Source: Shewanella sediminis HAW-EB3
GTDB lineage: Bacteria; Pseudomonadota; Gammaproteobacteria; Enterobacterales; Shewanellaceae
NCBI RefSeq assembly: GCF_000018025.1
Contig: NC_009831.1
Span: 4,340,001-4,404,000 of the forward strand
Reading direction: 5' to 3'
DNA: 64,000 bases
Part shown: positions 1 through 64,000 of the stretch, piece after piece
How the letters are laid out: each line of letters opens with the position of its first letter
Position numbering within the stretch: the first letter of the stretch is position 1
The notes under the pieces: generated by a model
The model's database searches: none
Seen by the model: only the letters and a program-made list of their open reading frames with translations
Told to the model about the DNA's origin: nothing
Program-made: the position numbers and the translations under genes

Positions 1-310
1 CGGCGCCGGAATTCGAGTCCGAGATCTGTATGCCACTCTGGCCACGCAGTACTTCGGTCAGTGTCGTCGCACCGCTCATCTCGATGGCCGCCGCATCGAT
101 AATGTTCACATTGGCGGCAATATTCAGTGGCGTATTTTCACTGCGACCGATAACGGTAATAACCTCATCGACTGTGTTAGTCACACCAGAATCTGTTTGA
201 GATGAATCGGCCGCAAACGTCACGGACGACGACGCAGACAGAGCCAGAGCACTGCCGATTAGCATGGCTAATTTTGATAATTTGTTTGATTGTCTAGCTT
301 GAGTACCCAT
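1..310 (-). CDS. btuB: TonB-dependent receptor, N-terminal part (probable BtuB cobalamin receptor)
   Basis: Only the first 103 codons are inside the window; the gene continues past base 1. The ATG is at 308-310, followed by a signal peptide (residues about 1-34, ending SSVTFAA) and the start of a plug domain with VDEVITVIGRS, a TonB-box-like segment, and TLTEVLRGQSGIQIS, typical of plug domains. Such receptors import iron chelates or vitamin B12 across the outer membrane using TonB energy. The cobalamin riboswitch just upstream is the reason for choosing BtuB over a siderophore receptor. The receptor class is certain; the substrate is inferred from the leader. Confidence 0.8.
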   Translation of the reverse strand, partial: MGTQARQSNKLSKLAMLIGSALALSASSSVTFAADSSQTDSGVTNTVDEVITVIGRSENTPLNIAANVNIIDAAAIEMSGATTLTEVLRGQSGIQISDSNSGA

Positions 311-435
311 TTTACCTTTAACTCCTGAAAGGAAAACGGGGCAAAGATGTCACGACGAGGCCAAGTTCAGTTCACTGAATTCAATCACCCTATCGCATCT
401 CGAGATCTGCCCGCCGAAATCTCAAAATCATCTAA

Positions 436-655
436 TGGGCCGGTCTCCGGACTGAGGCTATTCGGTAAGATTGGTAGATCTTTCCGAGCAAGTAGAGGCT
501 TTTCTAACACCCTGCCATTACATTCTGTAATAGATAGGCGCACCTCACTTTCACCTTTCACCGTTGCGGGGGCAGTGCCAGATTTTCACAGGCTTCCCGA
601 TTATCCCAACTCTCTAATTAAGCTGTTAAAGCTTAAAGACAGAGCAGGCACCACA
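436..655 (-). promoter_or_regulatory. Cobalamin (adenosylcobalamin) riboswitch
   Basis: Read on the minus strand, the leader carries the conserved cobalamin-riboswitch core: GGTGCC near 653-645, GGGAAGCCTGTGAAAATCTG at 598-579, CTGCCCCCGCAACGGTGAA immediately after it, and the closing segment AGTCCGGAGACCGGCC at 453-438. Order and spacing fit the family. It lies about 130 bases upstream of the TonB receptor start, so B12 should repress the receptor. No intrinsic terminator is obvious between the aptamer and the gene, which suggests control of translation initiation. Boundaries are approximate. Confidence 0.9.
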
Positions 656-802
656 AAAGATTGACAGCATAAATCTTGTTATCGATCTGCTTAAAAACGC
701 CTCCGGATTAATAGCCGGATCACGATTGGCCGCATTATAGACGTCTATACGTATAAATGTCTAATATTTGCGAGGAACAATAAATTCCCCATCCAAAATC
801 TA

Positions 803-1582
803 TCAGCGGCTGAGTCTTAGAGGAGAGATAGCCGACATAAATTCCCGGTGATTTAACGACTCCAGGGGCGGATTATCTACACTGAACAGATCGCCACGTT
901 TGGATTGATGCAGCAGATAGAGATCGTCCACCCCGGAGATCGCGGTGTAATGACCTATCTCTCCCTGCGGCACCGAAGTCTTGCCGTTAGCTGTTAAGCG
1001 GGTTGCCTTATGGGTATCGGGCATGCGGGTACAGCCTAAAATGGCACTGAATCCCTCGAGGCTATCGACCTCAGTCTCACCTAGCTTGTTATAAATTACT
1101 TCGCCCTCACAGGTTTCTGCGTAGGCGGTTGCCAACGAATCCAGAAACGCTTCTGGCTCAATATTTTCACTCAAGCCTTCAAAGCCCTGCACACAGAACA
1201 ACGAAGACCAGGCCCTTAACTGCTGGCCCGATGGAACGAACTCGGCGGCGTACATACCGGCTTGTTGCTTATTAAACGCCAATTTCCACTCACCGGGCAG
1301 GTTAAAGCTCACCTCTTGACTGAAAATGGGGAGTTTATGACTTATACCAATAGGGTTAATCTCGGCGTCATCGAGAAAATCATCCAGGATTAATGCCTGC
1401 CCATGAGCCGCATGGGGAAACAGGTAAGCAGCGATAACGACAGCAGTAATAGCGGCAGTAATAACAGAAGCGGATGTGGCAATGATCGATGTAGAGAACT
1501 GAGCCGTTTTAAACTGGGCTTGCAGTGACTTTATTGACTGCCAATGGCGTGTACAGAGAGGTAGTGTGTTGAGAGCTTTCAT
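803..1582 (-). CDS. Hypothetical secreted protein
   Basis: I do not recognise this family. The product is about 259 residues with a hydrophobic N-terminal stretch (SVITAAITAVVIAAYLF) and AHG before the mature part, consistent with a signal peptide with a long n-region or a membrane anchor. The rest is soluble with three Cys residues (FCVQ, ETCEG, LGCT) and no catalytic motif I can name. An ATG at 1591 sits directly against the AAGGA, whereas the ATG at 1582 has AAGGA about 8 bases upstream, so 1582 is chosen. It follows the nrfBCD-like operon beyond a terminator and is probably its own unit. Confidence 0.6.
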   Translation of the reverse strand: MKALNTLPLCTRHWQSIKSLQAQFKTAQFSTSIIATSASVITAAITAVVIAAYLFPHAAHGQALILDDFLDDAEINPIGISHKLPIFSQEVSFNLPGEWKLAFNKQQAGMYAAEFVPSGQQLRAWSSLFCVQGFEGLSENIEPEAFLDSLATAYAETCEGEVIYNKLGETEVDSLEGFSAILGCTRMPDTHKATRLTANGKTSVPQGEIGHYTAISGVDDLYLLHQSKRGDLFSVDNPPLESLNHREFMSAISPLRLSR

Positions 1583-1686
1583 ACTTATCATCCTTGATTA
1601 GTCTATCCATTCGATATTACCTCAGCATAAAAAATACGCAAAGAGGTTTACATGAATAAATTTAAACAGAGATGATAGGGGGCTCA

Positions 1687-1725
1687 ACAAAAACAGAGGC
1701 AAGGGAAACGACTCTCCTTGCCTCT
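1687..1725 (-). terminator. Intrinsic terminator of the nrfBCD-like operon
   Basis: A 10-bp perfect stem (1695-1704 with 1716-1725) is followed on the minus strand by a T-rich tract (GTTTTTGTTG). It lies about 90 bases after the nrfD-like stop codon, so it ends the three-gene respiratory operon. Confidence 0.75.
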
Positions 1726-1815
1726 TCTGAGAAACTATAAATATCTAAAGCGTTCCTAAGAACTAACTCGTTCCTTAACTCAGTTCTTAGCTAACTCTTT
1801 AACAGCACCCTATAA

Positions 1816-2766
1816 CTAGGTCCCCGTCATCTGGCCGGTATAGAGAATAAAATTACGCAGCAATAACACACCCACTAAACTAAAACTGGCCGTTACCGCG
1901 ACATAGGCAAATTTTCTATCGGCAGAGACCTTCATCCATAAGTTAAACGCCAGTGGCAGCGTCAAACCTAAGCCAACCACGCCTCCCCAGAAGATCCAGC
2001 CCCAGAAGCCTTCACCCAACGCATCTAATGCCGCGACCTGGCTCTGCCCACCCGACAAGATAAGACCGGCGAAGAAGGTAAAGAGTATCGCCATCTCAAT
2101 GAGTATCATGGGGATCTCAATCCCATGGATAAAGCGCACCTCAGTGCCATTCGGATTCCCCTTGAGCAACACACCAACTAGCAGAGTGGCTGCGGCGCCT
2201 GAGCTGAGGCCCGATACCAGGAACAAGACAGGCAAAACCGGGTTATTGAGCAGAGGGAAGCCGATTAGGGCCGACAGCAGGAATCCGGTATAGGCGCCTA
2301 ATGACAGAGATAATATAAGTAGTATCCCTGTGATCACATCTTCCCATTGCTGCAATTTTATCAAGCTGCTTGTGAGCAGACTCCACCGTCCCTCACGCCC
2401 TTCACACCATTGCACGACAGGCGTACTAAATATGGCGCCTATCCAGGCAAATAACATCAGCTGATAGACCATCAATACCAGCACACCCATGGACATGACC
2501 GAAGTGGAGTTGTAAAAAACCAGGATCTTCCAAAAATCGAAGGGCTTAGTGAGATCGAGAACCAAAATACCTAAGCCGGCACAAACCGTAACGGGTGCTA
2601 TCAGGGCGGCGGCTTGAATAAATCGAGACTGATAGGCTTTCTTACCCAATTTAAAATGTTTCAACAGGATGCCGAAAAATACCGCCCCTGCCGACAAGCC
2701 TGCCAAGAACAGGTAGATTGCGATAGGCCAATGCCAGACTAATCCATCGAAATGAAATGCACTCAT
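1816..2766 (-). CDS. nrfD: NrfD/PsrC-family membrane quinol oxidoreductase subunit
   Basis: This is a 316-residue, very hydrophobic protein with about eight predicted membrane segments and the family opening VWHWPIAIYLFLAGLSAGA. NrfD/PsrC proteins exchange electrons with the quinone pool in the inner membrane and pass them to a periplasmic iron-sulfur subunit. Its start overlaps the stop of the preceding ferredoxin gene by four bases (ATGA), so the two are translationally coupled. With the pentaheme cytochrome upstream the set resembles nrfBCD. No nrfA or other terminal reductase is next to it, so the final acceptor (nitrite, sulfite or other) is unknown. Confidence 0.88.
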   Translation of the reverse strand: MSAFHFDGLVWHWPIAIYLFLAGLSAGAVFFGILLKHFKLGKKAYQSRFIQAAALIAPVTVCAGLGILVLDLTKPFDFWKILVFYNSTSVMSMGVLVLMVYQLMLFAWIGAIFSTPVVQWCEGREGRWSLLTSSLIKLQQWEDVITGILLILSLSLGAYTGFLLSALIGFPLLNNPVLPVLFLVSGLSSGAAATLLVGVLLKGNPNGTEVRFIHGIEIPMILIEMAILFTFFAGLILSGGQSQVAALDALGEGFWGWIFWGGVVGLGLTLPLAFNLWMKVSADRKFAYVAVTASFSLVGVLLLRNFILYTGQMTGT

Positions 2767-3458
2767 AACACTATCTCCCCATCAATAGTCGATACATGGA
2801 ACAACTTAGGGCGGGTGCCTAAATCCGTTTTAGCTCGATAAGTCGGTTTCGATTTTAACGTTTTGACTAACTCAGACTCCGGATCTCTGATATTACCAAA
2901 CACTAAGGCATGAGTCGGACACGCCTCTACGCAAGCTGGTTGTTTGCCCAGCTTAAGCTGAGTCTCTCTGCAAAAATCACACTTGTCGGCCGTTTGAGTC
3001 ACTGGATTAATAAATCTAACCTGATAGGGACAAGCCGCAATGCAATATTGGCAACCGACACACTTGTCAGGATTAACACCGACAATCCCGGTCTCTGAGT
3101 CTATGTAGGCGGCGCCCGTAGGGCACACCTTTACGCAGGGGGCATCTTCGCAATGCTGGCAAGACTTACGACTGAAACGGTAACTCTGATCCGGATACTC
3201 ACCAAATGGACCTGTACGATTGATCACGACCCTTGAGACGCCATCGGGCACATGGTTAACCTGTCGGCAAGCCTGCTCACAGGCGTTACAGCCGATGCAG
3301 AGGTTTTCATCATGTACCATGGCATATTTGATTGTTTGAGTTTGGTCGACACTGACACCAGCCTCTGACTCTGCAAGCTCCTTCGCAACCGAGTAGATAG
3401 AGAATCCCGCGATCAAGGTGCCGCAACCGGTAAGAAAATGTCTTTTTGAGATATCCAT
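2763..3458 (-). CDS. nrfC: NrfC-like periplasmic 4Fe-4S ferredoxin subunit
   Basis: The protein carries four Cys clusters typical of NrfC/PsrB/DmsB: CIGCNACEQACR, CQHCEDAPCVKVCP, CVGCQYCIAACP and CDFCRETQ...CVEACP, so it should bind four 4Fe-4S clusters and carry electrons between NrfD and a cytochrome. The N-terminus MDISKRHFLTGCGTLIAG looks like a Tat signal with KR in place of RR. A longer reading from 3473 is possible, but GGAG lies 8 bases before the ATG at 3458, so 3458 is preferred. It lies between the pentaheme and NrfD genes in one operon. Confidence 0.88.
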   Translation of the reverse strand: MDISKRHFLTGCGTLIAGFSIYSVAKELAESEAGVSVDQTQTIKYAMVHDENLCIGCNACEQACRQVNHVPDGVSRVVINRTGPFGEYPDQSYRFSRKSCQHCEDAPCVKVCPTGAAYIDSETGIVGVNPDKCVGCQYCIAACPYQVRFINPVTQTADKCDFCRETQLKLGKQPACVEACPTHALVFGNIRDPESELVKTLKSKPTYRAKTDLGTRPKLFHVSTIDGEIVL

Positions 3459-3472
3459 AATTGATACTCCCA

Positions 3473-3973
3473 TTATTTAACGAGGTGACACCCGCGGCAC
3501 AGCTGGCTGCGCTCTTTCACCGTGATCTGCAGCATAGGATCGTATTCCACATGCAACTGGTGACAACTGGCACAATTTACCTTATCGGCATGAACATTAT
3601 GGGTCCAATCAGCCATAGCGATGATTTCATGATCATGACACTCGAGGCAGGCTCCCGTTTGTTCAGCCACAGACGTCGAGTTGTCGCTTGAAAAACGTCG
3701 AATGCTCGACCCCTTCTTGGGGTGTTTGCCTCGCTCTCCATGACAAGACTGACATTCAATTGCAAGTGCAGCATTAGCATGTAGTCCAAACATGGCTCCG
3801 TTGCGTTTATGGCACTTCATGCAGGAATTTTGATTTATGGTCAGAGACTCATTTGGTTGTGCATCGACAGGACTAGGTATTCCCGCCATGATTAAGCAGA
3901 TGATTGATGGCAACAGGATTGATGGCAACTCAATTGCTGGAGATAGTGGCCAATAGCGGGATAATCTGGACAT
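3473..3973 (-). CDS. nrfB: NrfB-like pentaheme c-type cytochrome
   Basis: The 166-residue product has a signal peptide ending near PSPVDAQ and five CxxCH heme sites (CMKCH, CQSCH, CLECH, CASCH, CRGCH), matching the size and heme number of NrfB. It is expected to be a periplasmic electron carrier fed by the NrfC/NrfD pair. AAGGA lies about 6 bases before the ATG. It is the first gene of the operon. The assignment to NrfB rather than another small pentaheme rests on heme count and the C/D neighbours. Confidence 0.82.
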   Translation of the reverse strand: MSRLSRYWPLSPAIELPSILLPSIICLIMAGIPSPVDAQPNESLTINQNSCMKCHKRNGAMFGLHANAALAIECQSCHGERGKHPKKGSSIRRFSSDNSTSVAEQTGACLECHDHEIIAMADWTHNVHADKVNCASCHQLHVEYDPMLQITVKERSQLCRGCHLVK

Positions 3974-4022
3974 GACTTGTCCTTACATCGATAGATGAAT
4001 GCTAAAATTCTTGGTGGAGAGT

Positions 4023-4048
4023 GGCACCGAACAGAGCTGTTCGGTGCC
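4023..4048. other. Strong hairpin between the DUF2726-like gene and nrfB
   Basis: An 11-bp perfect inverted repeat (4023-4033 with 4038-4048, loop of 4) lies just after the stop of the upstream minus-strand gene. It has no clear T-tract on the minus side, so it may be a weak terminator or an mRNA-stabilising structure. Confidence 0.5.
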
Positions 4049-4056
4049 ATTATCGG

Positions 4057-4560
4057 CTATGCGGCAAGCGCGTTTCTGATTAACGCTTCATCACAGTGCT
4101 TCTCTCTGTCCAGCTTGATAAATTGCACGCCTGTGTATGCCAGGCACTTCTCGATAAACTCGACCTGATCGCTGCTGCTCTCCTCAGGATTTGTCATCAC
4201 CAGCTTAACCGATGAAGACTCATTATCCACGACCACATAATCGAGATGGCAGTGCTCCATATACTCCTGCACCTCATCATGATTCTTAACGGTCTGATCG
4301 ATATCGACCACATTCACTAAAGAGGCATCATAGAGCACATCGTAACGGCCTTTAGCTATGGTTTTTAATGTCTTTAAAAACTCCATGGATTGCGTATCGA
4401 GCAGGTGTGGTTTAATGCTGACTTCCGTTGCAGCCATCTGTACGTCGGTTGTTTGGAAAAACTTAATACAAGTCATCACAAACGTCACGACAACCAATGG
4501 GACGATGACAAACAGGACAAAGTACATAAATGTATAACTGAGTATGACGGTGGCGTTCAT
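4057..4560 (-). CDS. Membrane-anchored DUF2726-like protein
   Basis: A single N-terminal membrane segment (VILSYTFMYFVLFVIVPLVV) is followed by a cytosolic domain with the DUF2726 pattern: LLDTQSMEFLKTLKTI, then YDVLYDASLVNVVDID, LDYVVVD, and the end CLAYTGVQFIKLD. That fold resembles restriction-endonuclease-like domains, but the catalytic residues are not clear here. GGAGG sits 7 bases before the ATG at 4560, which decides the start against a longer reading from 4599. Function is unknown. Confidence 0.65.
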   Translation of the reverse strand: MNATVILSYTFMYFVLFVIVPLVVVTFVMTCIKFFQTTDVQMAATEVSIKPHLLDTQSMEFLKTLKTIAKGRYDVLYDASLVNVVDIDQTVKNHDEVQEYMEHCHLDYVVVDNESSSVKLVMTNPEESSSDQVEFIEKCLAYTGVQFIKLDREKHCDEALIRNALAA

Positions 4561-4599
4561 GATAAACCTCCAAAACATCTGTTTATATTTAGTTTGCAA

Positions 4600-4937
4600 T
4601 TAAGTATTGCTCTCAAATTAAAATATATGCAATTCTTTTTCACATTTAATAATAAAAATAAACTCATGGTCAGATTATCAAATAAAGATATTGCCCATTA
4701 CAGATTGTCAGTAGTTAACTATAACGATTTCATATATTGCATATCTAAAACATGAAATTAAAAAACAAATTAAAATCAATAAGATAGGAAGACGAGACGA
4801 TTGACCACAACAGAGTGCGAAATCATTTATTTATTTTAACCATTTTATTAGCACTTATTCAAGAATAGGTTTATATTAATTTATGAAATTCACATATTGT
4901 CAGTTTTACAAATGTGTGTCGCAGGAGGAATTAAAGA
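4600..4937. other. AT-rich divergent intergenic region
   Basis: About 340 AT-rich bases lie between the minus-strand DUF2726-like gene and the plus-strand LysR gene. It should hold both promoters. I see no RNA gene, repeat or convincing operator. Confidence 0.5.
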
Positions 4938-5918
4938 ATGCATAATCTAAAACTCGATACTTTAGATCTACTCAGCATTAATATTCTGGTTAATTTATAT
5001 GAGCATCACTCTGCCACATTTGTGGCTAAACAGATGAATATTCCTGCACCAAAAATTAGCCGTAGCCTACAGCATTCCAGAGTTATTTTTAATAACCCAC
5101 TCTTTATCAGAAAAAAACATGGCTTAATTCCCAATGAATTTACCAAACAGCTCTACCCCATCGCTAAGGAAATAGTGCAATGCTCTGAGCACCTGTACCA
5201 ACTCAATGTCGACGACAGTTCTGGTGAGAGATCCCATTTCACCATTCATGTCAGCGATCTTATCGTTCATCAATTTCCACAACTATTGAAGAACGCCGTC
5301 AAAGAGAGCCATCTGGATCTTAAGTTCACTATCAGCCCCGATTCCGACAACCTAATCACGGATATTATTGAGAATCGAATCGATATCGGGTTAATCAGCG
5401 AGTCCGGAAGTGACTACCTGGGGGAGATCGATAACCATGTCGACGTCGTGGCACTGAAACGGCTATCTCACCTCTATCTGGTGTGTGATCTTCACCATCC
5501 CCTGTTAAAGCAGGAGATCACCTTAGAGTCCATCGCACAATATCCCTTTGTGAGCATTCTGGGCAAACCCGAGCGCGCAACATCGGATCCATTTTTACTC
5601 TACTGCAGCCAGCACCAGCTTGCATATCACCTGAAGAACGGAGATCTGATTAATCATAACTTCAATATTGAGACGCTCAACCAACATATAACCGATACCG
5701 ATGCAGTCGCACTGCTGCCTTTCAGCAAAATCTATGATCATAGTAATCAGATGCCGAACTTACATGTTTGTCGATTATCAGAGATAGAAACCGAGCGGCT
5801 CTACCTATCAATTAACAGTCCGACCCTATACTTAGTCACTAAGAAAGGGCACCTATCGTCTAATGCCGCCTGGCTGGTTGAAACCATCGGGCAAATCGTC
5901 AATCGCAGCATCCATTAA
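4938..5918 (+). CDS. LysR-family transcriptional regulator
   Basis: The 326-residue product has an N-terminal winged helix-turn-helix (ATFVAKQMNIPAPKISRSLQ, residues about 26-45) followed by PLFIRKKHG, then a LysR-type co-inducer-binding domain. AGGAGG precedes the ATG. It belongs to the same atypical subgroup as the genes at 5961, 37318 and 38291, all lying beside multiheme electron-transfer genes, so control of respiration is a reasonable inference. Ligand and targets are unknown. Confidence 0.88.
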   Translation: MHNLKLDTLDLLSINILVNLYEHHSATFVAKQMNIPAPKISRSLQHSRVIFNNPLFIRKKHGLIPNEFTKQLYPIAKEIVQCSEHLYQLNVDDSSGERSHFTIHVSDLIVHQFPQLLKNAVKESHLDLKFTISPDSDNLITDIIENRIDIGLISESGSDYLGEIDNHVDVVALKRLSHLYLVCDLHHPLLKQEITLESIAQYPFVSILGKPERATSDPFLLYCSQHQLAYHLKNGDLINHNFNIETLNQHITDTDAVALLPFSKIYDHSNQMPNLHVCRLSEIETERLYLSINSPTLYLVTKKGHLSSNAAWLVETIGQIVNRSIH

Positions 5919-5960
5919 CTCGGGGCCTGATTAAAACCAATATCTTAATCAACAAGGGGC

Positions 5961-6959
5961 TCAAAAGAGCACACTTAAACCTGGTTTAGCTATCGTAGGG
6001 GGCAGTCCCTGTGAGCTCTCATAGTGATGTTGAATATCGACTAACTTTTCGGTCAGTAACCTCGCCATACATTGTGCCAGCAAAGGGGTCACCGAGCGAT
6101 GACAGTGCAGGAAATAACTCTCGGGCTGTTGCTCTATAGCGTCTCGCCATTGCGACGATACATCGACAAAATCGACATCTTCTCTGCCTTCGAAATACTC
6201 ATAGGCCATGGCGGAACTCAACACACAGATATCGTCAGATTTACTGGCATGATCGACGACCATGCGCAGACTCGGGCTCTTAAGTGCAACCCGAAGTTTT
6301 ATCCCCTGCTCATGGGCATACTCTTCGATTCTATGCAGGCGGTTGTTCTGAAGGTTTGAATTTACCAGACCAATTTTATAATCAAAGATATCGGTCAGAG
6401 GATCGGCTGAGGTCAGAATAGGGTGACCGACTCTGGCGACCAGAAAAAAATGGGTAATATCGCCGATATTCACATCATCAACCATCTCATGCCTGATGGG
6501 TTCGATGGATATACTGCAGTCAATTTTCCCCTGACACAGACGCTCGCTCACGTTTTCTGACCAGGGTTGCACATTCACATTGACCCCCCCCTCCACACAG
6601 CAACATTGGTGAGTCACACAGTTAAACACCATCATCGACCACTGTTCATGGGCGGCCACCGTCAACTCATAGGGTGCCACTACAGTATTACGTGTCGCCG
6701 ATATCATCTTATCGTATTGTTCAAGAATAGTTTGAGCCATGGGGTAGATACGCAGTGCAACAGAGTTAGGCTCAAACCCATACTTTTGACGAATAAAAAG
6801 CTCATCATCCAACACTTCACGTAAACAGTTCAGTGCCCTGCTCACTTTAGATTGAGTCGTATGTAATCTATCGGCGACGGCGGAGCCATTTTTCAACTCG
6901 ACTAAGCCGGCTAACACCATCAAAGTGAAATAATCCAGACGGTTCACCTTCTTCAACAT
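5961..6959 (-). CDS. LysR-family transcriptional regulator
   Basis: The 332-residue LysR protein has the HTH segment SAVADRLHTTQSKVSRALN, then ELFIRQKYGFEPNS, as in the neighbouring LysR at 4938. The effector domain contains an unusual CVTHQCCCVEGG Cys cluster that could sense redox state or metal, which is inference only. GGAGAG precedes the ATG. The gene converges with the other LysR and its promoter side holds a perfect CRP box at 7125-7140. Confidence 0.87.
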   Translation of the reverse strand: MLKKVNRLDYFTLMVLAGLVELKNGSAVADRLHTTQSKVSRALNCLREVLDDELFIRQKYGFEPNSVALRIYPMAQTILEQYDKMISATRNTVVAPYELTVAAHEQWSMMVFNCVTHQCCCVEGGVNVNVQPWSENVSERLCQGKIDCSISIEPIRHEMVDDVNIGDITHFFLVARVGHPILTSADPLTDIFDYKIGLVNSNLQNNRLHRIEEYAHEQGIKLRVALKSPSLRMVVDHASKSDDICVLSSAMAYEYFEGREDVDFVDVSSQWRDAIEQQPESYFLHCHRSVTPLLAQCMARLLTEKLVDIQHHYESSQGLPPTIAKPGLSVLF

Positions 6960-7418
6960 TAATCACTCTCCTGAAGCATACGTTTGTTATTAAAGTGTCA
7001 TTGATAGTGCTGGCAAGAAATAATAAAACTCTGAGAGCCTGCGACACCTCTGGCTTTAAGGCAATCGCGAAGTTATGTGACAATTAAATAATTCTAATAT
7101 GTATCATTTTTAAACGAGCGCAATTGTGAACCTGGTCACACATTTCAAACCCATACTTTATCAGCACTCTCTAATAAAATGCCTGATAAAGAGCCTAACC
7201 AAGAGCCTGGTAAAAGCACGAATAAAAAGCACCTTTTGCGCAAGGCGGCATAGGTTAGCGCATATTTACAGCCATTGATAAATGTGAGGTTACAGGTTAC
7301 AAAAGAGAGAGTTCAGGCAAGGCGCATCGCGCCAATTCGACGCCTGGATATAGAATGGGCCTGCATTTAACAGCAAGCCATTTAGCAGCACGCAAGAAAG
7401 TTAGGGAGATACCTTTGC
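6960..7418. other. Intergenic region between LysR and pepsin genes
   Basis: About 460 bases hold the divergent promoters of the LysR and pepsin-like genes. The only site I can name is the CRP box at 7125-7140. I see no RNA gene. Confidence 0.5.
7125..7140. promoter_or_regulatory. CRP (cAMP receptor protein) binding site
   Basis: The sequence TGTGAACCTGGTCACA is an exact match to the CRP core TGTGA-N6-TCACA. It lies about 165 bases upstream of the minus-strand LysR start and about 280 bases upstream of the pepsin-like gene; distance favours the LysR promoter, but either could be controlled. Confidence 0.75.
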
Positions 7419-8963
7419 ATGGCCGGTCAGATAAAAGCACGTACCCTCAAAGTCCCCATCACCAACGTCTACGCCAAGGGGGACTACTGCGCCCAACTAC
7501 GTCTGGGTAGTCAGGCACAGAGGGCCAACCTTATCCTGGACACGGGTAGCAGCACCCTTGTTGTAAAGCAAAGTGCAGTGAAACAAAATGTAGTGAATCA
7601 TAGTGTCGTGAACCAAAACGCCTACCACCCTCAGGATGATAACTTACTGACCGTCACCAGCTTGGCTCAAGAGGTCAACTACGGCATAGGTGGTTGGGAC
7701 GGCCCCGTGGTCACAACCCGGGTCGCTCTCTGTGAAGAGAGCTGCGAAGATGAGATGGCGTTCGATAAGCGCCTGCCACACCTTCACTTAGCCCGCCAAC
7801 CTCTGGTGCTCGACGCCTGCCCCCTAGCTATCGTCTCCAGTGTTAAACAGCAACAAACCTTTGGTGATGCCGATGGCATATTGGGGCTGGGCTACCATCA
7901 CCTCAACAGGAGCTACGATCTTAAAGCCTATCTCGAAAGCCATCAATATTCACCGGCGGTAACCTATCCCTGGCCCTTCGCCGATGCTATCAGCCTGAGC
8001 GATACTAAGGGCAAGAGTGACTGCCAGAGCACGATTAATAATGAGAGTAAGCGTCAGAGCGATACTAAAGCTAAGAGTAAAACTGACAACAAGAACAAAA
8101 AGAAAACAGAACTCCCTTTCAGCAGCGAAGACCTTAAACAGTTTAAGCAGTTTCTCTGGCAGCAGCCGGAGCAGGATCTCATCCCCTACTTCACCGCCCT
8201 CGAAGAGCATGGCCTCACCGCGAATAAATTTGCCTTCTATAGCCGGCGCTCCAGCATCCACGTCACCAACGGCGACTTGTCACCTCAGCAGCTGGCCAAT
8301 GATCCGCTCAACCGGGGCTGGCTTATCCTCGGCGGAGGAGAGGAGCATACGGAGCTCTACCAGGGAGACTTTCACACCATCAGAGTCGACCACGACATCT
8401 ATTACAATGTCACACTCACCTCGATACGCGTCGGCGACCAGCCACCAATCCCCGCTCCGGCGCTCGATGAAAAGTACCGCAAAAACTACTACAGCAATGC
8501 CATCGTCGATACCGGCGCCTCGGCCATCGCCCTTACCGAGCCCCTCTATCGAGCCCTGCTAAAGAGCTTAGCAGCCATATCGCCAAAGTTTGTTCCCTTG
8601 ATAGCCCCCTTTAAAGAGATATCCGCCCAGGAGAGAGGCATAGATGCATCGCTCCTGGACCTGAGCCAATGGCCGGATATCACCTTCACCTTCCTGGGCG
8701 ATATGGATGGCGATTTGGATGAGAATAAAGCTGCCGGCACACAGAACTCCGACCGACAAGCCGTGAGCATAGTCTGCAGACCCGAAAGCTACTGGCAGCT
8801 CAACGCACCGGGTGAAGGCAAGGCCTGCTTTAAGCTCTTGAGTCAACTTCCCAACTGGCCCAATCAAACCCTCTTAGGCCTCCCCCTGCTCAACGACCAC
8901 CTGGTCATATTCGACCGCTCAGTACATAAAACCGGTGTGATCCGATTCGCTAAGCAAAAATAG
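7419..8963 (+). CDS. Pepsin-like aspartic protease (shewasin-type, family A1)
   Basis: The 514-residue protein has both catalytic motifs of bilobal pepsins: DTGSS at residues 41-45 and DTGAS at 364-368, plus a flap-like NYGIGGWDG. Family A1 is mainly eukaryotic; a few bacterial members, the shewasins, are known from Shewanella and relatives and act in the cytoplasm. No signal peptide or propeptide is visible here, in line with a cytosolic enzyme. A Lys/Ser-rich hydrophilic insert (around residues 192-228) separates the lobes. It has its own promoter region and is followed closely by a GNAT gene. The natural substrate is unknown. Confidence 0.9.
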   Translation: MAGQIKARTLKVPITNVYAKGDYCAQLRLGSQAQRANLILDTGSSTLVVKQSAVKQNVVNHSVVNQNAYHPQDDNLLTVTSLAQEVNYGIGGWDGPVVTTRVALCEESCEDEMAFDKRLPHLHLARQPLVLDACPLAIVSSVKQQQTFGDADGILGLGYHHLNRSYDLKAYLESHQYSPAVTYPWPFADAISLSDTKGKSDCQSTINNESKRQSDTKAKSKTDNKNKKKTELPFSSEDLKQFKQFLWQQPEQDLIPYFTALEEHGLTANKFAFYSRRSSIHVTNGDLSPQQLANDPLNRGWLILGGGEEHTELYQGDFHTIRVDHDIYYNVTLTSIRVGDQPPIPAPALDEKYRKNYYSNAIVDTGASAIALTEPLYRALLKSLAAISPKFVPLIAPFKEISAQERGIDASLLDLSQWPDITFTFLGDMDGDLDENKAAGTQNSDRQAVSIVCRPESYWQLNAPGEGKACFKLLSQLPNWPNQTLLGLPLLNDHLVIFDRSVHKTGVIRFAKQK

Positions 8964-8981
8964 TCATCATTGGAGATAAAA

Positions 8982-9569
8982 GTGGAACAACTCATCAGTA
9001 AGCAGTCCAGAATTGAAAGCATAAAAAACTCCCATGTATTTACCACCGAGCGCCTGCTTATCAGACCGATAGAGCCCCGGGACAAGTTACTTTTTCGTCA
9101 GTTATATACCGACAAAAAAATCATGCGTAACATAGCCGAGCCGATGACAATCGAGCAGGCTGACCGCGCCTTTGAGACTTCGTTAAGCAACACAAAAAAA
9201 GTAAACCCCACACAGATGAGCTGGGTGATCACATCTCGAGATGATGAACAAGCGATAGGGATAGAGGGATTGGTCTGGCATGGCGAAGACAGGTCTCAGG
9301 CAGAGATTGGAATTATGTTGCTGCGTAAAGCCAATGGAAAGTTGCTCCCCGAAGAAGCCATGGGGGCATTGATGGAATACGCCTATAGCAAATTAGAGAT
9401 AGTTCGTATTAATGCCCAATTTTCAGGCCGCAATCTGGCTACTGAGCGCTTCGTAAAAAAGCTGGGATTCGTCTTCGAAACACCATTAATCTCAACCGAA
9501 TGTATCGGGAAGCCGAGTAAAAGTTTCGATAAACACTGCTTCGCCGAAAAGAATCACTACAAGCTCTGA
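8982..9569 (+). CDS. GNAT-family N-acetyltransferase
   Basis: The protein shows a RimJ/RimL-type GNAT layout: TERLLIRPIEPRDKLLFRQL at the start, a central GIEGLVWHGEDRSQAEIGIM, and the C-terminal RNLATERFVKKLGFVFE, which covers the acetyl-CoA region. GGAG at 8972-8975 fits the GTG at 8982 better than the TTG at 8970 that overlaps it. It starts 18 bases after the pepsin-like gene and could be co-transcribed with it. The substrate is not known. Confidence 0.8.
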   Translation: MEQLISKQSRIESIKNSHVFTTERLLIRPIEPRDKLLFRQLYTDKKIMRNIAEPMTIEQADRAFETSLSNTKKVNPTQMSWVITSRDDEQAIGIEGLVWHGEDRSQAEIGIMLLRKANGKLLPEEAMGALMEYAYSKLEIVRINAQFSGRNLATERFVKKLGFVFETPLISTECIGKPSKSFDKHCFAEKNHYKL

Positions 9570-9677
9570 AATCAAACTCAGGCCCCCGCGCACACTAAGC
9601 CAGTTAACACTTTCAAAACAAGCTGATAACTGGTAGTTTGATTAAAAAATAACAAGATGCATAAAAGGAATTTTTCA

Positions 9678-10499
9678 ATGGTGGGTAGTTTGGCTTGTGT
9701 CGGTATAGGCATGACTCTGGGGGCACATATCTGCCCCCTGGCTAAGAGCTATATCGAGCAGGCCGATGTGGTCTTCTCCGGCGTCTCCAATGGCATAGTC
9801 GAACTCTGGCTGCAGGAGATGCATAGTGACGTACGCTCCCTGCAGGTCTACTACAGCGAAGGCAAGTCCCGCCATATCACCTACCGCGAGATGGTCGATG
9901 CCATGCTGAGTGAGGTACGCGCCGGCAAGAAGGTGGTCGGTGCATTTTACGGACACCCCGGCGTATTCGCCCATGCGCCGCACAAATCGATAGAACTCGC
10001 CAAGGCCGAAGGCTTCGATGCCGTCATGGTGCCGGGCATATCTGCAGAAGATTGCCTGATTGCCGACTTAGGCATAGATCCCGGCAAGTTCGGCTGTCAG
10101 CAGTTCGAAGCCAGCCAGTTCATGTTTTACAAGCGCCGCTTCGACCCCTCCTGCTATCTGGTGCTGTGGCAGATAGGCCTGGCAGGCGATAAGAGTATGG
10201 CCAAGTTTGCCACAGGCGCCGCCCACCGGCAGGTGTTGATAGAACTGCTCACCGAGCAGTATCCGCTGGATCATGAGGTTATCTTATATGAGGCCGCCGT
10301 ACTCCCCATAGACACGGTGCGCAAGCAGACACTGACACTGAGCGAGTTGGCCGAGGCCGAGATATTTATGCACACCACATTGGTGATACCGCCGAGCCAA
10401 AAGATGCAGCCCAACCATGAAGTGCAGGAGAGGCTGAAGCAAATTGAGGAAGAAGCTGAGCAAGAGCTAAGAAAGCAGCGAGTTGCGAGTCTCGAGTAA
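9678..10499 (+). CDS. sonM: Split borosin peptide backbone N-methyltransferase (SonM-like)
   Basis: This is a tetrapyrrole-methylase-fold SAM enzyme of about 273 residues. It has MVGSLACVGIGMTLGAHI at the start, YGHPGVFA, VPGISAEDCLIADLGIDPG and FEASQFMF, as in SonM of Shewanella oneidensis, which methylates backbone amides of a separate precursor. Fungal borosins fuse enzyme and precursor; here the enzyme ends without a core peptide and the precursor is the next gene. AAGGA lies 8 bases before the ATG at 9678, which is preferred over 9657. The C-terminus is Glu/Gln-rich and probably coiled. Stand-alone CobA/CysG-type pathways are not nearby, which argues against cobalamin synthesis. Confidence 0.88.
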   Translation: MVGSLACVGIGMTLGAHICPLAKSYIEQADVVFSGVSNGIVELWLQEMHSDVRSLQVYYSEGKSRHITYREMVDAMLSEVRAGKKVVGAFYGHPGVFAHAPHKSIELAKAEGFDAVMVPGISAEDCLIADLGIDPGKFGCQQFEASQFMFYKRRFDPSCYLVLWQIGLAGDKSMAKFATGAAHRQVLIELLTEQYPLDHEVILYEAAVLPIDTVRKQTLTLSELAEAEIFMHTTLVIPPSQKMQPNHEVQERLKQIEEEAEQELRKQRVASLE

Positions 10500-10510
10500 C
10501 GAAAAGCCAG

Positions 10511-10531
10511 ATGCTGAAACATGTTCAGCAT
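10511..10531. other. Hairpin after the methyltransferase gene
   Basis: An 8-bp perfect inverted repeat (10511-10518 with 10524-10531) lies just past the stop codon. No T-tract follows on the plus strand, so it may not stop transcription before the precursor gene. Confidence 0.4.
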
Positions 10532-10598
10532 GACGGTTCAGCGCACCAAATTGTAGGACCGGCTTTAGCCGGGAAAGATGGAACGAACAAGCCATCGC

Positions 10599-10680
10599 AG
10601 CTACGAGCTCCTACATAAGAGCTCGTAGCTCATAGCTCGTAGCTCGTAGCTCGTAGCTCGTAGCTCGTAGCTCGTAGCTA
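10599..10680. repeat. Inverted repeat plus eight 7-bp tandem repeats upstream of the borosin precursor
   Basis: A perfect 12-bp inverted repeat (10599-10610 with 10619-10630, loop of 8) runs directly into eight tandem copies of GCTCGTA (10621-10676, the second copy GCTCATA). The array ends about 30 bases before the precursor ATG, so it sits in its promoter or 5' leader. Related CTACGAG/CTCGTAG words recur in other intergenic spacers of this window (for example 49000-49200). Confidence 0.85.
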
Positions 10681-10710
10681 AAAATCTTACAACAATAAGG
10701 AAGAGAAAGC

Positions 10711-11019
10711 ATGTCAAATGTGATTGAACTACTGGAACGTATGGGGCAGGACGCTAGCTTACAGAGTACTGAAGAGCAATGTATAGCCATCAAAAGTAGC
10801 GGTTTGGAAGAAAGCATTAAGGAACCACTTCTTAAAAAGGACTTAATAAAGTTAAAGAAAGAATTAGATATTTGTCCTGATGTAGTTTGTATCTTCTTCC
10901 CTGCAGAGGATGAACCAGAAAAAGATTCACCAGAAAAAGATTCACCAGAAAAAGATTCACCAGAAAAAGAATCGCCAAAAGAAGACGAATCTGAAATAAA
11001 ATCTGTAGCTAATGGTTAA
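10711..11019 (+). CDS. sonA: Borosin-type RiPP precursor peptide (SonA-like)
   Basis: The 102-residue product opens with MSNVIELLERMGQDASL, matching the LGQDA-type start of SonA, followed by a helical borosin-binding-like region to about residue 50. The hydrophobic segment VVCIFF (residues 58-63) followed by Pro is where SonA carries its methylated core, so backbone N-methylation there is predicted. After it comes an acidic tail with three PEKDS units and one PEKES unit (15-bp DNA repeats near 10915-10974), then a Lys/Glu-rich end. AAGGAAGAG precedes the ATG. The tail repeat is not part of SonA as I recall it. It overlaps the next gene by 8 bases. Confidence 0.82.
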   Translation: MSNVIELLERMGQDASLQSTEEQCIAIKSSGLEESIKEPLLKKDLIKLKKELDICPDVVCIFFPAEDEPEKDSPEKDSPEKDSPEKESPKEDESEIKSVANG

Positions 11020-12844
11020 TTTGTTCTCCAAACGACTTAAAAGAGGTAGAATTTTTTGCCTCTTTTTGATGCTTATTGTCCATAACTCTTGGTCAGCACA
11101 GATAGAGGGGACCCAAAGCCTATTTAACCAAGCCGAACAAATCCGTAGTAGTGACCCAGTACAATTCATCACAATCATTAAAAAACTAAAACAAAGAGAA
11201 GAACTTTTAACTAAAGAACAATCTCACCATCTAAAATATTTAATTGGCTACAGCTTATCTTTCCAAGGAAAGTTTGATGAGGCATTAACGATCTACAAAA
11301 ATATTTTAAGCTCTAATGCACAAACGACATTAAAATTGAAAGCTAATTTATCAATAGTAAATACATACGCAATATCAAAACAATGGCCAGAAGGCCTTTA
11401 CTACCTCTCTGACACTTTAAATACTCTACCGAAAATCTCAGATGATTTACTTATTCAGCGAAGTTATGCCGTTGCTGCAATATTTTACAACCAACTAGGC
11501 CAGTACGAACTTGGTTTGAGTTTTGCGGACAAACTTCTACAAGAGTCTATTGAAGGTCGAACACTCTGTATCGCCCATAACCTGAAATTAGAGTCACTCT
11601 TTAAACTCAAGCTCTTAGAAGAAAATGACCCGCAGATCCGGGAAGGTATCGAGGCCTGCCAACAAAATAACGAAGTGGTGATGGTGAGCGCCATTTATAG
11701 CTATTTAGCGACCCTCTATCTGCAACAAAATAATCCTCATCAGGCAATATCCATACTCGAGTCGAATTTCGATTCTCTGAAAACGACAAAGTATGTTCCA
11801 TATTTAGCTATTTTTAATTCTCTTCTATCTCAAGCGCACCATGAGGTTGGCAGCAATGAACAAGCAGAAGAGTATGCATTAGTTGCAATCGATGAAGCTA
11901 AAAACATCAATATTAGTAACTCCTCTGTCAATGCCTACAGGGTTCTCTACCAGATAGCCGAGTCCCGTGGCGATCATCAAATGGCGCTGCAATATCACAA
12001 GCAGTATGCCGAGGCGGATAAGGCCTACCTCGATGATATCAAGACCAAACATCTGGCGTTTCAGCTGGCCCAGCATCAGGCCGCGGAGCAGAAAAGCCGT
12101 ATCGGACTGCTGGATAAACAGAATAACCTGCTCAAGATAGAGCAGAAACTGGCCAGGAGTGAGGCGGAGAATAACCGCCTGTTTATAGCCCTGCTTATCG
12201 CGATTATCACCCTGCTCAGCTTCTGGGGCTATAAGTCCTGGATGACACAGAAGCGCCTTAAACAGTTGGCCGAGTTCGACGCCCTCACGGGGGTATTTAA
12301 CCGGGGTCACTTCACTCAGCTGGCTCAGAGTGCCCTGCAGTATTGTGAGAACAGCGATATCTACCTTAGCTGTATCCTGTTCGACCTGGACAAGTTTAAA
12401 ACCATCAACGACTCCTACGGTCACGCTTGTGGGGATTGGGTGTTGAAGCGGGTGGCAGATGTTTGTAAGGTGCAGGGCAGAAGCAATGATATCTTTGCGC
12501 GTCTGGGCGGCGAGGAGTTCTGTATCTTGCTGCCGGGCTGCGATCTGTTGACGGCGACCAGGCTGGCCGAGACCTGCCGCAAAGCGATAGCGCAGCTCGA
12601 TACCTCAGATTCCGGCGCAGAGTTTATTATCACCGCCAGCTTCGGCGTCACAGATGCTAAGCTATCGGGCTATGATCTCGAAAAGATCACCGCCGATGCG
12701 GATATGGCCATGTACCAGTCGAAACATGATGGCCGCAACCGTACCACAGTCTTCGGTCGCGCCCTTGCTATTGATAATAGTGAAGGGAATGCTGGCGGGA
12801 ATGATGATGTGAGCGAAAACCGTCAGGGTCACCTGACGCTTTAA
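11012..12844 (+). CDS. TPR-domain membrane diguanylate cyclase (GGDEF)
   Basis: The 610-residue protein has a signal sequence (IFCLFLMLIVHNSWSAQ), a periplasmic region of TPR-like helices to about residue 380, a membrane segment (RLFIALLIAIITLLSFWGY), and a GGDEF domain with GGEEF at 499-503 and the FDLDKFKTINDSYGH substrate loop. The active-site motif is intact, so c-di-GMP synthesis is expected. The ATG lies inside the end of the precursor gene and only a weak ribosome site is visible, so translation is probably coupled to the precursor. The first half is AT-rich while the part after about 11,930 has higher GC, suggesting a mosaic gene. Confidence 0.88.
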   Translation: MVNLFSKRLKRGRIFCLFLMLIVHNSWSAQIEGTQSLFNQAEQIRSSDPVQFITIIKKLKQREELLTKEQSHHLKYLIGYSLSFQGKFDEALTIYKNILSSNAQTTLKLKANLSIVNTYAISKQWPEGLYYLSDTLNTLPKISDDLLIQRSYAVAAIFYNQLGQYELGLSFADKLLQESIEGRTLCIAHNLKLESLFKLKLLEENDPQIREGIEACQQNNEVVMVSAIYSYLATLYLQQNNPHQAISILESNFDSLKTTKYVPYLAIFNSLLSQAHHEVGSNEQAEEYALVAIDEAKNINISNSSVNAYRVLYQIAESRGDHQMALQYHKQYAEADKAYLDDIKTKHLAFQLAQHQAAEQKSRIGLLDKQNNLLKIEQKLARSEAENNRLFIALLIAIITLLSFWGYKSWMTQKRLKQLAEFDALTGVFNRGHFTQLAQSALQYCENSDIYLSCILFDLDKFKTINDSYGHACGDWVLKRVADVCKVQGRSNDIFARLGGEEFCILLPGCDLLTATRLAETCRKAIAQLDTSDSGAEFIITASFGVTDAKLSGYDLEKITADADMAMYQSKHDGRNRTTVFGRALAIDNSEGNAGGNDDVSENRQGHLTL

Positions 12845-12946
12845 TGGTCACTGACTTTATAATAGTCGCAAAGGCTTTATAATAATCACAGACGCTCACA
12901 GTGACAGTGGCACTTAATCTCTCAAACAAACTGGAAAAGCATCAGC

Positions 12947-13465
12947 GTGAAAAACCCCTCCTCAAAAAACTCTCTCCCGAAAAAGAGCCTCATCCACAGA
13001 GCACTCAGCTTTCTGTCCGGTTACCTCTACGCATTTATCGCAATTAGCGCCTTCGTTCTGGTCGAGTTTCTGCCCTATTACCTGCAGGAAAAAGCCTTAG
13101 ACGAAAGCTTCAGCCAACCGGTTACAGGCACAGTTATCAGGGTAGAGCGCAACATCTTCGGTAATGCACAGCGACCCGACTCTGACGAAGAGAAGAGCTG
13201 TACCCTGGTTTATCAATACCCTTTCGAAAATCATCTTTTCAGCGGCAGCTATCGACATAACTGCGCCGACTTCTCTGGTTTAAATAAGGGAGACAGTATG
13301 GAAGTTCTCCTGCAGGCCAATCAACCGACAAACTCAAAACCGGCCTGGGTGGAGCTATCTCTCGGCTGGTTAAAAACCGGCACCTACCTGGGCTTCTTCT
13401 TTCTGTCACTGGGTATCATAGGCATCATTGCGCGCCTCAAAGGCATTAAAAAGTCCACAGACTAA
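12947..13465 (+). CDS. DUF3592-like membrane protein
   Basis: The 172-residue protein has two membrane segments, SGYLYAFIAISAFVLVEFLP near the start and GTYLGFFFLSLGIIGIIARL near the end. Between them lies a beta-rich loop with VTGTVIRVER and CTLVYQYPF, the pattern of DUF3592. Function is unknown. The start is a GTG at 12947. It follows the GGDEF gene by about 100 bases and may be in the same transcript. Confidence 0.65.
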   Translation: MKNPSSKNSLPKKSLIHRALSFLSGYLYAFIAISAFVLVEFLPYYLQEKALDESFSQPVTGTVIRVERNIFGNAQRPDSDEEKSCTLVYQYPFENHLFSGSYRHNCADFSGLNKGDSMEVLLQANQPTNSKPAWVELSLGWLKTGTYLGFFFLSLGIIGIIARLKGIKKSTD

Positions 13466-13809
13466 AGGCGGCTCCGCTATCAGGCGTCGCCCCTATGTCG
13501 CCCCTGTGGGAAGATTGCTCGCTATTAACCACTATTCCTGCTTATATCCAGCTCACATCGTTAAGCATCAACCTCTGCCTTCGAGGCGAAGCCTTCCGTA
13601 TTGGCCATCACTCTTAAAATCAAAATATCTCCACGCGATTAATTTCTAATGCAAAGTTTTCTACCAGATAAATGAAAGTAAAAAAATCGTCTAAACTCAA
13701 AGAAGGAGCTTAAGCGCCTGATCTTGCTACTCCGACTGATACATCAGGTATTAGTAGGTGTGACGCTAAGCCTATCGAATGCTGCTGACAATGATGAAAG
13801 GAGTCCAAC
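13466..13809. other. Intergenic region before clpC-like gene
   Basis: About 340 bases separate the DUF3592-like gene and the unfoldase. It should contain the promoter of the latter. I looked for CIRCE and sigma-32 motifs and did not find a convincing one. Confidence 0.4.
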
Positions 13810-16272
13810 GTGTTTCAGCAATATATCCGTCAATGCAATCAAGAGGTCCACAAGACCCTCAATGCCGCTATCGCAGAACTGGCAAACGCCCATCAGAATG
13901 TACTGACCCCTGAGCATATCCTGCTTGGCTTACTATCACTTCCGGGCTCTGAAGCAGCTCAGCTACTACAACAGATATTGCCCGATCCCGAGAAGAGTAT
14001 CGAAGCCCTGACCCGGGCCGTGTATCACGATCATGAAAATACTCCTCTGAAGGGCGATACCACTCAGGTGGTCGCCGCACAGGAAGTCGAAGAGATTTTC
14101 GGCATAGCCCTTAGTGAAGCCAAACGACTCGGCGATGCTTACATAGGTACGGGCAGCCTGTTACTGGCCCTGTGCGATAAGAGGGCCGGCGTCACCGCCA
14201 TTCACCTGAATAATCAGGGGATCAAGGTGGGCCCGGCTCGTGAGGCGCTGGTAAAACTGAGAAGTGGCAAAACCTTAGACACGCCCGATGCCGAGGGCCG
14301 CAGCGATCCCTTAGATGAATATACCCAAGATTTAACAGAGATGGCCCGTAATAACCAACTCGACCCGGTTATTGGCAGAGAGGATGAGATAGGACGAGTC
14401 ATTCAAACCCTATCCAGACGTAAGAAGAATAATCCGGTACTTATAGGTGAGCCCGGTGTAGGTAAAACCGTGATAGTCGAGGGGTTAGCCCAGCGTATCG
14501 CCAATGCTGAGGTGCCCGATACCCTGCGTGATAAACGCCTGCTCTCATTAGATCTCGCCGAGCTGGTCGCCGGGGCCAATATGCGCGGAGAATTTGAGGA
14601 GCGTCTCAAGGGGGTCAGGGATGCGGTGATAGAGGCAAAGGGGCAGATCATTCTCTTCATCGATGAACTGCATACCGTGGTGGGTGCCGGCGCCGGCGCT
14701 GGCGGACTGGATGCCCCCGCCCTGTTAAAGAGTGCGCTGGGACGAGGAACACTACAGCTGATAGGTGCAGATACACTCGATGAATACCACAGATATGTCG
14801 AGGCAGATAAAGCTCTGGAGCGGCGTTTTCAACCCATCTTAGTGCGCGAGCCCAGCATAGAGGAGACCATAGATATCCTCAATGGCTTGGCTGGAAAATA
14901 TGAGGGCCACCATGATATAGAATACCAGCCGGAGGCGCTGGAGGCCGCGGCCAGACTGTCGGAGCGTTATATCGCGGACAGACACCTGCCGGATAAGGCA
15001 GTGGACCTTATCGATGAAGCCGGAGCCGATAGACACCTGCACCTGCTGGCGCTGTCGAGACCGATGAAGGAGCTTGAGCGCAAGCGTCAGGCACTGCTGT
15101 CAGGCAAGCAAAAAGCCTATAACGAGCAGGCCTTCGAACGTGTCGCCAACATGCAGACCGAGATCCTTAAATTAGAACAGCAGCTCTCGCTACAACGTGA
15201 ACAGCAAACCACCGATACCGCCAGTGAAGATAAGGCGGTCAACCCCGAAGATATCGCCCGAGTGGTCGCCCGCTTGACCGGGATCCCGGCCGCCCGCCTG
15301 GCCGAGTCTGAGGTAGAGAAGCTGTCTCATATGGAAGACATGCTACATAAGCGCATCATAGGTCAACAAGATGCCGTGTCTGCGGTGGCCAATGCCATTC
15401 GCCGTAACCGAACCGGTATCAATCGCAGTCATCGCCCCATCGGCTCCTTCCTGTTTCTCGGCCCGACCGGAGTAGGTAAAACCGAGCTGGCAAAGGCGCT
15501 GGCGGAGTTTATGCTCGATGATGAGAGCCGCATAGTACGACTGGATATGTCCGAATATATGGAGCGTCACGAGGTGTCCAAGATGATCGGGGCACCACCG
15601 GGCTATATCGGCTACGGTGAAGGGGGGCAGCTCACGGAAAAGGTCCGCCGTAATCCCTACACCATCATACTGCTGGACGAGATGGAGAAGGCGCATCCCG
15701 ATGTGTTTAACATGCTGTTGCAGATCTTAGAAGATGGCCGGCTCACCGACGCTCAGGGACGCACCATCTCGTTTCGTAACACCTTGCTGATAGGCACCTC
15801 GAACCTTGGGTCCGAGTCACTGATAAGCGACCGCACGCCGGTCGGGTTTATCTACAGCGAAGATCCGGACTATGAGGCAGCCCGTCGCACCGTAATGAAC
15901 GAGGTGAAGAAGTTCTTTAAACCCGAGTTTCTCAACCGACTCGATGAGGTGATCGTATTTCACTATCTGACTCAGGAGGATGTCCTCAAGATAGCCAAGT
16001 TGCTGATATCATCGCTGTGTAAACAGATGAAAGACAACGATATCACCCTGCATATCGACGCCGATGTGATAGAGCGGGTAGCTCAGGACGGCTTCGAGCC
16101 CGCCTACGGTGCCCGCCCGCTAAGGAGAGAGATAGAGAAGCAGATAGAGAATCCCATCGCCTCGCTTATCGTCAACAATAAAAATATTACCGGCAGTGAA
16201 ATTCACATCAGTCTACACCACAAGGGTAAGGCATTTAATTTCAGGATTGAAGCGGGAGAGGAGAGCGAGTAA
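13810..16272 (+). CDS. clpC: ClpC-type AAA+ unfoldase subunit
   Basis: The 820-residue protein has a Clp N-domain (two repeats, residues about 1-145), a first AAA domain with GEPGVGKT at 213-220, a short middle domain (about residues 400-490), and a second AAA domain with GPTGVGKT at 551-558 and [17 protein letters not shown]. The short middle domain and a VGF loop at 678-680, the position used for docking ClpP, point to ClpC rather than ClpB. ClpC is typical of Gram-positives and cyanobacteria, so it is unexpected here. The start is GTG with GGAG about 7 bases upstream. No MecA-like adaptor is adjacent. Confidence 0.85.
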
Positions 16273-16310
16273 GAAGCCGAATATACCTCAGAGGTAACAC
16301 CTGATGTGGC

Positions 16311-16344
16311 AGAGGGTCAGTCTTTACAGGCTGACCCTCTGTTT
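16311..16344 (+). terminator. Terminator after the clpC-like gene
   Basis: A 10-bp perfect stem (16311-16320 with 16331-16340) is followed by GTTT on the plus strand, about 40 bases after the stop codon. Confidence 0.65.
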
Positions 16345-16374
16345 AACACATTTACATCAGTTAGCACATAGGTA

Positions 16375-16908
16375 TCAGCTAGTAGGCTGAAGCTTAAACA
16401 CGGCGTCCCTCAGCTGCTGATCCAGCTCTTCGTTACGCATCTTACCCACTTCGATATCGAAATTATCATAAAAGCTCGGCACCGACAGAGTGGCTTTGAC
16501 ATCGGCTGCAAAGTAAGGCGCACTGCCGCTAGCGGCTGCCAGTACGGTGGCGGCACCACCCGGTCCGGGAGATGTGGCAAGCAATACCATAGGCTTGTTC
16601 TGAAATACCTTCATATCGATACGTGATGTCCAGTCAAACAGATTCTTGTAGGCCGCGGTGTAGGAGCCGTTATGCTCGGCAAACGAGATAATGATCCCGT
16701 CGACACTGCCTATCTTGGCAAAGAACTGCTGCGCCAACTCTGGTTGCCCCAACTCATTCTCTCTGTCCTGACTGAAAATTGGCATCTCGTAGTCGTTAAT
16801 ATCTAAGATCTCAATCTCGGCGCCCTCAACCAGTGATGCGGCGTAGGTGGCGAGCTGCTTATTGATAGATGCTGAACTGTTGCTGGCTGCAAAGGCTAAT
16901 AGTTTCAT
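16375..16908 (-). CDS. NADPH-dependent FMN reductase
   Basis: The 177-residue flavodoxin-fold protein shows MKLLAFAASNSSASINKQLA (FMN phosphate loop), the EHNGSYTAAYKNLFDW motif and SPGPGGA, typical of the ArsH/chromate reductase-like FMN reductases. It should reduce quinones, chromate or flavin with NADPH in the cytosol. It shares the minus strand with an MFS exporter whose divergent LysR gene may control both; a role in defence against toxic quinones or drugs is inferred. Confidence 0.87.
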   Translation of the reverse strand: MKLLAFAASNSSASINKQLATYAASLVEGAEIEILDINDYEMPIFSQDRENELGQPELAQQFFAKIGSVDGIIISFAEHNGSYTAAYKNLFDWTSRIDMKVFQNKPMVLLATSPGPGGAATVLAAASGSAPYFAADVKATLSVPSFYDNFDIEVGKMRNEELDQQLRDAVFKLQPTS

Positions 16909-17051
16909 AATGTCTCTCTCATAATCTGTTTATGGGTTTTGCTTTAATTTTGTACCCAACGAGCTAATAACGAACGAATTAGTATCGAACGAATTAGTAT
17001 CGAACGAGCCGCGATTTCAATTTGCTGATATCTTTGTGCAGGTATAGGAAG

Positions 17052-18293
17052 TTACTGCACCTGCATCCTGATCTCTTCACTACTCTGTTCACCATCAGCG
17101 TTGCTCTTAGTGTAAATGTAGGTACTGAAGATGGCGGCGCAGGCACAAGCCAGCCCCATAAAGGTCAGCATAGCCACCGGCGACTGCGCGTCTGACAGAC
17201 TAATCGCAGCGCTGAACAGGGCGCCTAAGGCAAACTGACTCAGGCCAAACACGCCCGATATCGCCCCACCCTGAGCCGGAAAAAATGACATGGCAGCCGC
17301 AATGGCGTTCGCCGATATCAGTCCCAATAGCAGGTTAAATATAAATACTGTCGCGACGATAGCCATCAAGGGGACTTCAATCTGTGCCAGCATGAAAAAC
17401 AGCAGACTCAGCGGGCCCAACAAGGTACCCGAGATAACGGCCTTAACCTTGGGGCTGATATGCCCCAGCAGCTTCACACTCAACAGACTGCCGATAATCA
17501 TGCCCAAAGCATTTAGCCCAAGCAGGTAGCTATAGTGCTCGGGACTCAATGAAAAGTAGTTCATATAGACATAGGGGGAGCCGGCCACGAATGAAAACAG
17601 TCCCGCAAAACCAAAGCTTCCAACCAGGATGTAAGCCAGTGGCAGCGGTTGTTTAAATATCTGCACAAAATCCGATATCGAAGCGGCACGGCGACTCTGG
17701 TTAGCCTGCTCTGTCTTCTCTTCTCCCTGCACAGACTTATCGGCCTGAGCATGGGTTAACAGGCTTGCCACGAAGGCAAAGATAGCTATCCCGGCTAAGG
17801 TATAGAAGATCCATTGCCAGCTCGCATATTTTAAAATTTGCCCGCCGACCATGGGAGCCAACAGAGGAGCCACCACCACGGCAGCCATCACATAGGTGAG
17901 CACCCTGGCGCCCTTTTGCAGATCATATTGCTGCTGGATCATGGCAAAGCAGACCACTGAGCTTGCCCCGCCGATGGCCTGAAATATGCGCGCAAGGTAT
18001 AGGCCCGTCGCGGAATCCACCATAGGAATAGCCAGAGTCGAAAGGGTAAAAATTACCAAGCCTGTCAGTAACAGGTTTAACTTGTGATATCTGTCGGCCA
18101 GCAGACCGAAGAGGGGCTGTGCGATTGCGAAGGCCAATAGAAATACCGCTACCGACATCTCCATCTGACTGTGAGTTGCATTCAGGTGCTTGGCCATCTC
18201 GGGCAGAGCCGGCAGATACATATCTATGGCTAACGGAGACAGGGCGAACACCAATGCGGTGATAACGATAAAAGACACGGCTCTGTTATACAT
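17052..18293 (-). CDS. Bcr/CflA-family MFS drug exporter
   Basis: The 413-residue protein has about 12 membrane segments and Bcr/CflA hallmarks: LAIDMYLPALPEMAKHLN near the start, FGLLADRYHK, ARIFQAIGGASSVVCFAMIQ and VAPLLAPMVGGQILKY. These exporters extrude drugs or other toxic molecules using the proton gradient. It is transcribed divergently from a LysR gene with about 100 bases between them, the usual layout for local control. Confidence 0.87.
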   Translation of the reverse strand: MYNRAVSFIVITALVFALSPLAIDMYLPALPEMAKHLNATHSQMEMSVAVFLLAFAIAQPLFGLLADRYHKLNLLLTGLVIFTLSTLAIPMVDSATGLYLARIFQAIGGASSVVCFAMIQQQYDLQKGARVLTYVMAAVVVAPLLAPMVGGQILKYASWQWIFYTLAGIAIFAFVASLLTHAQADKSVQGEEKTEQANQSRRAASISDFVQIFKQPLPLAYILVGSFGFAGLFSFVAGSPYVYMNYFSLSPEHYSYLLGLNALGMIIGSLLSVKLLGHISPKVKAVISGTLLGPLSLLFFMLAQIEVPLMAIVATVFIFNLLLGLISANAIAAAMSFFPAQGGAISGVFGLSQFALGALFSAAISLSDAQSPVAMLTFMGLACACAAIFSTYIYTKSNADGEQSSEEIRMQVQ

Positions 18294-18394
18294 CCTGACT
18301 CCACTGATTTAATAGGCTGACAATTCGATGACGTTAAGTGTATATTGATAGCCAAATGAGATTAATAACCTAAATTGATTAAGACTATTTCCAT

Positions 18395-19324
18395 ATGACT
18401 AGCAATAAGCTGTTCGATGGCATCGTAATATTTACTCAGGTGGTTAAATCCGGTGGATTTTCTGCGGCCGCCGAGTCCATGGGACACTCGAGCTCCTATG
18501 TGAGCAAAGAGATCAATAAGCTGGAGGCTCGTCTTGGAGTGCGCCTGCTTAACAGAACCACACGCTCTATCGGCCTCACGCCCGAAGGCGAAGCCTATTA
18601 TCAGCAGTGCCAACAGCTGATGGTAGATGCAGAGCAAGCGGTGGAGCTTATCACCCAACATGATGTCGACCCCAAGGGCAGACTCAAGATCAGCAGTCCC
18701 ATTGGGTTTGCCAACAGCTATCTGCAGCCAATCCTGTCTGAATATATGCAGCGTTACCCTAACGTGAGTTTAGAACTGGATCTCAACGACAGACGAGTCG
18801 ATGTGGTGGCTGAAGGGTATGATTTGGCGATAAGGGCCGCACTTCAATTAGAGGAGTCCAGCCTGATCTGTCGCAAAATATTTAGCTGTAAAGGGTATAC
18901 CGTAGCCAGTAAAGCGTACATATCCAGACATGGGCGTCCCCACCATCCTCAGGAGCTAAGCCGCCATCACTGCCTATGCTATTCCAACCACAAGACGCCG
19001 GGTCGCTGGCAGTATAAGGACAGCGAGGGAGATCCGATACAGGTCGATGTTAGGCAAAAAGTGCTCAGTAATAATGCAGAAATACAGCTGGCACTAACAC
19101 TAAGCGGGCATGGGATCTGCCGCTTACCTAAGTTCTATATGACCGATGCCTTAGCGTCAGGGCAACTCGAGATCCTGTTTCCCGCTCTGCCCGCTCCGGA
19201 AATCGATGTCTATGTGGTCTATCCGAGCCGCAAGCACCTGTCCCCTAAGGTGAGGGCCTTTATCGACTTAGTCGTGGAAAAAATTCCGCCGACCGTGCTC
19301 GCCGAAGACGCTTCAGAGAAATAA
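18395..19324 (+). CDS. LysR-family transcriptional regulator
   Basis: The 309-residue regulator has the CrgA-type LysR HTH (GGFSAAAESMGHSSSYVSKE), LGVRLLNRTTRSIGLTPEG, then a substrate-binding domain. It is divergent from the MFS exporter and FMN reductase genes and probably controls them. The effector is unknown. Confidence 0.9.
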   Translation: MTSNKLFDGIVIFTQVVKSGGFSAAAESMGHSSSYVSKEINKLEARLGVRLLNRTTRSIGLTPEGEAYYQQCQQLMVDAEQAVELITQHDVDPKGRLKISSPIGFANSYLQPILSEYMQRYPNVSLELDLNDRRVDVVAEGYDLAIRAALQLEESSLICRKIFSCKGYTVASKAYISRHGRPHHPQELSRHHCLCYSNHKTPGRWQYKDSEGDPIQVDVRQKVLSNNAEIQLALTLSGHGICRLPKFYMTDALASGQLEILFPALPAPEIDVYVVYPSRKHLSPKVRAFIDLVVEKIPPTVLAEDASEK

Positions 19325-19334
19325 CGGTTAAAGA

Positions 19335-19688
19335 CCAGACACAAAGCCTATTTCTTACCATGACCTCCAAGGATGGAGGAAATGTCATTGAGATGCCGGG
19401 AGCATCTTTGCCTCTGGCCTCTTCTTAAACAAACAGGCATAAGTGTTCTGACTGCCAGTGTCTGAAGCGCTCCATTCGCTTTTAAGACATTTCCCCCTAT
19501 TCCAACCCTATGCATATGGGTCAGAGGCGGGAATGCCTATAAATGTCGGGAACATTTGTGTCTGGAACACTTATGAAGATTTGCCATGGATGGCATAAAA
19601 TCTTCGTTGTGGCCAGACACAAAGCCTATTTCTTACCATGACCTCCAAGGATGGAGGAAATGTCATTGAGATGCCGGGAGCATCTTTG
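19335..19688. repeat. Hairpin-rich 76-bp direct repeat pair
   Basis: Two identical 76-bp copies (19335-19410 and 19613-19688) are 278 bases apart. Each contains small palindromes (CCTCC/GGAGG and GATGC/GCATC). The spacer holds related hairpins, such as AATGT-CGGGA-ACATT near 19544. This looks like a dispersed intergenic repeat family. No ORF of useful length is present. It fills most of the gap between the LysR gene and nqrF. Confidence 0.85.
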
Positions 19689-19734
19689 ACCCTGGGAAAA
19701 TAGGCATAACTCTCTACTACTAGAATTCCAGACA

Positions 19735-19764
19735 CAAAAAAGCGAAGCCTAAGGCTTCGCTTTT
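19735..19764 (-). terminator. Terminator of the nqr operon
   Basis: A 10-bp stem (19740-19749 with 19753-19762) is followed on the minus strand by a run of Ts, about 60 bases after the nqrF stop codon. Confidence 0.8.
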
Positions 19765-19823
19765 CAATACTTCAGGATTCGCTTCTTAAATATAAGTTTT
19801 AAGTGGCCAATCAAATCACCAAT

Positions 19824-21041
19824 CTAGTCGCCAAAGTCATCCAGTAAGATGTTTTCCTCTTCCACACCCAGGCTCTCGAGCATGCTGATGACAGAGGAGT
19901 TCATGATTGGAGGGCCACACATGTAGAATTCACAATCTTCCGGCGCCTTATGACTCTTGAGGTAGTTCTCATACAGGACATTATGAATGAAACCTGTATA
20001 CCCTTCCCACTTGTCCTCAGGCAGAGGATCGGACAGGGCAACGTGCCAGACAAAGTTGTCATTCTCGGCAGCCAACGAATCGAAATCTTCCTGGTAGAAC
20101 ACTTCACGTGTCGAACGCGCGCCATACCAGAAGCTCATCTTACGCTGGGTTTTAACCCCTTTAAGTTGGTCGAAGATATGCGAGCGCATCGGTGCCATAC
20201 CCGCACCACCACCCACAAAAATCATCTCGGCATCGGTCTCTTTAACGAAGAACTCGCCAAATGGTCCGGAGATAATGACCTTATCCCCCGCTTTGAGGTT
20301 AAAGATATACGACGACATCTTGCCCGGTGGCAACTCGTCTGAAGGTGGCGTAGCAATACGCACATTCAGCATGATCAGCCCCTTCTCATCCGGGTAGTTC
20401 GCCATCGAATAAGCACGCAGTACATCTTCATCGACCTTAGACACTAAGTCGAACAGACCATACTTGACCCAATCGTCACGATACTCATCAGGAATATCAA
20501 AATCTGAGTAGTTGACCTTGTGAGCAGGCGCTTCAATCTGAATATACCCACCGGCTTTAAACTTAACGTCTTCGCCTTCAGGAAGCTTGAGTAGCAACTC
20601 TTTAATGAAAGTAGCAGTGTTGTCGTTCGAGACGACCTCACACTCCCACTTCTTAACGCCGAAGATCTCATCTTCAACTTCGAGTTCCATATCGGTTTTA
20701 ACCGCCACCTGACAGGCCAGACGACAGCCCTCTTTCGCCTCTTTCTTGGTGATATGGTCGAGCTCTGTTGGTAAAATATCACCACCACCGGATTTAACGA
20801 TGACGCGACACTGACCACAGGTTCCGCCGCCACCACAGGCCGAAGGGATAAAGATATCTTTGTTCGCTAACGCGCCCAACAGCTTATCGCCAGCTGAGGT
20901 TGTTATGCTTTTTTCTGCATCGTCGTTGATGCGAATACTGACGTCACCCGTAGACACCAGTTTACTTTTGGCGAATAAAATCACCATAACCAGCATACTC
21001 ACAACCAGAGTAAACATGCCGATACCAATTGCCATTTCCAT
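19824..21041 (-). CDS. nqrF: Na+-translocating NADH:quinone reductase subunit F
   Basis: NqrF is the NADH-oxidising entry point of the sodium pump. The 405-residue protein has an N-terminal membrane anchor, a 2Fe-2S ferredoxin domain ([12 protein letters not shown] ... GCRLACQ), an FAD site ([11 protein letters not shown]), an NADH site ([18 protein letters not shown]) and the usual end LLDDFGD. Length matches the family. It is last in the operon. Confidence 0.97.
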
Positions 21042-21099
21042 CGAATCTACCTTTTCAATAATTCGTTTTCTTTAAGCCCAGCTCTTTAAAAAGAACCGC

Positions 21100-21708
21100 T
21101 TAAATAGAAATACCAGAGAAAGCCATAAAGCCCAGAGCCATCAAGCCAGTAGTGATAAAGATGATACCAATACCCTGTAACCCTTCGGGTATTGCATGAA
21201 ATTTCATTCTTTCGCGCAGTCCTGCCAACATCACAATCGCCATCGCCCAACCGACACCCGAGCCCATTGCAAATACGGCTGACTCAGCTAAGTTATAGTC
21301 ACGGTTTGCCATGAAGATAACGCCGGCAAAAATGGCACAGTTCACCGTCAGTAACGGCAGAAATATACCCAGAGAGTCGTACAGACTTGGGATATACTTG
21401 TCTAAAACCATCTCTAAGATCTGCACCAGAGCCGCGATCACACCGATGAAAGTGATCAGCTGCAGGTAGCTCAGATCCAGCTCAGGCATTCCCGCCCAAG
21501 CCAATGCTCCCGGAGCCAGTACGTTGGCATAAATTAGCTGGTTAAGCGGCACAGCCAGAGTCATCACCACGATAACCGCCACACCTAAACCGAAAGAGGT
21601 CGACACCTTCTTCGATACCGCCAGAAAAGTACACATACCCATGAAGAATGACAGCGCCATGTTGTCGATGAAGGCTGCCTGAATAAAAAGATTAATGTAG
21701 TGTTCCAT
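21100..21708 (-). CDS. nqrE: Na+-translocating NADH:quinone reductase subunit E
   Basis: The 202-residue membrane protein opens [20 protein letters not shown], the NqrE signature, and has about six membrane segments including the paired half-channel repeats. Together with NqrD it holds an iron centre used in transmembrane electron transfer. It lies between nqrF and nqrD with 58 and 9 bases of spacing. Confidence 0.97.
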
Positions 21709-21717
21709 ATCTCTTCC

Positions 21718-22341
21718 TTAACCTCGTTTGCGCTGTATTACGTTAATCGTCCAGATCATTAATCCGATCAGGAAAAACGCACTAGGTGGGAGTTTGAACA
21801 TCTCATTAGCCAGATACCAACCGCCATTTTCAACGGTTTTTAAAATCTCATGACCAAACAGGGTGCCACTGCCAAGCAGTTCACGCACGAAGGCAACACC
21901 GAGTAAAATAACGCCATAACCCATGGCATTACCCACTGCATCTACAACCGCCAGATGAGGCGGGTTTTTCATGGCGAACGCTTCCGCTCGGCCCATGATG
22001 ATACAGTTGGTGATGATCAAGCCGACAAATACCGACAGTTGACGAGATAGCTCATAAGCTATGTCCTGCAGGACCATATCGACGATAATCACCAAGGACG
22101 CAATCACGGTCATTTGAGCGATGATACGCACGCTGTTTGGTATCAGACGGCGGATCATCGAGATGATCAGGTTCGAGAACACGAGTACAAAGGTAACGGC
22201 TAATGTCATCACCAATGCGGTTTGCAAAGAGTTACTTACTGCCAGCGCCGAACAGACACCCAACACCTGCATAGCAACAGGGTTGTTAGTGAAAATCGGG
22301 CTAACCAGTATCTCGCGAGTAGCTGCTGAATTAGTACTCAC
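21718..22341 (-). CDS. nqrD: Na+-translocating NADH:quinone reductase subunit D
   Basis: The 207-residue membrane protein contains [20 protein letters not shown] and [18 protein letters not shown], diagnostic of NqrD, with about six membrane segments. It pairs with NqrE in the membrane core. It starts right after the nqrC stop. Confidence 0.97.
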
Positions 22342-22342
22342 C

Positions 22343-23113
22343 TTAGACCTCCGAAGCTTTTAACTTGTTGAAGAAGGTCTGGAAGCCCTCCTTGCCGAAC
22401 CAGAACTGAATCGAGCGTTGCACACCGCGACCCGTCATGGTTGCACCGCTGACCGCGTCGACACCGTGAATATCACCCTCTTTGGCGCCGCCTTTAACCA
22501 CTCTTAGTGCCACTTTGCCTTTTTCATCGAAGAGCAGCTTACCCTTGAACTTGTTAGTCCAATCAGTCTCGCCGAGGAAATCACCAATACCCGGGGTTTC
22601 ACCGTGCTCATAGAAAACTACATTTTCGATGGTATTCATGTCGGGCTTAACCGCCACAAAGCCATAGATGATGGACCAGAGTCCCTTGCCGTAGATAGGC
22701 ACAACCACACTGGTCAACTTGCCGTTATCGTCAAAGACTTTGAATGCCCGAACCTGGTCGGCGCGGCTCTTGATCTTAGCGGTATCTTTTTTCGGTTTGC
22801 TCGATGTCTCAGGATTGATCGCCGCCATGCGGTCATCGAAGTCCATGATCTCACCTTCCGTCGTGATCACTCCCGTATCCAGCTCAACCAGCATAGGGGT
22901 GACAGATTTTTCAAAAATAGTACGAAAATCTGTATCGCCGCTCATATCTACATCGGCAGCCATCAACACATAACGTTTAAGTTCGTCACGCTTCTTCACC
23001 AGCTTGCGCTCTTTAAGCAGATCCGCTGTACCTGTGATCATAAAAGAACATAACAAGCACAGTGTGACTGTGAAGATCATAGTTCCAAGAACTGTATCTT
23101 TTTTAAAGGCCAT
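22343..23113 (-). CDS. nqrC: Na+-translocating NADH:quinone reductase subunit C
   Basis: The 256-residue protein has one N-terminal membrane helix and a periplasmic flavin-binding domain with the SGATMT motif, whose Thr carries covalent FMN attached by ApbE. Its start overlaps nqrB by 11 bases, so the two are coupled. Confidence 0.97.
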
Positions 23114-24317
23114 TACGTTTCAGTCTCCGCTTGATATTCGCTTTCGCGACCAGATAATCAAAAATGGGTGCCCATAAGTTAGCAAACAAGATTGCCAACA
23201 TGATGCCTTCCGGCATTTTCGGGTTAACCACACGGATAAGCACAGTCATAAAGCCAATCAAGAGACCATAAGCTAACTTACCTTTATTGGTGTAAGCCGT
23301 TGTCACTGGATCGGTAGCCATAAACATCATACCTATGGCAAAACCACCCGTGACCAGATGCCAGGTCCATGGCATGGCAAACAACTCATTCTTCGCCGAA
23401 CCGACAAGGTTAAACATGACTGCAGTCGCTATCATGCCCAGCATGACACCGGCAACGATGCGCCAGTCAGCCAGGCGAGTCAGGATCAATAATCCGCCGC
23501 CAATCAATAATGCTAAGGTACTGGTTTCACCAATCGCGCCCGCGGTAAAGCCGAAGAAGGCGTTCCACCAGTTAGGATCGGTGAAGGCTTCATACCAGGC
23601 ATAATCGGCAAAGCTCATCTTGCCAGCGGCAGTCTGAATTAAGGCTGTCGCCCCGGAGAAACCATCGACGGCAACCAATTGAGCGACCGTAGAGACCTGC
23701 GATGGATAAGCGAAGTAGATAAATGCCAATCCAGCCAAGGCTGGGTTAAGGAAGTTATAACCCATGCCACCAAACACTTCCTTGCCAATCACCACACCGA
23801 AAGTAATACCCATGGCTACCAACCAAAGCGGCGTCGACACAGGTAAGATTAAGGTGAACAACAGGGCGGTGACGAAGAAGCCTTCGTGCAGCTCTTGTCC
23901 CCTCACCTTGGCGAAAACCATCTCCCAGAACAGGCTGACAACCAGCGCGGTCAGATAGATAGGAATATAAAAACTGATGCCATAGATAAACAGGCCAATC
24001 AGACCCGTCTGTTCCGTCAAACCACCGAATATCAGGTTAAACGGCACTAGTTGCCATACATCTGGCGTAGCCAGTCCACCGGCAACAGCAAGCTGAGCCT
24101 GCAAGCCTAAGTTGTACAGACCAAACAGGATGGCTGGTAGCAGGCATAGACCCACTAAGGTCATGGTACGTTTAACATCAATCGCGTCACGAACGTGCAC
24201 TTTACCTTTAGTGCTACGACCATGAGCAACGACCAGCGAACGAAGGTAGCCCTTCATCGCGTGCCCGGGAGCGTAGTAATCTTCCTGCGCGTCGGGCTTT
24301 CTATCTTTGCTACTCAT
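23103..24317 (-). CDS. nqrB: Na+-translocating NADH:quinone reductase subunit B
   Basis: The 404-residue membrane subunit has GHAMKGYLRSLVVAHGRSTK at the start and GFSGATALIQ, the covalent FMN site, in the middle. About ten membrane segments form the sodium path and the quinone and riboflavin sites. Length and order match other Nqr operons. Confidence 0.97.
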   Translation of the reverse strand: MSSKDRKPDAQEDYYAPGHAMKGYLRSLVVAHGRSTKGKVHVRDAIDVKRTMTLVGLCLLPAILFGLYNLGLQAQLAVAGGLATPDVWQLVPFNLIFGGLTEQTGLIGLFIYGISFYIPIYLTALVVSLFWEMVFAKVRGQELHEGFFVTALLFTLILPVSTPLWLVAMGITFGVVIGKEVFGGMGYNFLNPALAGLAFIYFAYPSQVSTVAQLVAVDGFSGATALIQTAAGKMSFADYAWYEAFTDPNWWNAFFGFTAGAIGETSTLALLIGGGLLILTRLADWRIVAGVMLGMIATAVMFNLVGSAKNELFAMPWTWHLVTGGFAIGMMFMATDPVTTAYTNKGKLAYGLLIGFMTVLIRVVNPKMPEGIMLAILFANLWAPIFDYLVAKANIKRRLKRNGL

Positions 24318-24405
24318 TAACCTTCCCTCTGAATACTTAATTTGAATAGGTTAGGGACGTGCGAGACCAGGCTCAGCACGTAGGACTCATTAGTTAACTC
24401 AGTCA

Positions 24406-25767
24406 TTAACCTTCTCTTTCAATAATATCTAAGCAGGCACGCAGCTCTTTGCCGAAATCATATTTACCGGGACAAACGAAGGTGCACAGGGCCAAATCCT
24501 CCTCGTCCAACTCTAAAGCGCCCAGCGCCTGAGCCTCATCGGTATCACGAACTACAAGGTCGCGAACCAAAAGTGTAGGTAAAATATCTAATGGCATGAC
24601 GCGGTCTAACTGACCAAACGCCATCATGGCGCGGGCAGCGCCGCCAGTGTGAGTCGTCATCTCAAACAACTTCTTAGCGGGCTTAAAGCGTGAAGTCATT
24701 GCGCGAGTGATAGAGAACTTTTCAGAGCCCCCACGAACCCAAGACAGCAGATGGTGCTCAGAGTCTTCAGTTAAGGCGGTGACTTGACCATGGAATCGGC
24801 CCAGGTAATCGTAAACGCCGGTAGCGGTATGCCCGGACAGTACCGAGCCCGAAACCACGCGAGAGAAGCCAGGTTTCAGTTCATCTTTAACTATCGCGCT
24901 TAACTCGGCGCCCAGTTGGGTGCGGATAAGACGAGGGTTGACCACATTGGGACCAGCAAGCGCCACGACACGATCGGTATAGAGTTCGCCGGTAAGGAAC
25001 AACTTGCCGTAGGCGATAACATCCTGATAGCCGATATGCCAGACTGGGCGCTCGACGCTGACAGGTAAAATAAAGTGAATGTGTGTACCTACTAACCCGG
25101 CGGGATGGACACCACCGAAGCGATGAGTCTCAACCTGTGATAGCTCATGGCCAGGCAGTGATTCACCTTCGTCGTGACAAAGATACACTTTGCCATCGGT
25201 CAGACGAGTCAGAGCCGACATACCCACTGCAAATGCCTGTTCATTTTCGGCAATAACCAGACGAGGTTCGGCAGAGAGAGGATTGGTATCCATCGCAGTC
25301 ACGAAAATACCGGCTGCAGTGCTGTCGAGTTGAGGCACGCGGGAGAAAGGACGGGTACGAAGTGCAGTCCAAAGACCACTCTTAACCAAGTTATCCTGTA
25401 CTGACTGACGACTCATCGACGATACGTCAGAGCTAGTCTCAAACGCCTCTTGCTCGTCGCCCTGGCAAGTGATGACCACAGATTGCAATACGCGGCGTTC
25501 ACCACGATTGATAGCGGTCACTTCACCACTTGCTGGCGCGGTAAAGAGTACACCCGGTGTCTTCTTGTCTTCAAAAAGTGGCTGGCCTTTTTTGACCATA
25601 TCACCGACTTCCACCATCATGGTGGGCTTTAATCCGACATATTCTTCACCGAGAAGGGCCACATGCGATGGCCTAGCGGCGTTATCGAATTCTTGCCGAG
25701 GTTCCCCGGCAATGGGCACATCTAAGCCCTTTTTTACTATTCTAATCTGGTCTGAGAAACCTGCCAT
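24406..25767 (-). CDS. nqrA: Na+-translocating NADH:quinone reductase subunit A
   Basis: The cytosolic subunit has the signatures [39 protein letters not shown] and [16 protein letters not shown] near the N-terminus, as in NqrA, and four Cys-poor domains without a cofactor motif. It is the first gene of the operon. A GTG at 25770 directly precedes the ATG at 25767; no strong ribosome site helps to choose. The N-terminal six residues are longer than in the form I recall from S. oneidensis, which may mark this as a second Nqr set. Confidence 0.95.
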
Positions 25768-25770
25768 CAC

Positions 25771-26327
25771 AACATCAACCGTTAAAATTTTGGATAGTTA
25801 ATAGTATATCTTTGTTAACTGAAGTTCAGCTATTGGCGTCACATTACTCGGCCATTTTGTAACTTAGTAACATTATTTCGCGCAATTTTGTGATCCAGCT
25901 TCACTATTCGATCTACCACGTGTTACCGATGTAGTTTTATAACAATAAAAACTGAAATCAATCATTGCTGATTTAGACACGACTAAATCTATAAAAAAAC
26001 TACGATTTGTCACAAAGAATAGCTGAATATACGAGAGTAATTTTATTTATTTGTGATATTAATAAACCTGAATTCGGGTTAATAAAGTTTCTCAGCCCAC
26101 AAAGCTCCCAATATTCTCAGGTTCAACCTCCCCCCTCCCCCCCAGATTGAAACAGCATCCGACCAGTGGCTTAAACGGAGGTCATTGCTAGAACAGATGC
26201 CAGAATGATAATAACATTCGCAAGAAGTGTTACTATTTGAAAGTTAATACTTTAATCTAGTTGGATACCTAATCTATAATTACCGACACCAAAGCTCGCT
26301 TTAATCGCCCGCACAGGAATATCTGCG
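25771..26327. other. Divergent promoter region of nqr and the fused symporter
   Basis: About 550 AT-rich bases with both promoters. The only notable element is a C-rich tract near 26127-26143 (two long C runs broken by T), which makes a run of Gs on the minus strand. No RNA gene is seen. Confidence 0.45.
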
Positions 26328-26366
26328 GTGAAGCATGGCGACATAAATTTACACGACTCAATTGGA

Positions 26367-28544
26367 ATGAAATCTGTGTTTAAAAAAATGCTCTCTATGA
26401 CCAGCTCCAGCCAGATGTTGGTAGCGATGTTTCTCGGTTTTGCAATTGGCATATTCTTCGGTGAGTCTGTTGGCTGGCTTAGATCCATAGGTACCAGTGT
26501 GATCTTATTGATGCAGATGACGGTTCTCCCCTATATCGTGGTCTCACTGGTGGGCGGTATTGGTAAACTACAAAAGAGCACTGCCATGCTGATCTTCAGC
26601 AGAGCCGGCCTCATCATGCTACTGCTATGGTTAATCGGGCTTATCACTGTCGCCTTAATGCCACTGTCATTCCCCTTCGTAGAATCTGCCTCTTTCTTCA
26701 GCACCAGTACCATAGAGCCGGTCGCGGCCATCGATTACTTCAAACTCTATATCCCCTCTAACCCGTTCGAATCGATGGCTGCAGGTTATGTGCCCGCTAT
26801 GGTGGTATTCAGCATCGCCATGGGACTGGCCCTTATCGGCATGGAGGGGGACCACAAACAGCAGATTCTCACTTTTATGCACACCACCAGTGAGGTCTTT
26901 TCTCGTATCACTCAGGGCCTGGTAAAAGTACTGCCTATCGGCATCTTCGCTATGTCGGCATCTGCAGCGGGTACCATGGGGGTCGATGAATTTGCCAGCA
27001 TGCAGGTCTACCTGATCAGCTATTTTGTACTCTGTCTGCTGCTCACCTTCTGGATTCTGCCCTGGATTATCGCCTCTATCACCCCCATCACCTTCGCGCA
27101 GGCATTGAGGGTCTCCAAGGCCAGTTTAATCACCGCCTTTGCCACCGGTAACATCTTTATTGTGATCCCCGTGATTGTCGAAGAGTGTAAGCAGATCATG
27201 CGCGAACACGATAATCTCAGTGAAGATTGCGCGACACTCATCGAAATCTTAGTCCCTATCGCCTTTACCTTTCCCAACATTGGTAAGCTCACCGTTATCT
27301 TGTTTGTCTTCTTTGCGGGCTGGTTTAATGGCACCCCGATCGACTTAACCAGTATCCCTTCGCTATCAGTCAGCGGTCTGCTGTCACTGTTTGGCAGTGT
27401 CTATGTTGCCATACCGTTTATGCTGGATCTGGTTCATCTCCCCTCGGATCTGTTCCAGTTATTCGTGATGGCAGGCTTTATCACGGGGAAATTCGGCTCC
27501 ATTACCGCTGTGATGAACCTGTTTGCCCTGACCCTGTTAACTGCCGCTCTGTTTCAAAAGAGCCTCAGACTCAGACCACCACAACTGATAAAGATGGGGC
27601 TGGGTATCGTCAGCGGGGTCTTGCTGACACTGGTTGTCTGTCGTGTTGGCATGGGCGTGTTTATCAGCAGTCCGGCAATCACCAGTGAAGTGATTGCCAA
27701 TATGCAGGTGGCCGATAAAGTACCGACTAAGGTAAAGAAGCAGTTTCCGGTCTTAGGTCAAACCCCCTCCTCCCCTGTCGCCGATATACAAGCCATTCGC
27801 ACTCGGGGAATATTAAGAGTCGGCTATACCCCCAGTAACGTCCCCTTCAGCTATTACAATAATGCCGGTCAATTAGTTGGATTCGATAGTGCCATGGCCA
27901 CTAAGCTGGCCGAAGACTTAGATGTCGAGGTAGAGTTTATCCCGTTTCGCAAGGCTGAATTAGCCCGCTCTCTTAAGGCTGGTTTTTTTGATATAGCCAT
28001 GTCCGGGCTGGCCATGGATATCAGACAGATGGACCAACTAAGCTACTGCGAACCAGTACTGGAGCTTAACCTAGCCATCGCCACTAAAGATCACTTAGTG
28101 AACAGCTTTAAAAGCAGCCAGAGCATCTTAGAGATGGAGCAGGTCACCATTGCCTACGCCGAACATGGCGATGCCATCGAGGATGTTGCCGCAAACTACC
28201 CTAATATTGAGTTTGTTAAAGTTGAGGGATATAAAAACTTCTTCAGACAAAAAGATGATAAATACGATGCCATGGTTATCAGCGCACAGGCAGGCTCAGC
28301 CTGGACCCTGTTCTTCCCCGGATATGGCATAGCCCTGCTCGAAAGCAAGTCTCGTTACCCGGTTGCCTACGCTGTGGCACAGAACAATCAATCCTTGCTC
28401 AATTATGTCAACAACTGGCAACGCCTGCGCAAGGTCGATGGCCACCAGGACCAATTCTATAACTATTGGATGCTGGGTAAGGGTGCCACCGAACCGCAAC
28501 CTCGCTGGTCAATTATCCGCGATGTTTTACATTGGGTAGATTGA
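26367..28544 (+). CDS. Dicarboxylate/amino acid:cation symporter fused to a periplasmic binding domain
   Basis: The N-terminal about 440 residues are a DctA/GltP-type (DAACS) symporter with about eight membrane helices (LVAMFLGFAIGIFFGESVG; VLPIGIFAMSASAAGTMG). The C-terminal about 250 residues are a family-3 solute-binding domain (RTRGILRVGYTPSNVPFSYY; GFDSAMATKLAEDLDVEVEF; FFDIAMSGLAMDIRQM) placed on the periplasmic side by a membrane helix. Fusion of a symporter to a binding protein is unusual. A GTG at 26328 gives a longer reading, but the membrane helices begin soon after the ATG at 26367, which is preferred. Substrate is probably an amino or dicarboxylic acid. Confidence 0.82.
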   Translation: MKSVFKKMLSMTSSSQMLVAMFLGFAIGIFFGESVGWLRSIGTSVILLMQMTVLPYIVVSLVGGIGKLQKSTAMLIFSRAGLIMLLLWLIGLITVALMPLSFPFVESASFFSTSTIEPVAAIDYFKLYIPSNPFESMAAGYVPAMVVFSIAMGLALIGMEGDHKQQILTFMHTTSEVFSRITQGLVKVLPIGIFAMSASAAGTMGVDEFASMQVYLISYFVLCLLLTFWILPWIIASITPITFAQALRVSKASLITAFATGNIFIVIPVIVEECKQIMREHDNLSEDCATLIEILVPIAFTFPNIGKLTVILFVFFAGWFNGTPIDLTSIPSLSVSGLLSLFGSVYVAIPFMLDLVHLPSDLFQLFVMAGFITGKFGSITAVMNLFALTLLTAALFQKSLRLRPPQLIKMGLGIVSGVLLTLVVCRVGMGVFISSPAITSEVIANMQVADKVPTKVKKQFPVLGQTPSSPVADIQAIRTRGILRVGYTPSNVPFSYYNNAGQLVGFDSAMATKLAEDLDVEVEFIPFRKAELARSLKAGFFDIAMSGLAMDIRQMDQLSYCEPVLELNLAIATKDHLVNSFKSSQSILEMEQVTIAYAEHGDAIEDVAANYPNIEFVKVEGYKNFFRQKDDKYDAMVISAQAGSAWTLFFPGYGIALLESKSRYPVAYAVAQNNQSLLNYVNNWQRLRKVDGHQDQFYNYWMLGKGATEPQPRWSIIRDVLHWVD

Positions 28545-28915
28545 TGGTTGTAGGTACGAGGTTCTAGGGACGAGATGCGAGGATGTAGGAGCGGCTTTAG
28601 CCGCGATGGCCTGTTTGCTCTATCTTTCCCGGCTAAAGCCGGTCCTACAATTTAGCTCTTATCTAGGTCCGACTCTGTACTACGATCGATTGTCTGCTCC
28701 ATCCTTCCCGGCTAAAGCCGGTCCTACAATTTAGCTCTTATATAGGTCCGACTCTGTGCAGCGATCGATTGTCTGCTCCATCCTTCCCGGCTAAAGCCGG
28801 TCCTACACGTCATACTGAACGACTCTCGTTTATAAAGAGCTGCATTCAGAAATTCCGGAAACAAAAAAGCCGGGTATTAACCCGGCTTCTTAACTAACGC
28901 TACTAACTTACGCTT
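28545..28915. repeat. 79-bp tandem repeats with REP-like palindromes
   Basis: From 28626 to 28807 a 79-bp unit occurs 2.3 times (starts at 28626, 28705 and 28784). Each contains the palindrome CCGGCTAAAGCCGG followed by TCCTAC. A related GCGGCTTTAGCCGC lies at 28590-28605, and the same kind of palindrome occurs near 10557 and 49075. These behave like REP elements. Confidence 0.85.
28862..28888 (-). terminator. Terminator of the nucleoside ABC operon
   Basis: A 9-bp stem (28867-28875 with 28880-28888) is followed on the minus strand by six Ts, about 30 bases past the stop of the last permease gene. Confidence 0.82.
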
Positions 28916-29881
28916 TTAACGAGTCTTCACATACGGTACACCGATTGACTTAGGTCCGACGGCGCGGCCGATAAAGCCTGCCAGCAGGAGTACGGTCAGG
29001 ATGTAAGGTAAGACTTCGATCGCCTGTACCGGAATTTCACCGACTATCGGCAACTCGGCGCCCTGCAGACGAATAGCCACCGCATCGAGGAAACCAAACA
29101 ACAGACAACCAAACAACACAGGCACTGGCTTCCACTTACCGAAAATCAATGCAGCCAAGGCGATAAAGCCCTTACCGGCACTCATATTCGCCACGAAGCC
29201 GGCGCTGTGTGCGGTAGACAGATAAGCACCTGCAATACCGCACAATATACCTGCACAGATAAGAGCGCGATAACGGATCCAGGCAACGGAGATACCCGCG
29301 GTATCGACGGCATGTGGGTTTTCACCCGCCGCACGAAGACGCAATCCGAAACGGGTTCTAAATACTACCCACCAAACAAAAGGCACCATAAGCAACGCGA
29401 GATAGACCAGAATATTATGTCCGGAAATAAGTTCACTATAGAGCGGACCAATCACAGGTACATCCGCAACGGCATCGGCGCCAGGCAGCGTAATCGGTGT
29501 AAAACGCGCACTGTCAGGAAGAGCAGGTGTCTGACCGCCCAATCCAAACCAGAAACGTCCCAGCGTCACAGTCAGACCCACAGCCAACATATTAATCGCC
29601 ACACCCGAGACGATCTGATCGCCTCTGTGTGTGATAGAGGCAAAACCATGGATCAACGACAGACAAACAGAAACGCCGATGGCGGCAAGCAAGCCCAGCC
29701 AAACATTGCCGGTAACAGAAGCGGTAGCTGCTGCGGCAAACGCCGCCGACAGCATCTTACCTTCCAGGGCGATGTTCACAATGCCCGAACGCTCCGAGAA
29801 CAAGCCGGCCAGCGCAGCAAGAATAAGCGGCGCCGACACCCTTAGGGTCGCATCTAAGATTAAAATCAGATTCTCATACAT
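28916..29881 (-). CDS. Nucleoside-type ABC transporter permease
   Basis: The 321-residue membrane protein is a BPD_transp_2 permease with ALAGLFSERSGIVNIALEGK and AAGENPHAVDTAGISV, as in permeases of Bmp-dependent nucleoside importers. It is the last gene of a four-gene set (binding protein, ATPase, two permeases), 3 bases after the other permease. Confidence 0.9.
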   Translation of the reverse strand: MYENLILILDATLRVSAPLILAALAGLFSERSGIVNIALEGKMLSAAFAAAATASVTGNVWLGLLAAIGVSVCLSLIHGFASITHRGDQIVSGVAINMLAVGLTVTLGRFWFGLGGQTPALPDSARFTPITLPGADAVADVPVIGPLYSELISGHNILVYLALLMVPFVWWVVFRTRFGLRLRAAGENPHAVDTAGISVAWIRYRALICAGILCGIAGAYLSTAHSAGFVANMSAGKGFIALAALIFGKWKPVPVLFGCLLFGFLDAVAIRLQGAELPIVGEIPVQAIEVLPYILTVLLLAGFIGRAVGPKSIGVPYVKTR

Positions 29882-29884
29882 AAC

Positions 29885-31015
29885 TTAGGCCTCCGCTTGT
29901 GCTTTGCCGAGGGACTTTTTCTTTCGATCCCATAACACAAAAATACGCTCGGTTGGCTTCACTAACATCAAGGCCAACGCACCACTGAACAGTACCACTA
30001 AGGCCTGCACAACCTGGATCATCTCACGGTCGATATTCGGGAAATCAAACGCCAACTCAGCCCCGCCCTGATACAGGATACCAAAGAGCAGACTCGCCAA
30101 TATGATACCGACAGGATGGTTACGACCAATCAGACACACGGCAATACCGGTAAAACCATAACCAGCCACGAAGTCCAGCTTCAACTGCTGCCCATAACCT
30201 TGTACTTCGTTCAGGCCTAACATGCCTGAAAGCGCACCGGAGATCAGCATCACTATGATGACCAGTTTCTTATGGTTGATGCCGCCATACTCAGCAGCTG
30301 TAGGGCTTGAACCCATGGCTCTGATGGCATAGCCCCAACGCGTGCGCCAGAGTAATATCCAAACCAGGACACAACATGCCAGTGCGATAAAGAAACTCAG
30401 GTTCATCGGCGATTCAGAGAAAGACCAGCCGAACCAGGCAGCGATCTCATGGAACATTGGCATTATCGCTGATTGTTCAAACACCCGCGATACCGGTGCC
30501 ATCTGACCATCTAGCTTAAGTACGTTCACCATCAGATAAACCATCAGCGCCGAGGCGATAAAGTTAAACATGATAGTAGTAATAACGATATGACTGCCAC
30601 GATAGGCCTGCAGGTAGGCAGGTATCAGCGCCCACAGGGCACCAAATGCCATACTGGCAACCATAGTGATAGGCAACAGCGCCCAGAATGGCAAGGCATG
30701 ATCTAAGCCCAAACAGGCGAGTCCCACACCTAAGCCACCGAGATAAGCCTGACCTTCGCCACCAATATTAAACAGACCGGCAGAGAAAGCGACCGCAACC
30801 GCTAAACCGGTAAAGATAAAGTTGGTCGCATAGTAGAGGGTATAACCAACGCCTTCCTGATAACCTAAGGCTCCCTTCACCATCACGACCGCCGCCTCGA
30901 GAGGATTAACATCCACGGCAACGAAAATAATGGCAGAAAATGCAAAGGCGAAGAAGATATTGACCAAGGGCAGTCCAATGATATTTATCCACGCCGGAAT
31001 TTTGGAGTCGTTCAC
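29885..31015 (-). CDS. Nucleoside-type ABC transporter permease
   Basis: The 376-residue permease contains FSAGLFNIGGEGQAYLGG and MGSSPTAAEYGGINHKKLVI, typical of the larger permease in the same Bmp-type systems. Its start overlaps the stop of the ATPase gene by four bases, so the subunits are translationally coupled. The heterodimer with the other permease would form the membrane channel. Confidence 0.9.
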   Translation of the reverse strand: MNDSKIPAWINIIGLPLVNIFFAFAFSAIIFVAVDVNPLEAAVVMVKGALGYQEGVGYTLYYATNFIFTGLAVAVAFSAGLFNIGGEGQAYLGGLGVGLACLGLDHALPFWALLPITMVASMAFGALWALIPAYLQAYRGSHIVITTIMFNFIASALMVYLMVNVLKLDGQMAPVSRVFEQSAIMPMFHEIAAWFGWSFSESPMNLSFFIALACCVLVWILLWRTRWGYAIRAMGSSPTAAEYGGINHKKLVIIVMLISGALSGMLGLNEVQGYGQQLKLDFVAGYGFTGIAVCLIGRNHPVGIILASLLFGILYQGGAELAFDFPNIDREMIQVVQALVVLFSGALALMLVKPTERIFVLWDRKKKSLGKAQAEA

Positions 31016-32601
31016 GATTGACCTCCGTTAGTCGTTTGTCCTGCATCCGACTCGCTAAGCTCATCGGGTAGTATGTTGGCCATCATCATTCCAAGAATTT
31101 TCTCGTTCGCCTGCTCGGCGCTCACTTCACCCACGATATTGCCATCGAACATCACGATGATCCTATCGGACAGGGCCATGATCTCATCGAGCTCCACCGA
31201 TACAAGCAAGATACCCTGCCCCTGATCTCTCAGTTCGATGATACGTTTATGAATAAATTCGATGGCGCCGATGTCCACACCTCGGGTCGGCTGACCGATC
31301 AGCAGTACATCCGGATTTTTTTCAACCTCTCGTGCAATGATCAGCTTCTGCTGGTTACCACCGGAAAATAGTGAACTTCTTAGCTTAGGATCTTGCGGCC
31401 TTACGTCCCACTCCTCCATAAGACGTACACACTCTTGTGTAATCGCCTTAGGCTTATTCATCACCAGACCATTATAATCAGAGTGATTCTGATGCCCTAA
31501 GATGGCTGATTCTTCGGCGCTGAAGGCTTTAATCAGCCCCATGTCCAGTCTGTCTTCCGGCACGTGGCCCACACTGAGTTGGCGAACGCCGTCCGGCGAG
31601 CTGGGGTGCTCGGCAGAGATACGCGTGTCGCCGATGGTGATTGAACCGCTGGTCGGTGTGAGCAGGCCTGCAAGGGCGTTAATCAACTGAGACTGGCCAT
31701 TACCGGATACTCCGGCAACACCGACAACCTCACCGGCCTTAATATCCATGTTGACCTTTTTGAGACGATCGACACCCATCTCATCTGTGTAGGTCAGATC
31801 TTGGGTGGACAGTACAACCTGAGCAGGTTTAGCCGCATTTTTATCGACTTTCAGGCGTACCTTTCGTCCCACCATAAGCTCGGCCAGCTCTTCCTTATTC
31901 GTCTCTGCCGTTTTTCTGTGCGCGACCATCGCCCCTTGGCGCATGATCGAAACGTTATCTGTGGCGGCCAGGATCTCTCTGAGTTTGTGGGTGATCAGTA
32001 AAATTGTGACGCCCTGCTCACGCAGCGCATCGAAAATATGAAACAGGTGATCAGTTTCCTGGGGAGTCAGTACGCCCGTAGGCTCATCAAGAATGAGGAT
32101 CTTGGCGCCACGGTACAGGGCTTTTAATATCTCAACCCTCTGCTGCAGGCCTACCGGCAAGTCTTCAATTAAGGCATCGAGTGGCACCTCGAGCTGGTAA
32201 TCTTTTGCTAACCGCTCTAACTCTGTGCGGGCATCATGGAGGCTGTGCTTGAGCAGAGGACCATTTTCGGCACCTAAAATCACATTTTCAAGAACGGTGA
32301 AGTTATCAACCAACATGAAGTGCTGGTGAACCATGCCGATACCGTGACTGATGGCCTCTTTCGAGTTGGCAAGCTTCTGAACCTCACCGCCAATCAGAAT
32401 ATCTCCGGCGTCTGCGGTATAAAACCCATAGATGATGTTCATCAGGGTCGATTTACCCGCCCCGTTTTCACCGATAATGCCATGAATGGTGCCGGGAGGA
32501 ACTTGTAGATCAATATTTCGATTAGCATGCACTGCACCGAATCGCTTATCGATGCCACGCAGTTCGAGTGCAAAAGGTTTGTCGCTAGGGAGTGTAGACA
32601 T
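31012..32601 (-). CDS. Nucleoside-type ABC transporter ATP-binding protein (two ABC domains)
   Basis: The 529-residue protein has tandem ATPase domains: the first with GENGAGKST and LPVGLQQRVEILKAL, the second with GVSGNGQSQ in the Walker A position and LFSGGNQQKLIIAREVEKNP. A degenerate second Walker A is usual in sugar- and nucleoside-type ATPases of this group. It energises uptake together with the two permeases. Confidence 0.92.
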   Translation of the reverse strand: MSTLPSDKPFALELRGIDKRFGAVHANRNIDLQVPPGTIHGIIGENGAGKSTLMNIIYGFYTADAGDILIGGEVQKLANSKEAISHGIGMVHQHFMLVDNFTVLENVILGAENGPLLKHSLHDARTELERLAKDYQLEVPLDALIEDLPVGLQQRVEILKALYRGAKILILDEPTGVLTPQETDHLFHIFDALREQGVTILLITHKLREILAATDNVSIMRQGAMVAHRKTAETNKEELAELMVGRKVRLKVDKNAAKPAQVVLSTQDLTYTDEMGVDRLKKVNMDIKAGEVVGVAGVSGNGQSQLINALAGLLTPTSGSITIGDTRISAEHPSSPDGVRQLSVGHVPEDRLDMGLIKAFSAEESAILGHQNHSDYNGLVMNKPKAITQECVRLMEEWDVRPQDPKLRSSLFSGGNQQKLIIAREVEKNPDVLLIGQPTRGVDIGAIEFIHKRIIELRDQGQGILLVSVELDEIMALSDRIIVMFDGNIVGEVSAEQANEKILGMMMANILPDELSESDAGQTTNGGQS

Positions 32602-32644
32602 AAATTATGTTTCTCTTTGCCGCCCCATGGGTACTTCTCAAAAA

Positions 32645-32669
32645 GCTCTCCGGCTTGAGGCAGGAGAGC
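32645..32669 (-). terminator. Putative attenuator between binding-protein and ATPase genes
   Basis: A 7-bp stem (32645-32651 with 32663-32669) is followed on the minus strand by five Ts, within the 127-base gap. A leaky terminator here would give more binding protein than membrane subunits, a known pattern in ABC operons. Confidence 0.55.
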
Positions 32670-32728
32670 GAACTTTCACTTTTACGTATGCGGGCACGAA
32701 TAGTCAGTACCTACATACGTATTTAACA

Positions 32729-33733
32729 TTAGTACTTACAGCTATTATCAGCCATGTAATCGTGAACCTTAATATCTCCGGCTACGATTTTAGCTGAAAT
32801 TTCACCGATCTTAGTTTCCATTTCGGCAGTCACTAAATCACGGTTATGCTCATCGATCGTCCAGCCAACACCATTCTCTTTAAGACCACGGGCATCGATA
32901 CCAGGAGTGAAAGTACCACCTTCGGCAGCCTTAAATACTTCAAATGTCGCCAAGCCTACACGCTTAACCATAGAGGTAAGCATTACGCCTGGATGTAGGT
33001 AGTTTTGGTTTGAATCAACACCGATAGCAAACTTGCCTTCATCTTTCGCGGCCTGATAAACACCAACACCGGTACCACCGGCAGCGGCGAAGACTACGTC
33101 GGCACCTTTAGTGAACTGACTCTTAGTCAACTCGGCGCCACGGGCAGGATCTGACCATGCAGCGTTAGTCGAACCCGTCATGTTTTGGAATACTTCAGTC
33201 TCTTTACTGATGTACTTAGCACCTTGCTCATAACCACAGGCAAACTTACGGATCAATGGAATATCCATGCCACCAACGAAGCCCACTTTGTGGCTCTCTG
33301 ACTTCATAGCAGCCAATGCGCCGACAAGGAATGAACCTTCATGCTCTTTAAACACAAGAGACTTAACATTCGGCAGGTCAACAACAGCATCAATAATCAC
33401 AAACTGACTATCAGGGTGCTTTTTAGCCACCTTTGTTAATGCTGAACCATACATGAAGCCAACAACAACGATTGGGTTGAAACCACGACGTGCAAGACGC
33501 TCAAGGCCTTGCTCACGCTGTGCATCGTTTGCAGGTACAAATTCACGTACATCAATCTTAGTTTGTTCGGTAAATTTAATTACGCCGTTCTGATAAACCG
33601 CCTGGCTGAAAGATTTATCAAACTTACCCGATGAATCATAGGCTACGGCAGGTTTAAAATCAGCAGCGTTTGCGACGAACGAGCATAGTGCTAAAGACAC
33701 AGCTGTCGCAGTAGTTGTTAGGATTTTCTTCAT
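32729..33733 (-). CDS. BMP-family nucleoside-binding protein
   Basis: The 334-residue protein has a signal peptide (ending SFVANA) and the BMP/Med fold: VAYDSSGKFDKSFSQAVYQN at the start, GKVGFVGGMDIPLIRKF in the middle, and VFAAAGGTGVGVYQAAK. Members such as PnrA bind purine nucleosides in the periplasm. There is no lipobox; the signal looks like type I. It leads the ABC operon. Confidence 0.9.
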   Translation of the reverse strand: MKKILTTTATAVSLALCSFVANAADFKPAVAYDSSGKFDKSFSQAVYQNGVIKFTEQTKIDVREFVPANDAQREQGLERLARRGFNPIVVVGFMYGSALTKVAKKHPDSQFVIIDAVVDLPNVKSLVFKEHEGSFLVGALAAMKSESHKVGFVGGMDIPLIRKFACGYEQGAKYISKETEVFQNMTGSTNAAWSDPARGAELTKSQFTKGADVVFAAAGGTGVGVYQAAKDEGKFAIGVDSNQNYLHPGVMLTSMVKRVGLATFEVFKAAEGGTFTPGIDARGLKENGVGWTIDEHNRDLVTAEMETKIGEISAKIVAGDIKVHDYMADNSCKY

Positions 33734-34669
33734 GATTGTCCTCGTTGTAGGTATGTAAGTATGTATATAGATATGTATATGGGCAGTAACTTTATAATTT
33801 TCGATTCAGTATTTTTTTGCCCCTAAGCTCAGTTTGCTTTGTTGCAAAATTACTGGCTCAGATACTGACTTTGTACATTAACGAAGATAGAGCTTACAGC
33901 AGTGAAGTATAGAATGGCTAGGGCTAATTGTGCCTTAGTACCCATTCAAGCTAAGTATCCAGCATGATTAGCATTCATGTAATTTTAGAACGAAAAAGCA
34001 GGCTATTTACGGCTTAATAGAGGTGCCTGTCTGATATTATCCTAACTTTACCACTGACCAGTAATTAAACAGCAGCATAAACAGAGTACCTGTTCGTAAT
34101 ATGGGAAGGAGAAAAAAGTAGAATATGAAGATTAGACACATGTATAACCGCTAAACTAACAAACAAACAGTTAACACACCCACAACACCCACCCCGTACT
34201 CATCCGCGTTTGTTCTTAAATCGAGACAATCCACCTCAATGTAACAAAACAACATTTCAGCCAAGTTTTAGCTTAAATTGTACCGCTAAACGTCCATGGC
34301 TAGTGGATCCCCCCCTATTTTGCCCATTTAAATGCCCCGAAAAAGCATAAATATCCAATTTTATTATTTTGAAAAAATGAGATACAGATCCGGCCAGCTA
34401 GCTTCAAATAGCTTCTGAGAACTCATGACTGAACTTATGCCTTCCTTGAAACTGATGCTTTACTCTGCCCGAAGCACCACTCCTTATAGCTTTGGTTAAC
34501 TGCAAACAGAAATCCATGTCATAAAAAAAGGCACCCTAAGGTGCCTTTGACTTTGCAGGAAAAACTTTTTACTTAAGCGCTTTACTTAAGCAATTCACTT
34601 TGGAGCTTTACTTCACAACAAAAGCTCCCGGAGTAAACGCAGGGATTGCTCCTTCCGGGAACTTAATCT
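33734..34669. other. Long intergenic region upstream of the nucleoside ABC operon
   Basis: About 900 bases without an ORF of useful length. Apart from the terminator at 34523-34548 and a long promoter/leader for the binding-protein gene, I find nothing. A purine riboswitch was looked for and not found. Confidence 0.5.
34523..34548 (-). terminator. Terminator of the decaheme cytochrome gene
   Basis: A 9-bp stem (34527-34535 with 34540-34548) is followed on the minus strand by a run of seven Ts including the stem base, about 120 bases past the stop. Confidence 0.8.
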
Positions 34670-36907
34670 TTATAGAGAATGACCGTGATGCTCCATGATC
34701 TTCTCTGGGCTGTGACAGGTTGCACAAGCTTCTTTAGCATCTTTAGCCATCTGCTTATCTGGGCCAAAGTATGCGCCATTGCTCTCGAAGTGGCTCATAG
34801 CTGCATCAGACAGGTACTTCTGATGACAACTCATACATGCAGCCGCATCAGGAGATGCGTACCAAGACAATACAGGGTTAACATCCGGGTCATTACCTTC
34901 GCTAGCGATAAAGCTAGGTACAGTATGAGCAGAGCCAGCGTTACGGCCTAATTCGAAGCCGTAGTCCTTACCACTCCAGCCATCGACTTCAGCATGACAA
35001 GTCATACAGTCAGTTTTCAGGATAGTACCGCTACCGCCATGGCCATTATCATGTCCTTCAGCCTTGTGTGCCTTATACATAAAGCTTGAAGACTTCATTT
35101 CGCCCCAAGGTACAGGCGCATAGCCGACTTCAACAGCACCCAACTTCTTATCATTAGTATGACAGGCGATACAGTTCACACCGTTAGCATCATGATATAG
35201 CTCTTGGCTATGACAACCCATGCAAGTAGCTTCATCGATGATAGAGCGACGCATCTCAGGACCGTAAGCACCCATCTGGTATACACGGTATGGTTCAGTC
35301 TGAACGTATGCAGGATATGCATCATCTGCAGTACAATCTGTACGTACGTTAGTTGCTTCTGTGAAACAGACTTTAACTAATGGCAGGATTTCTAAAGATC
35401 TGTCAGTTAGGATATCTGCAGGTACATCAGTGCGATATGTCTTGCTACCTTTCACTTTCTCAGTGGTAACATGGAACACTTTAGTTGTAGCATCGTAGGT
35501 AGTTGAACCATCACCCTTCAAGCTGAAACGTCTATGATCGTAGGTTGTTCCAACAGTCAGAACATCTGTTTCTGAAGAGATAAGCTGCTCAGGATAATCA
35601 TCTTCGATATCCCAGCTCACAACCATGTATGGGTTGCTGTAGCCTTGCTTATATATCTCATCTTCAGAGACCAGTGCACCAGCACTGTCCATAACCTTAA
35701 CGTCAAACTCGAGTAGACCGTCAACGTTTAAGACAACATTGCTAACTTCAACACTGTAGTCTTGTGCTGCATCATATGGCTTCTTGTGATCTGTATGAAC
35801 CGCTGCACTGTGACAGTCAGTACAAGTCAGATCAGGGTTCTTATCCGACTTATGCTGCGCTGGCGAGTCAGTATGACAACCCGTACAAGCGTTAGCGTTA
35901 GCATTGGCCAGCCAGAGATCTTTATCCGCTAAGTTCTCATCTTCAACGTGACAAGCGGCACAGTCCATAAATGGCTTAGTTGGAAAGGCAGGGTAATCGA
36001 AGGCATGATCGCCGCCGTAACCAGCGATGGTGTATGGCATTTTAACCACATTACCTTCAGCATCTTTGCCTTCACGGTTTGGACCCATATGGATAGCGTG
36101 CACCATATGTCCAAGTTCAACAGAGACATCATTAGGATCGCTGACAACACCATTATGACAAGACTGACAGTTTTCCAGGTCCAGACGACGTCCACCGTGG
36201 GCCTTTAAGCTATCTGGCTGGTGACAGGTATAACAGGTTTCCAATGTAACCAGGTCACGGGTCGCTATACCCTCTTGTGCATTGGTCGAAGGGATCCAGT
36301 CATAGTGAGCATTTTCCGCCAGCTCATGACCCGAGTCATACTCGAACTGCATCTCAATGGCGATACGCTGAGTCAGGCCGGCATCAAACACGATACCTGC
36401 AACGTCTTCAGCGGTCGTTAGATTAGTGTTGAATGTATAGGTGTAGGTACCATCATCATGATCGACTAAACACTCGGGGCAATCATTTAATTTCTCAAAA
36501 CCTTGCTCGAATGTCGTTCCTGCATCATTGGTCGTTTCGTTAAGCAGTGACATCCACTGTTTAAGCTCAGAACCTGTGTTAGTTTGCAGTTGAGCTAATG
36601 AGAAGCGGAAATCATGGAACTCATTCTCACCGGTCAGTCCAAATAGGCCGACCCCCTCTTTATTTGCCAGATCGAAATCGACGGTAATGATACCGTCTGC
36701 ATAAGCGGCGTTAGTAATATTTGCAGTCGCTTCGGCGGCCATGTCGATATGAAGACCGGAAGTACCGGGCTTACCATTCTCGCCATTGTCACCATTTGAA
36801 CCATCTGCACCGTTTTGCCCATCTTTGCCATCATCACCACAACCTGTGACCATCATTGCAGATGCAATTAATAGTGCGAGTGACGTTTTTCTTTTAGTTA
36901 TAATCAT
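34670..36907 (-). CDS. OmcA/MtrC-family decaheme outer-membrane lipoprotein cytochrome
   Basis: The 745-residue protein has a lipoprotein signal with MMVTGC, a collagen-like Gly-X-Y stretch after it (KDGQNGADGSNGDNGENGK), and ten CxxCH sites in two groups of five around residues 225-360 and 560-740. This is the layout of surface decahemes that pass electrons to metal oxides or other extracellular acceptors. It is near the length of OmcA. No mtrA/mtrB-type partners are beside it, so it may use a porin-cytochrome unit coded elsewhere. Confidence 0.93.
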   Translation of the reverse strand: MIITKRKTSLALLIASAMMVTGCGDDGKDGQNGADGSNGDNGENGKPGTSGLHIDMAAEATANITNAAYADGIITVDFDLANKEGVGLFGLTGENEFHDFRFSLAQLQTNTGSELKQWMSLLNETTNDAGTTFEQGFEKLNDCPECLVDHDDGTYTYTFNTNLTTAEDVAGIVFDAGLTQRIAIEMQFEYDSGHELAENAHYDWIPSTNAQEGIATRDLVTLETCYTCHQPDSLKAHGGRRLDLENCQSCHNGVVSDPNDVSVELGHMVHAIHMGPNREGKDAEGNVVKMPYTIAGYGGDHAFDYPAFPTKPFMDCAACHVEDENLADKDLWLANANANACTGCHTDSPAQHKSDKNPDLTCTDCHSAAVHTDHKKPYDAAQDYSVEVSNVVLNVDGLLEFDVKVMDSAGALVSEDEIYKQGYSNPYMVVSWDIEDDYPEQLISSETDVLTVGTTYDHRRFSLKGDGSTTYDATTKVFHVTTEKVKGSKTYRTDVPADILTDRSLEILPLVKVCFTEATNVRTDCTADDAYPAYVQTEPYRVYQMGAYGPEMRRSIIDEATCMGCHSQELYHDANGVNCIACHTNDKKLGAVEVGYAPVPWGEMKSSSFMYKAHKAEGHDNGHGGSGTILKTDCMTCHAEVDGWSGKDYGFELGRNAGSAHTVPSFIASEGNDPDVNPVLSWYASPDAAACMSCHQKYLSDAAMSHFESNGAYFGPDKQMAKDAKEACATCHSPEKIMEHHGHSL

Positions 36908-37317
36908 TATATCTCCCTAATATGTAACCACCATGTGGTTCATACGAAATGCTAAAGATATTTCAAATGAATAAATTTGAAGCACATCACTTTGCCACAC
37001 CGACCAAGCGCCAGCATGAAGCACCAGAAAATAGAGTCGCTACAGAATAGACCGCCAATAAACACAACCATTACAACACTTGGTATTAATAAAGTTATAT
37101 TTAACAGATGTTCCAGCTAATATTCGATAAATGGAATTGCGAACAACGAATAATAGAAATGAGAGGCGCAGATATTATTAATAATTAATTCACTCTCAGG
37201 TTTAAGCTCACAAAAACTTAACCTTAATTACATTTCATTCATTTTCATGATATCGATCCTCGCATTGCCGCGTATTTATCTCTAAATTAGCGAGGTGTGT
37301 TTTATATAAATATAATA
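36908..37317. other. Divergent promoter region of the decaheme gene and LysR gene
   Basis: About 400 AT-rich bases between the divergent decaheme and LysR genes. No terminator, repeat or clear CRP or FNR box is visible. Confidence 0.45.
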
Positions 37318-38274
37318 ATGATGAGTAAGTTTAAGCAGAATAATCTCTTTGATATCCAGGTCTTTGTACTTCTTTATGAGTCATTAAATTCAACATTAGT
37401 GGGTCAGGCTCTGAATGTACCCGCCTCCAAGATAAGCCGAAGTTTGAAGGCATTACGCCACTCTCTCGATGCCCCTCTGTTCATCCGTAAACAGCACGGT
37501 TTCGAACGCAGCGAGTTTGCCGATGAGATCTATCCGTCGATGAAAAAAATCATCCAGATTGCGGAGAATTGTAGTCGTCTCAATATTGAATCGGATAATA
37601 CCCATAAGAAAGAAATTGTTATCGCCTGCCCGCCACTACTTTCATCAAATCTGAGTCGTCTATTACAAGATAAGGCGACCGAACATCAGAAAAACTACCT
37701 TTTTAATATTAAACCCTGTACTGGTGATGTCGGCAGCTTGATAAAACAGAAAGAGATCGATCTGTCCATCACCCACAGAGCCTATAATACCGAGCAGCTG
37801 CAATCGGACTTTATCGCCGAGGGAGAATCGCTATTTCTTGTCGGTAACAAGAGCCACCCTATCTGGGAAACCACTAACCCCACGGCATTAGATAATATTC
37901 TCAAACAAGCCTATATCGTTGTCGACATGCCAGAGTTCAGTGATCCCAGAGATCCGTTAGAGTTCTACGCAAAAGATCAGGGAGTGGAGCTCAATATCGA
38001 GGCGAAGGTCAGTGGACTTGCCGATCTTGGCGCACTGCTGGAAACCAGCAACGGCATGGCTTTGCTAAGCTCTTTAAGCGCAATAAGCTTTCTTAATAAG
38101 AATAGTGATATTCGCTCGATGAGATTGTCCGCAGAGCAACAACTCCAACTTTGTCAGAGGAGCGGTCTTCCCCGCCATTATTTGACCAAAAGAAAGCAAA
38201 ACCACCAGATCCCCAGCTGGTTACAGCTAGCAATAACGCAATTTATATACGACAACGTCGCATTAAAAGCCTGA
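37318..38274 (+). CDS. LysR-family transcriptional regulator
   Basis: The protein has the same HTH layout as the LysR at 4938 (STLVGQALNVPASKISRSLK, then LFIRKQHGFERSE) and a LysR effector domain. A GTG at 37297 gives a longer form, but two ATGs at 37318 and 37321 are more natural starts; neither has a strong ribosome site. It is divergent from the decaheme gene and may control it. A paralogue follows 16 bases later. Confidence 0.86.
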   Translation: MMSKFKQNNLFDIQVFVLLYESLNSTLVGQALNVPASKISRSLKALRHSLDAPLFIRKQHGFERSEFADEIYPSMKKIIQIAENCSRLNIESDNTHKKEIVIACPPLLSSNLSRLLQDKATEHQKNYLFNIKPCTGDVGSLIKQKEIDLSITHRAYNTEQLQSDFIAEGESLFLVGNKSHPIWETTNPTALDNILKQAYIVVDMPEFSDPRDPLEFYAKDQGVELNIEAKVSGLADLGALLETSNGMALLSSLSAISFLNKNSDIRSMRLSAEQQLQLCQRSGLPRHYLTKRKQNHQIPSWLQLAITQFIYDNVALKA

Positions 38275-38290
38275 AGAAGAGGAAAGATGA

Positions 38291-39241
38291 ATGTCCATAG
38301 ATAAGTTGCTGAATCTCAACTTACTAAGCATTGAAATATTTTGCCAAGTCTATCTGAAGCAGTCAGTGATTGATGTGGCCGATCATTTAGCACTGTCTCA
38401 ACCTAAGGTCAGTCGCGAGCTAAATGCACTGAGAAAGGCATTTTCAGATCCACTTTTTATCAGGCAGAATAACCGTCTCGAAGCCACAGAGCTTGCTCAC
38501 AACCTATACCCTCAGCTGCTGGAGATGCTTAAGGTAAGTACTCAGGCACAGAAATACTTAAACAATATTCACCACCAGCGCGAACCGAGTTTCACGATTG
38601 CCACAGTGCCACAACTTGAGATTAACTTACCTCAAACCATTCTTAAGGCGGCAGAGAAGAATAATGCCAAGATAGATGTCACCCTCTGTCCCTGGACAAA
38701 AACCAGCATAGAAGAGTTCCAAAATGGCGATCTCGATGCGGCTATCAGCTTCGAGCCAGCCGATAGAAAGGGAATATTGTCAAAGCCCATCATTCAACAC
38801 AGAGGCGGGCACTTAATTGCACGTGAAGGGCACCCGATTTGGCACAACCCGGTTATCGATGAGATGATTAACTATCCGATAGTGAAGCTGATCACCATGC
38901 CCTTCCCCGCCAACAAATCACCATTGGTAAACTATGCCAAAAGGCAGGGGAAGAAATTAGAGGTATTTGCCACCGTCTCTGATCTGGGAAGTGCCGCCAA
39001 TACCCTATTGAATTCAAATGCCATCATCATTGTGGGCGTCAGGGCTGCGGTTAACTTTTTGCAAAACATTAATGGACTTCACGCTGAGATACTGGATTAC
39101 CAACAAGATAAAGACATACTAAAAAACTTCAGTTATCCAACGACCTACTTATGGTTAAAGCACAATCAGGAAGGTCAGGTCACCTCACCTCAATGGCTAC
39201 AGCAAGCCCTGGAAAAATTCATTACCGAGGCTCATAGGTAA
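38291..39241 (+). CDS. LysR-family transcriptional regulator
   Basis: The 316-residue paralogue of the preceding gene has VIDVADHLALSQPKVSREL as HTH and PLFIRQNNRLEATE after it. It follows the first LysR by 16 bases and is probably co-transcribed. GAGG precedes the ATG. A tandem pair of the same subfamily beside cytochrome genes mirrors the arrangement at 4938-6959. Confidence 0.87.
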   Translation: MSIDKLLNLNLLSIEIFCQVYLKQSVIDVADHLALSQPKVSRELNALRKAFSDPLFIRQNNRLEATELAHNLYPQLLEMLKVSTQAQKYLNNIHHQREPSFTIATVPQLEINLPQTILKAAEKNNAKIDVTLCPWTKTSIEEFQNGDLDAAISFEPADRKGILSKPIIQHRGGHLIAREGHPIWHNPVIDEMINYPIVKLITMPFPANKSPLVNYAKRQGKKLEVFATVSDLGSAANTLLNSNAIIIVGVRAAVNFLQNINGLHAEILDYQQDKDILKNFSYPTTYLWLKHNQEGQVTSPQWLQQALEKFITEAHR

Positions 39242-39356
39242 ACGAGTTTCGAGGGTCGAGGGTCGAGGGTCGAGCAGAAAAAGATATAGGGGAAGAGAGG
39301 TTAATTGCGAGAAGTTTGTCCTCGGCACAAACCGGCCGAGGACGTTAAAGCCGGTA

Positions 39357-39584
39357 TTACATCCCGTGACAGTCAGCACACTCTGTCATCGTCAGTGTTG
39401 CTTCATGAATTTCCATATCCACCTCATGTGCACTGCCCATATCGTGACAGTCATTACAGGTAGCCAGTGTCGCTTCCGCTTCTAAGTGCACAGTCAGATC
39501 GATTGTTTCATGGCAATCGGAGCAATCTGTCGCAGCGGCAGAACCAGCAAAAACAAGGGCAGTTAACAGAGTCAGGTATTTCAT
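39357..39584 (-). CDS. Small triheme periplasmic c-type cytochrome
   Basis: The 75-residue precursor has a signal peptide (ending GSAAA) and three CxxCH sites (CSDCH, CNDCH, CADCH), with additional His residues (VHLEAEA, SAHEVDMEIHEA) that could supply axial ligands. It is a very short, acidic electron carrier with no close namesake I know. It lies convergent to the LysR pair and may link the respiratory chain to the decaheme cytochrome. Confidence 0.83.
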   Translation of the reverse strand: MKYLTLLTALVFAGSAAATDCSDCHETIDLTVHLEAEATLATCNDCHDMGSAHEVDMEIHEATLTMTECADCHGM

Positions 39585-39861
39585 AAGTATTCCTTAAAGA
39601 ATCGAAGATAAAATTATCTTTGCCAATTACTTACCATGTTAAGCATCATTATTAATTTAAACTTAATAAACTGAAAATTTCTGAATACTTGCTGAACAGA
39701 TCGCCTCCCTCATATCAAAGCTGTGATCTAAGTCGTCAGGCCGTTTTTTTATAATTGGTTGATGATCAAATACCAGATTAACTTTTACCCCCAAAATATA
39801 TGGTTAATGGACTAAAATTACATTGTAATCCTTACCATTCACCTTAAGGTGGAGAAAAAAT

Positions 39862-40401
39862 ATGAGTGTTTCAGTAAAGTTATCGGCAGGTTCAAACTTC
39901 CCTTCGATAAGGGCCAATACACTCGATGGCAATACGATCACATTAGGGCGAGCTTATCATGAGGCTATATGGCAATTGGTGGTGATCTACCGTGGGCAAC
40001 ATTGTCCTCTATGCACAAAATACCTAAACCAGTTAGAAGGCTATAAAACACGTTTACAAAAAATTGGCCTTGATATTGTTGCCATCTCGGCCGACTCCAA
40101 GGCTCAGCTTGAGGCACATAAAGAGAGACTAACGACTAGCTTCCCAATCGCTTACGGCCTGACTCAGGAGCAGATGCAACAACTCGGGCTATATATCTCT
40201 ATTCCTCGCTCCGAACAGGAAACCGATCATGACTTTGCCGAACCCGGACTCTTCGTGGTTAATCGAGTAGGAGTCATTCAGGTCATCGATATCTCCAATA
40301 ACCCCTTCTGTCGCCCGGAGCTAGAAGCCTTAGTCTCGGGTTTGGAGTGGATAAGCGATCCGGATAACGATTACCCGATCCGCGGCACACTTGCCTATTA
40401 A
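39862..40401 (+). CDS. Peroxiredoxin-like (AhpC/TSA) redoxin
   Basis: The 179-residue protein has a thioredoxin fold with GQHCPLCTKYLNQLE, an active-site CPLC, and the redoxin end GLFVVNRVGVIQVIDISNN. It lacks the usual peroxiredoxin TxxC peroxidatic motif, so the CxxC may work as a thiol-disulfide site. It should be cytosolic. GGTGG precedes the ATG weakly. Confidence 0.75.
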   Translation: MSVSVKLSAGSNFPSIRANTLDGNTITLGRAYHEAIWQLVVIYRGQHCPLCTKYLNQLEGYKTRLQKIGLDIVAISADSKAQLEAHKERLTTSFPIAYGLTQEQMQQLGLYISIPRSEQETDHDFAEPGLFVVNRVGVIQVIDISNNPFCRPELEALVSGLEWISDPDNDYPIRGTLAY

Positions 40402-40466
40402 TAAGTTGCATAAAAGCGGAGGCTTAGATTGACGTTATCTAATCCATAATCAATCTAAGCTTTCGA

Positions 40467-41267
40467 TTATCCCCTTTTCTTCTTTTCCCCTTCTCGTCCT
40501 AAGGCTTCGCCCAGGGGTTCAAAATATGCGATCAGCGCCGTGAAGATTTGCTGACGATGCGCTAAGTCCGGATAACCACCGGAATCGGCCAGTGACGAAC
40601 TCAAGGTCTCGGCGACGAGATAGGGATTACTTATCTCAGGCTGTGATTCGATGCATGCCTCAAAGGCGCGGGCCATCAGCTCGGTAGGTTTAGAAAAATA
40701 TTGCCGTCCATACTGCTTATCTAATGCAACGGCCCGACTGACAAAGTCATGGCAGTCATTACCATCATCGCTGAGCATAGTTGTCGCAAATAGCTGCTCT
40801 AAACGCCGGTTCAATGGGTGTTGAATAGCACTCACATCCGCCAGCCAGCTACTGCTGGCAAAGGAGACCCCACGAGTTGAGGTGCTGAACGCTTTAGGCG
40901 CAATATAGTGATCGAAGGCGTGCCAAAACTCGTGAGCCAGAGCACCTGCTCCCGCGTTCTTTGCCAGCGCAAGCTCTCGGCCTACAGGCATATAATGAGC
41001 CTGCACGCCCTGTTGTCCACCGCTACCAAAAGCCAGGTTGAGAGTCTGTCTCAGCCCAAGGGCTTTAGGAGGCAGTTTAAGAATAAACGCCAGATCGGCC
41101 AGAGAGTCGAAGATCAAGTTGGCAGCCTTATTCTTCTCATCCTCCTCGACCCAACTACCGAGTCGAATATGATTCAGGCCAAAGGTTTCTTTAATATCAT
41201 GAAAGGTCATCTGCTCACCGAAGCGATAATCAGGGCCATGACGTCTATATTCTCGATGTTTTAACAC
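40467..41267 (-). CDS. CLCA_X-like protein, putative zinc metallopeptidase
   Basis: The 266-residue protein contains GAGALAHEFWHAFDHYIAP, a HExxH-like HEFWH with a second His and Asp after it, and an upstream LNLAFGSGGQQGVQAHYMP. This resembles LPD1-type domains and the family named CLCA_X. The start at 41267 has no clear ribosome site. The substrate and any phage link are unknown. Confidence 0.65.
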   Translation of the reverse strand: MLKHREYRRHGPDYRFGEQMTFHDIKETFGLNHIRLGSWVEEDEKNKAANLIFDSLADLAFILKLPPKALGLRQTLNLAFGSGGQQGVQAHYMPVGRELALAKNAGAGALAHEFWHAFDHYIAPKAFSTSTRGVSFASSSWLADVSAIQHPLNRRLEQLFATTMLSDDGNDCHDFVSRAVALDKQYGRQYFSKPTELMARAFEACIESQPEISNPYLVAETLSSSLADSGGYPDLAHRQQIFTALIAYFEPLGEALGREGEKKKRG

Positions 41268-41450
41268 TCGTACTTCTTCGCTGACTAACTTGGATCTTAA
41301 TGCCAGTCTGAGGCAAAGCTCCTCTGCTGACCAGTTTATTTCCCGTTAACCCCGTCACGTACTCTGAGATAGTGATTTTTTACCAGGCTATCGAGCAGCC
41401 TTTCGCACTTCACATGCTTGAAATTTAATGGCGCACTTAACTCATCCGAA

Positions 41451-42275
41451 CTACTGATTAAGCCACCGCTTCAGAATAGCGTCATAACGGCCATCATTTT
41501 TCAATATGATCAACCGCCTCTCAAACTCTTCGCTAATCTGCTTCAGATCGGGATAATCGGAATTTTTTATAAACGGCATAGGATAACCTTTAGCGAAAAC
41601 CGCCTGTTCATAGGCAACGACGCTGCCTTCCAGCTTATTGTTATTCACTAAATATTGCCCGGTAATTCGGTCTTCAAGGAAGAAGGTGACTCTTCCACGT
41701 CCCAGCATTTTTGCCGCATGACTCGGGCCCTTAACAATAAACAACTGCTTGTTGTACACGTCATGTTTTTTAAGGTTTGGAGAGTATGTTGTCGTACCGT
41801 CTTTGTAGGGGAAGGTTTTCCAAAAAACATCATCATAGGATGCCCCCCGCCAAACACCAACCTTACCACCGGATCTTGCCACCTCAGCATAGCTGCCGTT
41901 CGGGGCCAAAGCTTTATTCGCTTTTTGTACGAAGAAAGCAAATTCTGATCGCCACATATTTGTCTCCGGATAATAGAGATAGGGCTCCCTCGGCTTCTTT
42001 CTGGATGTGGTAAATGCCGCCTCACCCTCTCCATGTTCAATTTTATACCAAACCCTGGCCCACTTAAGATCGATCACCTCATACTCAAGCTCCATCTCAT
42101 CGAAGATAATATCGATAATGTCGACGCAAATGCCCACAACCTCGCCCTGGCTGTCAGCAAAATGAAAAGGGGGACGATCGTGAGAAAGGATCCTTAAGGG
42201 TCTGCTTTCCGCAACGGCGAAATGAGGGAGGAGCAACAAAAGTGGCAACAGAAACTTAAAAAGTAGGCGCATCAT
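41451..42275 (-). CDS. Family-3 periplasmic solute-binding protein
   Basis: The 274-residue protein has a signal peptide (LLPLLLLLPHFAVAES) and a SBP_bac_3 fold: RPLRILSHDRPPFHF, then VGICVDIIDIIFDEMELEYE, and the end LIILKNDGRYDAILKRWL. No transporter genes lie beside it, as is common for Shewanella orphan binding proteins. Ligand unknown, probably an amino acid or related acid. Confidence 0.85.
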   Translation of the reverse strand: MMRLLFKFLLPLLLLLPHFAVAESRPLRILSHDRPPFHFADSQGEVVGICVDIIDIIFDEMELEYEVIDLKWARVWYKIEHGEGEAAFTTSRKKPREPYLYYPETNMWRSEFAFFVQKANKALAPNGSYAEVARSGGKVGVWRGASYDDVFWKTFPYKDGTTTYSPNLKKHDVYNKQLFIVKGPSHAAKMLGRGRVTFFLEDRITGQYLVNNNKLEGSVVAYEQAVFAKGYPMPFIKNSDYPDLKQISEEFERRLIILKNDGRYDAILKRWLNQ

Positions 42276-42744
42276 AGGTATCCTTTGCTTATACCAATCG
42301 GTATAAAGATGTGATCGCTCAGCGAGAATTTAGCGCTTTCTAGGCAAGGCAACGAGTGAAGAACATAGTTATTCTACGTTTAAGCTCGTTAACACGGCAT
42401 AGGAAGCGCTAAAACTCGCCTTTCAGGAGTATTTTTGGCTGCCTACTTCTGCGTTGAATGACTTCAGAAGGGAGCACCATTCCATCATCCATTCGCCTTG
42501 AGTTAGATTGCCAAAAAAACTCTGAGTAGATCACTTTCTTATATCGATTGGTATTCACCTCCAGTGTAGTTCAAAAACAATGGCCATACAGGAAGTGACT
42601 CATGCCTTAAATCCCCCCTTGGTCAGCATTATTGATTCACCACGAGATAGCTCAAACTCACCTATCAAAAAAAGCCGATTTCTGGCATAATATGGCGCAG
42701 AAATAAGCGAGTATATGCTTGTCGTAAACCCTTAGGAAACCCAA
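42276..42744. mobile_element. MITE-like element between terminal inverted repeats, plus pyrC leader
   Basis: An about 264-bp element runs from 42291 to 42554. Its ends are ATACCAATCGGTATA (42291-42305) and, inverted, ATACCAATCGATATA (42540-42554). It has no transposase. Similar solo ends occur at 46658 (ATACCAATCGTTATA) and 59274 (ATACCAGTCGGTATA), both at gene ends, so this repeat family is dispersed. The rest of the gap is the pyrC promoter. Confidence 0.8.
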
Positions 42745-43779
42745 ATGACGCAGATCACCCTACTTACCCCCGACGATTGGCACCTTCACTTCCGTGACGG
42801 TGATATGTTAAAAGAAACCGTGCCTGCCACGGCCAGACTCTTCCAACGTGCTATCGTCATGCCAAACCTATTGCCACCAGTGACCGATGCGAAAATGGTT
42901 ATTGAGTACCGTGAGCGTATTTTGGCCGCGCGTCCAGAGGGCTCTGATTTCGAGCCTCTTATGACTCTCTTTTTAACCAATGACACCACTGAGCAGGACA
43001 TCATAGATGCCAAAGCGGCGGGTGTTGTGGCGGCTAAGCTTTACCCTGCTGGCGCGACCACCAACTCAGACGCGGCGGTAAAAGCACTCGATGCACTCTT
43101 CCCTATTTTTGAAAAGATGGCCGAAGTGGGTATGTTACTTCTGGTTCACGGCGAAGTGACTGAGTCTCATATCGATATATTCGACCGCGAAGCCCTGTTT
43201 ATCGAACGAAACCTAAGGCGTATCGTCGACGCTTTCCCAACTCTTAAAGTGGTATTCGAGCATATCACCACTAAAGAAGCGGCCGATTTTGTGATGTCTG
43301 CCTCTGACAATGTGGCTGCAACCATCACGCCTCAACATCTGCTACTTAACCGTAACGACCTCTTAGTTGGCGGCGTGCGCCCGCACAACTTCTGCCTGCC
43401 GGTTCTTAAGCGCAACATTCACCAGGAAGCACTGCGCGCAGCAATAGCAACCGGATCGAGTAAGTTCTTCTTAGGCACTGATTCGGCGCCTCACGAGAAG
43501 CATCGTAAAGAGTCTGCCTGTGGCTGCGCCGGTTGTTACAGTGCCTGGAGTGCACTGGAACTCTACGCACAAGTTTTCGATGACTTAGGTATCATCGACA
43601 AGCTTGAAGGCTTTGCCAGTATTCATGGCCCGGATTTCTATGGCCTGCCAAGAAACACCAGTACCGTCACTCTGGTCAAAGAGAAGTGGACGGTACCGAG
43701 CGAGATCATCTTGCCAAACGGTAACCCAATCGTGCCTTTCTTCGCCGGTGAAGAGGTAAGCTGGAAGGTTAAGAGTTAA
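42745..43779 (+). CDS. pyrC: Dihydroorotase
   Basis: PyrC turns carbamoyl-aspartate into dihydroorotate in pyrimidine synthesis. The 344-residue protein has [11 protein letters not shown] (zinc ligands), GAVVAKL-type Lys site at [21 protein letters not shown] and [10 protein letters not shown] with the catalytic Asp. Length and motifs match the short class II enzymes of Escherichia coli. It is a stand-alone gene. Confidence 0.96.
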
Positions 43780-43833
43780 CTCCGATTTTGACTTGGTTTC
43801 AACTTATCTCTGGACGGGACAGTCAGATAATAG

Positions 43834-43857
43834 AAAGCCCGCATTAGCGGGCTTTTC
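43834..43857. terminator. Bidirectional terminator between pyrC and the permease
   Basis: A 7-bp GC-rich stem (43836-43842 with 43847-43853) has TTTTCTCT on the plus side and a shorter TTT on the minus side; it ends both convergent genes. Confidence 0.75.
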
Positions 43858-43881
43858 TCTTCATGTACAGGCAAGCCTGAA

Positions 43882-45003
43882 CTAGAACATATAGCTGTAG
43901 AGATAACCTGCGCCGATAGCCATACCCAAGATCACAGTAAGAAAAGCGGCGATCATCTGATTCTTAAAGATAGATTTAAGCAGAATCACTTCGGTCAGAC
44001 TCGCTCCTGCGCTACCGATAATCAAGGCCATCACAGAACCTAACGCCATCCCCTTCTGCACTAAGGCTGCACTCAGTGGGATCACCGCTTCGGCTCGGAT
44101 ATAGAGTGGAATACCGATAATCGCTGCCACAGGGATCGCGTACCACATCCCCTCACCCGCATACTTAGCAATCAATTCTGTGGGGATAAAACCATAGATA
44201 AACGAACCTAAGGTGATACCTAACAGCAAGTATGGAAATACCTGCTTAAAATCTTTCCAGGTTGAGCGCCAGATCCGCAGCCATCTGCTCTCAGTACTTC
44301 CCGCCTTAGCGTCTGCAGTTCCACATGATGAGCCAGTGCCACAAGAGGAAACTGCCACTGCTGGTGCTGTGGTTGCTCCACAGCCACTCGCTTCCATTAC
44401 TAATGCTGGAGCAGGTGCAGCGCCGCAGCTTGTCACAACTTGAGCATCAGACTTTGCCTGACTGTCGCAACAACCTGACTCACTGCTAGTTTCAGCTGCT
44501 GTATTAGTATCACCACATGTCGCTCCGCAACTTGATGCATCGGCAGCTTCATACGCCTCGGGGCGAACGTAACGCTCGAAGCCCAGTTTTTCCAGGACAA
44601 AACCGGCCGTAACAGCCACGACCAGGGCTATGGTGAAGTAGAACAGCGCCACCTTAATGCCGAAGGTCACCACAAACAAACCGATGATCACCGGATTGAG
44701 CAAGGGGCTGGAGAACAAAAACACCATCATGGGGCCAAAACCCGCCCTTGCTCTGAGCAAGCCTTTAAGGAACGGGATAGTCGAGCAGGAGCAAAATGGT
44801 GTGATTGCCCCCAGCAACGCCGCTATTACATAACCTTTGCCGTTGCGGGAACTCAAAATAGATTGAATTTTTTCCGGGGTTATAAACTCCTGCAGTACAC
44901 CGACAAAGTAGCTGATGACAAGAAAGAGGATGATCAATTCGGTTGCCAGGAAGGCAAACATATCGGCGGCCTCACGGGCCATGGTTAAAATTTCAGGACT
45001 CAT
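43882..45003 (-). CDS. ArsP/DUF318-type permease with a Cys-rich loop
   Basis: The 373-residue membrane protein has about eight helices and the ITPFCSCSTIPFLKG motif seen in organoarsenical permeases. A long loop around residues 155-235 carries eight Cys, mostly in CG units (SCGATCG, SGCCDS, TSCG, SGCG, SSCGTGSSCG). The loop may capture trivalent arsenicals or soft metals. It is divergent from the glutathione synthetase gene, with the ArsR regulator further on. Confidence 0.78.
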   Translation of the reverse strand: MSPEILTMAREAADMFAFLATELIILFLVISYFVGVLQEFITPEKIQSILSSRNGKGYVIAALLGAITPFCSCSTIPFLKGLLRARAGFGPMMVFLFSSPLLNPVIIGLFVVTFGIKVALFYFTIALVVAVTAGFVLEKLGFERYVRPEAYEAADASSCGATCGDTNTAAETSSESGCCDSQAKSDAQVVTSCGAAPAPALVMEASGCGATTAPAVAVSSCGTGSSCGTADAKAGSTESRWLRIWRSTWKDFKQVFPYLLLGITLGSFIYGFIPTELIAKYAGEGMWYAIPVAAIIGIPLYIRAEAVIPLSAALVQKGMALGSVMALIIGSAGASLTEVILLKSIFKNQMIAAFLTVILGMAIGAGYLYSYMF

Positions 45004-45029
45004 AATCGTATTTCCTACTCATTCATTAA

Positions 45030-45185
45030 TTCGAGACGTTAATCTGTTTCAAAATTTCAATTCGAACCATTCAATTCGAACTTTTCATTTCGAGCTCTTT
45101 ATTTCGAAAGTTGTCGAAATATTAATTGAATTAATTTTCCTGTCAACCTATAATTCCAGAAAAGTCGAAATAACTTTTATTGAAA
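45030..45185. promoter_or_regulatory. TTCGAA-repeat operator region between permease and glutathione synthetase genes
   Basis: The 224-base divergent spacer contains repeated TTCGA/TTCGAA words near 45030, 45061, 45075, 45090, 45103 and, in reverse, near 45114 and 45167. The best element is a perfect inverted repeat ATTTCGA-N6-TCGAAAT at 45101-45120. ArsR proteins bind AT-rich inverted repeats, so this is a plausible multi-site operator for both genes. Confidence 0.6.
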
Positions 45186-45227
45186 ACACAACGAATATGT
45201 CTATAAAACGAAGATAGAGATAACACT

Positions 45228-46658
45228 ATGATAGATAGCAAGACTAAAGCAGCGACAGAAGACGCCATCGAATGGGCTATTTTACAAGGGCTTAGTTTAA
45301 AAACTGCACCAGACTCGGCAAGTCATGCCCCATTGAGTTTTACTCCCACCGCCATCGACAGAAAGCGATTTGAGGATCTCAAGACAAGTGTCCCTCTTCT
45401 CGGGAAAATGATCCATCGGGTCTCAGAAGATCATGCATTCTTGCTAAACGTCATAGAGCCCGTTGCTCACGGAGACCCTTTTTTTGCCGCCCTGTTGGCC
45501 ATGCACCGTCAACTGAAAGAGACACCAAGGTTACCTCTACTCATAATGCGCAGCGACTTTATGGATGACGCAAAACACGGTCCAAAACTCATCGAGTTTA
45601 ATGGCATAGCAGCAGGTATGGGTCCATTCGGTCAGCGTATTCATGAGTTACATAGTTACCTGAAAAAGCAGTGGCCAGAGAGATATGCCAACTGGTCGCA
45701 CGCTGATGAAGGTGAGCTTATCGGCAACCCGGCCATAGAAAGGCTTGCCCTAGGTATTGCCAAGGCAACATTGCAGATTAAACGGGAATTTGACGATAAA
45801 GGTCCGGCGACATTCATGATGGTAGTGCAGAGCAACGAAGACAATGTGTTCGATCAACATCTATTAGAGTTGGCACTGCAAAATAAAGGGATAAGAACCG
45901 TAAGGCGTACCTTCCGTGAACTGCACGGACAACTCTCCGGTGGGCTAAAAAACCGCTTGCTGCTAGCCGACGTTGGCCCAATCGACTGTGTCTATCTACG
46001 GGCAGGCTATGACTATTGTGATTACGCTGCCAATGACATCATAGGCCAAGTTTGCTGTGAAGCCCTTACACAGACCCGCGTTTTTATCGAACAACACAGA
46101 GTCGCCGTTAATGCCACGGTCAGTCAGCAGCTGGCCACCAGCAAACGAGTTCAGATGCTGGTGACAGGCATGACTCCAGTCCAGTTATCACGATTTGGCT
46201 TAACTCTAGATGAAGCGAAAGCAGTCAAAGCTCTACTCGGTGAGATGTTAGCAGTCGATGAAAACAGCGCAGACTGGATGAGTAAACAACCGAGCGGAGA
46301 CTGGGTACTCAAAAACCAGGGAGAGGGAGGAGGACACTGCATTTTTGATGAAAAAATACTGCCAACACTCCAAAGACTGAAACCAGAAGAGTATCAAGTG
46401 TGGTCGCTGATGAGACGCCTGCAACCAAAACCGAGATCAAACCCTGCTCTGCTGGTGAGAAAAGGCGAGCAGTCTGTTATCGATGATCTGATCAGTGAGA
46501 TAGGCATGTTTACCGTACATATAGAGGGAAAACCCGCCACTGAAGAACAAGGCTATGCGGGTTATCTTATTCGCAGTAAATCTGCCACAACAACCGAAGG
46601 TGGCGTGCACTCAGGCATGGGAGTTTTAGACTCACTAGCCTATCTGGATAGGAACTAA
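45228..46658 (+). CDS. Eukaryotic-type glutathione synthetase
   Basis: The 476-residue protein has the motifs of the eukaryotic GSS family: KLIEFNGIAAGMGPFGQ (IEFN type), TSKRVQMLVTG (SKKVQ type), WVLKNQGEGGGHCIFD (KPQREGGGNN type, residues about 358-373), IGMFTVHIEG, and SKSATTTEGGVHSGMGVLDS at the end. Length equals the animal and plant enzymes. It should join gamma-glutamylcysteine and glycine. Most gammaproteobacteria use the unrelated GshB, so this gene is probably transferred or an accessory copy. It may supply thiol for the neighbouring Cys-rich permease. Confidence 0.85.
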   Translation: MIDSKTKAATEDAIEWAILQGLSLKTAPDSASHAPLSFTPTAIDRKRFEDLKTSVPLLGKMIHRVSEDHAFLLNVIEPVAHGDPFFAALLAMHRQLKETPRLPLLIMRSDFMDDAKHGPKLIEFNGIAAGMGPFGQRIHELHSYLKKQWPERYANWSHADEGELIGNPAIERLALGIAKATLQIKREFDDKGPATFMMVVQSNEDNVFDQHLLELALQNKGIRTVRRTFRELHGQLSGGLKNRLLLADVGPIDCVYLRAGYDYCDYAANDIIGQVCCEALTQTRVFIEQHRVAVNATVSQQLATSKRVQMLVTGMTPVQLSRFGLTLDEAKAVKALLGEMLAVDENSADWMSKQPSGDWVLKNQGEGGGHCIFDEKILPTLQRLKPEEYQVWSLMRRLQPKPRSNPALLVRKGEQSVIDDLISEIGMFTVHIEGKPATEEQGYAGYLIRSKSATTTEGGVHSGMGVLDSLAYLDRN

Positions 46659-46751
46659 TACCAATCGTTATAAGAAAGTTTTCAAGCATCAATAAGAGTA
46701 TTGAGGTCTAACCATGGTCATTAACACTCTAAAGGCCAACAGCTGGACACA

Positions 46752-47060
46752 TTACTCCTCTTGCGTGCAGCACTGCTCATCGATGCAACACTCATCCTGC
46801 AGGAAGCCAATCACGCCCTCGAGCTTATCGAACTCGGCAACACAATAGAGGGTTCTCCCCTCACGACGCTGAGAGATGAGTCCGGCAGAAACCAGACTCG
46901 AGATATGGTGTGACAAGGTTGAGCCAGGGATCTTGAGCTGCTCTTGCAAGCTGCCTACTGCAAGGCCCTGAAAACCCGCGCGGACCACTCGCTTATAGAT
47001 GGTTAATCGAGTCGTATGACCCAACTCCTTCAACGCCTTCGCAACCACTTCAATATCCAT
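46752..47060 (-). CDS. arsR: ArsR-family transcriptional repressor
   Basis: The 102-residue winged-helix protein has KALKELGHTTRLTIYKRVVR, then GSTLSHHISSLVSAGLISQR (recognition helix), and a Cys-rich tail DECCIDEQCCTQEE that could bind As(III), Sb(III) or another soft metal. A GTG at 47063 precedes the ATG at 47060. It should control itself and the permease/glutathione synthetase pair. Confidence 0.88.
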   Translation of the reverse strand: MDIEVVAKALKELGHTTRLTIYKRVVRAGFQGLAVGSLQEQLKIPGSTLSHHISSLVSAGLISQRREGRTLYCVAEFDKLEGVIGFLQDECCIDEQCCTQEE

Positions 47061-47090
47061 CACGCCATCTGCCCGTATCTAAATATAACT

Positions 47091-47114
47091 ATATTTCGAT
47101 ATTAACAGAAATAT
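47091..47114. promoter_or_regulatory. Putative ArsR operator upstream of arsR
   Basis: The inverted repeat ATATTTC-N10-GAAATAT (47091-47097 with 47108-47114) lies 30 bases before the arsR start and shares the TTTC half of the permease-side operator; autorepression is inferred. Confidence 0.5.
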
Positions 47115-47238
47115 GATTTTATGCCAATATTGACTCTCATTTTCCAAAAATCATTTAAGTAACTAAACTCATAGAGAATAGTGACTCAAGAGCTCACTAC
47201 TGCTGCACCGTTCTGCACTCAACAGATGAGAGGGTTTA

Positions 47239-48621
47239 ATGAAATATTGCGCTATCTCTTACTACAGATCTATCTCCCTGGCGGTTGCTCTGGTGGCTTC
47301 AAGCGGTCTTGGTCTTGCACATGCAGCTGAGCAGAGCGATGAAACTACCGAGATTTATCGGCCAGCAATCACCAACAGCAGCTGGGAAGATACAATCAGA
47401 GCTCCCTCGGTATACGATCAGCCTTTTAAGGTCTCTCTGTTCAGTGCGATACACGGGGAAGACAGTGCACGACTGTGGTCTCAAACAAAATCCGTAGCTG
47501 CTTACGGCGTGGGCTTCGCCGGTTTTCTTGCCCTGCTCCCCTCCTCTATCACCAACTGGGATAAGAGTGGTGAGAAGTTACACAAAAAATGGTGGGACAA
47601 TGTAAGCAGCGGCCCGGTATGGGACAGAGACAATTTTGCCATCAACTACATAGGTCATCCCTACTTTGGCGGCGTCTATTACCAGGCCGCAAGAAAATCA
47701 GGTTATCGCCAGTGGGATGCCTTTATGTACTCCTTTATGATGTCGACCTTTTATTGGGAGTATGGTGTCGAAGCCTTTGCCGAAGTGCCATCGATTCAGG
47801 ATCTGGTCGTGACCCCGGTACTTGGCTGGGTTTATGGAGAATGGGCCTTCAATAAGGAGCGGGAGATCCGCCAACGCGGAGGAACAGTATGGGGATCTGA
47901 GGGGTGGGGAGATACGGCACTGTTTTTCTTAGACCCAATCGACTCACTGGGACGAGGAGTCAACACCCTGTTTGGTGACGATGTTGTCAAAGCCGGTACA
48001 GGTTATCTCTCAATGACAGAGGTACCTCTGGATAATGGCCGCATCGATAAACAGGTGCAATTTCAGGTGCAATACGCCATAGGTGCGGGTAAAGCCAACG
48101 AAAGCGTCAGTCGTCACCAGAGCGCTAACAACAAGGCCGGCTCAGTCGAAGACCCGGTCGATTTTGGCATTGTAGGAATATCTATTGGCAGCAGTTATAT
48201 GTCACCGGGAGAGGTGTGGAACCTTGAGAGTGGCTGGGCACCCAGTGCCAGCGTGGGGCTCTATTTTACCCGCAGTTTTTCGACCAGGTTAAGCTACGCC
48301 CGCGGAAAGCTAACCGACAAGCGAACGGGACAAAGCACCACTTTCGAAAACTACAGCTTTGACGGCCAGTACTACTTCAACGGCCAAAATACACTGAGAC
48401 CCTACCTGACACTCGGTATAGGCGAATCATTGATAGAGTTAGATAAGGAGAAGAAAGCCTTTCAGGTCAACGGGGGTGCGGGCCTGCACTACCGCCTGTC
48501 TCCCAACTGGGCACTGCAACTGGACTGGCGTCATTTCTATAGCGCTAAATTATCCAGTTGGGACAACCTGACCGTAGGACAGCTGGTCTATCGATTCGGT
48601 CAGGGAGAAAGCTGGTTATGA
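47239..48621 (+). CDS. DUF3943 protein with C-terminal beta-barrel
   Basis: The 460-residue protein has a signal peptide (ending GLAHAAEQ), a DUF3943 region with NYIGHPYFGGVYYQAARKSG and YWEYGVEAFAEVPSIQDLV, and a C-terminal OmpA-like barrel with alternating strands ending LVYRFGQGESWL. An outer-membrane location is likely. Function is unknown. Confidence 0.8.
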   Translation: MKYCAISYYRSISLAVALVASSGLGLAHAAEQSDETTEIYRPAITNSSWEDTIRAPSVYDQPFKVSLFSAIHGEDSARLWSQTKSVAAYGVGFAGFLALLPSSITNWDKSGEKLHKKWWDNVSSGPVWDRDNFAINYIGHPYFGGVYYQAARKSGYRQWDAFMYSFMMSTFYWEYGVEAFAEVPSIQDLVVTPVLGWVYGEWAFNKEREIRQRGGTVWGSEGWGDTALFFLDPIDSLGRGVNTLFGDDVVKAGTGYLSMTEVPLDNGRIDKQVQFQVQYAIGAGKANESVSRHQSANNKAGSVEDPVDFGIVGISIGSSYMSPGEVWNLESGWAPSASVGLYFTRSFSTRLSYARGKLTDKRTGQSTTFENYSFDGQYYFNGQNTLRPYLTLGIGESLIELDKEKKAFQVNGGAGLHYRLSPNWALQLDWRHFYSAKLSSWDNLTVGQLVYRFGQGESWL

Positions 48622-48721
48622 GTCGGTAGTATTACTCGCCCATAAACGAGTATAATTCACCTAACGAGTCTGACTGACTACATGAGTCAGTTTATTGAAT
48701 ACACGATGAGAGTTAAGAGAG

Positions 48722-49000
48722 ATGGCAAGAACCGCTGCTGCACTGCACATATTAGTCAAACATAAAGAGCTCGCCGAAGATATTATCAAGCAGCTGAATA
48801 AAGGCGCTAAGTTTGACGTGCTGGCCAAGAAGCACTCCACCTGCCCATCGGGTAAGAAGGGCGGTAGCTTAGGTGAATTCAAGAAGGGGCAGATGGTGCC
48901 GCCGTTCGATAAGGTCTGCTTCACCGGCGAACTGATCACCCCACACCTTGTGAAAACAAAGTTTGGCTGGCATGTGATTAAGATTCTATATCGTACTTAA
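48722..49000 (+). CDS. ppiC: Peptidyl-prolyl cis-trans isomerase C (parvulin)
   Basis: The 92-residue single-domain parvulin has [36 protein letters not shown] and [14 protein letters not shown]. It is cytosolic and matches the length of PpiC. It speeds proline isomerisation during folding. It stands alone. Confidence 0.94.
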
Positions 49001-49205
49001 GGTTCGAGCTACGAGGTTCTAGGTTCGAGCTACAGGCGTTATCGCACGAGTGACATATTCTCCATATAGGAGCGGCTTTAGCCGCGAATGTTTTGGGGCT
49101 ACGAGAACGGGCTACGAGGTTCGAGTCCGACCTTAGGCCTTCGAGAACAAGCAGTTTCCTTTCCTCACAGGGAACTTGTTCCCGCTCTCGTAACTCGTAG
49201 CGAGC
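49001..49205. repeat. Intergenic spacer with REP-like palindrome and CTACGAG words
   Basis: The spacer contains GCGGCTTTAGCCGC at about 49073-49086 and several CTACGAG/CTCGTAG words similar to those before the borosin precursor. No gene is present. Confidence 0.65.
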
Positions 49206-49523
49206 CTATTTAACCTTTTTTGTATTCTTCACGCACTCTTTTTCATCCTTAGCATGCCCATTGGCCACTCCACACGCATCTGCATACCACTGCACCCTAA
49301 CGCCTCTTACCGCAGTATGCTGCGGGCCGGCACGACCATTCCAACTCGACTCAAGTTGAGCCTTAGTGATGGAATTAAAGCCGCCAAAACCTTGCCCGCC
49401 GCCTCTGGCCGAGACATAAGTACTGGTCAAGGCAATTAACACACCAACCAATAGGCACTTTTTGCTTATAAAATGTTTATTTATAAGAGGTTTGTTTGTA
49501 AGAGAGCTCATGAGAATGTTCAT
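49206..49523 (-). CDS. Hypothetical small secreted protein
   Basis: The 105-residue protein has a signal-like stretch (CLLVGVLIALTSTYVSA) then a Gly-rich GGGQGFGGF and two Cys. AAGGA lies 7 bases before the ATG. I recognise no family. Confidence 0.55.
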   Translation of the reverse strand: MNILMSSLTNKPLINKHFISKKCLLVGVLIALTSTYVSARGGGQGFGGFNSITKAQLESSWNGRAGPQHTAVRGVRVQWYADACGVANGHAKDEKECVKNTKKVK

Positions 49524-49933
49524 TATTGTATCCTTAGATCATTGACGCCATAAGAGGACGCCCGCTCTGCGAAAGCCGATACTCGCCAGCCTTCTGTGCC
49601 CACCGCCCAAATGGGATATAGGCACGCCCTATCACAGGTAACCGATTGCACAGTTGTCACCTGGTTTGGGGGTTGGCTGTACTACTGGTTACAGTTAAAT
49701 AGAAAGAGCGGTGGTTAGGTTTATTACGTTTAGTTTCATTCCATTTGTAACAAAAAGAGTTCAAGCCGACATCGATTGGCAAGTGTTCTCCTGCTTTAAA
49801 AGCCAGCAAACATTCGATTAATTAGAATAAAACCATCGGATTTTTTTACTTTTTCACACTATTAACTACCGATAAAATCCCTTTCGCTGAGATCCTCAGC
49901 ACTGATGAATTCACAGAATGAAAAGGCGTTAAC
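49524..49933. other. Intergenic region before the VOC gene
   Basis: About 400 bases with no ORF or RNA I can support; it should hold both divergent promoters. Confidence 0.4.
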
Positions 49934-50323
49934 ATGATTTTCAAGAGAGTCGACCACGTAGAAATTGTTCCCCAAGACCCCCACGTCACCATAGGTTTCT
50001 TCGTTAATATTCTGGGTTTCAAGATTAAGAGTCGAACGAAAGTAGATTTGCCACCCATGCAGGAGGTCATTTTTCTTGAGTTGGGCGACACTGTCGTTGA
50101 AATAATCTCTATCCTGGCTCCTGGACAAAAATTGGAGGCGGCTTGGCAGGTTGGTTATCGCGCCATAGCGCTTGAGGTTGACGATATGACGAAGGCGGTC
50201 AACTACCTCAAGGCTAAAGGTATACCGCTAGCCGTCGAGCCTGTCGATCTGGGCGGCTCCTATCGCGCAGAGATAAGAGATCCTGATGGACTGATTATCG
50301 AACTCAGGCAGTGGAAACGGTAG
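49934..50323 (+). CDS. VOC-family (glyoxalase/bleomycin-resistance-like) protein
   Basis: The 129-residue protein has FKRVDHVEIVPQDPHVTIGF at the start and DPDGLIIELRQW at the end, the two metal-binding half-modules of a VOC fold (His near 8, Glu near the C-terminus). The substrate is unknown. AAGGCG precedes the ATG. Confidence 0.82.
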   Translation: MIFKRVDHVEIVPQDPHVTIGFFVNILGFKIKSRTKVDLPPMQEVIFLELGDTVVEIISILAPGQKLEAAWQVGYRAIALEVDDMTKAVNYLKAKGIPLAVEPVDLGGSYRAEIRDPDGLIIELRQWKR

Positions 50324-50687
50324 CTCCCACGAATCGCAGTACGGGAAGCAATAGACATTCGGCCCCATCCTGAATGTGGCAGGCTTCCCTCCCTACTCTT
50401 CCATTCAGCGTTTTGGCTCCCAAAGCCACCTCTGGCAATTTAATCACCTTAATATCTTCAAGCCCGAATAGGGGTATCCGACATAGCAATGTGGGCGATA
50501 AAAGTTCATTAATAGGATTTAGGTTCGATATTAACCATTTTTAGTCTAACTCTGACCATGTAATGCCACTCTGGGTTGATTAACATTAGAGTCAGGAAAA
50601 AGCTGAGTATGATTCGAACACTTGTTACCGCTTCAATACTCCTCCCCATTATCAAATGTCATCCTGCTAAGCCGAAAGGAGCTTTAT
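50324..50687. other. Intergenic region with AraC-type operator
   Basis: The 360-base gap before the NmrA-like gene holds no supported gene. It contains the AraC-like site at 50533-50570. Confidence 0.5.
50533..50570. promoter_or_regulatory. AraC-type operator copy 1
   Basis: ACCAT occurs at 50534-50538 and again at 50555-50559, exactly 21 bp apart, inside a 34-bp block that matches the block at 54147-54180 at about 29 positions, including CTCTGACCATGTAA. Direct half-sites two helical turns apart fit an AraC-family protein, and such a gene lies at 53268. Confidence 0.65.
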
Positions 50688-51614
50688 ATGAATAAAAAAC
50701 ATGTTGCCGTCATAGGTGCTGCAGGCCAAGTTGGTACGCCACTGACTAAAGGCTTACTCTCACTAGGGCACCAAGTTACCATCATATTTCGAGCTCACAA
50801 CGCACAAAATGATGCCAAGTTAACAGAGTTCGAAACTCTGGGCGCGACACTCGTCGAGTGTCCGGATATGAAAAATGTCAATGCACTGGCAAAGGCACTG
50901 AGAGGTGTGGATACCTTTGTCGCCAGCGTGCCCGGCTCGAAGGAGATCATTCGGGAGTTTGAACCTCTCTGGCTTGAGGCAGCGGTAAAAGCCGGCGTGA
51001 AACGATTTGTTCCTACCGAGTTTGGCGCTCATACCCAGGCGCTGGAGATGGGAGATGGTGAGATCTTCGATCAGAAGAAGCGTTTTCACGATCAATTGAT
51101 GAACTCAAGCTTAGACTGGACCCTTTTTTACAATGGCGGCATCTTCGATTACTTTCTGCCAAATTTAAGGTTCTTCAGCAAGATAACCACATTCGGAGAC
51201 CTGAATATTCCTATCTACACGCACGATATCGAAGATATTGGGTACCTCGCCGCCATGGCCGTGACCGACGACCGTACCGTAAACAGATGTGTTCAGCTCG
51301 ACTATAATGCATTGACTCAAAACGAGATGTTAACCCAGATCAAACAAAACTGGCCAGACACTCCGTTTGAATATGAGCACTTCTCCACTGAGTACATCAT
51401 CGAGCAGAAAGAGAGCTCGGGTGACGAGATAACGGCTAAGAAAGGATCCGAAACCGATAAGGAGCGTTGGGGGATCAACTATGTCATCTATGTCATCGAT
51501 AAGCTTGCCGCATTCACAGACCAGACTCTACGTGCCAGTGAGATCTATCCAGACTACGTATGTAAACGTCCGCAAGATGCGTTAAAGGATGAAAAATTTA
51601 TCTTCGAAGGTTAA
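50688..51614 (+). CDS. NmrA-like NAD(P)-dependent reductase
   Basis: The 308-residue protein is an atypical short-chain reductase with VAVIGAAGQVGTPLTKGLLS (nucleotide loop) and KRFVPTEFGAH, as in isoflavone-reductase/NmrA-like enzymes. AAAGGAG lies 7 bases before the ATG at 50688, which decides the start against 50622. The substrate may be an aromatic or phenylpropanoid compound. Its promoter holds the AraC-type operator. Confidence 0.85.
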   Translation: MNKKHVAVIGAAGQVGTPLTKGLLSLGHQVTIIFRAHNAQNDAKLTEFETLGATLVECPDMKNVNALAKALRGVDTFVASVPGSKEIIREFEPLWLEAAVKAGVKRFVPTEFGAHTQALEMGDGEIFDQKKRFHDQLMNSSLDWTLFYNGGIFDYFLPNLRFFSKITTFGDLNIPIYTHDIEDIGYLAAMAVTDDRTVNRCVQLDYNALTQNEMLTQIKQNWPDTPFEYEHFSTEYIIEQKESSGDEITAKKGSETDKERWGINYVIYVIDKLAAFTDQTLRASEIYPDYVCKRPQDALKDEKFIFEG

Positions 51615-51757
51615 TAGTTAATGATTGAGATAATCTCCGGTTTGTCTCTTTTATCATGGTAGAAATTTTCAAACAGAGGTTGCCGTTGAATGTCATCAGC
51701 TTATTACTCAGCCTTTAAATATCAAACACACCTTGAGTGATAAAACTGGCTCCCTCT

Positions 51758-53158
51758 ATGAATACTTGGCTTACCTTACTCCCTCCCTGTATCGCGATAT
51801 TACTCGCCATTACCACAAGACAGGTCTATGTGGCCATTTTTGCCGGTATCATGGCAGGCTCAATCCTGCTGTCGCAAAATTTTTTACTCGGTGTAGCAAA
51901 CAGTTTTAACGCCATAGCCGATACGTTTCAATCATCAAGCTCAGTGAAGAGCCTGATCTTTATCCTGATAATTGGCGCCATCATCAATGTCATGAGGCAA
52001 TCAGGCGGTATCGATGCCCTTATCTATCAAGTCTCCCACAAATACCACCTGGTAAACTCCAAGCCCAGGGCTCAACTTGTCACCTTCGCTTTTGGATTCT
52101 TGATGTGTCTGGAAGGAGTGGGCTCTATGATGTTAGTGGGTCTCATCGGGCGACCACTATTCAATAAATTTAATATCTCCCGTGAAAAGCTGGCATTTGT
52201 GGCCAATAGCACCGGAGCTCCCTTGGCCTGGCTAATGCCCTTCAGTGGCGCAGGTGTTTTTCTTATCAGCTTAATCGGTGCTCAGGTGGAAAACGGCACC
52301 TTAACCGATAAGCCTATTACCTATATCTTTGCGGCATTACCTTACCAAGTCTACTGCATAGCAATACTGGCCTTAGTGCCGATATTGGCATATAAGAAAT
52401 CCGATTTCACAGCCACTGACTTGAGCGACGCAAAAAAGACCGATTCAGCTTCTAACTCTCTGTCCGATAATCAGTCCACCGATCAGTCTGCTCATCAACC
52501 AAGTACTGGAATATGGGCAATGTTACTGCCTATTGTCATCTTGCTGGGCTCAATTTTTGTCATCAGTTTCGTAACGGGTAAGGGCAATATTCTGGCGGGT
52601 GATATCAGTTCGGCAATCTATTGGAGCGGCTTTATCTCTCTTATCGGCACGGGCATCTATTTTCGTCTCTGTAAGGTTAAGATGGACCAATACATTCAAT
52701 GGTGTATACATGGGATGAAGCAGACACTACCCGCGGTTATCATTCTGGTTTTGGCCTTTTCATTGAGTAATATTACCGGGCAACTCGGAACCGGAAAATA
52801 CATAGCCGGCTTTGTCTCCGGCGAGTTACCTTTATGGCTGGTTCCTGCATCCATCTTTATTATCTGTATCTTAATCTCATTTTCTACCGGCAGCTCCGGT
52901 GCCACCGTGAGCATAATGACGCCGATCATTATTCCCCTAGCCGTGGGTGTCGATATCTCTGTACCCGTAGCGATAGCGGCGGTGATCTCCGGCGCGGTGT
53001 TTGGCGATCAAAGCTCACCCATTTCAGACTCGGTCATAGTGGCGTCAACGGCTGCCGATTGTCCGCCACAGCGGCACTTTGTGACTCAGTTACCCTATAC
53101 TTTGGCTGTGGCACTGCTTTCACTCACGTTTTACCTTATCGTCGGCTTTAACACTTAA
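51758..53158 (+). CDS. NhaC-family Na+/H+ antiporter-like transporter
   Basis: The 466-residue membrane protein has about eleven helices, with LLPPCIAILLAITTRQVYVA near the start and GDQSSPISDSVIVASTAADC, an NhaC/NhaC-like signature. A Ser/Asp-rich cytosolic loop lies near residues 225-250. A GTG at 51737 gives a longer form; the ATG at 51758 fits homologues better. It could also carry an organic acid. Confidence 0.8.
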   Translation: MNTWLTLLPPCIAILLAITTRQVYVAIFAGIMAGSILLSQNFLLGVANSFNAIADTFQSSSSVKSLIFILIIGAIINVMRQSGGIDALIYQVSHKYHLVNSKPRAQLVTFAFGFLMCLEGVGSMMLVGLIGRPLFNKFNISREKLAFVANSTGAPLAWLMPFSGAGVFLISLIGAQVENGTLTDKPITYIFAALPYQVYCIAILALVPILAYKKSDFTATDLSDAKKTDSASNSLSDNQSTDQSAHQPSTGIWAMLLPIVILLGSIFVISFVTGKGNILAGDISSAIYWSGFISLIGTGIYFRLCKVKMDQYIQWCIHGMKQTLPAVIILVLAFSLSNITGQLGTGKYIAGFVSGELPLWLVPASIFIICILISFSTGSSGATVSIMTPIIIPLAVGVDISVPVAIAAVISGAVFGDQSSPISDSVIVASTAADCPPQRHFVTQLPYTLAVALLSLTFYLIVGFNT

Positions 53159-53267
53159 CTAAGATATTGCTCAGGCTACAACCTTTGTAGGCAGCACCAG
53201 AGACTGAACATAAGAAAAGCATTAACTGCCAAGATAATCAGCATGTTACAGGAGTCGTTGTTTCGAA

Positions 53268-54143
53268 ATGAAGATCCCAGAAGTTAGCTTTAACCATAGG
53301 AAAACGGACAACCGCGAAATTGAGGTCATCGACTTAGAGGAGCTCTATGAGCGGGAGCATAACTACTCTCATCACCCCGGAGTGCCTCACAGAATACACT
53401 TCAACAATTTGATCTACATCGAAGAGGGTGAAGGTACCCACCTGATCGATTTTGTTAATTACCCCTACCAGTCCGGTGCATTTATCTTCGTTCAAAAAAA
53501 TCAGGTTCATGCGTTCGATTTTAAGAATAAGCCGAAAGGGAAACTACTGATATTCACCCAGGCATTCATTAATCAGGCATTGATGAATATGAGGCTATCA
53601 GATTTCACACCGACACATTTAGCTTACTCTTATCAGCCTGTTTTCTTCCCCGACCCGGAGGTCATGAGCAGTAGTGAAAAAATACTGAGTGAAATCAATA
53701 AAGAGCTGGTTCACCCTCAATCAAACCCGTTAATAGTCATGTTCCTCTTCTCTTCACTATCCTTGATGTTGCACCGGGTGATGCCTGAAAACCAACATGA
53801 CAGATTAAACAAAGAGCAGCAGACTAAGTTCACTCGCTTTGTCGAGTTACTCGAACAAAACTTCCAACGCACACGAGATGCTATCTACTACGCAGATATG
53901 CTACATACAACTTATAAGACCCTGAATCAGATCTGCAAGATGGCCACCAGCCAGACAGCGAAACAGCTCATCGACGCCCATACTATATTGGAAGCCAAAA
54001 GACGCTTGATTCTGGATGGTTTGCCCACTCAACAGCTTGCCTATGAGTTCGGCTTCGAAGACGCCAGTAATTTCGTGAAGTACTTCAAGAAACATACCCT
54101 GCTCACCCCTTCTCGCTTTCAGAAACAGTTTAAAAGTTCGTAA
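53268..54143 (+). CDS. AraC-family transcriptional regulator
   Basis: The 291-residue protein has an N-terminal cupin-like sensor (YIEEGEGTHLIDF) and a C-terminal double HTH (YADMLHTTYKTLNQICKM; LAYEFGFEDASNFVKYFKKH). It follows the NhaC gene and precedes the NTF2-like gene. The two matched direct-repeat sites at 50533 and 54147 are probably its targets, making NmrA-NhaC and the NTF2-like gene one regulon. Confidence 0.9.
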   Translation: MKIPEVSFNHRKTDNREIEVIDLEELYEREHNYSHHPGVPHRIHFNNLIYIEEGEGTHLIDFVNYPYQSGAFIFVQKNQVHAFDFKNKPKGKLLIFTQAFINQALMNMRLSDFTPTHLAYSYQPVFFPDPEVMSSSEKILSEINKELVHPQSNPLIVMFLFSSLSLMLHRVMPENQHDRLNKEQQTKFTRFVELLEQNFQRTRDAIYYADMLHTTYKTLNQICKMATSQTAKQLIDAHTILEAKRRLILDGLPTQQLAYEFGFEDASNFVKYFKKHTLLTPSRFQKQFKSS

Positions 54144-54146
54144 TTG

Positions 54147-54180
54147 ACCATTTTCAGGCCAGCTCTGACCATGTAAGCCA
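54147..54180. promoter_or_regulatory. AraC-type operator copy 2
   Basis: ACCAT at 54147-54151 and at 54168-54172, 21 bp apart, match the operator at 50533-50570. It lies about 45 bases before the lipoprotein start. Confidence 0.65.
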
Positions 54181-54188
54181 TGCCCACT

Positions 54189-54232
54189 TTCATCATAATT
54201 ACCTCACACCAACGAGAGGTAATTATGATGAA
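54189..54232. promoter_or_regulatory. Perfect 17-bp inverted repeat covering the ribosome site and start of the NTF2-like gene
   Basis: Arms at 54189-54205 and 54216-54232 are perfectly complementary with a 10-base loop. The right arm contains the GAGG ribosome site and both ATGs at 54225 and 54228. In the mRNA this stem would hide the start. Confidence 0.8.
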
Positions 54233-55091
54233 GAAAAGTATTTCTGCGGCATTGGCCACGACGGTTCTGGTATGCGCGGCGTGCTCCAGTCCGGTTTCAG
54301 TTGAGGAGAAGACCATTAGCCTATCTAACAAAGGCAAGGCCGTGGCCCTGCTCAACAGCATAGAAACCGGTGACAGAGGAGCCGTGGCTTATGTCAATCC
54401 AGACAAGTACACCCAACATAACCTGGCTGTTGCCGATGGCTTAGCGGGTTTTGGGGCACTGCTCCAGGCACTTCCGAAAGGTAGCGCCAAGGTAGATATT
54501 AAACGCGCCTTTCAGGATGGCGACTATGTATTTACCCATACCGACTATAATTTCTTTGGACCTAAGGTGGGATTCGACCTATTCCGTTTCGAAGACGGGT
54601 TAATCGTAGAGCATTGGGACAACCTGGCAGAAAAAGCCGCACCGAATCCAAGCGGTCGCACTCAGATCGACGGTCCGACGACTGTGATCGATTCAGATAA
54701 AACAGAGCAAAATAAAGCATTAGTTGCAGACTTCGTCGACACGATTTTGGTAAATGGAGACTTTGCTCAGCTTGGACGTTTTATCGATAAGGGTGATGCA
54801 AACTATCTTCAACACAATACCGGCATTGCCGATGGGCTAAATGGTCTTGGTAAGGCACTGGAAGAGATGGCTAAACAGGGCATCAAGATGGTCTATACGA
54901 AAAATCATATCGTGTTGGGTGAGGGAAACTTCGTACTCAGCATTAGTGAGGGTAGCTTCGGTGGCGAACACGTCTCTTTCTACGACCTGTTCCGTGTTGA
55001 AAATGACAAGCTCGTCGAGCACTGGGACATCATAGAACCGATCCCAACCAAAGACAGATGGAAGAACAATAACGGCAAATTTGGGTTTTAA
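54225..55091 (+). CDS. Lipoprotein with two SnoaL/NTF2-like domains
   Basis: The 288-residue protein has a lipobox (LVCAACSS) and two similar halves: QHNLAVADGLAGFGALLQAL ... FRFEDGLIVEHWDNL and QHNTGIADGLNGLGKALEEM ... FRVENDKLVEHWDII. Each is a SnoaL-like NTF2 domain. The earlier ATG at 54180 lies outside the ribosome-site context, so 54225 or 54228 is chosen. It is anchored to a membrane in the periplasm. Function is unknown. Confidence 0.85.
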   Translation: MMKKSISAALATTVLVCAACSSPVSVEEKTISLSNKGKAVALLNSIETGDRGAVAYVNPDKYTQHNLAVADGLAGFGALLQALPKGSAKVDIKRAFQDGDYVFTHTDYNFFGPKVGFDLFRFEDGLIVEHWDNLAEKAAPNPSGRTQIDGPTTVIDSDKTEQNKALVADFVDTILVNGDFAQLGRFIDKGDANYLQHNTGIADGLNGLGKALEEMAKQGIKMVYTKNHIVLGEGNFVLSISEGSFGGEHVSFYDLFRVENDKLVEHWDIIEPIPTKDRWKNNNGKFGF

Positions 55092-55130
55092 AGACACTGC
55101 AAAATGATCTTATTATCAACCTGATACAAG

Positions 55131-55169
55131 GCACAAAAAACGAACCTTAAATGGTTCGTTTTTTATGTG
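55131..55169. terminator. Bidirectional terminator
   Basis: A stem of AAAAAACGAACC with its complement (55135-55146 with 55153-55164), extended by GCAC/GTGC, has T-runs on both strands; it ends the NTF2-like gene and the converging Cys-rich gene. Confidence 0.85.
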
Positions 55170-55184
55170 CCCTCTTTGTATACC

Positions 55185-55649
55185 TTACTCGCAGGCGCAG
55201 ACGGCAGATTGCTCACAAGGCGCTGCGGCGGCGACCATGCACATACCACTCTTCTTCCCCGAGCCGACACACCAGGCGTTACAGTCGAAAGTATCCGGGT
55301 GACCGATATCATCTTTATGACTATGAAGCTCATCTTTGCCCGGGTTCGACTCGACCAATAAGCCGTTTGGCAGGCAAGCCTCACCAAACATCCTGCCATT
55401 AGGCACACCCTTCTCATCGGTCCCGATATGACACCCGGCGACGCCTGGCGCAACACCATCACTATCTTTCCACCACGTCTTCTGCCCCGACATCCAGTCG
55501 GCGGGTTTAAACTCAAATGTGCCTTTCGCGCCCGGCATATCCTTAGCACCACTCGAAGGCGCTCCCTCATGGTGAGCGGCAAATACACCGATGGAGAGCG
55601 TCATGGCAACGAGTAATATAATACGTTTAATCATCTGAATAGGGTTCAT
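55185..55649 (-). CDS. Hypothetical Cys-rich secreted protein
   Basis: The about 154-residue protein has a signal peptide (IILLVAMTLSIGVFAAHHEG) and eight Cys in the mature part (GCHIG, EACLP, DCNAWC, MCMVAA, PCEQ, AVCACE), probably disulfide-bonded. A GTG at 55652 precedes the ATG at 55649. I recognise no family. Confidence 0.6.
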   Translation of the reverse strand: MNPIQMIKRIILLVAMTLSIGVFAAHHEGAPSSGAKDMPGAKGTFEFKPADWMSGQKTWWKDSDGVAPGVAGCHIGTDEKGVPNGRMFGEACLPNGLLVESNPGKDELHSHKDDIGHPDTFDCNAWCVGSGKKSGMCMVAAAAPCEQSAVCACE

Positions 55650-55819
55650 CACTTAGGTACCTTTAAATAAAATGTTTTTGTCACAGATTAAATAGGTTGG
55701 AACACCTAATACGACTAATCGATTAATCCTGCCGCCTATACTCACTTCTACTTTCATCATACTGAAGTGAACACACAAAACAGCGACAGGCAGAGATAAG
55801 AAAAACTCCAGATTTAAAG

Positions 55820-56842
55820 TTAGCAGCGGTTATTTAACTCTTCAAGTTTATGAACTTTAGTGGCAGCTTCCCAATCCGTCAGTATCTTCATTATTTGACG
55901 TGAATCTTCCGGGGTTGCAGCGGGGCGTTGCAGTGAAGCGCTTCTCTGCTCTATCGCCTCTCTGATTAATCTAACCTGATAGAGGAAACCGTTACCCTCA
56001 GCGGACACAGAGACAGCTTCACCTTGCTGTTCATACTCAGTAACAACTAAGCGATTACCTTCAGCCTCCGGTAACCAGGGATTAGACACAAGCGCTAAGC
56101 TTCCTTTACTGCCAAGTATTGTAAAATCGGCATGCAAGCCATAATCTTCTGCCGTATGAAGCTGACAGCTAACACCATTACTGAATTGTATGTTTGCGGC
56201 CGACTCGCATATATTACCATCTTCGCCAACACGGCCCGATGCCGCGATACGATAGTTATCGAAGATACCGTCGCCGAACGCTTGCTGCATAACGAAGTGC
56301 ATAAGAGAAGCAGGGTAACAACCTAAGTTATACAAGGCCCCCTTACTATCCGGATTTACGAATTGGGCGATAGAGGCGCAATACACTCCATTGATGGAAC
56401 GGATTTCGCCAATGGTGCCGAGTCGAATAATTTCGTTTATTTTGCTGGCAAACGGGTGTGTGAGATACATCAATCCCTCAGCAAAGAAAACCTGATTATT
56501 TGCAACTGCTGCAAGCGCCTCATCCGTCTTCTTCATATCGATAGACAATGACTTCTCACACAAAATGGCCTTGCCGGCGTTGGCGGCTTTTATCACAAAG
56601 TCATGATGAAGATGGTTAGGTAATGCGATGTAGATGATGTCGACCTCATCATCGTTAATCAGGGCATCATAATCCTGATAGATGTTTGCGATATCGTACT
56701 TTTCAGCGAATTCCATCAAGGTTTTTTCAGAACGTCCAGCCACACTATGTAAGCGGGTATGACCCTCTTCAACAATGGCATCAGCCATCACTCCAGAAAT
56801 AAAGCTTGTCCCAAGGATTCCCCAATTCAATGTCTTTTTCAT
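55820..56842 (-). CDS. Gfo/Idh/MocA-family oxidoreductase
   Basis: The 340-residue protein has the NAD(P) loop LNWGILGTSFISGVMADAI and the GKAILCEKSLSIDMKKTDEA (CEKP type) site with its Lys. It acts on a sugar or polyol-like substrate not known here. It lies 3 bases after the ABM gene in one operon; the divergent LysR at 57250 may regulate both. Confidence 0.9.
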   Translation of the reverse strand: MKKTLNWGILGTSFISGVMADAIVEEGHTRLHSVAGRSEKTLMEFAEKYDIANIYQDYDALINDDEVDIIYIALPNHLHHDFVIKAANAGKAILCEKSLSIDMKKTDEALAAVANNQVFFAEGLMYLTHPFASKINEIIRLGTIGEIRSINGVYCASIAQFVNPDSKGALYNLGCYPASLMHFVMQQAFGDGIFDNYRIAASGRVGEDGNICESAANIQFSNGVSCQLHTAEDYGLHADFTILGSKGSLALVSNPWLPEAEGNRLVVTEYEQQGEAVSVSAEGNGFLYQVRLIREAIEQRSASLQRPAATPEDSRQIMKILTDWEAATKVHKLEELNNRC

Positions 56843-56845
56843 GTT

Positions 56846-57148
56846 TTACTTCTGCTCTGTTAACAGTTGAGTTTCGAATGCCTGCACCAACTCAGTTAAA
56901 CCGGATTGGATAAATTTTTGCGTATGTTCGGCCTGAAAATGATGTTCGAAGGCGGCTTTATCTTCATAACGTTCCCAGAAAATGAAGCGGCGAGGATTTT
57001 CTCTGTCTTGCAGGGGAAGTGCCATCGAACACCCCTTTTCACTATTCATCCCCTCACAAAAGGAATGTATAGCCGCAATGGCCGTGTCGAGATCGATATC
57101 AGGCTTAACCTGTAGTTCCGCTGTAATAAACAAGCCTTGTTCAAACAT
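56846..57148 (-). CDS. Antibiotic-biosynthesis-monooxygenase (ABM) domain protein
   Basis: The 100-residue dimeric-fold protein contains FIFWERYEDKAAFEHHFQAE, the ABM signature. Members include YgiN-like quinol monooxygenases. It is the first gene of the operon with the Gfo/Idh/MocA enzyme. Confidence 0.85.
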   Translation of the reverse strand: MFEQGLFITAELQVKPDIDLDTAIAAIHSFCEGMNSEKGCSMALPLQDRENPRRFIFWERYEDKAAFEHHFQAEHTQKFIQSGLTELVQAFETQLLTEQK

Positions 57149-57249
57149 AATTTGTCCAGATTAACCGAGTAGAGCATGTAATTTAATTGAATCCCTATAA
57201 TTGATAAACTACCATCCGGTTAATTGTTTACTAACTATGAGTTGGGAAT

Positions 57250-58149
57250 ATGGATAAGTTGAAGAGCATGCAGGTGTTTGTCAATGTGGTACAACATGGC
57301 AGTTTTTCTCGCGCCGCGATCAATTTTGCAGTCACTTCAACCATGGTTGGTAAACACATTAAGTTCTTAGAGACGCACCTTGGGACTAAGCTGTTAAATC
57401 GCACCACACGTAAACAGTCATTAACGGAAGCCGGACAGCTCTATTATTTAGAGTGCCAGCGAATTCTGGATGATATTGCGGAAGCTGAAAATAGCCTGCA
57501 AGCATTAGAAAATAAACCCAAAGGAAGGATACGCATCAATTCCCCGGTCACCTTCGGCAATATTCTACTCGCCCCAATAGTGGCAGATTTTCTACAACGC
57601 TATCCCGATATTAATGTTGAACTGACACTCGATAACGATTTGATCGATCCTCTTCACGACCCGGTAGATGTGGTGATCCGCATCGGTGAACTCGCCAACT
57701 CCTCGTTAATCGCTCGCCAGATTGCCGTTTATGAAATGATGTTTTGTGCCTCTCCCGATTATCTTGCCCGTCATCGAGTCCCTCTTTCTCTGAATGACTT
57801 AGCGTCGCATCAATGTCTGGGATTCAGTTACGGAGATATTCAATCGAGTCTGGCGCTGCGTATCGATACTTCAGCATTTGATACACAGCATTCTCGGTTA
57901 ACTTCGAACAGTGGTCAGGCTCTGAAAGTCGCGGCGTTGAAAGGTACAGGGATTTTACTGCAACCACGTTTACTACTCTCCGAAGAGTTAGGCCGTGGAG
58001 ACTTGATAGAAATATTGAGCGAACAAGTCCCCAGCCCGACACCGATACACCTCATGTATAAGAGCAAGGCGCTGCCACTGAAAACACGGGTTTTCATTGA
58101 ATTTGTGTTGACCGCGATGAACGCCAATCTCAAAAGGGATAGGCCGTAA
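57250..58149 (+). CDS. LysR-family transcriptional regulator
   Basis: The 299-residue regulator shows the CrgA-type HTH (GSFSRAAINFAVTSTMVGKH), GTKLLNRTTRKQSLTEAG and a LysR effector domain. It is divergent from the ABM/Gfo operon, about 100 bases apart, the classical layout for local control. Confidence 0.9.
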   Translation: MDKLKSMQVFVNVVQHGSFSRAAINFAVTSTMVGKHIKFLETHLGTKLLNRTTRKQSLTEAGQLYYLECQRILDDIAEAENSLQALENKPKGRIRINSPVTFGNILLAPIVADFLQRYPDINVELTLDNDLIDPLHDPVDVVIRIGELANSSLIARQIAVYEMMFCASPDYLARHRVPLSLNDLASHQCLGFSYGDIQSSLALRIDTSAFDTQHSRLTSNSGQALKVAALKGTGILLQPRLLLSEELGRGDLIEILSEQVPSPTPIHLMYKSKALPLKTRVFIEFVLTAMNANLKRDRP

Positions 58150-58177
58150 TATCTGTTGAACAAGTCGAAATCGGCAA

Positions 58178-59083
58178 TTAACCCAAGTCAGCTAACACTT
58201 CACAGGCCTGCTGGTAGATGTCGCCGGAACCTTGTAACCAGTGGATCTTCCCGCCATGTTTTTCAATCCGTCTGAACCAGGTTTCCTGACGCTTAGCGTA
58301 CTGACATATGGCGGTATTTAGCCTATCGAACATCTCCTCATAGCCGATCTGTCCCGCGATATATTGACTGACGAAGCGGTACTCGAGACCATAATATTCC
58401 AGCTGCTCGTGTGATACGCCATTATCCAGTAACCCCTGTACCTCTTCGACCATCCCCTGTTCGAAGCGCTCCTTTAATCTGGTTTTGATTCGCTTACGCA
58501 GCACCTTCCTGTCCCATTGAATACCGAAATAGAGCGGCCTGATCTCGGGAAGAGCCTTGGCTGGCTTAGGATTGGTCTGTTTGTTTTTTGCGATTTCGAT
58601 GGCACGATACAGTCTGGGCCTAACCGTGAGATCGGTTTTTTCGTATTGAGCGGCATCGAGCTCCAGCAGCAGCTTCTGAACCTGTTCCAGTGGCTGTAGA
58701 TCCAGCTCGGCCCTTAGGGCTAAATCTTTATCCAGCTGAACAAATTCATAACCGGAAACCACGGCATCGACATATAACCCCGTACCACCGACGAGAATAG
58801 GCTGTTTATTGCGAGACTCTATATAGGTAAAAGCCTCGAAGAAATCTTGCTGAAATTGGAAGGCATTATATTCATGGCCGGGCTCGACAATATCGATGAG
58901 ATGATGTGGCACCTCACCATATTCGGCAAGATCTTTACCCGAGCCTATATCCAGCCCCTTATATACCTGCCTCGAATCGGCAGAGATGATCTCACCCTCG
59001 AGTTGTCTGGCAAGCTCAACACCTAAGCGGGTTTTACCCGAAGCCGTAGCTCCAATGACCAGGATCAGGTTGAAATTTTTCAT
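58178..59083 (-). CDS. miaA: MiaA-like tRNA dimethylallyltransferase, divergent paralogue
   Basis: The about 301-residue protein has the P-loop VIGATASGKTRLGVELA, ISADSRQVYKGLDIGSGKD and LVGGTGLYVDAVVSGYEF, as in MiaA, which adds a prenyl group to A37. The ISADSRQ and GGTGLY motifs differ from the usual gammaproteobacterial MiaA (which has VDSALIY and GGTMMY), and mutL/hfq are not next to it. It may be a second, horizontally obtained copy. A TTG at 59101 gives a longer form; the ATG at 59083 is preferred. Confidence 0.88.
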   Translation of the reverse strand: MKNFNLILVIGATASGKTRLGVELARQLEGEIISADSRQVYKGLDIGSGKDLAEYGEVPHHLIDIVEPGHEYNAFQFQQDFFEAFTYIESRNKQPILVGGTGLYVDAVVSGYEFVQLDKDLALRAELDLQPLEQVQKLLLELDAAQYEKTDLTVRPRLYRAIEIAKNKQTNPKPAKALPEIRPLYFGIQWDRKVLRKRIKTRLKERFEQGMVEEVQGLLDNGVSHEQLEYYGLEYRFVSQYIAGQIGYEEMFDRLNTAICQYAKRQETWFRRIEKHGGKIHWLQGSGDIYQQACEVLADLG

Positions 59084-59234
59084 AGGCAGGCTGTTTTCCA
59101 ATAACGGGCAGTAGACGAGAGTATCTAAATTTTACCTTAGTCCCGCTATGGCTCCAACAGGATCCTGCTTTTGGTGTGTGAAACTATGAGCACGTTAGTA
59201 TTCTGATCGGCTCATATTGCTCTTAAGAATGATA

Positions 59235-59268
59235 TAAATAAAAGCAGCCCATCGAACGATGGGCTGCT
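59235..59268 (-). terminator. Terminator of deoD
   Basis: A 12-bp perfect stem (59243-59254 with 59257-59268) is followed on the minus strand by TTTTATTT, shortly after the deoD stop codon. Confidence 0.85.
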
Positions 59269-59290
59269 ACTGAATACCAGTCGGTATAGC

Positions 59291-60001
59291 CTAAATGCTG
59301 ATTGCTGTCTCTAAGGCGACACTCATCATTTCGTTGAAAGACTTCTGCCTGTCTTCGGAGCTGAGTTTCTCGCCACGCTTAATATGATCAGAGACCGTGA
59401 GTATGGTCAATGCCCTGGCATCCAATTCGGCGGCCACACCGTAGATCCCCGCCGCTTCCATATCCACCGCCATAATTCCCATATCCTCCATCTTGGCGAA
59501 CAGTTCGGGCTGAGGCGTATAGAAGAGATCTGCCGAGAAAATATTACCCACACGCACCGACACATTCTGCTCGCGGGCCTTGTTCACAGCCGTCTCAAGC
59601 AGATGATAGTCGGCAATGGCGGCAAAATCATGGTCACTGAATCTCATCCGGTTGGTCTTTGAATCGGTAGACGCCCCCATGGCGATCACCACATCCATCA
59701 TATTCACATCGTCACGCACGGCACCGCAGCTACCGATACGAATGACATTCTTCACATCAAACTCGCTAATTAACTCATGGACATAGATGCAACATGAGGG
59801 GATCCCCATACCGTGGCCCATAACCGAAATCCTGCAGCCCTTGTACGTCCCGGTGAAACCTAACATGCCACGAACATCACAGACCTGTTTGGCATTTTCC
59901 AGGTACTTATCGGCAATATATCTGGCTCGCAGAGGATCGCCCGGCATTAGTATGGTTGGGGCAAAGTCACCGGGTTGAGCATTAATGTGGGGAGTCGGCA
60001 T
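59291..60001 (-). CDS. deoD: Purine nucleoside phosphorylase
   Basis: The 236-residue protein has [37 protein letters not shown] and [15 protein letters not shown] with the catalytic pattern of hexameric DeoD. It splits purine nucleosides with phosphate. It stands apart from other deo genes. The nucleoside ABC importer at 28916-33733 could supply its substrate. Confidence 0.95.
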
Positions 60002-60418
60002 AACAAATTCCTTATTGCTTTAGTTGACGAGTATCTGAGTAAGAAGCAAGAAGTCGTCACTCAATCTCTGCCAAACAGGCTTCAGACACGGATTGGCTTC
60101 TAGTCTTATTTACATTAAATACTAGTTAATTATTACGAGTTTGCGCTGATAGTTTCATCAAATCAGGAAGTAAAAATTGTGGGTAGTATTCAAAGTCCGA
60201 TAAGTGCAGAAAAAGTATCGGCGCTTAGAATTTAAAAAGTTGGGGCGATGCGGTGTGAGGATACAGGCAACAAAGCCAGTTGGCACCGCCATAACCGAGT
60301 GTGAGTCAGGGTTGGTAACTCATTTAAGGCAGACGGTGCCTAATCTGGTAAAATTAGCCCACTAGCTTGGGCTAACAACAGGAAAGTATCATTGCGCTAG
60401 CTGGTGTGACACAGGGAA
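60002..60418. other. Intergenic region between SDR and deoD
   Basis: About 415 bases, holding the deoD promoter and the terminator at 60346-60375. No other element was recognised. Confidence 0.45.
60346..60375 (-). terminator. Terminator of the SDR gene
   Basis: A 7-bp stem (60354-60360 with 60369-60375) is followed on the minus strand by TTTTACC, 44 bases after the stop codon. Confidence 0.65.
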
Positions 60419-61018
60419 TTATTGATGCTGTGCAACATCCATAGTCTGGCCATGCATCTCCCCCTTAACAGCCAGTTCGTAGACTCTTGCCGTATCGGCA
60501 GCCGAAATCCCCCAATCGGGATCCATGCCCATCATCACCATGGTCTCTTTAACAAAAGCCGGTGCAATGACATTCAGTCTTAGCTGTTCAAGCTCCAGTG
60601 CCGCCGCCTTAACAAAGCTTTCCAACGCACCGTTAGCCATGCTGATCGATGCACTACCCGGCATAGGTTGACGAGAAAGGACGCCTGAAGTCAGGGTGAT
60701 TGAACCACCATCATTGATGTGATCACGCCCGACTCTCAATAGATTAACCTGCCCCATCAGCTTATTGTTCAGTGCCAGCTCAAAGTCTTGGTCACTGTGT
60801 GCATCCAGAGGAACGAAGTTTGCCAGACCAGCGGCAGACACCAGGGCATCCACCTGACCAACCTGCTCAAACATCTTTTTAATCGAATCTTTATCACCGA
60901 GATCGACCCTGACATCACCATCGTTATAGTTAGCCGTAACCAGTTCATTATCACCGGACAGGCGCTCATATACCGCTTTACCTATGGTGCCGCTCGCACC
61001 GATTATAAGAATTTTCAT
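60419..61018 (-). CDS. Short-chain dehydrogenase/reductase
   Basis: The 199-residue protein has a nucleotide loop (KILIIGASGTIGKAVYERL), VDALVSAAGLANF (NNAG-like) and LTSGVLSRQPMPGSASISMA. The YxxxK catalytic pair is replaced: the usual Tyr position reads Ser (SASISMANGA), so this may be a non-classical SDR. It is divergent from a LysR gene. Substrate unknown. Confidence 0.84.
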   Translation of the reverse strand: MKILIIGASGTIGKAVYERLSGDNELVTANYNDGDVRVDLGDKDSIKKMFEQVGQVDALVSAAGLANFVPLDAHSDQDFELALNNKLMGQVNLLRVGRDHINDGGSITLTSGVLSRQPMPGSASISMANGALESFVKAAALELEQLRLNVIAPAFVKETMVMMGMDPDWGISAADTARVYELAVKGEMHGQTMDVAQHQ

Positions 61019-61141
61019 ATTGTCTCCTGTCGATATTTATCTGTTTCATGCCGGGTACCGATTGATACCGCTCAACTTGTTTTACAGCTTATACCTGTGA
61101 TTAAATATGAAAAATAACCTTCAAATGAATTGAATTTTCTC

Positions 61142-62023
61142 ATGAAGAGAAATATAGATCTTATCACCGCCATGAGAACATTCCTGGTGGTCGTCGAGCG
61201 ACACAGCTTCAGTGCCGCATCGCGGGAGCTGAATATCGTGGTCTCTGCCGTTAGCCGTCAAGTCGCGGATCTGGAGAGGCACTTTAATTGTCAGCTGCTC
61301 TATCGCACGACCAGAGCCATGCACCTGACCTCCGAAGGGGAGCATTACCTGCGCCAGTTTCAGGAGATCATAGCGCGCCTTGATAACCTCGAATCCTTCT
61401 CCCGCCATCGCGGTGAGATCATTGCCGGTCATCTTAAGATAACCACTCCCCAGAACAGCGCTCTTATTGGCTTTCAATCGTCGATACAGGAGTTTTTAAC
61501 GCTGCATCCCCGGGTAAAGGTCTCCTGGTTGCAGATGAACCGTTATGTGGATCTCGTCGACGAAGGGGTAGATTTAGCATTAAGGGTAGGTAAGCTTGAG
61601 GACTCGAATCTGGTCGCCCGCCCATTTGGTGAGTTCACACTAAAGTTTGTCGCCAGTCCCGAATACCTAAGGGTAAACGGTACTCCAAGCCACCCCAGTC
61701 AGCTGGATAAACATCGCTGCATCTTAGACAGTTCCAACCGCCATCCCGGACGCTGGCAATATCAAGGATCAGATAAAGAAGAACTGGTACGGGTGAGTGC
61801 CGATGTCGAAGTGAATAATGGTCAGATGGTGGCTCAATTTGCGGTCGCCGATCAGGGGGTAGCTCAACTCCCCGATTTTTTACTACAAGATCATATTGAT
61901 AGCGGCAGGCTGGTGAGCATTCTGGAGGAGTTCGCCATGCCCTCCATCCCTATGTATCTGGTCTACCCGGCCAAACGGATGAAGAGCCCGGCACTGGAGG
62001 CGCTGCTCGAATTTCTGCTTTAG
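61142..62023 (+). CDS. LysR-family transcriptional regulator
   Basis: The 293-residue regulator has HSFSAASRELNIVVSAVSRQ as HTH and NCQLLYRTTRAMHLTSEG after it. A TTG at 61130 gives a longer reading; the ATG at 61142 is preferred. It is divergent from the SDR gene and probably controls it. Confidence 0.88.
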   Translation: MKRNIDLITAMRTFLVVVERHSFSAASRELNIVVSAVSRQVADLERHFNCQLLYRTTRAMHLTSEGEHYLRQFQEIIARLDNLESFSRHRGEIIAGHLKITTPQNSALIGFQSSIQEFLTLHPRVKVSWLQMNRYVDLVDEGVDLALRVGKLEDSNLVARPFGEFTLKFVASPEYLRVNGTPSHPSQLDKHRCILDSSNRHPGRWQYQGSDKEELVRVSADVEVNNGQMVAQFAVADQGVAQLPDFLLQDHIDSGRLVSILEEFAMPSIPMYLVYPAKRMKSPALEALLEFLL

Positions 62024-62087
62024 GCCAAATGCGAGAGCTTTCACTCTCGGACGTTAGCCGACTAATAGAAGGAGCTGACGATTAAGC

Positions 62088-63038
62088 TCAACCCTTATAA
62101 CCATACATATTATCGAAACCGGGAATTCTCGACTCCCAAACGGGAATATCCGCTCCGATGATCTCCCTCAGCGTCTCGATAAAGAGTGTCGTCTTTATCG
62201 CAGGCTCTCTGTGGGGATATACCGCGTAAAAAGTGCCAAAATCGGCCAGATTAACGTCCGTCATAATTGGTACCAGCTTACCCTCCAACACCTCATTTTC
62301 GATCGTCTGCGCCGTAACCACGGCCAGCATATTGCCCGATAACGCCGCCATCACCATCATCTCAACATCATTGACCCTATAGGCAATATCGAGCTGGATA
62401 TGGGCAGCTTCACCTTCGGCATCGAAATACTTTATCTTATCCAACAAGATTCCGGGCGCGGAGTACACCGCCGTGGGCAGTTGTTCGAGGGCCTCTATGG
62501 TGAGTGGTTCCTTATGTCGCTTTAAAAAGTCCGGCGAGGCGACGATAAGTAATCGGTTTCTTGCAATTTTACGTGCCACCAGGCTCGATTCTTTCGGCTC
62601 ACCGATGCGAAAACCGATATCGAATCCCTCGGAGACCATGTCTACCACCCTGTCCTCCAGCCTTAGCTCAACATGGATCTGATGATACTTTCTCTGGAAT
62701 ACTTCAACTGCTTTTTGAACGTACTGGCGACCAAAAAATGTTGAACTGCTTATCCGGAGCGTGCCCCTGGGCTCACTATGATAGTGCTGCGCAATTCGGC
62801 TGGTCTCACTCAACATCTCCCGCAGGCTTACCGCTTGCTTAACCATTTCAGCCCCCGCCGTAGTCAATGACAGCGAACGTGTGGTTCTGTTTAACAGGCG
62901 AACATCTAACTCATCTTCCAATTTTCCTATCTGCTTGGAAATTACTGACCTGTCTACATTCCGCAGATCGGCAGCTTTAGTAAATGAACCCGACTCGACA
63001 ACTTCGAGCAAGAGTAATAATCGACTCGATAGATCCAT
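62088..63038 (-). CDS. LysR-family transcriptional regulator
   Basis: The 316-residue regulator has GSFTKAADLRNVDRSVISKQ as HTH and LDVRLLNRTTRSLSLTTAG. AAAGGAG lies 5 bases before the ATG at 63038, which decides the start against a GTG at 63059. It is divergent from the enoyl-CoA hydratase gene. Confidence 0.9.
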   Translation of the reverse strand: MDLSSRLLLLLEVVESGSFTKAADLRNVDRSVISKQIGKLEDELDVRLLNRTTRSLSLTTAGAEMVKQAVSLREMLSETSRIAQHYHSEPRGTLRISSSTFFGRQYVQKAVEVFQRKYHQIHVELRLEDRVVDMVSEGFDIGFRIGEPKESSLVARKIARNRLLIVASPDFLKRHKEPLTIEALEQLPTAVYSAPGILLDKIKYFDAEGEAAHIQLDIAYRVNDVEMMVMAALSGNMLAVVTAQTIENEVLEGKLVPIMTDVNLADFGTFYAVYPHREPAIKTTLFIETLREIIGADIPVWESRIPGFDNMYGYKG

Positions 63039-63195
63039 TCGTTCTCCTTTCGGTGGCACATTGATGCCATTTTGGCACCAATAAGATGTCGATACGAGTA
63101 TTTTTCATTGCTTATTGTACTTGTATATTGATTGAACATTCAGAAGCGGCAACACAGCCAGTCTGGAACATCAATAGATGAAAGAGGAAACGACC

Positions 63196-64000
63196 ATGAG
63201 CACACTAAAAATCAGCAACACCGACGGCATCGCAACTGTGGTGATCAACAACCCGCCAGTCAATATTCTCACCATAGATCTGATTAATGAACTGAATCAA
63301 TTCATCCTCTCCCTCAAGGATGATCGAGACACTAAGGCGGTGGTATTTAGATCCTTCCATAAAGCGTTCTTTATCGCCCATCTGGATCTCAATGTGATCA
63401 ACGGTACGCCCGGTGGTCAGGCTGCATCAATCGAATTCAGCCATATGATCGAAAACATAAAAGCCATGAAGCAGGTCTCTATCGCCGTAGTCGATGGCGT
63501 GGCTCGCGGCGGAGGCAATGAGTTTGTGATGGCGTGTGATCTGGCCTATGGCACCGAGAATGCGGCATTTGCCCAACCTGAGCTATATATCAATATACCA
63601 ACCGGTGGTCAGGGTGCGGTCCAATTTGCCCGTCGTCTGGGTAAAGGCAAGGCGTTGCAGGCCTTACTCACAGGTATGGACTTCACTGCACAGCAGGCTG
63701 AGGCCCTAAGCATCATCACCCAATTCGTGCCTAAGGCAGAGATTGAGGCATTTCTTGCCCAAGTGCTATCGATCATCGCCAAGTGGGAGATCCGTGACAT
63801 CGAAATGTATAAAGAGATAATCGCCACCTCGATAAAGGATGAAGCCGCGGGCAGTGAGCTCGAGTTACGCTACTTTCTTGAGCGAGCTAAAGAGGAGAAG
63901 ACCCAGACAATTATCGCGGCATTTCTGAAGCATGGTGGTCAGACTGAGCGGGAAGCAAAAGATATGCAGGGAATTTTTGCAGACACAGCTGCAGAGCTCA
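63196..64000 (+). CDS. Enoyl-CoA hydratase/isomerase family protein (3' end outside window)
   Basis: The reading frame is open from the ATG at 63196 to the window end (268 codons). It has crotonase motifs: NNPPVNILTIDLINELNQF at the start, SIAVVDGVARGGGNEFVMAC (oxyanion-hole loop) and FAQPELYINIPTGGQGAVQF. GAGG precedes the ATG. It is divergent from the LysR at 62088. Substrate unknown, an acyl-CoA. Confidence 0.9.
   Translation, partial: MSTLKISNTDGIATVVINNPPVNILTIDLINELNQFILSLKDDRDTKAVVFRSFHKAFFIAHLDLNVINGTPGGQAASIEFSHMIENIKAMKQVSIAVVDGVARGGGNEFVMACDLAYGTENAAFAQPELYINIPTGGQGAVQFARRLGKGKALQALLTGMDFTAQQAEALSIITQFVPKAEIEAFLAQVLSIIAKWEIRDIEMYKEIIATSIKDEAAGSELELRYFLERAKEEKTQTIIAAFLKHGGQTEREAKDMQGIFADTAAEL

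Follow-up and report, generated by a model that had tools for sequence, protein, structure and literature searches.

A second split borosin cluster in Shewanella sediminis that may make, trim and sense its own backbone-N-methylated peptide

Genes and repeats of the cluster

The window, by which we mean the whole 64,000-nucleotide stretch of Shewanella sediminis HAW-EB3 DNA that was analysed, carries five plus-strand genes in the order pepsin-like protease (Ssed_3567), GNAT acetyltransferase, methyltransferase, precursor and TPR-membrane-GGDEF protein. A preliminary description had placed a split borosin locus at 9678-11019; the family is right by sequence and the methyltransferase-precursor pair does occupy that interval, but the functional unit is larger, comprising all five genes. 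That description had passed over the two upstream genes, the 8-nt overlap between the end of the precursor gene and the start of the TPR-GGDEF gene, and a second split borosin locus, the son locus, elsewhere in this genome.

The methyltransferase motifs YGHPGVFA, GISAEDCL and FEASQFMF, read earlier as a SonM pattern, lie in an open reading frame of 280 codons (9657-10499). The previously proposed start at 9678, giving 273 aa (9678-10499), is likely, since most listed relatives begin MAGSLACVG or MSGSLACVG. SonM is the top PDB match (phmmer, E = 6.5e-78), followed by the fungal borosin enzymes (E = 5e-49 to 1e-45), and the SonM residues Y58, R67, Y71, Y93, F99, E146 and W166 (numbered as in excerpts of PMC8429565) are kept in the window enzyme and in 97 of 97 loci; Q178, a core contact in SonM, is absent from the window enzyme and missing in most loci. 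Identity to the SonM orthologue of the same genome is 53%. Pfam places the protein in the TP_methylase superfamily, and NCBIfam tetrapyrrole-type models score far under their cut-off (best 45 bits versus 525). On these scores, the rank of SonM and the kept residues, we rejected a tetrapyrrole methylase identity; the profile search that had been named as a possible refutation thus returned borosin matches instead. The protein is a predicted SonM-type backbone alpha-N-methyltransferase.

The precursor (10711-11019, 102 aa) carries the SonA-like start noted before, ERMGQDASL, near its N-terminus. Its leader, the borosin binding domain (residues 1-51, 10711-10863), aligns by profile to SonA residues 1-52 and is followed by the predicted core LDICPDVVCIFFPAEDE (residues 52-68, 10864-10914), at a position comparable to the SonA sites L63 and I65 (excerpts of PMC8429565). 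The hydrophobic segment expected there is present as VVCIFF at residues 58-63, the predicted methylation stretch. Searched alone against the PDB, the window precursor sequence gave no match; a profile of 24 precursor relatives matched seven PDB sequences, all seven SonA, with weak E values of 0.012-0.12, and hhalign of 40 window-class against 57 SonA-class precursors gave a probability of 96.7% (E = 4.6e-10), as opposed to 0.3% for a reversed decoy. By profile and hhalign, the small gene codes for a precursor that is separate from the enzyme and has a borosin binding domain. In pepsin-linked loci, positions 61-63 are occupied by varying hydrophobic residues, and C60 (34/37), P64 (37/37) and A65 (35/37) are at or near fixation.

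Several repeats accompany these genes. Between methyltransferase and precursor stand a plus-strand copy of a REP-like dispersed repeat (10551-10575), which has 48 genome copies at up to two mismatches compared with 0 for a control pattern, and, from a repeat scan, a tandem heptamer AGCTCGT of 8.6 copies (10620-10679). Within the precursor, a 15-bp tandem repeat of 4.8 copies (10914-10985) codes for the acidic DSPEK tail, and has fewer units in two relatives (L052, L053). Counts from scans for promoters and terminators stayed close to the shuffled expectation.

The fifth gene (11012-12844, 610 aa) encodes a predicted diguanylate cyclase (Pfam GGDEF E = 2.9e-41, TPR_12). The TPR sensor part at its N-terminus (roughly residues 1-310, 11012-11941) is similar to the TPR array of LGN (E near 4e-5) and is followed by a transmembrane segment (residues 390-408, 12179-12235, hydropathy 2.01) and the GGDEF domain (residues 420-577, 12269-12742), which is the conserved part of the putative receptor. 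With GGEEF and an upstream RxxD (RSND) from residue 490, the protein carries the motifs of an active diguanylate cyclase, a putative activity. Across 97 such proteins, GG(D/E)EF is kept in 92, the upstream RxxD in 70, and a membrane segment shortly ahead of GGDEF in 91; a simple test for an N-terminal hydrophobic segment is passed by 81 of the 97 sensors and failed by that of the window.

Distribution and upstream genes

An enzyme match was found in 112 of 129 genomes of the genus Shewanella. All 102 genus loci parsed have a precursor match beside the methyltransferase and 97 a full-length TPR-GGDEF gene, which begins within 30 nt of the precursor stop in 85 of the 97; in the other five loci, one is cut at a contig end and four have the TPR-GGDEF gene missing, short or split. 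Of eight more distant methyltransferase loci fetched, five have neither precursor nor TPR-GGDEF gene by the models used.

Ssed_3567 (7419-8963, Pfam Asp E = 1.6e-18) is a pepsin-like family A1 aspartic protease with one D-T/S-G motif per lobe, D41-T-G-S and D364-T-G-A. Its identity follows from coordinates matching Table 1, and motif residues matching Table 2, in the excerpts of PMC2761423. Judged by eye from its start, MAGQIKARTLKVP, it has no evident signal peptide, and its best PDB matches are beta-secretases 2 and 1, at E values from 6e-5 upwards. The GNAT gene (8970-9569, Acetyltransf_3, Pfam E = 2.7e-24; start codon uncertain) stands between protease and methyltransferase in relatives as well.

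The protease is linked to the window class of borosin enzymes. Of the relatives fetched, all 16 whose titles name Shewanella (L004-L018 and L020) have it upstream of the methyltransferase, as does L019; it is absent from that position in L021 and L022. Within the genus, pepsin and window-class methyltransferase occur together in 39 of the 129 genomes; three have the methyltransferase only and one the pepsin only. Outside the genus, a methyltransferase match occurs in 29 of 29 pepsin genomes, compared with 39 of 335 genomes without pepsin; the pepsin stands apart from the methyltransferase in 15 of the 29, and two of the other 14 carry a second, unlinked copy. Pepsin and GNAT were not seen in the son-type loci compared. 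The five cluster genes include no exporter, and searches with nine of the window genes as queries found no protease or exporter common to both locus classes; with those queries only, an unrelated exporter could be missed. A neighbouring LysR pair was rejected as part of the cluster, being present beside L004, L005 and L020 only among 19 loci, as was a Clp ATPase, found at the same three of the 19 and at L052-L054 in the same genomes.

From this linkage, the pepsin-like protein is a candidate maturation protease that may trim the peptide, and the GNAT a possible N-capping enzyme. Shewasins A and D belong to the same protease family as the window pepsin, which here heads a borosin cluster; likewise, the pepsins at the head of clusters L088, L087 and L066 correspond in their coordinates to Sama_0787, Sden_0804 and Shew_2996. 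In the excerpts of PMC2761423 and PMC4814920, no function is given for shewasins A and D, assays were run at pH 3-4 yet the location is mainly cytosolic, and the preference is for Leu, Phe or Tyr at P1 with a hydrophobic P2. The main texts of the two papers mention no operon, neighbours or GGDEF, and one of them also no methylase or acetyltransferase.

Covariation of precursor and sensor

Amongst closely related loci, the precursor and the TPR sensor diverge jointly while the methyltransferase and the GGDEF domain remain similar. Given methyltransferase and GGDEF identity, precursor and sensor show a partial rank correlation of 0.79 among the 57 son-type loci and of 0.44 in the close set, 19 window-type loci that lie close to that of the window; each value was reached by 0 of 999 permutations. 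For the 40 window-type loci together the coefficient is 0.27, reached by 2 of 999 permutations. The locus pairs are non-independent, and the permutations leave kinship in. Over these 40 loci the GGDEF domain is a stronger correlate of the precursor (0.34) than the sensor is; within the close set, sensor and methyltransferase are correlated as well (0.50).

The pattern is sharpest in mosaic locus pairs, which, like the clades tested below, were picked after identities were seen. Precursor identity was 38-86% in 43 mosaic pairs (methyltransferase at least 88%, GGDEF at least 84%, TPR at most 65%) as opposed to 91-100% in 17 concordant pairs (TPR at least 85%), and identity in the mosaic pairs breaks ahead of the membrane segment. 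In son-type mosaic pairs, median identities were 84% for the leader, 31% for the core and 48% for the TPR part. Between the MR-1 locus (L149) and L142, for instance, identity is 98% in the methyltransferase, 38% in the core and 48% in the TPR part. One locus, L115, has methyltransferase and GGDEF from one clade (support 99.7) and TPR from another; in AU tests, the first grouping was rejected by the TPR data (5e-43) and the second by the methyltransferase and GGDEF data (3e-6). As a control, we compared eight cyclases that are orthologous across the same pairs of genomes but encoded elsewhere. Their sensor parts, one of them compared over 39 residues only, are 76-96% identical, as against 54% for the window gene and 42% for the MR-1 locus gene; four further cyclases, with no orthologue among the loci fetched, were left out.

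Resolving the precursor into its parts, we found that the core tracks the sensor in son-type loci, and that in the window class the core is well conserved and the nearest neighbours of core and TPR agree in 13 of 40 loci. Leader-TPR correlation is 0.71 in the full son-type set and 0.18 (all) and 0.20 (close) in the window class; with NDLL-like types left out (n = 44), core-TPR correlation is 0.39 versus 0.24 for leader-TPR, and leader-methyltransferase correlation is 0.55. Partial correlations with the methyltransferase are negative for the core (−0.25 in class A, −0.28 in class B) and positive for the leader (0.42 and 0.50). The GNAT varies strongly between near relatives and was rejected as a covarying member, with r = −0.19 and −0.02 against precursor and sensor in the close set and 0.07 and 0.09 in all 37 loci, where it correlates weakly (0.19) with the leader. 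Overall, precursor and sensor part vary together while the GGDEF part is conserved, clearly in son-type loci and more weakly in the window class.

Candidate pathway and competing readings

The enzyme and the small precursor probably make a backbone-methylated peptide, and the comparisons above suggest that the adjacent sensor protein detects this peptide as a signal. By analogy with SonM/SonA, the leader would dock on the SonM-type enzyme, which would methylate core amides around residues 58-63. In the window class, the cytosolic pepsin-like protease would then remove the leader, the acidic tail or both, with the GNAT perhaps capping the end thus exposed, as the gene linkage suggests. The peptide would enter the periplasm, bind the TPR domain of the adjacent membrane GGDEF protein and change c-di-GMP synthesis. 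That this second split borosin cluster of S. sediminis makes, trims and senses its own peptide is the reading we favour, with modest confidence. Given the joint change of precursor and TPR part, which enzyme and GGDEF domain do not share, a broader reading is that split borosins in Shewanella and related bacteria are polymorphic pheromones matched to co-encoded TPR sensors, in which backbone-N-methylated signal and receptor switch together as a cassette against a fixed enzyme, leader and GGDEF output, with bacterial pepsins maturing one branch; we advance this joint claim tentatively, as somewhat short of an even bet.

An ordinary split borosin pair, beside a cyclase that only controls its production or responds to an unrelated stimulus, would also yield covariation if precursor and sensor formed a shared recombination block. 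As the two are adjacent, exchange of either can carry the other; moreover, the fastest-evolving segment need not have a function, and the GNAT is likewise variable without coupling. Against this, the methyltransferase adjoins the precursor too, yet its correlations are negative with the core and positive with the leader, the breaks in the 43 mosaic pairs precede the membrane segment, and the ordinary cyclases compared show no such drop in their sensor parts. We judge this explanation unlikely, though the most serious of the alternatives.

Much less probable is an antagonistic pair, with a bacteriocin or defence molecule as the peptide and self-recognition or immunity as the task of the variable TPR protein: core-partner covariation and allelic diversity between near relatives fit it too, but the conserved C-terminal GGDEF motif of the partner, with its upstream RxxD, points to a signalling output. 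Just as improbable, in our view, is a TPR domain whose ligand is the precursor or its leader instead of the mature peptide, as might be the case for a partner in export or assembly. The tracking of TPR identity by leader identity in the full son-type set favours such binding, whereas the core tracks the TPR part better than the leader does once NDLL-like types are left out, the leader in that subset tracks the methyltransferase, and the TPR part precedes the membrane segment. As for a tetrapyrrole or other methylase with no relation to the small gene, its Pfam superfamily is outweighed by the NCBIfam scores, the SonM match with its conserved residues and the precursor match beside each of the 102 loci, leaving it a negligible chance.

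Among the closest known counterparts of the window cluster is the type IV split borosin SonM/SonA from Shewanella oneidensis MR-1, with the same enzyme family, key residues, separate precursor, homologous leader and gene order from methyltransferase to TPR-GGDEF. The window differs from it in its core, CPDVVCIFFPAEDE, with conserved Cys and Pro-Ala, in its acidic repeat tail and in the upstream pepsin and GNAT genes. The fungal proteins OphMA, dbOphMA and MroMA share a homologous methyltransferase domain but combine enzyme, leader and core in one polypeptide, whereas the window has separate genes. In polymorphic peptide quorum sensing, as in agr and ComQXPA, a variable signal and a variable sensor part are co-encoded and the output part is conserved. 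The window system resembles these, but has a diguanylate cyclase output, a TPR-array sensor, a modifying enzyme that is not variable and a putative secretion step. RRNPP receptors are cytoplasmic and bind peptides through TPRs, as proposed for the window sensor, whose TPR part, unlike theirs, lies N-terminal to a membrane segment and so is not that of a soluble cytoplasmic protein.

According to the excerpts consulted, type IV pathways had no link so far to a final natural product (PMC8429565), few mature compounds are known because a specific peptidase is missing (PMC11395268), and a product paper by Crone et al. appeared later (cited in PMC10885120). A figure legend among the excerpts of PMC11395268 explains the abbreviation GGDEF, so the link between GGDEF and borosin clusters may already be in print. 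Our literature search, whose scope ended short of the papers defining types V-X and of Crone et al., found no mention of a coupling between precursor and sensor or of a link between pepsins and borosins. For bacterial split borosins, the cluster offers candidates for a peptidase, a receptor and an output; if the proposal is true, bacterial pepsins would gain a role. Matched core and sensor pairs of near-identical loci, such as L149 (the MR-1 locus) and L142, provide ready-made swaps.

Identity and distribution of the locus

Two genes of the window, a SonM-type methyltransferase (9678–10499, plus strand) and a precursor (10711–11019, plus strand), had been placed correctly in the preliminary description, and our open reading frame check confirmed both as real; the other three genes of the five-gene cluster had been missed. 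The assignment to the borosins also holds, as SonM was the top PDB match of the enzyme (E = 6.5 × 10−78, fungal borosin enzymes next) and the SonM residues Y58, R67, Y71, Y93, F99, E146 and W166 (numbering from PMC8429565) are conserved in the window and in 97 of 97 loci; Q178 is not conserved in this comparison. While the window precursor alone found no match in the PDB, a profile of 24 relatives matched seven sequences, all of them SonA, with weak E values (0.012–0.12), and hhalign of the window-type precursors (class B) with the son-type ones (class A) gave 96.7%, compared with 0.3% for a reversed decoy. We consider the borosin identity of the locus firm, with very little room for doubt.

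The window locus is the second split borosin locus of this genome (5,517,674 bases, one contig). A second methyltransferase copy, 53% identical to that of the window, lies at 1.672 Mb, and the S. sediminis son locus (L003) repeats the window's order of SonM-like enzyme, SonA-like precursor (72 aa) and TPR-GGDEF protein (608 aa). Split systems had been described as few, but within the genus a methyltransferase match (E ≤ 0.001) was found in 112 of 129 genomes. We fetched 100 regions, comprising 42 class B candidates (listed matches down to E = 6 × 10−97, 56% identity) and 58 class A regions among the matches listed, and added the window and L003. All 102 loci have a precursor match beside the enzyme, and in 97 (57 class A, 40 class B) the TPR-GGDEF protein reaches 500 aa or more. 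Excluded from later counts were L072, which meets a contig end, L079, where no such protein was found, and L082, L136 and L143, where it is short or split. The GGDEF gene starts within 30 nt of the precursor stop in 85 of the 97 loci, GG(D/E)EF is retained in 92 and the upstream RxxD in 70, and hydropathy alone places a membrane segment ahead of GGDEF in 91. An N-terminal hydrophobic segment exceeds our threshold in 81 of 97 sensors; that of the window (11012–12844, plus strand) falls below it, and its start, KRLKRGRIFCLFLMLIVHNSWSA, looks by eye like a signal peptide. Some borosin loci have more than one TPR-GGDEF gene, with two or three lying in tandem or close together (L105, L123, L134, L135, L137, L139, L202–L205).

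In a class-level sample, 54 of 369 genomes had an enzyme match, mostly weak. Among eight non-Shewanella loci fetched from it, L182, L183 and L184 have a precursor match and a GGDEF-type protein, and the models used detected neither in L185–L189; SonM-like enzymes thus do not all sit in the methyltransferase–precursor–GGDEF arrangement. At the distant L183 and L184, SonA-like precursors lie by the enzyme and GGDEF-containing proteins of 986–1082 aa nearby, possibly representing a different receptor architecture.

Covariation of precursor and sensor

Identities of enzyme, precursor, TPR part and GGDEF part were computed for every locus pair within a class. Given enzyme and GGDEF part, the partial rank correlation between precursor and TPR part was 0.79 in class A, 0.27 in all class B and 0.44 in the class B loci close to the window (n = 19), values reached by 0, 2 and 0 of 999 permutations, respectively. 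The corresponding precursor–GGDEF correlations were −0.14, 0.34 and −0.27, so that coupling is not sensor-specific across all class B but is so among near relatives, where the TPR part also follows the enzyme (0.50).

Mosaic pairs, alike in enzyme (≥88%) and GGDEF part (≥84%) and unlike in TPR part (≤65%), numbered 43 (24 class A, 19 class B). Their precursors are 38–86% identical, compared with 91–100% in 17 pairs with TPR parts at least 85% identical. Change points fall at residues 155–367 (median 308), upstream of residue 390, the position of the membrane segment. Of nine pairs profiled at the DNA level, the mosaic ones showed a step, and the two concordant ones, alike also in TPR part (window–L052, L142–L144), showed none except for a repeat-filled gap. 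The flanks are not uniformly alike: the GNAT region differs in window–L054, L052–L054 and L058–L059, and the region 3′ of the GGDEF gene in L103–L115.

Median identities of leader, core and TPR part were 84%, 31% and 48% in class A mosaic pairs and 57%, 69% and 60% in those of class B. Without NDLL-like types, class A gave correlations of 0.39 for core–TPR and 0.55 for leader–enzyme; in full class A, leader–TPR reached 0.71 too. L149, whose precursor equals SonA over the stretch compared and which we take as the MR-1 locus, is 98% identical to L142 in enzyme, 95% in leader, 38% in core, 48% in TPR part and 90% in GGDEF part. Nearest neighbors by precursor agreed with those by TPR part at 37 of 57 class A and 21 of 40 class B loci, by enzyme at 23 and 14, and by GGDEF part at 24 and 12; core and TPR part agreed at 33 and 13.

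Quick trees, with 20 class A loci in the enzyme-plus-GGDEF tree and groups defined after identities were known, placed L115 with L094–L097 and L103 by enzyme plus GGDEF (support 99.7; L115 with L099 rejected, AU 3 × 10−6) and with L099 by TPR part (support 99.9; L115 with L094–L097/L103 rejected, AU 5 × 10−43). At the level of these trees, we regard an exchange in L115 as demonstrated. Grouping of the MR-1 locus with L142 and L144 was mildly rejected by TPR part (AU 0.027) and not by enzyme plus GGDEF (0.365). As a control, we compared 12 other diguanylate cyclases in the same two genome pairs. The fetched loci included a clear orthologue for eight of them (L234, L238, L242 and L246 in one pair; L229, L230, L239 and L244 in the other). 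In these eight, sensor parts are 76–96% identical (39 residues compared for L246); among the fetched loci no orthologue was found for L233, L250, L236 and L247. Borosin-linked sensor parts in these genome pairs are 54% identical at the window locus and 42% at the MR-1 locus; the S. sediminis son locus, non-mosaic in its genome pair, gives 83%.

Pepsin and GNAT genes and a candidate pathway

The pepsin-like gene (7419–8963, plus strand) has the coordinates listed for Ssed_3567 (CP000821 4347419..4348963) in Table 1 of PMC2761423, and a pepsin search of the genome itself matched G000:C1:4347419-4348960. Pepsin and GNAT genes precede the enzyme in 16 of 16 Shewanella-titled relatives fetched from the named collection, as well as in the Pseudomonadota MAG locus L019; L021 has GNAT only ahead of the enzyme, and L022 neither. 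Across the 129 genus genomes, 42 have class B, 40 pepsin and 39 both. Class B occurs without pepsin in G025, G030 and G127, and pepsin without class B in G087, where 612 bases separate the gene from the end of its contig. G024 carries another class B locus (L090) with no pepsin alongside, and the G026 pepsin is a fragment. At that G026 locus (L079), where a full TPR-GGDEF gene was not found either, enzyme, GNAT and two near-identical precursors are still present, and some components of the cluster seem to decay together.

Of 394 genomes sampled at the level of the order, 364 lie outside the genus; pepsin (E ≤ 0.001) occurred in 29 of these, with an enzyme match (E ≤ 1 × 10−30) in 29 of 29 compared with 39 of 335 others, kinship being left in this comparison. 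We fetched 20 of the 29 loci and judged the remaining nine from match coordinates. Twelve of the 20 have all five genes, L212 lacks GNAT in between, L211 stops inside the enzyme, and six have no enzyme nearby yet one elsewhere in the genome; in the other nine, pepsin and enzyme are far apart or on separate contigs. Linkage outside the genus is thus 14 of 29. A single genus code (g278) accounts for 11 of the 15 unlinked genomes; among the linked ones, G656 and G792 each carry an additional unlinked pepsin. At L218, which has pepsin and no borosin enzyme nearby, a TPR-GGDEF gene lies ~1.9 kb off on the opposite strand.

Two bacterial pepsins have been studied biochemically, shewasin A (Sama_0787, G008, L088) and shewasin D (Sden_0804, G024, L087), and their coordinates place both, like the window's pepsin, at the head of borosin clusters. 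PMC4814920 describes shewasin D as mainly cytosolic, gives Leu and aromatic residues as the P1 preference of both and leaves their function open; when searched by term, neither pepsin paper mentioned operon, neighbors or GGDEF. The GNAT (window 8970–9569, plus strand, and class B relatives) is 24–99% identical between near relatives with enzymes at least 92% identical, and this variation follows neither precursor nor sensor.

Homology, gene order, covariation and the L115 exchange are established by sequence comparison. By analogy with SonM/SonA, the precursor leader would dock on the enzyme, which would methylate the core. Linkage suggests that the pepsin trims the precursor and the GNAT caps it; the chances that the pepsin is the maturation protease are about even, with a mismatch of pH weighing against it, since shewasins were assayed at pH 3–4 yet are mainly cytosolic. 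The sensor, with a topology drawn from hydropathy, may read the peptide and control c-di-GMP, as covariation and the match of the window's TPR part to the TPR array of LGN, which binds linear peptides, would suggest.

Pairing of a peptide signal with its receptor is the best reading and, in our estimate, somewhat better than an even bet. Tolerance of different cores by the enzyme, as reported for SahM of Shewanella sp. HN-41 (PMC11285071), would allow cores to diversify with the enzyme unchanged. Against this reading, locus pairs share ancestry, which permutation does not cure, adjacent genes may hitchhike, and an exporter is absent among the five cluster genes. Nor does variation alone prove pairing, since the GNAT, which flanks the enzyme on the side away from the precursor, varies uncoupled.

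Precursor anatomy and neighboring genes

The strict motif CxxxP[AE][EDKRP] occurs in 33 of 46 pepsin-linked precursors from Shewanella and 11 of 14 from others, in 0 of 59 from class A and in 0 of 5 from pepsin-less class B loci. With one precursor taken per pepsin-linked locus, P64 is invariant (37/37), C60 nearly so (34/37), and residues 61–63 differ among hydrophobics. Acidic residues make up 39–42% of the last 25 positions in pepsin-linked precursors compared with 14% in class A. The window's DSPEK tail is a 15-bp repeat with two units more than in L052 and L053. Pairs of precursors in tandem occur at L055, L056, L057 and L067; the core of the first ends differently, in a VAHEE-type sequence, and the sensor gene adjoins the second. 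L087 has three precursor matches.

Between enzyme and precursor (10551–10679) lie a dispersed REP-like element, with 48 copies across the genome at up to two mismatches, and an AGCTCGT array of 8.6 copies; the gap spans about 210 nt in the window compared with about 110 in L052. Two putative LysR-type regulators, assigned by eye, stand side by side on opposite strands at 4938–6959, a pair present beside only L004, L005 and L020 of 19 loci. After the cluster, a putative Clp-type ATPase (13810–16272, 820 aa, by eye), not found in the other 16 of the 19, is 95–97% identical in these same three.
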